From a virus: 29,897 nt of DNA. Made by a program: the position numbers and the translations under genes. The stretch covers positions 1 through 29,897 of IMG/VR virus record IMGVR_UViG_3300042907_000045. One strand, given 5' to 3'. Below are positions 1-29,897 of this stretch, piece after piece. The notes under the pieces were generated by a model. That model saw only the letters and a program-made list of their open reading frames with translations, was not told the DNA's origin and did no database searches. Positions within the stretch are counted from its first letter, which is position 1, and every line of letters begins with the position of its first letter.

Positions 1-127
1 AGTATCTGCTGAGTATCCGATAAGATAGTAGTGATGTTAGCTCTATCCATCTGTATAATATCAAAGCAATACAGCTCTAAATTAAAGATAGTGACATTCT
101 CATAGGGAGTAACTCCTGTAGGTACTA
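1..127. repeat. Terminal repeat, left copy (assembly circularity)
   Basis: These 127 bases are identical to the last 127 bases of the window (29771-29897). An exact overlap of 127, a common maximum assembly k-mer, points to a circular contig rather than a biological terminal repeat. The unit genome is then 29,770 bp. The repeat lies inside one continuous reading frame that joins across the ends, which supports circularity. Confidence 0.95.
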
Positions 128-266
128 CATAGACTAGAGGATACTTCTCATCTTTAGTAGCAAAGTTTACCATTTGTTCCTTAAAGTCTGATCCTACCTT
201 TTTTACCTGTAGGTGATTGTCATAGAATGTAGTAATCTTATCTACGATGGATTGATAGCTTATCAT
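1..266 (-). CDS. Tail completion/terminator-like protein, N-terminal part (238 aa, split by the contig ends)
   Basis: The frame opens with ATG at 266 (MISYQSIVDK) and is still open at base 1. Because the window is circular, it continues at 29770 and stops at 29320, giving a 238-residue protein. Its ATG overlaps the tape-measure stop codon as ATGA, so this start is well supported, whereas an internal Met at position 50 (= 29820) is not the true start. The N-terminal part (YPLVYVVP at 42-49, then an FNLELYCFDII strand) resembles small tail-terminator or tail-completion proteins that cap the tube at the neck. The location between the tape measure and another tail-completion-like gene fits. The function is inferred from position and general look, not from a definite motif. 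Confidence 0.75.
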   Translation of the reverse strand, partial: MISYQSIVDKITTFYDNHLQVKKVGSDFKEQMVNFATKDEKYPLVYVVPTGVTPYENVTIFNLELYCFDIIQMDRANITTILSDTQQI

Positions 267-2314
267 AATACTGAATTATTTTGTATGTTATTAATATGAT
301 TCTGTGAGGATGTTATCTCAGTCTCAGATACTATAGCTGTTACTGTTATGTTATTTGTGCCACCTCCTGCATTCACTTGGCTACCTGTGTTAGCTTGCCC
401 AAATAGTTGAGGTGCAGCTGCTGGTGCTACTGCTGTAGTGGCTGCTCCTGCTCCTACATCAGGTGCATTAGGTGCTGATCCACCCCCTCCAAACTGAGTG
501 CTTGAAATAGTAGCAATACTTGCTGCAGTTGCTGCTACTGATGCACCTATCCTTATTGCTGTTGCTACTCCTAAAGTAAAGTCAGGTACACTAGTAATAG
601 CTAAAATAGATTGAGCTCCATTAATTACAGCCATTGCTAACTGCATTGCTTTTTGTTGTTTAAATTGTTGTCTCAATATCTTCTCTTCCTCTTTACTGCC
701 TTTCTTAACATTCTTTAGTTTCTCCTCCATACCTATAGATGCAAGAGAATTAATGCCATTAAGTGCAGCAGTTGCTGTATCTAGTCCATCTTTTATAGAA
801 GCTATTTCTTTCTGTCTTGATTCCTCAATAATTTTATCCTGCTTATCCTTTTCCTCTTTAAGTTTTGCAGTCTTTTTTTCTTGTGCATCTTTATCAATAT
901 CTAGAATCTCTTGAGCAAGCTCTTTCTCTAATCCTTTTACTATTTCAGCATTAGAACTAAACTGATTCATCTTAGCCTCTGCTGCTTGAGTAGCTTGTAA
1001 CTTTTTAAATTCAGTATCATTTAATAGTAATCTTTGACTCTCTAAAAATACTGCATCCTCATCAGCTATTCTCTTTAGATTATCTGCATCTGTAATAGCC
1101 TTAGCTGCATCTGCATACTTTTTATTAATAGCTGCCTCTTGTATCTTCTGACCATCTATTAATGCAGTAGTATCATTCTTATATTTAACAGCTTCATCTA
1201 TTTTTTTCTTATAGGCAGCAGCCAAATCATCTAACTCAATTTGTTGAGCAGTCTTTTTAGAATCAGATACTACCTTAGCAGCTGCAGCAATATCAGCCTC
1301 TGAGGCTTTATCTGCTGCTATTCTTTTATCTCTTGCTGCCTTAGCTTTATCACTAGCCTCTTTCTCTTTTTTATCAGCATCTTCAGACTCTTTTTTATCA
1401 GCAGTATTTTTCGCTACAATTTTATCACTATAGCCTTGCTTTATTATTTCATTTTCTTTAGCTACTTGCTTTTTTAAATCTTCTATTTTTTCTTTATCAG
1501 CTTTATCTCCTAATTTCTTCTGAGCATCTAGTGCATCCTTAGCAGATTGTTTTCTATTGTTAGCCTCTTTTATTTGTACATTGCTACGTTCTTCCTCTAG
1601 CTTAGTAGTATCTTTACCTGCTGCCTTAAGTTCAGCAATCTCTCTACCTAAATCTGCTGTAACTCTAGCAGTTTTTTCCTCAGATGATTTCTTTATTTTT
1701 TCATTAGCTTCTAGAGTCTTAGCTGCATTATCTTCTGCTTCAAATGTTGTAAGATGTAACCAATCTGTAAGCTCTTTAAATCCTGCAATCAGCATATTGA
1801 TAGGCATCATCATTGCTTTGATTACATCATCTAATTTACCAAATGATTTAAGTACTAAAGCTACTACAGCTATGATGGCTACTACTGCAGCTACTATTAA
1901 AAATATAGGATTTACTAAAATAGTCATTCCTAACTTTATAAATGCACCTCCTAAATTTTTTAATGTAGTTATGAATCCTGTAAATTGTTTAGTAAGGTCT
2001 CCAGGAGTTAATGATCCTAAAGATTGCTTTAAGTTAGCACTTTGTTTAGCAGCTGCTGAGAAATCCATGTCCGTTATGGCTTGACTCATTCCCTCAAAAG
2101 ATGCCTTTGCTTGATCTAAATTACTCCCTTTTTTAAAATCATTGATTGCACTATTAACTTTATTTATTTGCTTTTGCACTTCCCCTGCCTTATCAGCTAG
2201 TGCAGCAAATGCTTCAGGATTGACAGCATCTGCCATTTGATTTTTTAAATCTTTTAGCTCAGCCTTTAAAGCTGCTATTCCTGATAATTTAAGTGGTATT
2301 ACTACTTCATTCAT
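263..2314 (-). CDS. Tail tape measure protein
   Basis: This 683-residue protein sets tail length and threads the tail tube. It begins with an alpha-helical stretch (AALKAELKDLKNQM). A long hydrophobic segment at about 129-156 could insert in the host membrane. Then comes a very long charged coiled coil rich in Lys, Glu and Ala (about 200-560), a second hydrophobic Ala/Ile-rich part at about 555-605, and a low-complexity Gly/Ala/Asn C-terminus. Using the usual relation of about 0.15 nm per residue, the tail would be near 100 nm. The start at 2314 overlaps the end of the preceding gene by 8 nt, and the stop overlaps the next start as ATGA. The gene has almost no CpG on either strand. Confidence 0.9.
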   Translation of the reverse strand: MNEVVIPLKLSGIAALKAELKDLKNQMADAVNPEAFAALADKAGEVQKQINKVNSAINDFKKGSNLDQAKASFEGMSQAITDMDFSAAAKQSANLKQSLGSLTPGDLTKQFTGFITTLKNLGGAFIKLGMTILVNPIFLIVAAVVAIIAVVALVLKSFGKLDDVIKAMMMPINMLIAGFKELTDWLHLTTFEAEDNAAKTLEANEKIKKSSEEKTARVTADLGREIAELKAAGKDTTKLEEERSNVQIKEANNRKQSAKDALDAQKKLGDKADKEKIEDLKKQVAKENEIIKQGYSDKIVAKNTADKKESEDADKKEKEASDKAKAARDKRIAADKASEADIAAAAKVVSDSKKTAQQIELDDLAAAYKKKIDEAVKYKNDTTALIDGQKIQEAAINKKYADAAKAITDADNLKRIADEDAVFLESQRLLLNDTEFKKLQATQAAEAKMNQFSSNAEIVKGLEKELAQEILDIDKDAQEKKTAKLKEEKDKQDKIIEESRQKEIASIKDGLDTATAALNGINSLASIGMEEKLKNVKKGSKEEEKILRQQFKQQKAMQLAMAVINGAQSILAITSVPDFTLGVATAIRIGASVAATAASIATISSTQFGGGGSAPNAPDVGAGAATTAVAPAAAPQLFGQANTGSQVNAGGGTNNITVTAIVSETEITSSQNHINNIQNNSVL

Positions 2315-2873
2315 ATACTCTGATTTCTAGGGTGTTGTTAAGTAAGTGTGTATCGTGAAAAGCTGCAGTAGGGCTGTGCAGGTTGGTAGTCTCTATCTTA
2401 ATAGTATCAATAGTTTTTCTATATACTAATGCAATACTATTAGTAGCTACTTGACTAAGTGTAGTATAAGTTTTATCTAAAGTAAAAGCTCCTGCAAATG
2501 TACCCTCATATACTCCTGTGCTTATTCTAGTCCAAACTATAGGACCTATAGTATTCTCTAGCTCTATGACTGTAGGTGCTGCAGTAGTACTCTGACTAAT
2601 CAAAGCTATGTACTTAGTGTAGGTAGGTAGGATATCACTAACAGCTCTACCATTTAATGTCTGAGTGATGGTCATATTAGTAGTAGCTATGCCATCAGTC
2701 TCTAGGCTTAGACCATTTCCTACTATTAAAGCATTAAGTCTATCTCCTATCACATTACCTGAGCCTAATATAATAGAGTTATGATTGTCAGTAGTTACAT
2801 TGGTCTTAGTATTATACCCTTGCATTATACTTACAATCTGTTCACCATTACCTGGTCCTTTATTTCTTGCCAT
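2307..2873 (-). CDS. Phage tail-tip structural protein, hypothetical (188 aa)
   Basis: This 188-residue protein is encoded between the large tail-tip gene and the tape measure, with a 2-nt gap upstream and an 8-nt overlap downstream. There is no signal peptide. Residues about 30-60 (NSIILGSGNVIGD, then NALIVGNG) have the Asn/Gly-rich strand-turn pattern of beta-helical or YadA-head-like adhesin stacks. The rest looks like beta structure with short hydrophobic strands (IVWTRISTGVYEGTF). The position suggests a tail-tip or distal tail component, perhaps a small receptor-contact protein. No named family is recognised and the function is inferred from context alone. Confidence 0.7.
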   Translation of the reverse strand: MARNKGPGNGEQIVSIMQGYNTKTNVTTDNHNSIILGSGNVIGDRLNALIVGNGLSLETDGIATTNMTITQTLNGRAVSDILPTYTKYIALISQSTTAAPTVIELENTIGPIVWTRISTGVYEGTFAGAFTLDKTYTTLSQVATNSIALVYRKTIDTIKIETTNLHSPTAAFHDTHLLNNTLEIRVYE

Positions 2874-2875
2874 CT

Positions 2876-5113
2876 CTATCCAAAGTTAGGTAAATCTATT
2901 TCAGTCTCTAAGCTAATCAATTCTACTTTAGTAGGCACTAAGTCATTAGCATTATAATCAATAATCTTATTAATACTCCACCATGAATTGTCAATCCTTA
3001 TCTTATCATTCAGCTCCATTAATTGGATGTCTACCTCATTAAGTAGAAAGTATGCAGTCAATAGCTTACCGCCATTTATTTGTGCTACTGTTCTCCTCCA
3101 ATAAGTATTGTAAAGATTGTTATTAGTGTTCTGATTTACTTGATAGTAATAGTATTGTGCAGGGGCAAAGTTAATATCTGAGAGAGGATTAAATGGATTT
3201 CCTCTAAAATGTGAGATGTAGGGATAAGCTCCACCTGTAGATGTTTGTGTATCATACCCTGAATTAATTATAACCTCCTGAGCAGTCACCTGTCCATTAT
3301 CATATAAGATTCTTATATTAGTCTTAGGTGCTGCACCATTTAGTAATGGTAGGAATGCACCGAATATTGTAGGCTGTACAGGTGTAGGTGAAAAGATAAG
3401 CTCTTTGACATCTATACCTTTCACATACTCATTATCAAAGGTTACCTCCACTTGTCCATATATCTCATTAGTAACACCTGTATAGACTGTATTAGGTGAG
3501 TCAGTATCTGCCTTGTATGTTAGTCTTAGCTTCTTATTGTTAAGCTCAGGGATAAAAATCATAGATTGCTCTTTGTCTTTCATCAGCTTATTCGTCCAAT
3601 CTACAGCCTTACCTGAATCATAGTACTCATCTCTACTGATTAGGATTAGATTATTCTGATTATCAACATCAGCAGTAGCATAAATATTATACATCATAAA
3701 GATGCTCTTGATGAAATCTGACTGCTTAATTTTTTCAGGGATAAAGGTATTCATGGTAGTGATACCACTGTTCAATGGGATGTTATCAGATGGGCGGATG
3801 GTTACATCAAAATTAGTAATATTTAAATATATATTAGGAGTCTGAGGAGTAGTAGTAGTGCCTGGCTGCCAATAAACAAAAGTATTATATACATCACCTG
3901 TTATTGAGAAAGTATTAACTACATCTACTCCTATCTGCATTATTTGTATATCTCCTACATCTATACCTCCTCCTCCTATACCATCAGTAGTAGCATTGAA
4001 AGTAAATATGTTATTGAATGTACCTAATGATACTACTGTAGGAGTAGCAAAATAATTAACATCATCATCATAAATTAAATCAGGTAAGTAACATTTTACA
4101 TTAGGAGTATTACCTACTTTAACTAATAAAAAAACTCTATAGGCAGCAGTGCCATCAGGATATAGTCTTACTGATGTATTGAATTTTAAAGACAGTTCAC
4201 CTGCCATTGATACCTCATATATGTAAGATTCACCTGAGTTATTACCTACCCATTGAGGAGTAGTGTATTGACCATTGGTAGTATTAAATAAATTTTGTTG
4301 ATCTATTGTTTCAGTCCATCCTGTAGTTAAATTTCTAGCCTCCATAGGATACTGATTTATAGAGGTCCAATTTGCTGTACCAAGTATATCCTGAGTCTTT
4401 GTTTCACTAAACGCTGCTTTCTCTGCCACTACTTTATAATCATTCCAATCCACTATATTCTGATCACCATTGTATGGTATCAGTAGCTTATCAAAGTTCG
4501 CAGCTGCTAATCCATCCCAAGTATAACTATATCCTGCTGTAGCAAAGATTCTATCAAAGTAAGTTTTAGCATAGATAGCAGGCTTGAACCAATTAAACTG
4601 ATACTGATTGTCTATGTTGTATGGCATTACATATTTGTAGCCATCTGTTACTGAATAGTCAAAAGTACTAATCACTACATCAGCATCTACGAAGTGATCT
4701 AAGTCTGAGAAATCTATATCATTGAGATACTTATTAGAGATGTCAGTAAAGAATGTACCTCTATCCTCTTTAATCAATACCTCATACTCCACCATCTGCT
4801 CATAGGCTGATGTGAGCTGTGACTTCTTAATGTTAATGAGCTGAAGAGTTGCGTTAGTCATAACAGGGATACCATCCTGAATAACATCACAGCTAGTGAG
4901 CTGATTAATATTAAAAGTGCCAGCTTGAATGTTTACATCATAGTAGTGATTCAGTAGGTTATTGTTGTTACTATTGCCTACTAAAGTAATGGTCTTACTA
5001 AAGTTGCCTGTTCTCTTAGATATATCTCTGATATCTCCTATGCTAAAGTTAAGAGGGAATGATGTACCCTCTTTGACATCTAGGTAGCCTGTGCTAAGTT
5101 GTATCCTAACCAT
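2876..5113 (-). CDS. Large tail-tip/baseplate protein (745 aa), Bacteroidetes-phage type
   Basis: The 745-residue protein begins with a block (FPLNFSIGDIRDISKRTGNF, then SKTITLVG) of a kind seen at the N-terminus of large tail proteins in Bacteroidetes phages and prophages. After it come long stretches of beta-rich, Asn/Thr/Tyr-rich sequence and no transmembrane segment. It sits two genes upstream of the tape measure in transcription order, where distal-tail or tail-associated (Tal-like) proteins are expected. Its start overlaps the preceding gene by 8 nt. It is likely to form part of the tail tip that holds the fibres. No catalytic motif is visible, so it is not called a tail lysin. Confidence 0.75.
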   Translation of the reverse strand: MVRIQLSTGYLDVKEGTSFPLNFSIGDIRDISKRTGNFSKTITLVGNSNNNNLLNHYYDVNIQAGTFNINQLTSCDVIQDGIPVMTNATLQLINIKKSQLTSAYEQMVEYEVLIKEDRGTFFTDISNKYLNDIDFSDLDHFVDADVVISTFDYSVTDGYKYVMPYNIDNQYQFNWFKPAIYAKTYFDRIFATAGYSYTWDGLAAANFDKLLIPYNGDQNIVDWNDYKVVAEKAAFSETKTQDILGTANWTSINQYPMEARNLTTGWTETIDQQNLFNTTNGQYTTPQWVGNNSGESYIYEVSMAGELSLKFNTSVRLYPDGTAAYRVFLLVKVGNTPNVKCYLPDLIYDDDVNYFATPTVVSLGTFNNIFTFNATTDGIGGGGIDVGDIQIMQIGVDVVNTFSITGDVYNTFVYWQPGTTTTPQTPNIYLNITNFDVTIRPSDNIPLNSGITTMNTFIPEKIKQSDFIKSIFMMYNIYATADVDNQNNLILISRDEYYDSGKAVDWTNKLMKDKEQSMIFIPELNNKKLRLTYKADTDSPNTVYTGVTNEIYGQVEVTFDNEYVKGIDVKELIFSPTPVQPTIFGAFLPLLNGAAPKTNIRILYDNGQVTAQEVIINSGYDTQTSTGGAYPYISHFRGNPFNPLSDINFAPAQYYYYQVNQNTNNNLYNTYWRRTVAQINGGKLLTAYFLLNEVDIQLMELNDKIRIDNSWWSINKIIDYNANDLVPTKVELISLETEIDLPNFG

Positions 5114-6506
5114 TGATAGGAGTATTAAGTGCTAGCTTAATAGTTACTGATTGCTTAATTAGATTCTTGTTTCGCTGTCTAAAGTTCTCAAAAGATGTAG
5201 CATCTATAGTGCAAGCTCTTGTTTCTGTACCATTATAGTAGAACACTTGAGGGGATGTCAGTAGCTCTTGGAATCTATTAGCATCGTATTGGTCCATCCA
5301 ATTAGTATTCAATTCTAAGGTATTAGATACATTAGTATTTAGTGTTCTGTTACCTATAGCATAATTATCATACACCCATTCGCTATCTACTACCTGACCA
5401 TCTACGTGCTGATTATACATCTCTCTAGTTATCTGACCTTTCTCATAAGTCTTTAGTTGGAATGCAAAGGATTGCCATGATCCCATTCTATCTAGGTAGT
5501 ATAATAAATCATCATTGATAGTACATCTATTATCATACTTAAAGTAGTAGTTAATTACAGAATTATCTCCTTTTATTTCTACACGAAAATTCTGAGTAAT
5601 AGGAGTTTGATATGGTACATTTGTAGTTACAAAGAAATTATATAATCCATCAGTAGTACCTGGTGCTACAGTAGATGATGTTAATTGATTATCATCCCAA
5701 TCATAATAAGTAACGTAATAAGTCTCTACAGCATATGTCCTAACCATTAAAATATATAATTGACCTGTAACAATAGATGCTGCACTAGCTTGAGTATTAC
5801 TAACCAATGATGTCAAAGCATTACTAGGATTTTGTGTGGTATAATAGTCAATGTAAGGGAATGAGCCTTGAGCATAGATACCTAAACTGTAAGCTCCATT
5901 AAATACCTCTAACTGTGATAGAGCCAAATCATCTATTAGCTGATACTTTCTTAAATCTGCATAGGTAACAGTGCCATTGATAGTGGCATCAGTGACAGTA
6001 TCCCATCTAGCATTGATAACAAAGAGGTTAGTACTAGCAAAGATAACAGTATGCAATCCCTCTACTGTAGGATTAGCAGCAATACCTCCATATGCCTGAG
6101 TAATACTAATCTGATCACCTAGCACAAATCCATGAGCATTGTAATGTATCACTATATCTCCTCCTGTACTTTGTGAAAGTGAATTAATATATACAATATT
6201 AGCAGTATATTCAAAGCCAAATTTTATATCATATTGATACCATGATTCATTTACAATACCTAATCCAAACTTCCATGTCACCAATGACTGCATCAGCCTA
6301 GAGATATCCTGCTCACCATACCCTGTACCGAATACAGGTAGAGTCTTATACTGAGCTATCGGAGTAGCATTAGTTACAGGATAGACCGTAAAGATGTATC
6401 TGAAGCCAGGCTCATTCTTATAAGCATTATCTATGATATACTTAATAGGATTATAAGCAGGCATCATTACAGATGGCTGTGCTATGATTTTAGTAGCTCC
6501 TGGCAT
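5106..6506 (-). CDS. Phage tail structural protein (466 aa)
   Basis: This protein of 466 residues is rich in Tyr, Asn, Thr and Ile, with the features of an extracellular beta-sheet structural protein and no signal peptide or membrane helix. Its stop codon region overlaps the 745-aa tail-tip gene by 8 nt. Its ATG directly follows the TAG of a small upstream gene (TAGATG), so translation is probably coupled. Position between the fibre and the large tail-tip protein suggests a tail-tip or fibre-base component. A central GDIVIHYNAHGFVLGDQIS segment (about residues 115-135) looks like a strand-turn module found in phage tail proteins. The family is not named; the structural role is inferred from the module. 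Confidence 0.7.
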   Translation of the reverse strand: MPGATKIIAQPSVMMPAYNPIKYIIDNAYKNEPGFRYIFTVYPVTNATPIAQYKTLPVFGTGYGEQDISRLMQSLVTWKFGLGIVNESWYQYDIKFGFEYTANIVYINSLSQSTGGDIVIHYNAHGFVLGDQISITQAYGGIAANPTVEGLHTVIFASTNLFVINARWDTVTDATINGTVTYADLRKYQLIDDLALSQLEVFNGAYSLGIYAQGSFPYIDYYTTQNPSNALTSLVSNTQASAASIVTGQLYILMVRTYAVETYYVTYYDWDDNQLTSSTVAPGTTDGLYNFFVTTNVPYQTPITQNFRVEIKGDNSVINYYFKYDNRCTINDDLLYYLDRMGSWQSFAFQLKTYEKGQITREMYNQHVDGQVVDSEWVYDNYAIGNRTLNTNVSNTLELNTNWMDQYDANRFQELLTSPQVFYYNGTETRACTIDATSFENFRQRNKNLIKQSVTIKLALNTPING

Positions 6507-6662
6507 CTATTCTCCTTTAAGTGCTTTCAACTCTTCGTACATAGCAAGTAGCTGTGCTTCTTTTTCTTGTATTAGTTCTTCTTGAGTAGAATCTTCTACT
6601 TCAATGAACTCAACTCTTACAAGTCCGTTCTCATCATAAATTTCGTTTCTTAATTGTGCCAT
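6507..6662 (-). CDS. Small acidic coiled-coil protein in the tail module (51 aa)
   Basis: This short gene starts with ATG at 6662 (MAQLRNEIYDENGLVRVEFI) and ends at TAG 6507-6509, immediately before the ATG of the 466-aa tail gene. The C-terminal half (EELIQEKEAQLLAMYEELKA) is a strongly charged helix that could dimerise. The tight packing, with 7 nt to the fibre stop on one side and direct abutment on the other, and the clean amphipathic pattern support it as a real gene. Small proteins of this shape occur beside fibres in Bacteroidetes phages. It may be a fibre-assembly helper, but the function is unknown. Confidence 0.75.
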   Translation of the reverse strand: MAQLRNEIYDENGLVRVEFIEVEDSTQEELIQEKEAQLLAMYEELKALKGE

Positions 6663-6669
6663 AATTTTA

Positions 6670-8382
6670 TTATTTTTTCATTGATATTTGAATTGAACTA
6701 TTAAAAACAAAAGCATTTGGATTTGTTACACTTGGCGCCCCACTTGCGTATGTAAGTCCAGTTTGAGACCAAGAAGTATGTTGAGTACCCGAAGTACTAC
6801 AAGATAATGGTATACAAGATGCGCCATTTAATCCTGTAAATGAAATATTATTAACATTTGTTTGAATACCTAACCAATAAATTGTTCCTTGTGTAAAAAC
6901 AAAAGAAGATATAACACTTTTTACACCTGTTGTTGAACAAATTAAATCAGTACTACTGTATAATAAATTAGTAGGTTGATTATTACTTGAAGAATAAACA
7001 CAAATCCTTGCTAATCCTGTTGCTTGTGCAGTTATTACATTAATAGCGAACTCTACACAAGTAAAAGTTGTGTTTGGTATATAAGGAACGTATTGCATAC
7101 TAGCACTTGAAAGAGTATGACCTGTAGCAGTACTAGCAGTTAGTGCGTTTGATGTATGTACACTAAATAAACCACTATAAACCGCTGATTGTAAACCTGT
7201 ACTACTACCTCCTCCACCTGAAGCAGCAATAGTCTGATTAGGGAAAGTCCCTGTAATAGTTACATTAGTTCCTGCTACCAAACTTGGAGTTGCTGTGCCT
7301 GTACCTCCATTCGCTACTGCTACAATTCCTGTAACGTTAGCTGCTGTGCCTGTTGTATTCTGATTAAGAGTAGGTACATCTCCTGCAGTTATATTAGCTC
7401 CTACGGTTACTCTACCCTTAGCATCTGTAGTGACCTTTGTATAAGTTCCTGCAATTCCTATTGATGCTAATGTAGCTGTACCTAGAACATTCGCAGAGCC
7501 ATCAAATGGAGGGGATGTATATAGTACATCACCATTAGTGGATATTGTTCTAGCTGTTGCTAATGTAGCAGTAGAGCCTGCAGTTCCTGTAGTGTTTTGA
7601 TTGAGTATAGGGAAATCAGCAGCTACAGCTATACTAGGTACACCTGTGCCTGTTGTGTTCTTTAATATCCCTGTATTAAGATTAGATAATATAGTGTTAT
7701 TGATACCTTTAACAGTCAAAGCAAAATTACCCTCAGCATCTCCTGTATGAGTTGCATTACTTACTAAGCCACTATATTGGCTATTCGTAGCATTGTCACC
7801 TGTATTAGTACCTGATAGATTCGCTACAGCTCCATTAGCTAGCATTGCATTAGAGATAGCTCCATTAGCAATAGCTGTTGCATTGCCTATACTTGTGACA
7901 GGACCTGTAAGATTTGCATTAGTTGTAACCGTTGCAGCATTGCCTGTAGTACTTTGATTCAAAGTAGGGACATCGGATGCTACCATAGCTCTGAATGTTG
8001 GTACTCCTGCCGTACCATTAGGTGCTGCAAGAATATGATTAGCAGTCTTTGAGGCATAAGGATTCTGAGTATCTCCATAACCTGAAGCAAGGCTGATATC
8101 AGGAGTACTAGTTCCTGTAGCTACTACAGGTGCTGTTGCTGTCAGTGATGCAACACCTGGAGTCACTACTAAGTTGCCACTGCCTAAAACAGAGCTACCA
8201 TTAATGGTCTTAATGTTTGTACCACTGACTAAGGTGTCCTGCTTTGAAGCTAGGATATTTGCACCTGTAACTGACTTTGTAACATAGCCACCTGCACCGT
8301 TACTCTCACTAATTTCTACTAAGTCAGTAGCCGCTATAGGTGTACCTTTTGCTGTTAACTGACTAATCTTTTTATCTGCCAT
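6670..8382 (-). CDS. Tail fibre protein
   Basis: This 570-residue fibre is expected to make the host contact. The N-terminus (MADKKISQLT...IAATDLVEI) is the usual tail-attachment opening of Bacteroidetes phage fibres. Residues about 48-71 (KQDTLVSGTNIKTINGSSVL) are a widespread fibre motif. Three copies of a P(T/I)LNQ(S/N)TTG(N/T)A module lie at about 139, 258 and 337, and VANGGTGTAT lies near 356, all typical of trimeric beta-structured shafts. After a Gly/Ser linker near 390, a different C-terminal domain of about 170 residues, with several Cys, probably binds the receptor. Small genes of 116 and 51 aa flank it. Confidence 0.85.
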   Translation of the reverse strand: MADKKISQLTAKGTPIAATDLVEISESNGAGGYVTKSVTGANILASKQDTLVSGTNIKTINGSSVLGSGNLVVTPGVASLTATAPVVATGTSTPDISLASGYGDTQNPYASKTANHILAAPNGTAGVPTFRAMVASDVPTLNQSTTGNAATVTTNANLTGPVTSIGNATAIANGAISNAMLANGAVANLSGTNTGDNATNSQYSGLVSNATHTGDAEGNFALTVKGINNTILSNLNTGILKNTTGTGVPSIAVAADFPILNQNTTGTAGSTATLATARTISTNGDVLYTSPPFDGSANVLGTATLASIGIAGTYTKVTTDAKGRVTVGANITAGDVPTLNQNTTGTAANVTGIVAVANGGTGTATPSLVAGTNVTITGTFPNQTIAASGGGGSSTGLQSAVYSGLFSVHTSNALTASTATGHTLSSASMQYVPYIPNTTFTCVEFAINVITAQATGLARICVYSSSNNQPTNLLYSSTDLICSTTGVKSVISSFVFTQGTIYWLGIQTNVNNISFTGLNGASCIPLSCSTSGTQHTSWSQTGLTYASGAPSVTNPNAFVFNSSIQISMKK

Positions 8383-8385
8383 AAT

Positions 8386-8736
8386 TTATTGTATTACTCT
8401 GTTTTCTAAGTCTTCTGTTATTCTTTGATCACTAATCTCAGTTACTCTGTTGTCAGTTGCTGGAGGACCTCCCCCTGCAACCAATAGCCATGCCTCTAGC
8501 CAATTAGCATTGATTGTGACTGTACCTCCTAACTCTAAGACTATATTCATAAGGTAATCATCTGATGTACCAGGATCTCCACCTACTACAGATAGTATCT
8601 CTCCTATTAAATCTTTAGAGTTAGATACATCTATACCATAATGATTAGCTATAGCAAATATGTAAGATTCATTCAATGGGGGATAAGTCCCTACTGAATA
8701 TGCTGTAGCAATGTCTCTAAGTATATCATTACTCAT
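8386..8736 (-). CDS. First gene of the tail unit, hypothetical (116 aa)
   Basis: An acidic 116-residue protein (MSNDILRDIATAYSVG) without signal peptide or membrane helix. It has a Gly/Pro-rich middle (VVGGDPGTSDDY) and a second hydrophobic part (NWLEAWLLVAGGGPPATDN) followed by a charged tail. It stops 3 nt before the fibre start. It is the first gene behind a copy of the late-promoter motif, which ends at its ATG. Given its position, it may be a minor virion or fibre-associated protein, but no family is recognised. Confidence 0.7.
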   Translation of the reverse strand: MSNDILRDIATAYSVGTYPPLNESYIFAIANHYGIDVSNSKDLIGEILSVVGGDPGTSDDYLMNIVLELGGTVTINANWLEAWLLVAGGGPPATDNRVTEISDQRITEDLENRVIQ

Positions 8737-8767
8737 AACTATATTACATTAAGATAGCTTTTTGTTT
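8737..8767 (-). promoter_or_regulatory. Late promoter motif copy 1 (tail unit)
   Basis: Reading the minus strand, AAAC is followed by 15 nt, then TGTAAT, ATAGTT and the ATG at 8736. The same bipartite arrangement occurs at 25051, 27627 and 29299, always directly before the first gene of a late unit. The -10-like box lies 6 nt before the ATG, so a transcript starting at the usual distance would have almost no leader. The promoter role is inferred from recurrence and position. Confidence 0.65.
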
Positions 8768-9935
8768 AGAACGAATAATAGGAGTCATCGGTGTAATACT
8801 CCTGCCTGATGTAAGTGGTAGCATATCGGATAGCATCCATAGCATCATCGTACAGCTTCACAGGTTCATCCATAATCTGATCAGCTATCTTCTTCCATTT
8901 ATAATTCTCATACTCTTTCATTATCTGCTTATCCTCCTGACAAAATACTCCAAAGGTTTTTATGTTATCTATGCCTTTCTTCACTACCTTGTTAGCATTG
9001 TGTACATCATACCCTGCAGTATTCATTTCGGCAATTATCTCAGGTCTTGAGTAGTCTGCCATGATTTCTATATTCTTATCCACATTCAATGCATCCATCT
9101 TCTCTATCAGCTGAGTAGTGGTAAGGTAGCTCTCATAGATTACCTTCTCAATGAAGATATCATTGTCACAGTAGTAGACTCTCACTAGAGCTGTAGGGTG
9201 GTTATATCCAAAGTCAAGTCCCATTACATACTTTACGAACTTAACAGGTCTATGAGCTATAAATGTCCAATTAGAATAGATGTTACTCTTAGAGATAGCT
9301 TTCTCCCCTAGAGCATATATCTGATACATTGCCTCATCAGTTCTCTTCAAGTCCTCAATCTGCTTTTTAATGCTATCAGGTAGGAATGGATTGTCCCGGT
9401 AGGTAGACTTAATCAGGATGCTTTCCTCAGTTGGTAGGTCATATAGCCAGGAGGATGACTCAGATGGATTGTAATCAAAGATTAGCTTGTCCTCTGTTCT
9501 CATGTTCAGCTGAGTAAAGTCATCATAGAATAACTCATTGGCCTCATTGCACCATGCCACATCTCTCTTCCTACCCCTTATCTTCTGCTCATCATCTACT
9601 GAGAAGAACTCTACTATAGATCCACTAGGGAATGAGTAGATATGCTCTGACTTGTTATGATTGCTTATCTCATAGATGTCCATGCTCTTTAGAATCTCTA
9701 GAAAGTCCCTCATGACTGTAGCTCTCAGTGCTGGGAATGTCTTTCTGATAATTGATACTACTTTACCGCTATTTTGTAAGCAGTAGACTATTAGCATCTG
9801 ACAAAGGCTGTAGGTCTTAGAGCTTCTACTGCCACCCTCATTGATAATGAATCTTAATGCAGGATCAGTGAGAGCTGCATAGTTCTTTTGGAATATAACT
9901 GTACTATTTATCTCCATTGGCATAAGCATAAGCAT
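8766..9935 (-). CDS. terL: Terminase large subunit (PBSX/Terminase_3 type)
   Basis: The packaging motor, which pumps DNA into the prohead and cuts it. The Walker A-type loop GGSRSSKT is at 34-41. A Walker B-type strand with catalytic Glu is at about 126-132 (VAWCNEA). The RNase H-like nuclease has acidic residues at D241 (GLDFG), D294 (MADYSRPE) and D363-D367 (DDAMD). Length (389) is slightly short of the usual 400-450 but all motifs are present. In-frame ATGs lie at 9935, 9929, 9923 and 9917. The last (MEINSTVIFQKNY) looks the most natural start, and the earlier ones overlap a 46-aa upstream gene. Unusually, the next gene is not a portal: the portal lies about 13 kb further on. Confidence 0.93.
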   Translation of the reverse strand: MLMLMPMEINSTVIFQKNYAALTDPALRFIINEGGSRSSKTYSLCQMLIVYCLQNSGKVVSIIRKTFPALRATVMRDFLEILKSMDIYEISNHNKSEHIYSFPSGSIVEFFSVDDEQKIRGRKRDVAWCNEANELFYDDFTQLNMRTEDKLIFDYNPSESSSWLYDLPTEESILIKSTYRDNPFLPDSIKKQIEDLKRTDEAMYQIYALGEKAISKSNIYSNWTFIAHRPVKFVKYVMGLDFGYNHPTALVRVYYCDNDIFIEKVIYESYLTTTQLIEKMDALNVDKNIEIMADYSRPEIIAEMNTAGYDVHNANKVVKKGIDNIKTFGVFCQEDKQIMKEYENYKWKKIADQIMDEPVKLYDDAMDAIRYATTYIRQEYYTDDSYYSF

Positions 9936-10044
9936 AGGCTAGCATCTCCATCTGCCTAGCATTACTGATAATTGCTAACCTGTTTATTTTTACAGCTACT
10001 CCTTTCTTAGAATAGATGTAAGCCTCAACAGCTTGACACATCAT
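9904..10044 (-). CDS. Small hypothetical protein between the terminase genes (46 aa)
   Basis: The frame starts with ATG at 10044 (MMCQAVEAYIYSKK), one nt after the small-terminase stop, and ends with TAG at 9904-9906. It fills the gap between the two terminase genes and overlaps the start of the large subunit. Its C-terminal AYAYAYANGDK is encoded by a short GCTTAT-like repeat that in the other frame gives the MLMLMP start of TerL. Close spacing favours a real gene, but it is short and has no recognised family. Confidence 0.5.
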   Translation of the reverse strand: MMCQAVEAYIYSKKGVAVKINRLAIISNARQMEMLAYAYAYANGDK

Positions 10045-10045
10045 T

Positions 10046-10471
10046 TCAATCCTTTGCACTAGTGATGATGTTCACCTTAATCTCAGAGATGTCCTTGCCA
10101 TTGGTAGTGATATCTGATTTCTCAGTTAGATTGTTTAGTCGCTGAGTGATGGATGGATTGTATTGTCCTACCATGCCACCTTCAATCTGATCTTTTCTAA
10201 TTTCCCTCTTTATGTACGAACAGACTGTCTTAAATTCAGAATATCTATTATCAGGATTATCAAAATAGTTATGTACATCTGAGTAATTCTTATAGCAAAA
10301 TATCTCAAATCCCTCATTAGTTAAAGGTACTCTCAAAGGCTCTGCCACCATCTCTGCAGTCTTTTGTGATAGCACCCATTTATGTCTAGGATTGTCTAGA
10401 GTATAAGCTCTATACTCCTCAAATATCTCCATCAGCTTCTCAGGAGTCTCTATTAGTTTAGTCCTGCCCAT
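10046..10471 (-). CDS. terS: Terminase small subunit (probable)
   Basis: A 141-residue, mostly helical protein just upstream of the large terminase gene. The N-terminal half (ETPEKLMEIFEEYRAYTLDN) and the DVHNYFDNPDNRYSEFKTVC region fit a DNA-binding helical domain. The C-terminal ITQRLNNLTEK segment resembles small terminases of Bacteroidetes phages, which recognise the packaging site and recruit TerL. It overlaps the 73-aa gene upstream by 14 nt, suggesting coupled translation. The call rests on position plus general similarity; a typical HTH was not clearly resolved. Confidence 0.75.
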   Translation of the reverse strand: MGRTKLIETPEKLMEIFEEYRAYTLDNPRHKWVLSQKTAEMVAEPLRVPLTNEGFEIFCYKNYSDVHNYFDNPDNRYSEFKTVCSYIKREIRKDQIEGGMVGQYNPSITQRLNNLTEKSDITTNGKDISEIKVNIITSAKD

Positions 10472-10679
10472 TGTCCTCTTCCTCTATTATAGTCTCAGGA
10501 GTAGGTATTGGTCCTTTGACTGCTTTGTACTTTACTACTTTAGGCTCAGATACTGTAGGCTCTTCAAACATATAGCCTAGACCTATAGATACAAAGTAAT
10601 CATATCTATTAGCATCTAAAGTAATCCTATTACCTTTGTGGGAGATCTTAGCTCCAATAAATTCATCTTTAATTTTCAT
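10458..10679 (-). CDS. Hypothetical phage protein (73 aa)
   Basis: A small protein with a basic/hydrophobic N-terminal part (MKIKDEFIGAKISHKGNRIT) and an acidic, Pro-rich tail (PTPETIIEEEDNGQD). It overlaps the sigma-like gene upstream by 11 nt and the small terminase downstream by 14 nt, so it is part of a translationally coupled terminase operon. The pattern KIKDEFIG.KI...N.ITLD..RYDYFVSIGLGY resembles small proteins found beside structural genes in Bacteroidetes phages. The function is unknown. Confidence 0.7.
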   Translation of the reverse strand: MKIKDEFIGAKISHKGNRITLDANRYDYFVSIGLGYMFEEPTVSEPKVVKYKAVKGPIPTPETIIEEEDNGQD

Positions 10680-11196
10680 CTCTTAGGTTTTTTAAATCGT
10701 TTTTTATCTCTTGTATCCAATAATGAGCAGATGTAACAGGTATTCTGAAATATTCTGCCATTGCTCTAGCTGTACTGTATCCTTTATCAAAGTAACATTG
10801 GAACACTATCAGCTTAATCCTATCTGTAATCCTACCTCTATATGTCTCAATCACTGCCATGTTGTTCTGATACTGCATATCATCTCGTATCTTATCGTAT
10901 AAATCCGTATCATCATCCATCATTATAGGCATAGTACTATCAGTAGCTGTTATTCTCTCCTGCCTATTAGTTAGGGATGTAGACCATAGTATCTGCATCT
11001 TAATAGTATTTAATAGATATGCTTTCACCTTACCTGGATCAGTTACCTCTTTATCTATATTACATAAATAAATAAAAGAGTTATTTATTACAGCATCGGC
11101 AGATATTGTAGACTTCATTATAACTAGAAAATAGTTAGTGTATTTCCTTATCTCTTTATAGTGAGCTGATATGTATTGGTCAAGTATAGGTCTCAT
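10669..11196 (-). CDS. Sigma-factor-like DNA-binding protein (175 aa)
   Basis: A 175-residue helical protein whose layout resembles a small sigma-70/ECF factor. The N-terminal helices (about 1-70, ISADAVINNSFIYLCN) look like region 2. A variable acidic linker (MDDDTDLYDKI) follows. The C-terminal part (about 128-170, IVFQCYFDKGYSTARAMAEY then FRIPVTSAHYWIQEI) fits a region-4-like helix-turn-helix. It lies just upstream of the terminase genes, a usual place for a late-transcription activator, and could read the recurrent late motif. Similarity is by pattern only, so a plain HTH regulator is the alternative. It overlaps the gene upstream by 17 nt. Confidence 0.5.
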   Translation of the reverse strand: MRPILDQYISAHYKEIRKYTNYFLVIMKSTISADAVINNSFIYLCNIDKEVTDPGKVKAYLLNTIKMQILWSTSLTNRQERITATDSTMPIMMDDDTDLYDKIRDDMQYQNNMAVIETYRGRITDRIKLIVFQCYFDKGYSTARAMAEYFRIPVTSAHYWIQEIKNDLKNLRDEN

Positions 11197-11380
11197 ACCA
11201 TTGCTTGAAATCCTTAAGCCATATCTTTCTTCTTACACTACTGCAGAAGCATTCCTTTTCATAACCAAGCAACCTATCTTTTATAGCCTTGAGTTTTATT
11301 AGATTAATCTTATAAGACTGTTCTTTCTCAGCTAAACTGAATACCTGTTGTGTTATTACTTGCTCAGCTTCTGTAAACAT
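11180..11380 (-). CDS. Hypothetical protein (66 aa)
   Basis: A small basic helical protein (MFTEAEQVITQQVFSLAEKE) with two nearby Cys (CFCSS near residue 45) and a Lys/Trp-rich end. It overlaps the membrane-protein gene upstream by 25 nt and the sigma-like gene downstream by 17 nt, which favours it being expressed in the same operon. No family is recognised. Confidence 0.6.
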   Translation of the reverse strand: MFTEAEQVITQQVFSLAEKEQSYKINLIKLKAIKDRLLGYEKECFCSSVRRKIWLKDFKQWYETYT

Positions 11381-11607
11381 TCCTGTAATATAAACGATAG
11401 TAAGGCTACAATAGTTGCTTCAATAAAGGACCAGGTGCAAATTAATGTTAGCCAAAAAGATACGCATTTGATACAGGTAGCAGAGGAATGCAGATACATT
11501 GCTAGAATGCTAGGTTTGAATTTGCTATAGATTGAATCAATCAGTAGCTGTAATGGCTCAAAGTTTACTAGAAACCATGATATTGCAATGTAGGTTAGTA
11601 TTGTCAT
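11356..11607 (-). CDS. Small membrane protein with CxxC motif (83 aa)
   Basis: An 83-residue, strongly hydrophobic protein. One membrane segment lies at about 3-15 and extends toward LLIDSIY. A second lies at about 50-73 (FWLTLICTWSFIEATIVALL). Between them is a CIKC motif preceded by HSS, which could bind a metal or form a disulfide. It opens the terminase unit after a 69-nt AT-rich gap. It may be an inner-membrane protein made in middle infection; its role is unknown. Base composition changes near here from CpG-rich (right) to CpG-poor (left). Confidence 0.6.
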   Translation of the reverse strand: MTILTYIAISWFLVNFEPLQLLIDSIYSKFKPSILAMYLHSSATCIKCVSFWLTLICTWSFIEATIVALLSFILQECLQKLSK

Positions 11608-11676
11608 GGGTGTAAAAATAACAAACTAAACTATTATAATTAGAAAAAAAACTTTTTTTTATTAACAATAAATATC
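11608..11676. promoter_or_regulatory. AT-rich intergenic region between repressor-like and membrane-protein genes
   Basis: This 69-nt gap holds an A9-C-T-run (about 11643-11660) that could form only a weak A/T hairpin. It also holds TTAACAATAAATA at 11662-11674, whose 13 bases recur at 20418-20430. It is a likely promoter/operator region for the terminase unit. No clear TAnnTTTG box with good spacing was found. Confidence 0.35.
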
Positions 11677-11877
11677 TTATAAATTTTCTTTGCTTATAAA
11701 ATTATCTATTTTTTTTAATGTTGACAGCGAAACGTCTTTGCCTTCCAGAAAGTTGGTAAGTTGAAAAAAATGAAACTTGTTCCCATTTCCCTGTATTTCT
11801 TTTACAATTTTATTTCGTGTTTTTAAACCTAAAATTTTCTTTACTTCAGTTTTTAACTGCTCGTCTTGGATCAACAT
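11677..11877 (-). CDS. Small repressor-like DNA-binding protein (66 aa)
   Basis: A basic 66-residue helical protein (MLIQDEQLKTEVKKILGLKT). The stretch FHFFQLTNFLEGKDVSLSTLKKI (about 35-57) resembles the helix-turn-helix of short Cro/CI-like or XRE-type proteins, with FLEGK(D) like the turn and LSTLKKI like the stabilising helix. It is the last gene of the recombination unit. The downstream gap carries a 13-nt repeat shared with the early control region near 20.4 kb, so it could be a transcriptional regulator of early genes. This is weak, pattern-level support. Confidence 0.5.
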   Translation of the reverse strand: MLIQDEQLKTEVKKILGLKTRNKIVKEIQGNGNKFHFFQLTNFLEGKDVSLSTLKKIDNFISKENL

Positions 11878-11878
11878 C

Positions 11879-12115
11879 TTAAAAAGGTAAATCGTCTTTT
11901 ACATCCAGCGTTTTGTATTGTGGCCCATCTGTTTTAATATATGGCTCACTAAAACTTGCACTAAAATAATTAACCCCCTTGGCGGAATTTTTTAGCCATA
12001 AAGCTACTTCCATCTCCTTACCATTTACGTTTACCTTGCCTTTGTAGTCCGGATGATTTTCAGCTTTTTTGTTGTCGTTTTTAAAAATTGCACCGGTGTT
12101 GTTTTTCTGCTCCAT
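11879..12115 (-). CDS. Small ssDNA-binding-like protein with SSB-type acidic tip (78 aa)
   Basis: A 78-residue protein that starts MEQKNNTGAIFKNDNKKAEN and contains a PDYKGKVNVNGKEMEVALWL strand-rich core, with the pattern seen in DUF736-like small phage and plasmid proteins. It ends KDDLPF, closely matching the acidic tip of bacterial SSB (DDDIPF) that recruits repair proteins. It lies next to an exonuclease and an ERF annealase, so a role in handling single-stranded DNA during recombination and replication is plausible. A complete OB fold is not evident at this length, so it may only mimic the SSB tip. Confidence 0.6.
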   Translation of the reverse strand: MEQKNNTGAIFKNDNKKAENHPDYKGKVNVNGKEMEVALWLKNSAKGVNYFSASFSEPYIKTDGPQYKTLDVKDDLPF

Positions 12116-12126
12116 TTTGTTTTTAT

Positions 12127-12327
12127 TTAAATTTTTATATTGTTTTCGTTAATAAATTCGTTTAGTTTTTCCCTTACTTCAAACATTGCTTCGTTGCCGT
12201 TGTATTTGTATTCACTTCTTAACCATTGGTCAAACTCAAATAGCGCCAAATAATAGTATAAGCCATTGTTTGCAAAGTCGTATTCGTCTTTTTCTTCAGG
12301 TAAATTAAATTCAAGTATTGCTTTCAT
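12127..12327 (-). CDS. Hypothetical acidic phage protein (66 aa)
   Basis: A 66-residue acidic protein (MKAILEFNLPEEKDEYDFAN) with an aromatic middle (GLYYYLALFEFDQWLRSEYK) and a charged helical end. It overlaps the exonuclease gene by 4 nt. Small proteins that start MKAI(L)xFNLPEEKxE are common in phage early regions, but their function is not known. Position in the recombination unit suggests a nucleic-acid or replication accessory role. Confidence 0.7.
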   Translation of the reverse strand: MKAILEFNLPEEKDEYDFANNGLYYYLALFEFDQWLRSEYKYNGNEAMFEVREKLNEFINENNIKI

Positions 12328-12998
12328 ATTGTTTCTATTAAGCTATTGAAATAAATTCTTGCCTCCTCTACTTTGTTTTGTATTTCCCAAATTACAGTTT
12401 CATCGCGTTCTATTTTAAATACTTTTACTTTACTTGTTTCCGGTATATGGTCAAAGTTATGTTTTTTTTCTACAAATTCACGTATTTCCAAGTCTTCGTC
12501 AATTTTAAAGTGCTTCCAATGCTCCCGTCTTACTTCGTCTTCAACTATTTCTAAAGGGGTATTAACTAAACAATAACACAATAAAGACTCCGTTTTACCT
12601 GTTAACCACATGTAACCCATTAATTGATAGTAGTAACCTTTGTTTGGTATTTCATCCTCAAAAAATGGAAACGTATGCGCTTCATAACTACATTTTACAT
12701 CAAGTAAAATATCATTAGTGTTTACATCGGGCGTTCCTGTTATCCATTCGTTGTTAAAGTGTTCCTCGTTCTTAAAAATAAAACCTAATCCCAAAACATC
12801 ATTTACTAAAGCTATGGCTTCGTCTTCACATTGTAAACCTTTGTCAGTGTATTTGGAGGTAAATTCTTTTTTAATTCCATATTTATGTTCCAAAACCATT
12901 TCCTTAACGTAAGTTTTAGCTGTTTGACTCAACGTTTCTGTTTTAGAACGGGGGTTGGTCATTATAGTCCCTAGAGCTGAGCATCTTACTTTTAACAT
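12324..12998 (-). CDS. YqaJ/lambda-type exonuclease, PD-(D/E)XK fold
   Basis: The probable 5'-3' double-strand exonuclease partner of the ERF annealase. Visible PD-(D/E)XK elements are the helix with E58 (GLQCEDEAI), D91 in TGTPDV and the catalytic D100-V-K102 (ILLDVKCS). A later YYYQLMGYMWLTG segment is the Gln/Tyr motif usual in YqaJ-like and lambda exonucleases. The length of 224 fits. The start overlaps the end of the annealase gene by 7 nt. Together they form a Red-like two-gene recombination system that would make concatemers and repair ends. Confidence 0.85.
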   Translation of the reverse strand: MLKVRCSALGTIMTNPRSKTETLSQTAKTYVKEMVLEHKYGIKKEFTSKYTDKGLQCEDEAIALVNDVLGLGFIFKNEEHFNNEWITGTPDVNTNDILLDVKCSYEAHTFPFFEDEIPNKGYYYQLMGYMWLTGKTESLLCYCLVNTPLEIVEDEVRREHWKHFKIDEDLEIREFVEKKHNFDHIPETSKVKVFKIERDETVIWEIQNKVEEARIYFNSLIETI

Positions 12999-13510
12999 AA
13001 TAATAAAGATTTAGTTTGTACTTCAGTTAATTCAAATCCTGCTTTAAGTTGATTTACTGTATACTTGCCATTTTGTATAGCTACAAGCGCCTCTTCAAAT
13101 CTTTTATTGTCTATTAATGGTTTTTTTGACTCAACTTTTATTTGTTCTCCAGAAGCGTCAGTATCTTTGTCTGTGACTAAACCGAGCATACTACTTAAAG
13201 AATAACGACGCAAGTAAGTAATTGCACTTCCTAATACTTGGAACTCATTCATTCCTTTTAAAATTACCCCCTGTGGAATATCAATTTTGCTTTCAATACT
13301 TTCACCACTTTCTATATGAAATAAACATGTTGCTATTTGTGTGCCGTTAATTAATTGAGTAAATCCTAATCCATGCTTTTTTAATAGTGGGTTAATTATT
13401 TCAAAAATTCTAGGCAAGTCTGCGTAGGTATAGCCATAGCCCTGTGTTGATCGATGAATAACAGGAACTTCCTGTTGAAAGTCTGCCAATGCTTTAAATA
13501 AATGTTTCAT
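12992..13510 (-). CDS. ERF-family single-strand annealing protein
   Basis: A phage recombinase that anneals complementary single strands. The motif series YGYTYADLPRIFEIINPLLKK, GLGFTQLI, HIESGES and QVLGSAITYLRRYSLSSMLG, then DKDTDA, is diagnostic of the ERF superfamily. An in-frame ATG at 13558 exists, but its coding would run through the promoter element at 13521-13547 and add an atypical MIICIFAYI end. The start at 13510 (MKHLFKALADF) lies 30 nt after the promoter box and is preferred, giving 172 residues. It heads the recombination unit with the exonuclease. Confidence 0.88.
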   Translation of the reverse strand: MKHLFKALADFQQEVPVIHRSTQGYGYTYADLPRIFEIINPLLKKHGLGFTQLINGTQIATCLFHIESGESIESKIDIPQGVILKGMNEFQVLGSAITYLRRYSLSSMLGLVTDKDTDASGEQIKVESKKPLIDNKRFEEALVAIQNGKYTVNQLKAGFELTEVQTKSLLLC

Positions 13511-13520
13511 AGTTAATAAA

Positions 13521-13547
13521 TTTAAGTTAGTAATATATGCAAATATA
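13521..13547 (-). promoter_or_regulatory. Early promoter element, copy 1 (recombination unit)
   Basis: The 27 bases here are identical to 19055-19081. Read on the minus strand they contain TATATTTG (13540-13547), a match to the Bacteroidetes -7 box TAnnTTTG, followed by CATAT. The box edge lies 30 nt before the ATG at 13510, close to the 31 and 33 nt seen at the other two copies. No clear -33 TTG was found upstream. Confidence 0.7.
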
Positions 13548-13569
13548 CAAATAATCATTTAATAAATAA

Positions 13570-14094
13570 CTATTTTTTAATTTTTTTTTTATAAAATTCT
13601 ATTAATTCTTTTAGTTCTTCCTTTGTCCACTTCTTTGTATCGTGTGCAATTGCTTGTAATTTCATTAATCTTTCAGCCCCAATGCGTTTTTCTATGCCTA
13701 TTTGATAGTTAAGTAAGTTACCGCTTAAATAAGTGTTACAAGCTTCGCATTGCAAGTGTACGTTGTCTTCGTTAAACCTTACTGCTGAATGTCCGCCTTG
13801 TGAGTAGTAATGCCCGGCGTTTTCTTTTTTACAAGGTTTGTTACACGATATGCAATTAAGTCCAGCATCACGAACACGAATAAATTTATTAAACACCTGT
13901 TGCGCTATTTTTAAATAATCGTTTGCAGTTTTTAAGTCTTCAACTAATTTTTTTTTCTTCTTGTTCCATTCCTTTAACTTTTGCGCTTCAACCATTGCTT
14001 TTATACATTCGTTTTTTAAACAAAACTTTTGTAGTGTGCTAAACGGTGCAAATTCTTCTTTGCAGTTAAAACATTTTTTAGTCCGTGTTTTCAA
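13570..14094 (-). CDS. ninG: NinG/Rap-type recombination endonuclease
   Basis: A member of the lambda NinG (Rap) family, structure-specific nucleases that act on recombination intermediates. The N-terminal zinc site is C8, C11, C25 and C30. A basic coiled linker follows. The core has FIRVRDAGLNCISC (C81, C84), AGHYYSQGGH (H95, H102) and EDNVHLQCEACN (H113, C116, C119), an HNH-like metal site. It ends SGN..NYQIGIEKRIG as family members do. At 174 residues the protein is near full length. It overlaps the upstream gene by 4 nt and ends just before the recombination-unit promoter. Confidence 0.92.
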   Translation of the reverse strand: MKTRTKKCFNCKEEFAPFSTLQKFCLKNECIKAMVEAQKLKEWNKKKKKLVEDLKTANDYLKIAQQVFNKFIRVRDAGLNCISCNKPCKKENAGHYYSQGGHSAVRFNEDNVHLQCEACNTYLSGNLLNYQIGIEKRIGAERLMKLQAIAHDTKKWTKEELKELIEFYKKKIKK

Positions 14095-14381
14095 AGTTCG
14101 GCATTGTTATACTCTATTATTTTTTTTAAGTTTTTTACATCCTGCTTTAACTCTAAATTTAAATGCTGAAGATCAAAATTAATTTGTCTTGTTGCCCTAA
14201 ATTCTTTTTCTAAAGTTTGATAAACAGCCATTGCTTGTGTAATTTCTATTAAAGACTGTTGCATAGAACTTATTAAATCCGTTCTATTTGGATGTTTGTT
14301 TTTTATGTCTTCAATGCTTACCTTTAATTTTAAACAAGTGTGATTAAGATTAATTCTGCTACTAAGTAATTCAAGTTCCAT
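14091..14381 (-). CDS. Coiled-coil hypothetical protein (96 aa)
   Basis: A 96-residue protein predicted by its heptad-like pattern to be largely coiled coil (QQSLIEITQAMAVYQTLEKE, then LNLELKQDVKNLKKI). It starts at 14381, one nt downstream of the helicase gene stop, and overlaps ninG by 4 nt, so it is firmly in the replication operon. It might be a helicase-loading or scaffold factor, which is a guess from position. No family is recognised. Confidence 0.7.
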   Translation of the reverse strand: MELELLSSRINLNHTCLKLKVSIEDIKNKHPNRTDLISSMQQSLIEITQAMAVYQTLEKEFRATRQINFDLQHLNLELKQDVKNLKKIIEYNNAEL

Positions 14382-14382
14382 T

Positions 14383-15273
14383 TTAAAAAAGTGTTTTTAA
14401 TTTATCCTCATATTTAGGCCTGTAGTTTTTTAAGACATCGTTTCCGTAAATAGTAAAACCAAGTCCATAATTATATTCGCAATAAACAGGATCGTTTAAT
14501 CCGGTATGCTTTCCACCAGTGTCTATGTCTTTTATTTTTTCAGTACTTACCCAAGTTACATATTTCATTATATCATGTTTTATTAGCCTATGAATTACTA
14601 TCATATCGTCACAACGATTAGTAAATGCTTTGCCACCTTCAATATGGTCTTTTAGCGGCGCTTTTAAATGTCCTTTAAAGTCACCCTCTACATAAATATT
14701 TGAACTCCTACCACTTTCTGTATTTGGATGAGTGTTTATGTAAATTGTCATTCCCGTTCTGTTTACAAATTGTCTTGCAGCATTCATAAATTGGTAGTTA
14801 CCTTCATAAGTCATACTACGGTCCAGACCAGTAAAGGGATCAATAAGCGCTACATCAGCTTCACTTTCTTCAAAGATCTTAAATAATTCATCGTGTTTGT
14901 AAAGTCTTTCGTTGCTTATAAAGGTAAAAAATTGCTCTAAGTAAGTTGAATGCTTTACAATTTCTTCGTGCGATAAACTTTTAAAATCCACCCCAGAATA
15001 CATTTGCACTAAGTCTCTAAGAATTTGACCGTGTTGGTTTTCACCGCTCCATATTATAAACTTTAATTTGTGCTTTAAAGCTAAAGCTAAAAAATACCAA
15101 TTTATCCAATAAGTTTTACCAACGTTGTCGTGTCCTAGAATTATGTTTACCTGCTTTCTTTTAAACTTTATAAACTCATCAAGTCCATTTCCAAGTTCTA
15201 GTCCATGTTTTATCTTACCATCCCTGTAGTTAAGTAGGTATTCCATCGCTGACCCTTTATTTAATAAACCCAT
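14383..15273 (-). CDS. DnaB-like replicative helicase / RecA-fold ATPase
   Basis: A 296-residue RecA-fold ATPase without the DnaB N-terminal domain. Walker A GHDNVGKT is at 47-54 and a Walker B-like strand is ADVALIDPFTG. INTHPNTESG matches the H3 region, and HIEGGKAFTNRCDDMIVIHR is the DnaB H4-type DNA-binding loop. It follows the HTH replication protein with a 17-nt overlap, the usual initiator-helicase arrangement. An alternative start at 15246 (MEYLLNYRDG) would begin just after the upstream stop. It probably unwinds phage DNA at the fork. Confidence 0.82.
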   Translation of the reverse strand: MGLLNKGSAMEYLLNYRDGKIKHGLELGNGLDEFIKFKRKQVNIILGHDNVGKTYWINWYFLALALKHKLKFIIWSGENQHGQILRDLVQMYSGVDFKSLSHEEIVKHSTYLEQFFTFISNERLYKHDELFKIFEESEADVALIDPFTGLDRSMTYEGNYQFMNAARQFVNRTGMTIYINTHPNTESGRSSNIYVEGDFKGHLKAPLKDHIEGGKAFTNRCDDMIVIHRLIKHDIMKYVTWVSTEKIKDIDTGGKHTGLNDPVYCEYNYGLGFTIYGNDVLKNYRPKYEDKLKTLF

Positions 15274-15883
15274 GCTTCCTAGCTTTTATTTCTTCAGGTG
15301 AAATACCTTCCAATGTTGGTTGGTTTTTCTGTAGCCATTTTACAGCCGTTAAATATAAACTTTTATATTTAGTATTTCCTTTGTAATTTTCAATGTCATT
15401 TAAAATATTGTCTATTAAATTAATATTATAGTTTTCTAGCAACTTTTTTACCTCCTCTTCTGTTATAAATAAATGGCCAAAACTCCTATATATATTCTTA
15501 TTTTCTTTCTTTACATTATTGTTAGTGGTTAGTTGCTGGTTAATCATCGGTTGTTCTTCGGTTATTTCGTTGGTTAGTAGTTGATATTTTTTATAGTTAA
15601 CTATTTGAATAACAGTACCTTGCGAACTAGTTTCAATGGTTATTTCGTTGGTTAGTTTTAACTTACTTAAAGCTGTCCTTATTTGTTGAACAGAAAGCTT
15701 AGTTTGTTTTGCTAAAATATCTCTTCCAGTTACAACCGTTCCAACTTTTATAACTATACCTTTATACTTTTTCTCTTTATGATTTGCCATTAAAAGCAAA
15801 GTAATAAAAACAATAAAAGTATTTTTATCCTCGAACCATTCCCAATCTGTAATTTTTCTATGCAATTTTATCCAACCACTCAT
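15257..15883 (-). CDS. Replication initiator-type HTH protein (208 aa)
   Basis: The N-terminal half (GWIKLHRKITDWEWFEDKNT, then LLLMANHKEK) is the winged-helix opening of phage replisome-organiser proteins in Firmicutes and Bacteroidetes. It is followed by the LSVQQIRTALSKLKLTNEIT recognition helix and VIQIVNYKKYQ. The C-terminal part (about 135-205) has a helical domain with NTKYKSLYLTAVKWLQKN, as in DnaD-like or loader domains. It would bind the phage origin and load the helicase encoded just downstream. The stop overlaps that gene by 17 nt and the start overlaps the nuclease gene by 4 nt. Confidence 0.82.
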   Translation of the reverse strand: MSGWIKLHRKITDWEWFEDKNTFIVFITLLLMANHKEKKYKGIVIKVGTVVTGRDILAKQTKLSVQQIRTALSKLKLTNEITIETSSQGTVIQIVNYKKYQLLTNEITEEQPMINQQLTTNNNVKKENKNIYRSFGHLFITEEEVKKLLENYNINLIDNILNDIENYKGNTKYKSLYLTAVKWLQKNQPTLEGISPEEIKARKHGFIK

Positions 15884-16299
15884 AGTTCAAGTTTGTATTG
15901 GTTTAAGTTAGCAGAATATACGTAACATTGTTCCGGGCTTTTAAAAGAAAATTTAGCATAATTTAAGACATATTCCTTACCGTGTAAATATTCAATATAA
16001 GCGTAGTTTTCTATTATTTGAATGAAAACATAAACTTCTGCTTTTAAATGCTCGCTAAGAGCTTCTAAACAACAATTAAATGTATAAGTTTTATGCTTCG
16101 TACATTTAACTTGGTAGGTGTAACCTTTTTCGTCTGCAAAATCAATTTTTTCAAAGTCCCTGTCTGCTTTTTGTTTAAACAATTGTTCTCCCTGATAGTT
16201 TAATGTAAACCATAATTCGAATATTTTTTCTCCAATGTCACCTGTAGAATTGTTTGCAATTTCATTAGGTATTTTTATTTTCGCTAAATAAGTTCTCAT
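15880..16299 (-). CDS. PD-(D/E)XK nuclease-like protein (139 aa)
   Basis: A small protein with the core of a restriction-endonuclease-like fold: helix with E24 (GDIGEKIFELWF), D53 in KIDFADEKG, and Q63-V-K65 (YTYQVKCT), an allowed variant of the E-X-K motif. It could be a Holliday-junction resolvase-like or DNA repair nuclease. A phage-encoded restriction enzyme is another option, given that the nearby genes may mark phage DNA. It overlaps the MazG-like gene by 4 nt and the replication gene by 4 nt. Confidence 0.65.
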   Translation of the reverse strand: MRTYLAKIKIPNEIANNSTGDIGEKIFELWFTLNYQGEQLFKQKADRDFEKIDFADEKGYTYQVKCTKHKTYTFNCCLEALSEHLKAEVYVFIQIIENYAYIEYLHGKEYVLNYAKFSFKSPEQCYVYSANLNQYKLEL

Positions 16300-16601
16300 G
16301 AGTTTTCTTTAATAAAAGTTCCATTAATCATTTCGCCTTTTCTTTTTGCTATAACCTCATAAGCTGAATTTATGCAATCTTCAATACTTGTTCCGTTAAA
16401 ATAAGCTATCGAAGTTAAAACAACAACACAATCTCCAATGGCGTCAATTATTTCTTCATTGTCATTATTTATAATAGCTTTGGCAAGTTCCCCTGCCTCT
16501 TCTTGGAGTTTTACGTATTGCGTTTTAATATCCCCTTTGGATAAAATTCCTTTTTCTTTTGCCCATTCTCGAATAGGCGTAAATTCATTTGTTAGTTTCA
16601 T
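16296..16601 (-). CDS. MazG-like nucleoside triphosphate pyrophosphohydrolase
   Basis: A 101-residue all-alpha NTP-PPase. The metal-binding EExxE motif is E34, E35 and E38 (LQEEAGELAKA) and the second acidic helix is D53-x3-D57 (DAIGDCVVVL). Such enzymes hydrolyse (d)NTPs to monophosphates, and here it may remove an unwanted nucleotide, much as dCTPases do in phages with substituted cytosine. It sits directly downstream of the thymidylate-synthase-like and amidotransferase genes, which makes that role attractive but not proven. Its start overlaps the small gene upstream by 17 nt. Confidence 0.82.
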   Translation of the reverse strand: MKLTNEFTPIREWAKEKGILSKGDIKTQYVKLQEEAGELAKAIINNDNEEIIDAIGDCVVVLTSIAYFNGTSIEDCINSAYEVIAKRKGEMINGTFIKENS

Positions 16602-16755
16602 TTTTTTTTTTATTAATCATTAGTAATTCTCTTTCTTTTAATTTTTCTAGCAGTTCAATTGCTTTAGCCCTGTCATTTCCCGATATTTCAAAAGATGTAA
16701 GACAATGGGGGTTTTTTGCAATAAGTTGGCTTATTTTTTTTTCTGACATTGCCAT
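16585..16755 (-). CDS. Small basic protein overlapping the amidotransferase gene (56 aa)
   Basis: This frame runs from ATG 16755 (MAMSEKKISQLIAKNPHCLT) to TGA 16585. It overlaps the end of the amidotransferase gene by 25 nt and the start of the MazG-like gene by 17 nt. The sequence KISQLIAKN...ISGNDRAKAIELLEKLKERE could be a small winged-helix-like or helical domain with a Lys-rich tail. An internal start at 16749 is also possible. The packing supports it, but the A-rich DNA here makes chance frames likelier. Confidence 0.5.
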   Translation of the reverse strand: MAMSEKKISQLIAKNPHCLTSFEISGNDRAKAIELLEKLKERELLMINKKKNETNK

Positions 16756-18035
16756 ATTTCTTTATGTTTAGTATTAATTAAATTTATATTAAAAGGTTTA
16801 TCGTTTAAATACCTAAGAGGTTTTTTTTCCCCTTTTAAGATATATTCTGGCAATATGTTTTTATAAGTATCCTTTAGGATTTTTTTATTAATCCTATCTG
16901 TCCTTTGCAAGGAATTTGAATATCGAAGTAAGTCCATACTCATTAATGGAGATCTAGCTTCTTTTGTAAATGCCATACTCATTCGATCAAGTCTTATATT
17001 ATGATAAAATGGTAATTCTTGAAAAACATCATATTCCCAAGTGTCGTTTTCTTTTGCTCTGTTATATCCGCCAAATAATTCATCAGCGCCATCTCCTGTT
17101 AAAACAATTGAATTTTTAGCATTTTTAAAAAGTAAATACTGGGGCATTAAACTTCCATAATCTAAAGAGTATTCATAAAAATAAATAGCATTATTTAATT
17201 CCGTTGGAGTAAACTTGTCAGATATAAAATTACAAGCTAGTCCATACTCTTTACATATTTTTTCTACTCCCTGTGCTTCTTCGTTTTCAATTGAAATTAA
17301 ATCTATTTCCTTAGCGTGTTTTAAAACATGATGCAAAACAATATTCGAGTCCAAACCGGAGCTTAATAATAAAGAAACTCCATCTATTTTATTTTGCAAT
17401 CTTCTTTTAACGGATAGGTCAATTAAAGAATATAAATCTAATTTGCTTTCCATTTTTAAATAATTAAGCGACATTAAAAGAAAAGGTCTAGTATTATTTT
17501 TTTCATAAAGATAAAACTTTCCAGGTAAATAACGATGGACTGTAGTAAAATTAGTATTTAAAGTCCCAAAGTGTTTTTCAGAATAGCTGTTATATTCATA
17601 GGTTTGTAATATCCCTTTTATTTCAGATGAAATACCTATATTATTATAATACAATTGTTTTTTTCCTAATGGATCTGTAAAAGAAAACACATCGCCATTT
17701 TTACAAATAATAGAAATAGACCAAAAACCGTCCCATTTAACTGACTCTTTATATAAGGACAAAGGATCCGTTTTTAATTTAATAAATTGAGTTTTTAAAT
17801 AATGCAAATCAGATTGACTAGATGGCATTAATTCTTGATGATTAAAAATCTCGCCATTAAAAACTAAAAGCTTACCGTTGCATTCTATTGGTTGAATTAA
17901 ACCGGTTTTATTACTAGACAAAGGCAAAGAGTCAAAAGATGTTATCCAATCATTAAATTCTAAAGTAAGATTAGACAAACCTCTGTGCTTAATTTTATTT
18001 TCAATAGGTTTTTTTGTTATTGTAAAGCCGCACAT
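16731..18035 (-). CDS. Asparagine-synthetase-like glutamine amidotransferase
   Basis: A two-domain AsnB-family enzyme, 434 residues against about 500-630 usually. The N-terminal Ntn glutaminase has Cys2 (MCGF), HRG (17-19), FNGEIFNHQEL (N60, E62) and DPLGKKQLYY (121-130). The C-terminal ATP-PPase has the loop SSGLDS (225-230, canonical SGGxDS), TGDGADELFGGY (313-324), RLDRMSMA (348-355) and KGEKKPLRYL near 401. All key sites look intact, so it should pass ammonia from glutamine to an AMP-activated carboxylate. The acceptor may be aspartate, or a modified nucleotide or DNA base given the neighbouring TS-like gene, which it overlaps by 19 nt. It is shortened mainly at the C-terminus. CpG use is intermediate, hinting at separate acquisition. 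Confidence 0.85.
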   Translation of the reverse strand: MCGFTITKKPIENKIKHRGLSNLTLEFNDWITSFDSLPLSSNKTGLIQPIECNGKLLVFNGEIFNHQELMPSSQSDLHYLKTQFIKLKTDPLSLYKESVKWDGFWSISIICKNGDVFSFTDPLGKKQLYYNNIGISSEIKGILQTYEYNSYSEKHFGTLNTNFTTVHRYLPGKFYLYEKNNTRPFLLMSLNYLKMESKLDLYSLIDLSVKRRLQNKIDGVSLLLSSGLDSNIVLHHVLKHAKEIDLISIENEEAQGVEKICKEYGLACNFISDKFTPTELNNAIYFYEYSLDYGSLMPQYLLFKNAKNSIVLTGDGADELFGGYNRAKENDTWEYDVFQELPFYHNIRLDRMSMAFTKEARSPLMSMDLLRYSNSLQRTDRINKKILKDTYKNILPEYILKGEKKPLRYLNDKPFNINLINTKHKEIWQCQKKK

Positions 18036-18763
18036 TTTTCTAGTATTTTTTTAAGTGAATAAATATCTGATATAAAGCAGTGGAAACTACCAATCCAGAC
18101 TGAAAGTTCTCCAAGTTCAATTTCTGTATTTTCTAAGCTTTGTAACATTTCCATTGCCAATCTTTGAGCCATATAAATGTCATTTCTAAAATGTCTACGC
18201 GCATCGCATGACCGAATTAAATATGTTACGTCTAGTTTATTATTGTTTACGTAAAACCAATAACCAATAGTGCATGGTAATCTAACGTTATTATTTGATT
18301 GATCTTCCGGGTGCCAAATAGATAAAAATGCTTGACGTGTTGTAAGATCATTTTTTAATCTATTTTTAATATCCAACCAATCTCCCATTTTAAACCTATT
18401 TCCTTCTTTTTTGTTTGGCCAAAAACGTTCTTGATATGTGTGACTAAATTTACTATCAGATCTAAAACGATCGTCATCAAGATCTTTTCTATAATAAGGC
18501 CAATTTTTATATTCATTTCCAGGATTGCTGTTACCTGAGATTCTTTCTATAAAATGATCTTCGCTCCAAGGTAAATCTGCTAAAGTTTGTTTTGACAAGT
18601 TATCTATATTTTTACACATTTCCATTTTCATAAATAAATTATTTACTTCCGTTATTTTGGTGTCTAAAGGTAAGGATTGCCATTTATGGGTTGTTTTTTT
18701 ATTTTTACTATTTAGTAAAACCCGAATTGCATTATTTATAGCATTATTTGTTTTCATAGACAA
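18017..18763 (-). CDS. Thymidylate synthase superfamily enzyme, dCMP (hydroxy)methylase-like
   Basis: A 248-residue ThyA-fold protein. WHPEDQ then RLPCTIGYWFYV carries the catalytic Cys164. Exactly 20 residues on is RSCD (R184, D187), as in E. coli ThyA (C146, R166, D169). R143 matches R126. At the position of ThyA Asn177, the pyrimidine-binding residue, this protein has Asp195 (FRNDIYM), the change found in T4 dCMP hydroxymethylase. His147, Gln165 and Gly173 are replaced, and HxY becomes H228-C-F230. It likely acts on a cytidine nucleotide, forming methyl- or hydroxymethyl-dCMP. The N-terminal part is unusual. It overlaps the DUF6378-like gene by 20 nt. M3 is an alternative start. Confidence 0.78.
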   Translation of the reverse strand: MSMKTNNAINNAIRVLLNSKNKKTTHKWQSLPLDTKITEVNNLFMKMEMCKNIDNLSKQTLADLPWSEDHFIERISGNSNPGNEYKNWPYYRKDLDDDRFRSDSKFSHTYQERFWPNKKEGNRFKMGDWLDIKNRLKNDLTTRQAFLSIWHPEDQSNNNVRLPCTIGYWFYVNNNKLDVTYLIRSCDARRHFRNDIYMAQRLAMEMLQSLENTEIELGELSVWIGSFHCFISDIYSLKKILEKCAALQ

Positions 18764-19043
18764 CGTCGTTTACTTCGTTTTTAACTCCTTCCATGTAATT
18801 ATTGTAGCCCCCAATATAAGCTACTAAGTCCAATAAATTATCCTCTTTATGAGACCAACTTTCTCTTGCTAATTTAAGAGCAATTTGAAAATAATAAATA
18901 TCAATACAGGTAACTTCTTTTCTTAAAAGTAGCGATGCAATTTGTGCTGCTTGTTCATTAGTCCAACTCATTGGACCATACTGTCTTTCTTTTTCTTCGG
19001 AGCGGATGTTTATTATTTCATTCGCTTTTTCTAAAATGTTCAT
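18744..19043 (-). CDS. DUF6378-like phage protein (99 aa)
   Basis: A 99-residue helical protein with RQYGPMSWTNEQAAQIASLL, then LKLARESWSHKEDNLLDLVAYIG. The combination of an R..YG start and a (K/R)..DN..D...Y. end is the pattern of DUF6378, a small family common in phages and thought to be MazG-like or nucleotide-linked from context. It is the first gene of the second early unit, 31 nt after a promoter box, and overlaps the TS-like gene by 20 nt. A nucleotide-metabolism role fits but is unproven. Confidence 0.7.
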   Translation of the reverse strand: MNILEKANEIINIRSEEKERQYGPMSWTNEQAAQIASLLLRKEVTCIDIYYFQIALKLARESWSHKEDNLLDLVAYIGGYNNYMEGVKNEVNDVVYENK

Positions 19044-19054
19044 AGTTTAATTTT

Positions 19055-19081
19055 TTTAAGTTAGTAATATATGCAAATATA
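19055..19081 (-). promoter_or_regulatory. Early promoter element, copy 2 (modification/replication unit)
   Basis: The sequence is identical over 27 nt to 13521-13547. On the minus strand TATATTTG (19074-19081) matches the Bacteroidetes -7 box, and its edge is 31 nt before the ATG at 19043. It would drive the 10-gene unit from the DUF6378-like gene through ninG. A -33 TTG is not evident. Confidence 0.7.
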
Positions 19082-19092
19082 AATAAAATTAT

Positions 19093-19449
19093 TTAATAAA
19101 GTTCATTTATTAGCCTTTGTTGAATAATACGTAGGTCATTTAAATTTTTAGCTTCTCTAATTTCACTTAATAAATCTATATTTGGCTTATTGTTTTTTAA
19201 TAAAAGCTCATAGTACTCAGTGTCAATTTTTAATTGTTTGTCTTTGGTGTCAATTAAATTTTGGTAAGTTTTTAAACCGTGCAAAATTGAAGCGTGGTGC
19301 ATATTAAATAAGTCCCCTATTTTTTCTAAAGTATGGCCATTTTTTCTAAGCGCTTGAAATAAATAAATTCTTTTGTGTATTATTTCACGTTTTCGGTTTT
19401 TCTGTGCAAGTCCGTCTTGTTCTATTATTTCTTTTATTAGTTCTATCAT
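19093..19449 (-). CDS. DnaA domain IV-like DNA-binding protein (118 aa)
   Basis: A 118-residue protein whose segment HTLEKIGDLFNMHHASILHG (about 39-58), followed by LKTYQNL, closely follows the DnaA C-terminal helix-turn-helix (IGxxFxxxHxSI/TVxxAxxxI). The preceding REIIHKRIYLFQALRKN helix also matches. There is no AAA+ domain, so it is only a DNA-binding module plus a helical C-terminus. It may bind the phage origin, recruit host replication proteins or regulate early genes. It is the last gene of the first early unit and overlaps the previous one by 4 nt. Confidence 0.7.
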   Translation of the reverse strand: MIELIKEIIEQDGLAQKNRKREIIHKRIYLFQALRKNGHTLEKIGDLFNMHHASILHGLKTYQNLIDTKDKQLKIDTEYYELLLKNNKPNIDLLSEIREAKNLNDLRIIQQRLINELY

Positions 19450-19730
19450 TTTTCTATTTGTTTAATTTCAATTATAATGTCATCGTTTTTCTGTATTAAG
19501 TTTTTAACGTGCTGGAAGTCGTAAGCTTCAACTATTCGTGTTTCTAACTTAACAGGTGCGCCAACATACGCCCAAGTTTTAAATGTTGCTTTAAATCGTT
19601 TCATAGGTTTAAATTTTATTTGTTCGTTTTTTTTAATTCTACATATTTCAAGGTATAACCCTAAATTAAATGTTCCTCTCCATTGTCGTTGCCACCAATC
19701 TAATTGGTCGTATATAGTTCCGCTTGTCAT
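19446..19730 (-). CDS. Hypothetical early protein (94 aa)
   Basis: A 94-residue basic protein. The N-terminal part has a Trp-rich stretch (DQLDWWQRQWRGTFNLGLYL). The C-terminal 45 residues (MKRFKATFKTWAYVGAPVKL, then EAYDFQHVKNLI) form a small alpha/beta unit that could have its own start at Met43. It is flanked by 4-nt overlaps on both sides, so it belongs to the early operon. No family is recognised. Confidence 0.65.
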   Translation of the reverse strand: MTSGTIYDQLDWWQRQWRGTFNLGLYLEICRIKKNEQIKFKPMKRFKATFKTWAYVGAPVKLETRIVEAYDFQHVKNLIQKNDDIIIEIKQIEK

Positions 19731-20059
19731 AACTCGTGGTAAAAATTATAGTTACTTTCATCGTTGCTTGTTTTCCATTCCCAAAAGTTATAATGCTGAA
19801 GGTCGCTGTTTATTGCTTCCTGCATTTCTAAACGTAAATCTTCTAAAATACGAACCCCAAGAACGTGCGGTTGTAAATTGTCGTCTGTTTCTGTTAACCA
19901 CTTTTCGCTAACTTCAACGTCAAGTTCAATAAACGCATATTCACTAACTTCATCGTAATCGTTAAATTCCCAAGTTCCTGCTATTGAATAAGTCCAACCT
20001 GTAAATTCATAGGTTAATTCCCAACCTTTGTTCCAAAATTCTAAAATTCTATTTTCCAT
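19727..20059 (-). CDS. Hypothetical acidic early protein (110 aa)
   Basis: A strongly acidic, Trp- and Tyr-rich 110-residue protein (ILEFWNKGWELTYEFTGWTY, then ELDVEVSEKWLTETDDN). It has no membrane helix. Highly acidic small early proteins in phages sometimes mimic DNA or bind host proteins, but no specific family is recognised. It overlaps its downstream neighbour by 4 nt. Confidence 0.65.
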   Translation of the reverse strand: MENRILEFWNKGWELTYEFTGWTYSIAGTWEFNDYDEVSEYAFIELDVEVSEKWLTETDDNLQPHVLGVRILEDLRLEMQEAINSDLQHYNFWEWKTSNDESNYNFYHEL

Positions 20060-20060
20060 C

Positions 20061-20198
20061 TTACAGCGCTTTTAAATACATTAAACAATAGAAAATACCA
20101 CCGAACAATATAAAAGCCATTAGAGTGCTTAAAAAGTGCCTTAAAAACGATTTGTGTTCTTCGGTTGTTGGTGTAAAGTAATCAATTAAATTTTTCAT
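20061..20198 (-). CDS. Small single-pass membrane protein (45 aa)
   Basis: The frame starts with ATG at 20198 (MKNLIDYFTPTTEEHKSFLR) and stops at TAA 20061-20063, one nt before the next start. A hydrophilic N-terminus is followed by one hydrophobic helix (about 22-42, FLSTLMAFILFGGIFYCLM). Direct abutment with neighbours and the clean topology support a real gene. It is an early inner-membrane peptide of unknown role, possibly exclusion or host-takeover. Confidence 0.65.
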   Translation of the reverse strand: MKNLIDYFTPTTEEHKSFLRHFLSTLMAFILFGGIFYCLMYLKAL

Positions 20199-20202
20199 AG
20201 TC

Positions 20203-20367
20203 TTATTTTTTAAATTGGTTAAATAAATTTTCTACTTCCTGCAATTGCTCATCGTCTAAAAATGTTGCTAAAGTCTGGATGATTAAATGCAGTTGGTTCG
20301 TGTTTAGTTTGTCTTCTTGTTGTTGTGTTTCCAAGAAATCAATTACTTTGTTAAATTCTGTTTTCAT
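20203..20367 (-). CDS. Small early helical protein (54 aa), first gene of the early unit
   Basis: The frame starts with ATG at 20367 (MKTEFNKVIDFLETQQQEDK) and stops at TAA 20203-20205. It encodes a Gln/Glu-rich helical peptide ending EVENLFNQFKK. It lies 33 nt after a TATATTTG box and 4 nt before the next gene, so it is the first gene of the leftmost-running early transcript. No family is recognised. Confidence 0.65.
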   Translation of the reverse strand: MKTEFNKVIDFLETQQQEDKLNTNQLHLIIQTLATFLDDEQLQEVENLFNQFKK

Positions 20368-20386
20368 AGTATTTGTTTTTGTTTGT

Positions 20387-20407
20387 TATTAATTATATGC
20401 AAATATA
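20387..20407 (-). promoter_or_regulatory. Early promoter element, copy 3 (first early unit)
   Basis: On the minus strand TATATTTGCATAT is shared with the other two early elements, though the downstream half differs. The box (20400-20407) edge is 33 nt before the ATG at 20367. A TTG occurs 13 nt upstream of the box, closer than the usual -33 position. Confidence 0.65.
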
Positions 20408-20417
20408 CATACTATTT

Positions 20418-20480
20418 TAACAATAAATACCTACTTACTAACAATAGTTATGAACAATTTAAGGATACTTATTAACAATA
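20418..20480. repeat. AACAATA short repeats in the main control region
   Basis: The AACAATA core occurs at about 20420, 20440 and 20474, with a related GAACAATT near 20452, in an otherwise empty AT-rich gap (20368-20575). The first copy extends to TTAACAATAAATA, which recurs at 11662-11674 beside a repressor-like gene. They could be operators or small iterons of an origin. The gap otherwise holds only the promoter element and the terminator. Confidence 0.4.
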
Positions 20481-20517
20481 ATAATTGGATTCTATACTAA
20501 TATTAAGTTTTAAGCAT

Positions 20518-20552
20518 AAAAAAAAGCGGTTATCTTTCAACAACCGCCTTTT
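20518..20552 (-). terminator. Rho-independent terminator after the late/lysis unit
   Basis: GCGGTT (20526-20531) pairs with AACCGC (20542-20547) around a 10-nt loop, with a further A/T extension. On the minus strand the stem is followed by eight Ts (20518-20525). It lies 24 nt past the exonuclease stop, and ends the portal-to-exonuclease unit just before the early control region. Confidence 0.85.
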
Positions 20553-20575
20553 AAAACTAACTATGAATAGCAAAT

Positions 20576-21340
20576 TTAGTATTTATATTTGAATTTTAAA
20601 AATTCTGTGTAAGTTTTATTATTTATTTTATAATACTTTTTGCAATCATTACACCTCATCCAATGATGGATGGTACCTCCTGCAGTCACTACCTGTTTAT
20701 TATACCTTACATTGTAATTTGTACATTCAGGACAGCAGAACTTTTCATCTCCCCCCATTACAGCATAGTGAGTAGATGGAGCTGCATAAGAATTGAGCTT
20801 ATTAAATACAGCTTCAAGTACAGTAACATCCATTTTGCAATACTCTACCATCTTATCCATTGCCTTCTGATCTTTCTTAAATACTATATCTTTCCACAGG
20901 TCAAGTCCTCCTGTATCCATCTTTTGACCTACTCCTAAATACTTAGCTATGTAATCTAATTTGTTTGAGTTAAAATTAAAGTACTTTCTAGCCCATTTAA
21001 GAGTGTCTATAGTCTTAGGTGAAGGCATAACATCAAGACCATGTAATAAAGCTCTTGTACGCAACCATTTGAGGTCAAATCTATCTCCATTATGAGCCAC
21101 AATTTCTGTAGCTTGAGCCATAACTTTGAGGAATGCTTTAATCATTGCCTTATCAGATTGCTTTTTATCCCAAGTTAGGAACTGTACATCATCCCCTGAC
21201 TCCCATTTGTAGCAGATGCAGATAATAGCTCTCTCATGAATGATGTCACCTGGATTAATAGTGAGGTTATATCCTGCCCTCCAACAGACAGCCACGTTAA
21301 AGCTCGTTTCAATGTCAAAGAATAATCTTTTTCTTACCAT
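20576..21340 (-). CDS. DEDDy 3'-5' exonuclease with C-terminal zinc ribbon
   Basis: A 254-residue RNase H-fold exonuclease of the DnaQ/PolB-proofreading type. Motif I is FFDIET (D9, E11), motif II HNGDRFDLKWL (D86 or D89) and motif III YCKMD (Y167, D171), so the DEDDy set is complete. From about 200 on there is a separate domain with FCCPEC (C203, C206) and RCNDC (C230, C233), a zinc ribbon likely to grip DNA or RNA. No polymerase domain follows. It is the last gene of the lysis unit, overlaps the spanin gene by 7 nt and is followed by a terminator. Late expression of an exonuclease is unusual, and it may degrade host DNA or trim packaged ends. Confidence 0.85.
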   Translation of the reverse strand: MVRKRLFFDIETSFNVAVCWRAGYNLTINPGDIIHERAIICICYKWESGDDVQFLTWDKKQSDKAMIKAFLKVMAQATEIVAHNGDRFDLKWLRTRALLHGLDVMPSPKTIDTLKWARKYFNFNSNKLDYIAKYLGVGQKMDTGGLDLWKDIVFKKDQKAMDKMVEYCKMDVTVLEAVFNKLNSYAAPSTHYAVMGGDEKFCCPECTNYNVRYNKQVVTAGGTIHHWMRCNDCKKYYKINNKTYTEFLKFKYKY

Positions 21341-21753
21341 AAATATTTCTCCCTCGCAAATTTAAAGAGATATGATAGCAGTAAGCCTATGCCTACCCCT
21401 ACAAATAACAGGTTAAGATTGCCTCTAGTCTTAGGTCTTGTAGCTTTAGCCTGTGCTTTTTCTACAATACGATCTTTGTAGATAGTTTTTATCTTAAGTT
21501 TAAACTCTCGTTTCAATTCTATTTTTGTCTTAGGCACATAGACTGTGTTATACTTTATAATGGTATCCTTAGTAGTTATAAACTTCTCCCACACTATGCT
21601 ATCATGAATGATAACAGGTATAGAATCTAAAGTTGTGATTCTGATAGTATCTCCTGTCTCTTCACAGGTATATCCTTTCTTAATTGCTTTATTAAGGTGG
21701 TATTGTGCAGAGCAGCTGCTGAGCAGTAGTATTATAGCTAAGTATCTCATCAT
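21334..21753 (-). CDS. Unimolecular spanin (u-spanin), outer-membrane lipoprotein
   Basis: A 139-residue protein with a signal peptide ending in a lipobox (LLLSSC, Cys14), a basic, Thr-rich periplasmic part with a Lys-rich helix, and a C-terminal transmembrane segment at about 113-131 ([19 protein letters not shown]). The lipoprotein would anchor in the outer membrane and the helix in the inner membrane, spanning the periplasm and fusing the membranes in the last lysis step. Its position right after holin and endolysin fits. A single-gene spanin shows that the host is Gram-negative. It overlaps the endolysin gene by 4 nt. Confidence 0.8.
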
Positions 21754-22214
21754 TCTTTTATTTCAAAGTGCATCCAATCATAGTTCTTTTCTCTACCCAA
21801 AGATATAAATCCATGCTTATAGAATATATCTATCATTGGCTTGTATTCAGGTCTTGCAAATCTAGCAGTCTTAGATGACTCCTTAAGTAAGTTTCTAGCA
21901 GGATCTAGATCAATGGCTATTCCCCATGAGTGCATGGATAGTGCTGTACCACCCCTCATTTTTCTGTAGTTGAAACAGCCACCAAATAAATCAATCCCTA
22001 ACTCCTTAATCTTATCATAGCCATAGGTAGCTAGAAGCTCATTGAATACAGCTGTAAAATTATCAGCTACTAACTTATGGCACATCATAGAATTAACAGT
22101 GCTGTCTAAGTCCCAAGCTATTCTCATTGGATATGGTAGCTTAATCTTTACTAAGTAACCTGCTCCTGTTACATTAGCAGTACCATATTTAGATGTTAAT
22201 TCCCATCTAGTCAT
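21750..22214 (-). CDS. Endolysin, M15-type peptidase
   Basis: A 154-residue peptidase of the M15 (VanY/D-Ala-D-Ala or L-Ala-D-Glu) type that cuts peptidoglycan cross-bridges. The zinc ligands are visible: H95 and D102 in [13 protein letters not shown] and H149 in [17 protein letters not shown] precedes the first ligand as in the family. No signal peptide or SAR helix is present, so export depends on the holin encoded next to it. It overlaps both neighbours by 4 nt. The length matches short phage endolysins that lack a separate wall-binding domain. Confidence 0.9.
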
Positions 22215-22672
22215 TTAATCTTATTTATATCATTCTTTATTTCAGCACTTCTAGCTAGCAAATTCTTTAGTGCTGACCATAGGTCAATGTTCTTAACTTG
22301 CTTGTATGACTCATTGATTGACATCACCTCGATGCTGGATAAGACTAGTGCAACTACCTTTGTCAACATAAATGGTACACTGAAAAAAGTGAGGATGATA
22401 TCATTAAGTATAAATCTATCTATCAAAAAGAACATAATCACAGTAACTTCATAAAGTGCTAACTTGCTTATGATAGCTGAGAGCTTTCTGCTAGTAATTT
22501 TATCTCCTATCTTCTTAGCTTTCCAAATGCCTGTGATAGTATCAATACATATTAATACTCCTATCATCAGCAGGATGCCACTTATTGGTAAAAAGAATGC
22601 AAAGCATATAGATATAAGTGTCAAAAGTTGTGATTGTATTGATATTAGTAATAGTGATAATTGTGCTTTCAT
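22211..22672 (-). CDS. Phage holin (holin family 4-like)
   Basis: A 153-residue membrane protein. The hydrophobic segments are about 14-50 ([20 protein letters not shown], then [16 protein letters not shown]), about 75-90 ([13 protein letters not shown]) and about 93-112 ([17 protein letters not shown]). The [10 protein letters not shown] turn and the [13 protein letters not shown] helix are typical of the phage holin/toxin-secretion (holin_4_1-like) family. It would form membrane lesions that free the M15 endolysin. Start and stop overlap neighbouring genes by 4 nt. Confidence 0.82.
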
Positions 22673-22836
22673 TGTTCTAGTCTATCTTCAATGTCTGATA
22701 CTAATAAAAAAGTAAAGTAAGAAATCAACAGGCATCCTGCAAATTTAAGATATAGAGCAGGCTCAAATAGTAATGCTATGCCTGTTAAGTATCCTGCAGT
22801 AAATACTATAATTGATAATACTCCTGAGTGCTTCAT
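22669..22836 (-). CDS. Small two-helix membrane protein next to the holin (55 aa)
   Basis: The frame starts with ATG at 22836 (MKHSGVLSIIVFTAGYLTGI) and stops at 22669. Both ends make 4-nt ATGA overlaps with the head connector gene and the holin gene, strong evidence of a real translated gene. Two hydrophobic segments (about 6-24 and 28-47) and a short acidic tail (SDIEDRLEQ) suit a second holin or antiholin that tunes lysis time. No sequence family is recognised, and the call rests on topology and place. Confidence 0.75.
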   Translation of the reverse strand: MKHSGVLSIIVFTAGYLTGIALLFEPALYLKFAGCLLISYFTFLLVSDIEDRLEQ

Positions 22837-23396
22837 ATTATTAAGATTGAATTATTGTACCCATTGCTATTGTTACCACACAATCCTGTACATTCTAGTA
22901 AGCCATTAGATAAACAGCTACAGCCATCAATCATAGGTCTAAGGTCAGTATCTCGGTTAGTTGTACCGGTGAATATTGGATACAAAGCTCTATTTTTAAG
23001 TAGGTATCTTATTAATCTCTGCTCAAAGAATGCAGCCTTTTGTGCATAGTGTTCCATACTGAATGCTATAGTACCTCTATCTACAGATGAGCTGTTATCT
23101 CCGAATTGAGTCTGTAGACCTTTGTTCTTTAGCTGTAATGATAGACCAAATACAGCATCCTCTGCTGCTCTCCATGCTATAATAGGCTGTATGAATGTAA
23201 CTAGAGTCTCTTCATCCGGATCTAAAGTCTGAGCATTGTACTTAGTTAGTAAGTCATTATAGAATGTAGTACCTAAGATAGGCATAATTCTTAGCTGAGC
23301 TTGAGTAGCTAAGTAAGGAGTAACATTGTTTACATCTACATTAGCTGTGATGGGTGTGTTATTCTTTAGATATGTTTCTGTTATAAAGTATAGCAT
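22833..23396 (-). CDS. Head-tail connector/head completion protein (DUF6712-like)
   Basis: A 187-residue, mostly helical protein directly after the portal. The opening (MLYFITETYLKNNTPITANV) and the LRIMPILGTTFYNDLLTKYN and LIRYLLKNRALYPIFTGT segments match the pattern of DUF6712-like proteins that follow portals in Bacteroidetes phages and resemble gp6-type adaptor rings. It has a DVNNV...LATQAQLRI part and ends with a Cys/Asn-rich tail (CSCLSNGLLECTGLCGNN) which is unusual and could bind a metal. It overlaps the portal gene stop by one nt. Confidence 0.7.
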   Translation of the reverse strand: MLYFITETYLKNNTPITANVDVNNVTPYLATQAQLRIMPILGTTFYNDLLTKYNAQTLDPDEETLVTFIQPIIAWRAAEDAVFGLSLQLKNKGLQTQFGDNSSSVDRGTIAFSMEHYAQKAAFFEQRLIRYLLKNRALYPIFTGTTNRDTDLRPMIDGCSCLSNGLLECTGLCGNNSNGYNNSILII

Positions 23397-24706
23397 TATA
23401 TTATAGGTGTTTGTGCAATTTGTGTTTTGCTTTTATCTCCTCCAGGTACAGGAGGTAAAGATGCTAAGGCTCTAATCTCATTCTCAGTCATAGTCTCAAG
23501 TACTTTAGTAGCTACCAATGGTGATAAGGTATTAAGTGCATCATTAATCTTAGATGTATCTCCCTCTAATTCTACAATAGCCTCATTAATTATCTGATAG
23601 TTATTGATAGTGAAATCTGCATCTATCTTAGCTATAAATAGTAGCTCATTAAAGATGTCAGCTACCATATCTCTCAATGGCATTACTACATTTTTCTCAA
23701 ATATGATATAAGCCTGCTTAATATCTGAGCCATTACCTAGTGAGCCTGTAGTACGGATTCCCATAAGTATAGGATCAATGGTGTGAGAGAAACATATCTG
23801 CTCAGTATTAAGCTGTGATGCCTCTTGAAATAGACTATCATTACCATTGGTAGGTAGTGACTCTATCTTTGGTAGTTGGTCCTGACTATTAGCAAAGAAT
23901 GCCACAGCTTTACCTGCATTGGCAGCACCTTTCAATCGATCAATGGTATTTCTTATCATGTTCTTCTCCTCCTCAGACTGAGGTCTTTTAGGAAACATCA
24001 TAGCAAAGCTAGGAAATACTGAATTTTGAATATTACTTTTAGCAAAGTATGAAAGCTCGCCACTCAAAAATGCATAATTTAAAGAAGAGGTATAAGAAGG
24101 TAATGGATAGAAATCCTGACCTATGCTATCTACCTCATACACGAATAGTTGCTCGTAATCTCTAGAGGTAGGGGTGTATCTCCTTATCTCCTGTACTCCA
24201 ATCCTACTAGACCAATCATCACAGATATAGTATCTTTTTCTATCTAAGTTTATTCTAAGTTTCTCAGGGGATAGATTGACTATCTTTGTGAGCTTCATCT
24301 TATCATCAAAACATAGCTTGAAATAAACTCTATTGTGCAGTATTAGTTGCTGAGTTACTGCAGGAACTACCTTTTTTATGTTTAATTTTCTCTCTAGTGT
24401 ATATAGCTCTAGCTTATCCTGTGGAGTAAGTCTATCAGCTACTATATTAAATCCACCTCCTACAGCTGCATTCACTTTATACCCTACAATAGAGCCATGC
24501 AGTGGACTGCTGTAAAATATTTGATTGAGTAGCTCAGGGAATAGGTTATCTTGCCCAAATGGAATATATCCATTAGTCTGATTCCTACCATTAACATAGG
24601 GTAGAGTTAAGTTAGCACCTCCTACTTTAAGGAATGGAGTAGAGAATGATTGATATCCCTCTACTATTTCATGCTTTACTGTTTTAAAAAAGTCTTTTAA
24701 TGCCAT
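23396..24706 (-). CDS. Portal protein
   Basis: A 436-residue portal, forming the ring through which DNA enters and leaves the head. The N-terminus (MALKDFFKTVKHEIVEGYQS) and the NGYIPFGQDNLFPELLNQIF region, followed by PLHGSIVGYKVNAAVGGGF, are characteristic of portals from Bacteroidetes phages. Later parts (LRINLDRKRYYICDDWSSRI and the clip-like YFAKSNIQNSVF) and the acidic C-terminal helices fit the family. Length is near the usual 400-500. It lies downstream of the capsid module, in the same unit as lysis genes, not next to the large terminase. Confidence 0.85.
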   Translation of the reverse strand: MALKDFFKTVKHEIVEGYQSFSTPFLKVGGANLTLPYVNGRNQTNGYIPFGQDNLFPELLNQIFYSSPLHGSIVGYKVNAAVGGGFNIVADRLTPQDKLELYTLERKLNIKKVVPAVTQQLILHNRVYFKLCFDDKMKLTKIVNLSPEKLRINLDRKRYYICDDWSSRIGVQEIRRYTPTSRDYEQLFVYEVDSIGQDFYPLPSYTSSLNYAFLSGELSYFAKSNIQNSVFPSFAMMFPKRPQSEEEKNMIRNTIDRLKGAANAGKAVAFFANSQDQLPKIESLPTNGNDSLFQEASQLNTEQICFSHTIDPILMGIRTTGSLGNGSDIKQAYIIFEKNVVMPLRDMVADIFNELLFIAKIDADFTINNYQIINEAIVELEGDTSKINDALNTLSPLVATKVLETMTENEIRALASLPPVPGGDKSKTQIAQTPII

Positions 24707-24708
24707 AA

Positions 24709-25050
24709 TTACTCATAAATTGATGATACTATTGGTCCACTCACTACCATCCTACCCTCTTCAATCACTACTCCTGTAGAGTTAGCAATAGTTGGAGGTG
24801 TGATATATGACTCATAGATGCTATATGTATATTGTCCTTTGATTAGTTCCAAATCTACAGGCTCATCCAATAAAAACTGATTAAATCTTTCAGGATAAGC
24901 TGAGCTATCAGGAGTGTAGAATGTAATAGGTGCAGAAAGTTTGTCCATTTCATTCTGAAAGACAAACAAATAATAAGGATTCGGCAGTGTACTTACCTCA
25001 GTGAGTGTAAGGATTATCTGATTGACCTCATCTTTTTTAATGTATATCAT
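24709..25050 (-). CDS. Hypothetical virion-module protein (113 aa)
   Basis: A 113-residue protein (MIYIKKDEVNQIILTLTEVS) with several beta strands (PYYLFVFQNEM, GQYTYSIYES). Proteins with this N-terminal MIYIKK..NQI.LTLTE pattern occur by portal and capsid genes in Bacteroidetes phages, with no known role. It is the first gene of the portal-lysis unit, directly behind a late-promoter motif and a terminator, and ends 2 nt before the portal start. Confidence 0.75.
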   Translation of the reverse strand: MIYIKKDEVNQIILTLTEVSTLPNPYYLFVFQNEMDKLSAPITFYTPDSSAYPERFNQFLLDEPVDLELIKGQYTYSIYESYITPPTIANSTGVVIEEGRMVVSGPIVSSIYE

Positions 25051-25083
25051 ATAACTATATTATACTAAGGTCAAAAAATGTTT
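25051..25083 (-). promoter_or_regulatory. Late promoter motif copy 2 (portal-lysis unit)
   Basis: On the minus strand AAAC, 15 nt, TATAAT, ATAGTTAT and then the ATG at 25050. It follows directly on a terminator (25084-25114), so new transcription must start here, which is the strongest positional support for a promoter role. Confidence 0.75.
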
Positions 25084-25114
25084 AAAAAAAAAGCCCTAGT
25101 ATTACTAGAGCTTT
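25084..25114 (-). terminator. Rho-independent terminator after the capsid/tail-tube unit
   Basis: AAAGCCCTAGT (25090-25100) pairs with ACTAGAGCTTT (25104-25114) with one mismatch around a 3-nt loop. On the minus strand it is followed by a run of nine Ts (25084-25092, partly in the stem). It lies 20 nt after the tail-tube stop. Confidence 0.88.
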
Positions 25115-25133
25115 AATTATTAGGGTGTTAAGG

Positions 25134-25649
25134 TTATGGAATAACTGATGCTACAGCACCTGAAGTAATTTCCCACGCCAAATGGTCTGCTTCCGCTAAA
25201 AGTGTAACACTGTACTTAGAACCATCCGCACGAGCTGTACCTGATCCCTCCCCTGTTGCAGTTAATTGTAGGTCTTGAAAGAACCAATACTTGTCATTTG
25301 CATCTAATACTATTGCAGTTAGGTATCTCTGACCTGATGCTAGTATATTGATAGCTTCTGACTTATCTTTGTCTCTTCTATTGAACATTAAAGTAATAGT
25401 CTGAGTTACAAATGAAGATCCATTGATTAGATCAACTGCAGTATCCTCAGTGTAATTACCTGTGTTTCTGTTAATCTCAAATTCAGTATAATCTACAGAT
25501 ACAACTAATGTAATTACCTCCCCATCTACTGCAACAACAGGGCTAGTAGTGATATTCTCTTGATCATTTAACCATATTTTTCTAATTCCTCCTATGTTGT
25601 TGTCACAGGATTTTGTTATCGTTTCTAAGGCATCGCATCCTAAAGGCAT
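25134..25649 (-). CDS. Probable major tail tube protein
   Basis: A 171-residue, beta-rich protein. The stretch EFEINRNTGNYTEDTAV, then QTITLMFNRRDKDKSEAINI, then RYLTAIVLDANDKYWFFQDL and SGTARADGSKYSVTLLAEAD has the order of strands and the short helix of tail tube proteins in Bacteroidetes siphophages. It follows the capsid gene and precedes a terminator, so it is in a unit built for very high expression, as both capsid and tube need. Unusually it is separated from the tape measure by the whole neck region. A minor capsid or decoration protein is the alternative. Confidence 0.6.
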   Translation of the reverse strand: MPLGCDALETITKSCDNNIGGIRKIWLNDQENITTSPVVAVDGEVITLVVSVDYTEFEINRNTGNYTEDTAVDLINGSSFVTQTITLMFNRRDKDKSEAINILASGQRYLTAIVLDANDKYWFFQDLQLTATGEGSGTARADGSKYSVTLLAEADHLAWEITSGAVASVIP

Positions 25650-25666
25650 AATATAAGTTTTAAGTA

Positions 25667-25686
25667 AAGGGAGCTTGCACTCCCTT
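25667..25686 (-). other. Intergenic RNA hairpin between capsid and tail-tube genes
   Basis: AAGGGAG (25667-25673) pairs perfectly with CTCCCTT (25680-25686) around a 6-nt loop. On the minus strand it is followed by TACTTAAAAC, not a T-run, so it is probably not a full terminator. It could be an mRNA-stabilising or processing stem that sets the ratio of capsid to tube protein. Confidence 0.6.
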
Positions 25687-25705
25687 AGATTTATAAATTA
25701 GTTAA

Positions 25706-26647
25706 TTAAGATGCAGAGTTGTAGAATACAATCTCATTACCATTAACGTGAGTAAATCCTACTTTCATGTTTGCACGAGTTCTGATAACAGGTGTAGCAA
25801 CAGTATCAGCTAAATTGATAGCTCGTAATGCTTTCCCATCACCTTCAGCATCAAATGCATAAAGAAAATTATTTCTAGGTGAAGCTACGATAGTAGACTT
25901 ACTAAGCATCCCCGGGCAAAGTACCATCTTTATTCCAAGATAAGTAAAATCTAATGCTTGAGTCAAGTTAGCTTGAGTGTTAGATGCAGCAACAGCAGCA
26001 CGATAAGCAGTAGCTACAGGAGAAGATACATAGATTCTTAACTCCTCTTGATTAGCAATTACAGCAGGAGGGATAGCAGCATAAACTGTAGCCAATGTAG
26101 CAAGTACATTTCCTGCATTAACAGCTGGAGGTGTAGCTCCACCTACTTCAATTACATTAGCAGCATCAGCTACTAGTGACTTCTTATATCCATCACATAA
26201 AGCAAGAGCAGCAGTACCTGATGCAGTATCACCTGACCAACGTAATTTCTCAATGTTCTCAGCGATTGTCTTAGACATCTCATTCCAATAGTAATCCATA
26301 AAAGATGCAACAGTGAAATCACCATTAGATCCTTTAGTCATTTGTAATGATACAAAAGACTGCTCTAAATCAAATTGACAAATCTCTGCCATTGCTGATA
26401 ATCCACATACATCAATCTCTACAGATGCAAGCTCATCAGTTGAAGCGTTCCATCCGCAATTCTCTGCTTGTAAAACTTGTCCAAAGACCACATTAGAAAT
26501 CTTAGTCTTAAATTTAACACCTGGTAGTGTACGATAGTTATCTACTACTTCCTCATTCAAATAAGCTCGGCTATAGAATGCTTCGCTGTTAGCTTGTAAT
26601 AATGCAGATGCATCAATGTCCAAGTCAAATTTTAATTTTCTACTCAT
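25706..26647 (-). CDS. Major capsid protein
   Basis: A 313-residue protein of HK97-like fold by context. The N-terminus (MSRKLKFDLDIDASALLQAN) and LNEEVVDNYRTLPGVKFKTK are followed by an E-loop-like region. A long spine-helix region (FMDYYWNEMSKTIAENIEKL) and an A-domain with YVSSPVATAYRAAV, KMVLCPGM and VASPRNNFLYAFD come next, and it ends VGFTHVNGNEIVFY. It lies right after the protease-scaffold gene, as in most HK97-type modules. The length is normal. A hairpin separates it from the tail-tube gene. Confidence 0.85.
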   Translation of the reverse strand: MSRKLKFDLDIDASALLQANSEAFYSRAYLNEEVVDNYRTLPGVKFKTKISNVVFGQVLQAENCGWNASTDELASVEIDVCGLSAMAEICQFDLEQSFVSLQMTKGSNGDFTVASFMDYYWNEMSKTIAENIEKLRWSGDTASGTAALALCDGYKKSLVADAANVIEVGGATPPAVNAGNVLATLATVYAAIPPAVIANQEELRIYVSSPVATAYRAAVAASNTQANLTQALDFTYLGIKMVLCPGMLSKSTIVASPRNNFLYAFDAEGDGKALRAINLADTVATPVIRTRANMKVGFTHVNGNEIVFYNSAS

Positions 26648-26663
26648 TTTTTTTGTTTTTTAT

Positions 26664-27626
26664 TTAGTTATTATTATTTAAAAATTTACTTACCATGCTG
26701 AATTTATCATGCTGTGATAATTTAGTAGCTTCTACTTCCACTACTTCCTCACCTTCAGACATTACTTCCTCCATATGATTTCTTAAATCAGCTATCATTG
26801 CTATAATAGCATTGATTTGCTCATCAATTACAGGTTGAACTATAGCTAGTATAGCTTCAGCATCAGCAGCAGGATCAATAGCCATCTCTTCTGTGGCAGG
26901 TGTCTCCTCTATTACTTCCTCTTCTACTACTGTATCTTCTAGTGCAATCTCTTCTGTCATTGCTTCTTCTTCAACAACAGGTGCATCTTTAATCTCGATA
27001 ATCTCACCGTCTACTACGACATAGATCTTACCATCAATTAGATGTTCTCCATCTGGTAATTTATTCATACTATATTTATTTATTTGATTACTTAGTTTTA
27101 AGCCTAAGAATCCCTCAATAGAGAAACCTATCTGCTCATTCTTTACTAGCTCATTATAGTAATCTTTATCAGTTACCTGAGCTGTTACCATTAATGTGCC
27201 TTTAGGTACTTCAATACCATAGCTAGAGTAGGCTTTGTCTTTCTTAGGATCTTCTACTATCCATGCCTCAAGTACATAAGCAGGCACTGTCTTATCAGTA
27301 TCATGCTCTAGGTTAAATACATTCCTATTAGATAGGTCTTGCATAAACTTAGAATGAATCTGCTCAATCGTCTCAGCTGAGAACTGTACGTAATACTCTT
27401 CATCATTCTCATCATTCCTATATATCTCCATAGGTATCATGGCAGGAGCTACTACTCTATACTTCAAGTCATCTGAGAAAAACAATTTTTTGTGTTCATC
27501 AAATGCCATTCCTTTAGTAATAATAGCAGGAGTTGAGGTGAAAGCTATCTGCTCAATCCCTAACTCTTCACCATCTGAATACTCAGGATCAATAGTTATT
27601 TTATAAATTGGGATATCTTTTGTCAT
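26664..27626 (-). CDS. XkdF-like prohead protease fused to a scaffold
   Basis: A 320-residue two-part protein. Residues about 1-180 are an XkdF-like serine protease (GIEQIAFTSTPAIITKGMAF, NLEHD with H108, IGFSIEG with S169), matching the His/Ser pair of herpesvirus-assemblin-type prohead proteases. Residues about 214-260 are extremely Glu-rich (VVEEEAMTEEIALED), and 253-295 form a helical coil, the usual look of a scaffold. The scaffold would direct capsid assembly and then be cut by its own protease. It lies directly before the capsid gene and is headed by a late-promoter motif. Confidence 0.82.
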   Translation of the reverse strand: MTKDIPIYKITIDPEYSDGEELGIEQIAFTSTPAIITKGMAFDEHKKLFFSDDLKYRVVAPAMIPMEIYRNDENDEEYYVQFSAETIEQIHSKFMQDLSNRNVFNLEHDTDKTVPAYVLEAWIVEDPKKDKAYSSYGIEVPKGTLMVTAQVTDKDYYNELVKNEQIGFSIEGFLGLKLSNQINKYSMNKLPDGEHLIDGKIYVVVDGEIIEIKDAPVVEEEAMTEEIALEDTVVEEEVIEETPATEEMAIDPAADAEAILAIVQPVIDEQINAIIAMIADLRNHMEEVMSEGEEVVEVEATKLSQHDKFSMVSKFLNNNN

Positions 27627-27653
27627 AACTATATTATATTTTTCTTATATTTG
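27618..27653 (+). promoter_or_regulatory. Promoter for the plus-strand gene pair
   Basis: On the plus strand TTTTG (27618-27622) and TATATTTG (27646-27653) match the Bacteroidetes -33 and -7 boxes with a 23-nt gap, 17 nt before the ATG at 27670. It overlaps the late-promoter motif on the other strand. Confidence 0.6.
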
Positions 27654-27656
27654 TTC
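27627..27656 (-). promoter_or_regulatory. Late promoter motif copy 3 (protease-capsid unit)
   Basis: On the minus strand GAAC, 14 nt, TATAAT, ATAGTT and then the ATG at 27626. The spacer is one nt shorter than in the other three copies. The upstream genes lie on the other strand, so a promoter is needed here. Confidence 0.72.
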
Positions 27657-27669
27657 AAAAATTAAAATT

Positions 27670-28248
27670 ATGATAAAATTATTCGGCAAAGAAATCCCAT
27701 CTAAGATGGATGAATTAACACTAGAGCAATTCCAAAAGATATCTGCTATTCATAATAGTGATGAGTATGATACCCTAGAGAAACATTGTAAAGTCTTTGA
27801 ATACTTAGGTATAACTGAGGAGGAGATGGATATAGACTTTGAGCTGTTCTTAGAGAATGTTAAGTTGTTTAATAAAGATAACTATACTAAGAAAGATGCT
27901 GTTGAAGAGATAGAGATAGATGGCTATACTTATAGAGCAGAGATGAAGCTCTCAGTAAAAGATTCTAGGATTGTTGAAAAGATAGTTAAGAAAGATAATA
28001 AAGAATATATTTCTGAAATTATGGCTCTAATGTTCAAACGAACTGACCTATCCAATGCTGAGCATTATGATTCTGCACATCTAAAACACAAAGCTAAACT
28101 ATTCAGCAAGCTCAAAGCAGATATAGCTATCCCTTACCTTACCTTTGTAACCTACAAAATCACTAACCATGCAGAATCTCAAGTTACCAAAGCATTGGAA
28201 TCAGATATCAGTGAGTCAGTTCCTGGAGATCAGGAGTCTGAGCAGTGA
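27670..28248 (+). CDS. Possible tail assembly chaperone 1 (192 aa)
   Basis: One of only two plus-strand genes. The protein opens MIKLFGKEIPSKMDELTLEQ and has helical, acidic parts (YLGITEEEMDIDFELF), a DGYTYRAEMKLSVKD centre and YISEIMALMFKRT. The layout parallels the next gene (basic start, LTxEQF, centre, I.AL.(F/Y)(K/R)RT), suggesting two diverged copies. Helical paired proteins near tail genes suggest tail assembly chaperones that coat the tape measure, but opposite-strand location is odd. The last 80 nt overlap the next gene in another frame. A protein of unknown function is the honest fallback. Confidence 0.65.
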   Translation: MIKLFGKEIPSKMDELTLEQFQKISAIHNSDEYDTLEKHCKVFEYLGITEEEMDIDFELFLENVKLFNKDNYTKKDAVEEIEIDGYTYRAEMKLSVKDSRIVEKIVKKDNKEYISEIMALMFKRTDLSNAEHYDSAHLKHKAKLFSKLKADIAIPYLTFVTYKITNHAESQVTKALESDISESVPGDQESEQ

Positions 28249-28897
28249 GGATGGAATGTTTAACTATCAGATTGATGTACTTTCTGCTTTAACAGATAGC
28301 AATATCTCTGAATTTGAGGAGCTAGATATAGATGAGCTAAGTGAATTGACTAAGCAGATTAAATGGATACAGGCTGATCCATCTAGGAGGTATAAGAATA
28401 AGCTAGATAATTATGTACTTAAGCCATTTAGTAAGCTATCACTAGGTGAGTTCATAGACTTAGAGCATTACTTCTCTAATAACTACCTAGACCACTTCTG
28501 CCATATCTTAGCATTGCTGTACAGGAGAACATCTAAGAATGTTTATGGTGATGACATCATTGAGCCTTATGAGTATAGTCCTAGAGATAGATTAGATTGG
28601 TACTTAGACTATCCAATTACTGATGTTTATGGATTGATACCTGAGTATATTAAATTTAGGGAGAACTTTACTAATACCTATACTAATCTACTAGTAGATG
28701 TGGTACCTGATGATGAGGTGCTAGAGGATGCTGATGAGATAAAAGAGCAGAAGAGAGAACATCAAAAGCAGAAATTTGCTTGGGAGTCCACTATCATGGC
28801 TCTATGCAATGATGACCTAAGCAAGTTCAATGATATCCTAAATATGCCTGTAGTGTTAGTCTTTAATATCTTAGGAATGAAAAAGACTTTAGACTAG
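28169..28897 (+). CDS. Possible tail assembly chaperone 2 (242 aa), overlapping paralogue
   Basis: A 242-residue acidic helical protein. Its start (MQNLKLPKHWNQISVSQFLE) mirrors the upstream gene start (FGKEIPSKMDELTLEQF), and its centre (FSKLSLGEFIDLEHYF, then HILALLYRRTSK) mirrors that gene's centre, so the pair are probably paralogues. The ATG lies within the upstream gene, shifted +1, and the alignable N-terminus supports independent initiation. The C-terminal QKREHQKQKFAWESTIMALC region is a Lys/Glu-rich helix. The stop overlaps the 3' end of the minus-strand gene by 4 nt. The role as a chaperone is inferred only from the tail/head setting. Confidence 0.62.
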   Translation: MQNLKLPKHWNQISVSQFLEIRSLSSEDGMFNYQIDVLSALTDSNISEFEELDIDELSELTKQIKWIQADPSRRYKNKLDNYVLKPFSKLSLGEFIDLEHYFSNNYLDHFCHILALLYRRTSKNVYGDDIIEPYEYSPRDRLDWYLDYPITDVYGLIPEYIKFRENFTNTYTNLLVDVVPDDEVLEDADEIKEQKREHQKQKFAWESTIMALCNDDLSKFNDILNMPVVLVFNILGMKKTLD

Positions 28898-29298
28898 TAA
28901 TCTAGCTCTCCATAAAACTCTCCGAATAAAGGCTCGAATGAATATAGTATATCTCCTCCTCTTTCTAGTATGTTATCTATTTCTAAGATAGGATATTTAG
29001 TTGTAAGATATTCAGTATATCCTCCCCAAATCTCGGCATAGATTCCATCCTCATCTAATGCTGCATCAAATTGCCTAAGTAGATTATAAGCTCCTATAGT
29101 TTGTGTACCATTATTTAGAAATCCAAAGTAATAAGCTGCTACTATTTGTATCCTTAAATTAAAGCTATCACTAATCTCTGCATTGATTCTTACTGAATCT
29201 ACTAGAGTACCTGTGTCTACTAAGAAATTATTTCTAAGTACTCTTCTAAGTACTGTAGCCATCTTTCTACGCATTGGATATTTAATATTGTAAGGCAT
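28894..29298 (-). CDS. Tail completion protein, HK97 gp10-like (possible)
   Basis: A 134-residue protein with basic N-terminal helix (YPMRRKMATVLRRVLRNNF), then VDTGTLVDSVRI, the (V)DTGxLxxSI turn usual in HK97 gp10-like tail-completion proteins, and a VAAYYFGFLNNGT strand and turn (the Y..F...GT pattern). The acidic C-terminus (EPLFGEFYGELDY) is less typical. Such proteins join head and tail. It is a one-gene unit behind its own late promoter motif, 21 nt after the upstream tail gene, and converges with the plus-strand genes. Confidence 0.65.
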   Translation of the reverse strand: MPYNIKYPMRRKMATVLRRVLRNNFLVDTGTLVDSVRINAEISDSFNLRIQIVAAYYFGFLNNGTQTIGAYNLLRQFDAALDEDGIYAEIWGGYTEYLTTKYPILEIDNILERGGDILYSFEPLFGEFYGELDY

Positions 29299-29331
29299 AT
29301 AACTATATTATACTAAGTATTAAATTTGTTC
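29299..29331 (-). promoter_or_regulatory. Late promoter motif copy 4 (single tail-completion gene)
   Basis: On the minus strand GAAC, 15 nt, TATAAT, ATAGTTAT and then the ATG at 29298. The upstream box overlaps the last codons of the preceding tail gene (stop at 29320-29322). Confidence 0.68.
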
Positions 29332-29897
29332 TATTTCCAAAGTCACTTCTCCATTAGGACAAAAAGTATTATACACATGATAAGGCATCTCTAATCTTAC
29401 CCTGTTATCTCCATTGTCAAAGTATGTACCGTATTGAGTAAAATTACCTTGAAGATTAAGATTACAATTTTCAACAAAATTAGTAATGCTTCCTGCTGGA
29501 ATAGTTGTCTGAACATCCCACTGTACTCCATTACAAAAGAAAGTCATAGTATTTTGTGGAGGTATACTATCCCACTCTAATGCCTGACTATAGGCTGTAT
29601 ATATAGCAGGAATCTGACAGTTGGTCCATGATGGAATCACTACTGATAGATTCATCTGCCATCCTGCAGCATAGTCTAGTAGGTCATTATTCAATGGTAT
29701 GAATGTAGGCTGTCCATCTATATCAAAGTCATAGTCATCTGAGAATGTAAACTCTAGGTATAAATCCTGGAGTATCTGCTGAGTATCCGATAAGATAGTA
29801 GTGATGTTAGCTCTATCCATCTGTATAATATCAAAGCAATACAGCTCTAAATTAAAGATAGTGACATTCTCATAGGGAGTAACTCCTGTAGGTACTA
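29320..29897 (-). CDS. Tail completion/terminator-like protein, C-terminal part (238 aa, split by the contig ends)
   Basis: This is the continuation of the gene beginning at 266 across the circular junction. The frame enters open from base 29897 (the repeat copy) and stops at 29320-29322. An ATG at 29820 (MDRANITTILSDTQQILQDL) could be taken for a start, but it is codon 73 of the full frame. The middle part (NNDLLDYAAGWQMNLSVVIP, then CQIPA) completes a tail-terminator-like fold. The last 90 residues (about 150-238) contain beta-type sequence with several Cys and no recognised family, which may be an added domain. Confidence 0.75.
   Translation of the reverse strand, partial: VPTGVTPYENVTIFNLELYCFDIIQMDRANITTILSDTQQILQDLYLEFTFSDDYDFDIDGQPTFIPLNNDLLDYAAGWQMNLSVVIPSWTNCQIPAIYTAYSQALEWDSIPPQNTMTFFCNGVQWDVQTTIPAGSITNFVENCNLNLQGNFTQYGTYFDNGDNRVRLEMPYHVYNTFCPNGEVTLEIEQI
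29771..29897. repeat. Terminal repeat, right copy (assembly circularity)
   Basis: These bases are identical to positions 1-127. One copy should be removed when drawing the 29,770-bp circle. The exact length and the position inside a continuous gene argue against a true direct terminal repeat, though they do not show how the phage DNA ends are made. Confidence 0.95.

Follow-up and report, generated by a model that had tools for sequence, protein, structure and literature searches.

Results

The window analyzed here is the whole 29,897-nucleotide stretch of IMG/VR record IMGVR_UViG_3300042907_000045. Since it begins and ends with an exact 127-base direct repeat (positions 1 to 127 equal 29771 to 29897), the sequence very probably represents an entire circular genome of ~29,770 bases (~29.8 kb). 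The relatives of its terminase are those of Flavobacterium phages, at 32% identity, and a Bacteroidota host is likely.

Four genes on the minus strand make up the locus. The first encodes a 99-residue DUF6378 protein (18744..19043; Pfam DUF6378, 1.5e-10), and its end overlaps by 20 bases the start of a gene for a 248-residue thymidylate synthase-fold enzyme (18017..18763), here termed TS. The start of the third gene (16731..18035) overlaps the end of TS by 19 bases. It encodes a 434-residue asparagine synthetase-like glutamine amidotransferase with Cys at position 2, here termed ASN (Pfam Asn_synthase, 3.3e-26; PDB AsnB, 9e-29). After ASN comes a 101-residue MazG-like nucleotide pyrophosphohydrolase (16296..16601; Pfam MazG, 1.4e-6; PHROGs MazG-like, 5.6e-33), which recurs in the gene maps of relatives. 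Just 5′ of the operon, positions 19093 to 19449 encode a small protein with a weak, sub-cutoff match to the DnaA C terminus (E = 6e-6), which is found in the same place in relatives. Promoter-like sites at the window were not clearly above those of shuffled sequence. We considered DUF6378 as a MazG relative or pyrophosphohydrolase and set this aside because hhalign did not support it (E of ~0.2); no solved structural relative of DUF6378 was found. A defense role was also rejected, since PADLOC annotated none of TS, ASN, DUF6378, or MazG.

The original prediction placed a divergent thymidylate synthase homologue at this site, strand unstated, with an Asp at the pyrimidine-choosing position and likely cytidine specificity. 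The TS reading frame starts with a TTG at 18763, and an alternative in-frame ATG lies two codons on at 18757. Matches to Pfam Thymidylat_synt (PF00303; E = 1.2e-9, above the family cutoff), to PHROGs phrog_160 (E = 2.2e-26), and to thymidylate synthase in a PDB search agree with the superfamily assignment, as do the catalytic C164 and an R184-S-C-D187 motif. We aligned the TS family with ThyA, T4 gp42, and SPO1 gp29 using hhalign (E = 1.9e-14), and a MAFFT alignment agreed on the residue pairs between TS and ThyA. A single gap-free block, offset by 18 residues from ThyA, pairs C164 with C146, R184 with R166, D187 with D169, and D195 with N177, exactly as had been proposed, and the corresponding T4 gp42 residue is D179. 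Counted from the TTG start, the codons of Cys164 and Asp195 lie at 18272..18274 and 18179..18181 on the minus strand. The replacement of ThyA H147, Q165, and G173 was also found, with T165, I183, and H191 in their places. The ~100 N-terminal residues, where an equivalent of Glu58 (T4 Glu60) is expected, align unreliably with the three reference enzymes; candidates there are E68 or E73, within a conserved W-S/A-E/D-x-H-F-x-E-R segment. An AlphaFold model of TS (pLDDT of 83.6, weak at about residues 70 to 120) was compared with the PDB by Foldseek. MilA CMP hydroxymethylase ranked first, the best matches also took in thymidylate synthases and the phage dCMP hydroxylase 9iqu, and T4 gp42 (1b49) came at rank 43. 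In the alignments, Asp rather than Asn stands at the pyrimidine position.

TS scored far below the NCBIfam ThyA cutoffs (33 versus 174.55 bits and 28 versus 108 bits) and is therefore no ordinary ThyA. The description as a divergent branch also holds. The dTMP-forming ThyA equivalog is further distinguished from TS by Asn177, replaced by Asp195, and by its C-terminal tail, the columns of which are empty in the window TS and most relatives.

Among 89 distinct (nonredundant) TS relatives, 88 have Asp at the ThyA-177 position. The sole Asn belongs to a degenerate copy that has also lost the catalytic Cys, the first of the tandem TS genes in the L096:6298-6996 region. The Cys146 equivalent is present in 88/89 relatives and R166 and D169 in all 89; the equivalents of Tyr94, Arg126, and His207 are nearly invariant. 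Thr or Ser occupies position 147 in 88/89, and T4 gp42 has Thr. As a control, the SPO1 dUMP hydroxymethylase has Asn at 177. The TS homologues of modified-cytosine contigs were best separated at positions 147 and 177 in the MetaGPA work (PMC8670742), and a citation in that paper has an Asn-to-Asp change turning ThyA into a dCMP methylase.

T4 gp42, a dCMP hydroxymethylase, shares with TS the Cys nucleophile (Cys148), the Asp (Asp179), the Thr at 147, a phosphate-site Arg, and the absence of the tail, and the FRND segment that carries the Asp is identical between the two. R193 of this segment matches T4 Arg177, so that a basic residue is kept where T4 reportedly holds the glutamate tail of folate in an enzyme without the ThyA C-terminal tail (PMC6400193). 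TS differs from gp42 in being very divergent, in having Gln at the ThyA R127 position (Arg in T4), and in its His at G173. The fold is closest to that of MilA, the CMP 5-hydroxymethylase of mildiomycin, which also has Asp (Asp186) at the cytosine position. However, Ala replaces Ser167 in MilA and BcmA, which act on CMP and prefer ribose (PMC5175136), whereas the window TS and 84/89 relatives retain Ser at this deoxyribose position, so a deoxyribonucleotide is expected. Unlike MilA, TS also has no extra C-terminal helical domain. Taken together, the family-wide Asp177, Thr/Ser147, the FRND segment, the absent tail, and the Foldseek matches to MilA and the phage dCMP hydroxylase support the cytosine specificity originally predicted, and the predicted substrate of TS is very likely dCMP.

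The ASN partner had been missed in the original prediction. Its model (pLDDT of 94.4) matched AsnB/ASNS structures. Like AsnB, ASN has two domains, a glutaminase Cys nucleophile, the NGE motif (N74, G75, E76), D98, and a PP-loop (SxGLDS), so glutamine-derived ammonia and ATP activation are expected. Unlike AsnB, the ASN family has LDYGS or IDLGS for the TTIRAS block, His for D384 in nearly all members, and Asp for E348. We take these three AsnB elements to be aspartate-site residues. The score was below the NCBIfam asparagine synthase cutoff (134 versus 267 bits). Given these replacements and this score, we rejected an ordinary asparagine synthetase, and we infer from the changed pocket that ASN acts on a substrate other than aspartate. 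The window ASN had no tblastn match in annotated isolate phages, and with two other family members the same comparison matched only proteins of 22 to 28% identity. Distant phage ASN homologues were found among glycosyltransferase genes. Another distant asparagine synthetase-like gene lies between QueC and tRNA-guanine-transglycosylase in what is annotated as the 7-deazaguanine cluster of Achromobacter phage Motura (L198:7001-8281). At L040:6001-7341, ASN has Cys2 changed to Ser and GDGADE changed to GYGSSS while the adjoining TS keeps its Cys and Asp, a natural ASN knockout.

Diverse IMG/VR phages share the order DUF6378-TS-ASN-MazG, and DUF6378 lies immediately 5′ of TS in 29/89 TS relatives. 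Used as separate IMG/VR queries, TS and ASN retrieved each other's loci, with TS in 38, ASN in 34, DUF6378 in 26, and MazG in 21, and these genes mostly kept one order; the tallies count overlapping copies of a contig more than once. Broader scans gave 485 confirmed TS relatives and 171 ASN relatives, of which 80 each were kept. Among the distinct contigs, many of which are fragments, 51 carry both genes, 45 TS alone, and 27 ASN alone. On a quickly built TS tree with long branches, the presence of an ASN neighbor required five to six changes, whereas shuffling gave a mean of 22. ASN is paired with several separate TS branches, having been either gained repeatedly or lost from an ancestral arrangement. 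The contigs with ASN alone resemble fragments of large phage genomes. Two of 26 ASN-only records, of 319 kb and 250 kb, exceed 163 kb, and both encode an Asp177 TS elsewhere (E of ~1e-82); for comparison, 141 of 50,697 phage records gave any match to the window TS. No TS was found in the other 24, all of 163 kb or less and possibly fragments. Mycobacterium phage Muddy, Gordonia phage Fribs8, P744, Brevundimonas phage Strzyga, and MW202455 have TS without ASN anywhere in the record. The TS-only phages and the TS genes of the large ASN-only genomes, of which there are only two, would fit ASN acting after TS.

Relatives of the locus carry further genes. Homologues of C5-cytosine methyltransferases are encoded between TS and ASN or next to TS (the latter in L013, L063, L071, L073, L078, L052, L098, and L017). 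Those that we read have Lys, in GKSIVP- or TGKCMP-type motifs, at the near-universal HhaI Asn304 position. CmoX has Arg350 at this site, and an engineered N374K variant of M.MpeI accepts carboxy-SAM. The donor of the Lys-bearing homologues may be carboxy-SAM or some other charged molecule. Also recurrent are N4/N6-type methyltransferase homologues, dCMP deaminase, dUTPase, and a P-loop protein; the last adjoins ASN in large phages and has weak kinase matches. None of these, nor a C5-type homologue, was seen in the window. Muddy-like phages have a gene for a ~280-residue, phrog_13667-like protein immediately 5′ of TS (L002:5090-5983, L021:5128-5982, L099:3858-4742, and relatives). Its conserved C119, R138, and D149 have nearly TS-like spacing, and hhalign set them in register with the Cys, Arg, and Asp of TS (E = 0.011; probability, 3.9%). 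This protein is possibly a second TS-fold subunit that has diverged strongly. Actinobacterial chromosomal TS homologues of 325 to 352 residues (L191, L192, and L193) adjoin a conserved ~660-residue gene, and these loci are perhaps nucleoside natural-product clusters.

Discussion

On balance, we favor a pathway in which the product of a dCMP-type TS is aminated or amidated by ASN to give a hypermodified cytosine in phage DNA. The TS-fold enzyme would bind dCMP, not dUMP; Cys164 would attack C6, Asp195 would recognize and protonate the cytosine, and the one-carbon unit of folate would be placed on C5. With no tail to seal the active site as in ThyA, the group left there is probably hydroxymethyl rather than methyl or hydroxyl. 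With ammonia taken from glutamine and with ATP, ASN would then aminate or amidate the substituent at C5, either while it is on the nucleotide or once it is within DNA. MazG, perhaps together with DUF6378, would keep dCTP low, and host kinases and polymerase would carry out the remaining steps, giving phage DNA with a restriction-resistant hypermodified cytosine. No DNA polymerase was recognized in the window, so in this complete small genome the pathway would consist of TS, ASN, the pyrophosphohydrolase, and host enzymes.

That ASN acts on the product of TS is, in our judgment, an evenly balanced proposition. Several observations speak against the favored pathway: the N-terminal third of TS, with the expected Glu58 equivalent, is unaligned and in part weakly modeled; complete phages such as Muddy have TS alone; L040 pairs a disabled ASN with an intact TS; and 24 ASN-only records, possibly fragments, show no TS. 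Plain 5-hydroxymethylcytosine has no carboxylate, which counts against the ASN step. One option is that the hydroxymethyl is activated and then displaced by ammonia. To our knowledge, this would be new for the ASN fold. The other is that ASN amidates a carboxylate left by the TS step or by a host step. More tentatively, TS and an ASN with a remade pocket could together make an undescribed C5-amino- or amido-type cytosine, such as 5-aminomethyl-dC or the amide of a C5 carboxylate group, by a pathway widespread in phages and with the Lys-type C5-methyltransferase homologues as further modules in relatives.

The strongest competing explanation, though a rather unlikely one, is that TS is a dCMP hydroxymethylase, the final base is plain 5-hydroxymethylcytosine, and ASN is an unrelated amidotransferase, for free asparagine or another amide, that shares the operon. 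T4 offers a precedent for such a base, the complete phages with this TS but without ASN would be accounted for, and a pathway without an obvious carboxylate for ASN would pose no difficulty; the distant ASN homologues among glycosyltransferase genes are also consistent with it. Against this stand the overlap of TS and ASN and their recurrence in diverse contigs and several TS branches, the replaced aspartate pocket with its low asparagine synthase score, and the TS encoded in both large ASN-only records. An overlapping partner of this kind raises the likelihood of a product beyond plain 5-hydroxymethylcytosine.

Another C5 product from dCMP is unlikely, whether 5-methyl-dCMP or a flavin-made 5-hydroxy-dCMP as with the phage HY126 dCMP hydroxylase AfhB. 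The structures of AfhB with FAD (PDB 9iqu and 9iqc) are close Foldseek matches to TS, and AfhB has the TS fold and, by its entry title, a dCMP substrate. However, AfhB is called flavin dependent. We know of no link between AfhB and an ASN, and a literature search on HY126 and AfhB found nothing relevant. The Asn-to-Asp ThyA, cited as a dCMP methylase, would also speak for this explanation, but TS has no C-terminal tail, which in ThyA seals the site for hydride transfer, and its R193 matches the folate-tail residue of T4.

Activity on dUMP, as a thymidylate synthase or a dUMP hydroxymethylase, is highly unlikely. It would suit the superfamily, the annotation in public records, and the dCMP deaminase and dUTPase genes often near TS, but the pyrimidine-choosing position is near-invariantly Asp where the SPO1 dUMP enzyme has Asn, and position 147 is Thr or Ser. 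Moreover, T4, which uses a dCMP enzyme, has dCMP deaminase and dUTPase neighbors as well. It is most improbable that TS is catalytically dead and serves, for example, to bind nucleotides or a partner: the N-terminal region with Glu58 is unrecognizable and the L096 tandem copy has lost its Cys and Asp, but the active-site equivalents are almost invariant across the 89 relatives.

Returning to the favored pathway of TS followed by ASN, the enzyme class is well supported. Its nearest known systems are T4 hydroxymethylcytosine, the hydroxymethylcytosine carbamoyltransferase pathway, and CmoX/CmoY. In T4, the partners of the hydroxymethylase are glucosyltransferases, whereas TS is partnered by an asparagine synthetase-like enzyme. 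The carbamoyltransferase pathway (MetaGPA, PMC8670742) likewise combines an Asp177 TS homologue with a second enzyme, near PRA-PH/MazG-type and dCMP deaminase genes, but its second enzyme is a carbamoyltransferase instead of an asparagine synthetase relative. In the CmoX/CmoY/CmoA system, as here, an asparagine synthetase homologue adjoins a cytosine C5-modifying enzyme. This homologue, CmoY, couples glycine to the 5-carboxymethylcytosine of phage DNA, and a glutaminase domain is present in an uncharacterized sister CmoY cluster (PMC12783734). The carbon in that system comes from carboxy-SAM via a DNA C5-transferase, unlike the TS homologue of the window. Neither CmoX nor CmoA was recognized among the scanned window proteins, none of which matched E. 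coli CmoA, so a CmoX/CmoY system in the window was rejected. No convincing CmoA was found in the relatives' loci either, where phmmer with E. coli CmoA gave weak matches in three actinobacterial contigs only. The cytosine-type TS signature is of a known kind, and the pairing of TS with ASN lacks an exact precedent: we found no description of such a pathway or operon in the literature searched, which took in a minority of subscription journals.

Public phage records annotate this branch as thymidylate synthase, and a large group of cytosine-type enzymes, with 485 TS relatives confirmed in a single IMG/VR scan, appears to be hidden under that label. Its recurrent ASN partner predicts a cytosine hypermodification chemistry that, in the same literature, is without exact precedent. 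Base modifications of phages determine the restriction and CRISPR systems that are able to act, and they are a source of enzymes for epigenetic sequencing.

Follow-up and report, generated by a model that had tools for sequence, protein, structure and literature searches.

Predicted leaderless or near-leaderless late mRNAs and a candidate phage-encoded ECF-like sigma factor in a likely Bacteroidota phage

The window, meaning the whole 29,897-base IMG/VR virus record analysed here, begins and ends with the same 127 bases (1–127 = 29771–29897), and this terminal identity most likely marks it as a complete genome that maps as a circle, about 29,770 bp in length. Its gene content, which includes terminase, portal, protease, capsid, tape-measure, holin-like and endolysin genes, identifies it as a tailed phage, and since its terminase shares ~32% identity with the terminases of Flavobacterium and Parabacteroides phages, the host is likely a member of Bacteroidota. 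Searches of the window for Rfam families and tRNAs returned none. The late genes lie on the minus strand in four blocks, broken up by two plus-strand genes (27670–28897). These two genes (27670–28248 and 28169–28897) overlap and are apparently related to one another; neither matched a known family, and both are kept in relatives. Upstream of them lies TATATTTG, a host-type −7 box that overlaps the late −35 element of the opposite strand, an arrangement that suggests a possible switch. Elsewhere in the window, an asparagine-synthase/glutamine-amidotransferase gene (16731–18035) adjoins a thymidylate-synthase-like gene (18017–18763), and the pair could form part of a DNA base modification pathway.

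Four minus-strand sites with a common two-part layout precede the late operons. The portal-operon site (25048–25084) reads TAAACA-14-TATAAT-8-ATG, with the −35 element TAAACA at 25084–25079, the −10 hexamer TATAAT at 25064–25059, a 14-bp spacer and the ATG at 25050; all orthologues keep it. The positions to which the original prediction was attached, 25051–25083, are thus those of the promoter of gene 24709–25050 (113 aa), the first gene of the portal operon, which is followed by the portal protein gene (23396–24706). The capsid operon opens with a prohead protease gene (Peptidase_S78_2; 26664–27626), and its site (27624–27657) reads TGAACA-13-TATAAT-6-ATG, with the ATG at 27626. A neck/tail-completion-like gene (28894–29298, a weak PHROG match) has a late promoter of its own at 29296–29332, AGAACA-14-TATAAT-8-ATG, with the ATG at 29298. 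The tail-operon site (8734–8768) reads TAAACA-14-TGTAAT-6-ATG, its hexamer being TGTAAT rather than the TATAAT of the other three, and stands before the first gene after terL (8386–8736, 116 aa; ATG at 8736). Its −35 element takes its first three bases from the terL stop codon TAA (8768–8766), and this overlap is preserved in distant relatives. Between the capsid and portal operons lies the intrinsic terminator of the capsid operon (25090–25114, minus strand), an 11-bp stem followed by a T run that leads directly into the portal-operon −35 TAAACA; the stem is kept in relatives as two sequence versions. Also on the minus strand, at 10669–11196, is the gene for a 175-aa sigma-like protein, our candidate late sigma factor.

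The −10 portion TAATATAGTTAT is identical in the four late promoters and occurs as four exact copies in the window, each adjoining an ATG; allowing up to one mismatch gave 8 sites, compared with 1.6 expected and at most 6 in any shuffle. TAATATAGTTATG was found twice in the window and not at all in 100 shuffles, and the full bipartite pattern matched four times in the window and never in the reversed control. The claim that a TATAAT-like part lies 6–8 nt before the ATG in four late motifs therefore stands for the existence of all four, and needs narrowing in its spacing: the distance from hexamer end to ATG is 8 nt at 25050 and 29298 and 6 nt at 27626 and 8736, and never 7. That reading had captured the −10 side and its spacing correctly, and had missed the second promoter half, TRAACA, located 13–14 bp upstream of the hexamer. 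A sigma-70 consensus promoter scan of the window gave background levels, and a strict host-type search (TTTG-N17-23-TAnnTTTG) returned one site only. We also observed a repeated element, TATATGCAAATATA (TATATTTGCATATA on the minus strand), at 13534–13556, 19068–19090 and 20394–20416; it matches the host −7 box TAnnTTTG, and the repeats are probable early promoters.

To follow these sites among relatives, we fetched 159 IMG/VR loci by means of the 175-aa sigma-like protein and the capsid protein, located orthologues for 35 of the window's genes and inspected the 30 nt before each start. The motif, with up to two mismatches, was present in every distinct upstream sequence of the four late genes (29/29, 10/10, 10/10 and 26/26; 75/75 together), at a distance of 6 or 8 nt from the ATG in every case. 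None of the other 31 genes had it at the late-promoter position, one upstream sequence of one of them containing a two-mismatch match at a distance of 15. Across all fetched relatives, 143 distinct bipartite sites precede ORFs of at least 50 codons, many of them orthologous and hence not independent, and in 137 of these the distance to the ATG was 6 or 8 nt, with none at 4, 5, 7 or 9. A search of 14 whole records for AACA-N16/17-AATATA-N3/5-ATG yielded four sites in most of those of 24–30 kb, the window included, and two or three in shorter fragments. A 30,999-base record has five, its first and last probably being the same site in overlapping ends. Within each of the 14 records the sites occupy a single strand, the late one, and the reversed control gave 0. 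Scanning IMG/VR for TATAATATAGTTAT returned at least 120 matches; among those listed, 85 of 120 do not adjoin an ATG, many of these resembling ordinary promoters of unrelated phages, and all of the listed matches that do adjoin an ATG and have AACA at the right distance belong to relatives of this phage. The promoter-bearing relatives are a family of freshwater phages that probably infect Bacteroidota. What can be read directly from these sequences is the motif with its two-part geometry, its conservation, its exclusive association with the late operons, and where the start codons lie.

More distant records, in which the sigma-like protein is 47–58% identical, have promoters in the same places and with the same geometry and a changed −10 text (for example GATAATATATATATG, TTTAATATATACATG, CTTAATATATAAGTATG and GACAATATAAGTATG). 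The gene after terL varies by lineage in these records, and the layout TAAACA-14-hexamer-6-ATG is retained. In the L180 clade (sigma-like protein 55% identical) the 3′ end of the sigma-like gene overlaps a promoter placed ahead of the following gene, and the same is seen in a MAG contig. Extra late promoters overlapping the 3′ end of this gene were noted in the L180, L220 and L310 records (G017, G018 and G006), with the terminase genes as their predicted targets; they are absent from the window clade.

Where transcription would begin relative to the ATG depends in the first place on whether the annotated starts are correct. Each distinct upstream sequence contains an in-frame stop codon, the nearest at −12, −15, −21 or −51, and no ATG, GTG or TTG intervenes between it and the annotated start. 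For genes 24709 and 26664, variation in the codons just after the ATG is nearly confined to third positions, which account for 22 of the 23 variable sites. Given these upstream stops without an alternative start, and the coding constraint after the ATG, the sequence comparison indicates that the annotated ATGs of the late first genes are the true starts. The first base of the hexamer falls at −12 in two operons and at −14 in the other two. With the six bases that usually intervene after the hexamer, +1 would be the A of the ATG or the base two positions before it; it should be no further downstream, since in the 6-nt form the transcript has to include the AUG, and if the motif is a promoter, a leader beyond a few bases is excluded because the hexamer itself occupies the upstream sequence. 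Leaders of 0 nt are accordingly predicted for the protease/major capsid operon (first gene 26664–27626) and the tail operon (first gene 8386–8736), and leaders of 2 nt for the portal operon, whose mRNA would open AU-AUG with +1 at 25052, and for the neck/tail-completion-like gene.

In the 6- and 8-nt sites, a purine always occupies position seven after the hexamer, namely the A of the ATG in the 6-nt form and A or G in the 8-nt form, and with a single exception the next base is T. A single initiation rule (+1 R, +2 U) would explain spacings of 6 and 8 and the absence of 7. Because the usual spacing of sigma-E promoters, counted from the −35 element, would place the start ~3 nt further downstream, the position of +1 carries an uncertainty of about 3 nt. 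At the portal operon the terminator abuts the −35 element, so that no other promoter fits there and no room is left for a leader. The gene after terL could also be transcribed by read-through from the terminase operon, giving a leadered mRNA as well. The first 60 nt of the predicted late mRNAs are not unusually structured, which speaks neither for nor against leaderlessness.

We then considered which factor might recognize these promoters. By sequence, the 175-aa protein had no Pfam match at E up to 1, no PHROG match, no profile match among PDB sequences and no match among 50,697 annotated phage records; the PF08281 profile found nothing in the window record, and a genome scan for the protein identified one relative, in a pond MAG contig. 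An AlphaFold2 model, built from a shallow alignment and of low confidence (mean pLDDT 65), shows an N-terminal helix group, a poorly modelled linker and a C-terminal helical bundle, which is the order of an ECF-type sigma2 + sigma4 layout. Foldseek searches with this model returned mostly sigma factors, including SigL (6dv9, probability 0.99) and 9n9q (1.00). In structural alignments, residues 2–74 matched SigR region 2 (rmsd 2.5 over 69), and residues 107–175 of this pLDDT-65 model matched region 4 of E. coli sigma-E bound to −35 DNA (Z 8.0). Each of these scores is modest alone, Z reaching about 8 at most, and we take the agreement of both domains, in order, to carry the weight. An AAC core is a feature of ECF −35 elements, and TRAACA shares it. 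The sigma-like gene is present in 13 of the 14 promoter-bearing records, the only exception being a fragment that ends ~0.8 kb past the terL promoter, before the expected place of the gene. We use the term ECF-like for the protein and stop short of calling it an established ECF sigma factor, as its sequence matched no sigma profile.

An alternative that keeps the late promoters as described is that a host sigma factor reads them. Against this, the late promoter does not fit the host consensus TAnnTTTG, its −10 text shifts with the phage clade, every tested promoter-bearing contig that does not end before its place carries the sigma-like gene, and the model of the encoded protein resembles ECF sigma factors. 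The lack of a sequence-profile match between this protein and any sigma family leaves some weight on the other side, and flavobacteria do have several ECF sigma factors of their own (PMC9723704). We regard recognition by a host factor as unlikely, and it is the 175-aa phage protein, not the host main sigma factor, that likely reads the late promoters.

A second alternative is that transcripts start upstream and that the motif acts in the RNA, recruiting the ribosome to the ATG that it adjoins. The motif does lie exactly in the zone of contact between ribosome and mRNA, but it occurs solely before first genes and is absent upstream of inner ones, for instance the capsid gene, which has a typical A-rich start region inside its operon, and it has a conserved partner 13–14 bp upstream. 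In Flavobacterium, A at −3 and at −6 promotes initiation (PMC6847099); genes with the motif have A at −6 yet never at −3, where about half of the other genes have it, and since lacking A at −3 is unfavourable in Flavobacterium (PMC6847099), this too counts against a translation element. So does the terminator just upstream of the portal-operon site. Natural variation bears on the same question: after terL in L298/L305 the promoter is intact, with the first ATG 45 nt from the start of TAAACA and 19 nt past the hexamer. This displacement of the ATG by 13 nt relative to the promoter predicts a natural leadered variant with a leader of about 13 nt, and the separability of promoter and ATG in these records, with the promoter kept, argues that the motif is a DNA promoter element and not a ribosome-binding or RNA element. 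We consider an RNA element very improbable. Equally improbable is that a phage late regulator binds the motif as its operator or activator site and that the true promoter lies further upstream, since the partly palindromic TATAA-N5-TTATA that prompts this idea varies among sites and clades, the fixed 13–14 bp spacing and single orientation suit −35/−10 elements and not an operator, and the portal operon offers no space for a second promoter after the terminator.

Taken together, we propose that the four motifs are phage late promoters (−35 TRAACA, −10 TATAATATAGTTAT) that would be recognized by the phage ECF-like sigma factor encoded at 10669–11196 together with the host RNA polymerase core. 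The first-gene ATG of each operon would lie at the transcription start, so that transcripts would open with AUG in two operons and with AU-AUG in the other two, and may be translated as leaderless or near-leaderless mRNAs. Where transcription starts, which sigma factor acts and how the mRNAs are translated are inferred, and we hold with considerable confidence that the late promoters are read by the phage ECF-like sigma factor to give leaderless or 2-nt-leader mRNAs. The wider statement, that the whole late programme, structural and lysis genes alike, runs on such mRNAs with the start codon at +1 or +3, by way of a private and strongly diverged ECF-like sigma factor, appears to us somewhat better than an even prospect. 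The earlier suggestion that late mRNAs are leaderless is supported by the 6/8 spacing, the pinned start codons, the bipartite promoter, the portal terminator and the L298/L305 variant, with the amendment that two of the leaders are predicted to be 2 nt long. The idea that low use of Shine-Dalgarno sites makes leaderless mRNAs likely in this phylum is not upheld by published data: leaderless transcripts make up 5.5% of mapped mRNAs in F. psychrophilum (PMC9723704), and 5′ UTRs shorter than 10 nt ~3.7% in B. thetaiotaomicron (PMC7366714). In F. johnsoniae, 87% of predicted transcripts have leaders longer than 10 nt (PMC6847099), and median host leaders measure 24–32 nt (PMC9723704).

If the proposal is true, late translation in this phage relies on recognition of a 5′-terminal AUG in hosts where leaderless mRNAs are a small minority, and it would show that virus structural genes in Bacteroidota can be carried on leaderless mRNAs. 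It predicts a clean temporal switch, with late operons on leaderless mRNAs and a sigma factor too diverged for current profiles. The open-access literature yielded no leaderless late phage transcripts for Bacteroidota, and no phage late regulon built wholly of leaderless promoters and a private sigma-like protein. Such a sigma factor/promoter pair would be ready-made for use in tests and tools, in a phylum where few promoters are well understood.

Several known systems resemble parts of this arrangement. In T4, the phage sigma-type factor gp55 turns the host polymerase to late genes, whose promoters have the AT-rich −10 element TATAAATA; the late promoters described here likewise have an AT-rich −10 and a candidate phage-encoded sigma-type factor, but T4 late promoters have no −35 element, whereas here TRAACA lies 13–14 bp upstream and the ATG falls at the predicted start point. 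Bacteroidota sigma-A promoters (TTTG/TAnnTTTG) would share the same likely host RNA polymerase core and differ in sequence, the late motif being TATAATATAGTTAT, with no TAnnTTTG box at −12 to −5. The resemblance to ECF promoters such as those of E. coli sigma-E lies in the AAC-based −35, the sigma2 + sigma4 order suggested by the low-confidence model of the candidate and the small number of strongly conserved promoters; in contrast, the late promoters have a shorter spacer and an AT-rich rather than GTC/CGT-like −10, and the 175-aa candidate, unlike ECF sigma factors, lacks a sequence-profile match. A class of leaderless genes with a TATAAT-type box near −12 has already been described: in the TA-led leaderless genes of bacteria, a TANNNT/TATAAT box lies ~12 bp before the start codon, leaving no space for a leader (PMC3160421), close to the late hexamer here, whose first base is at −12 or −14. 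The TA-led genes are host genes, scattered and dependent on the main sigma factor, whereas here a whole phage late regulon would be served by a different, bipartite promoter.
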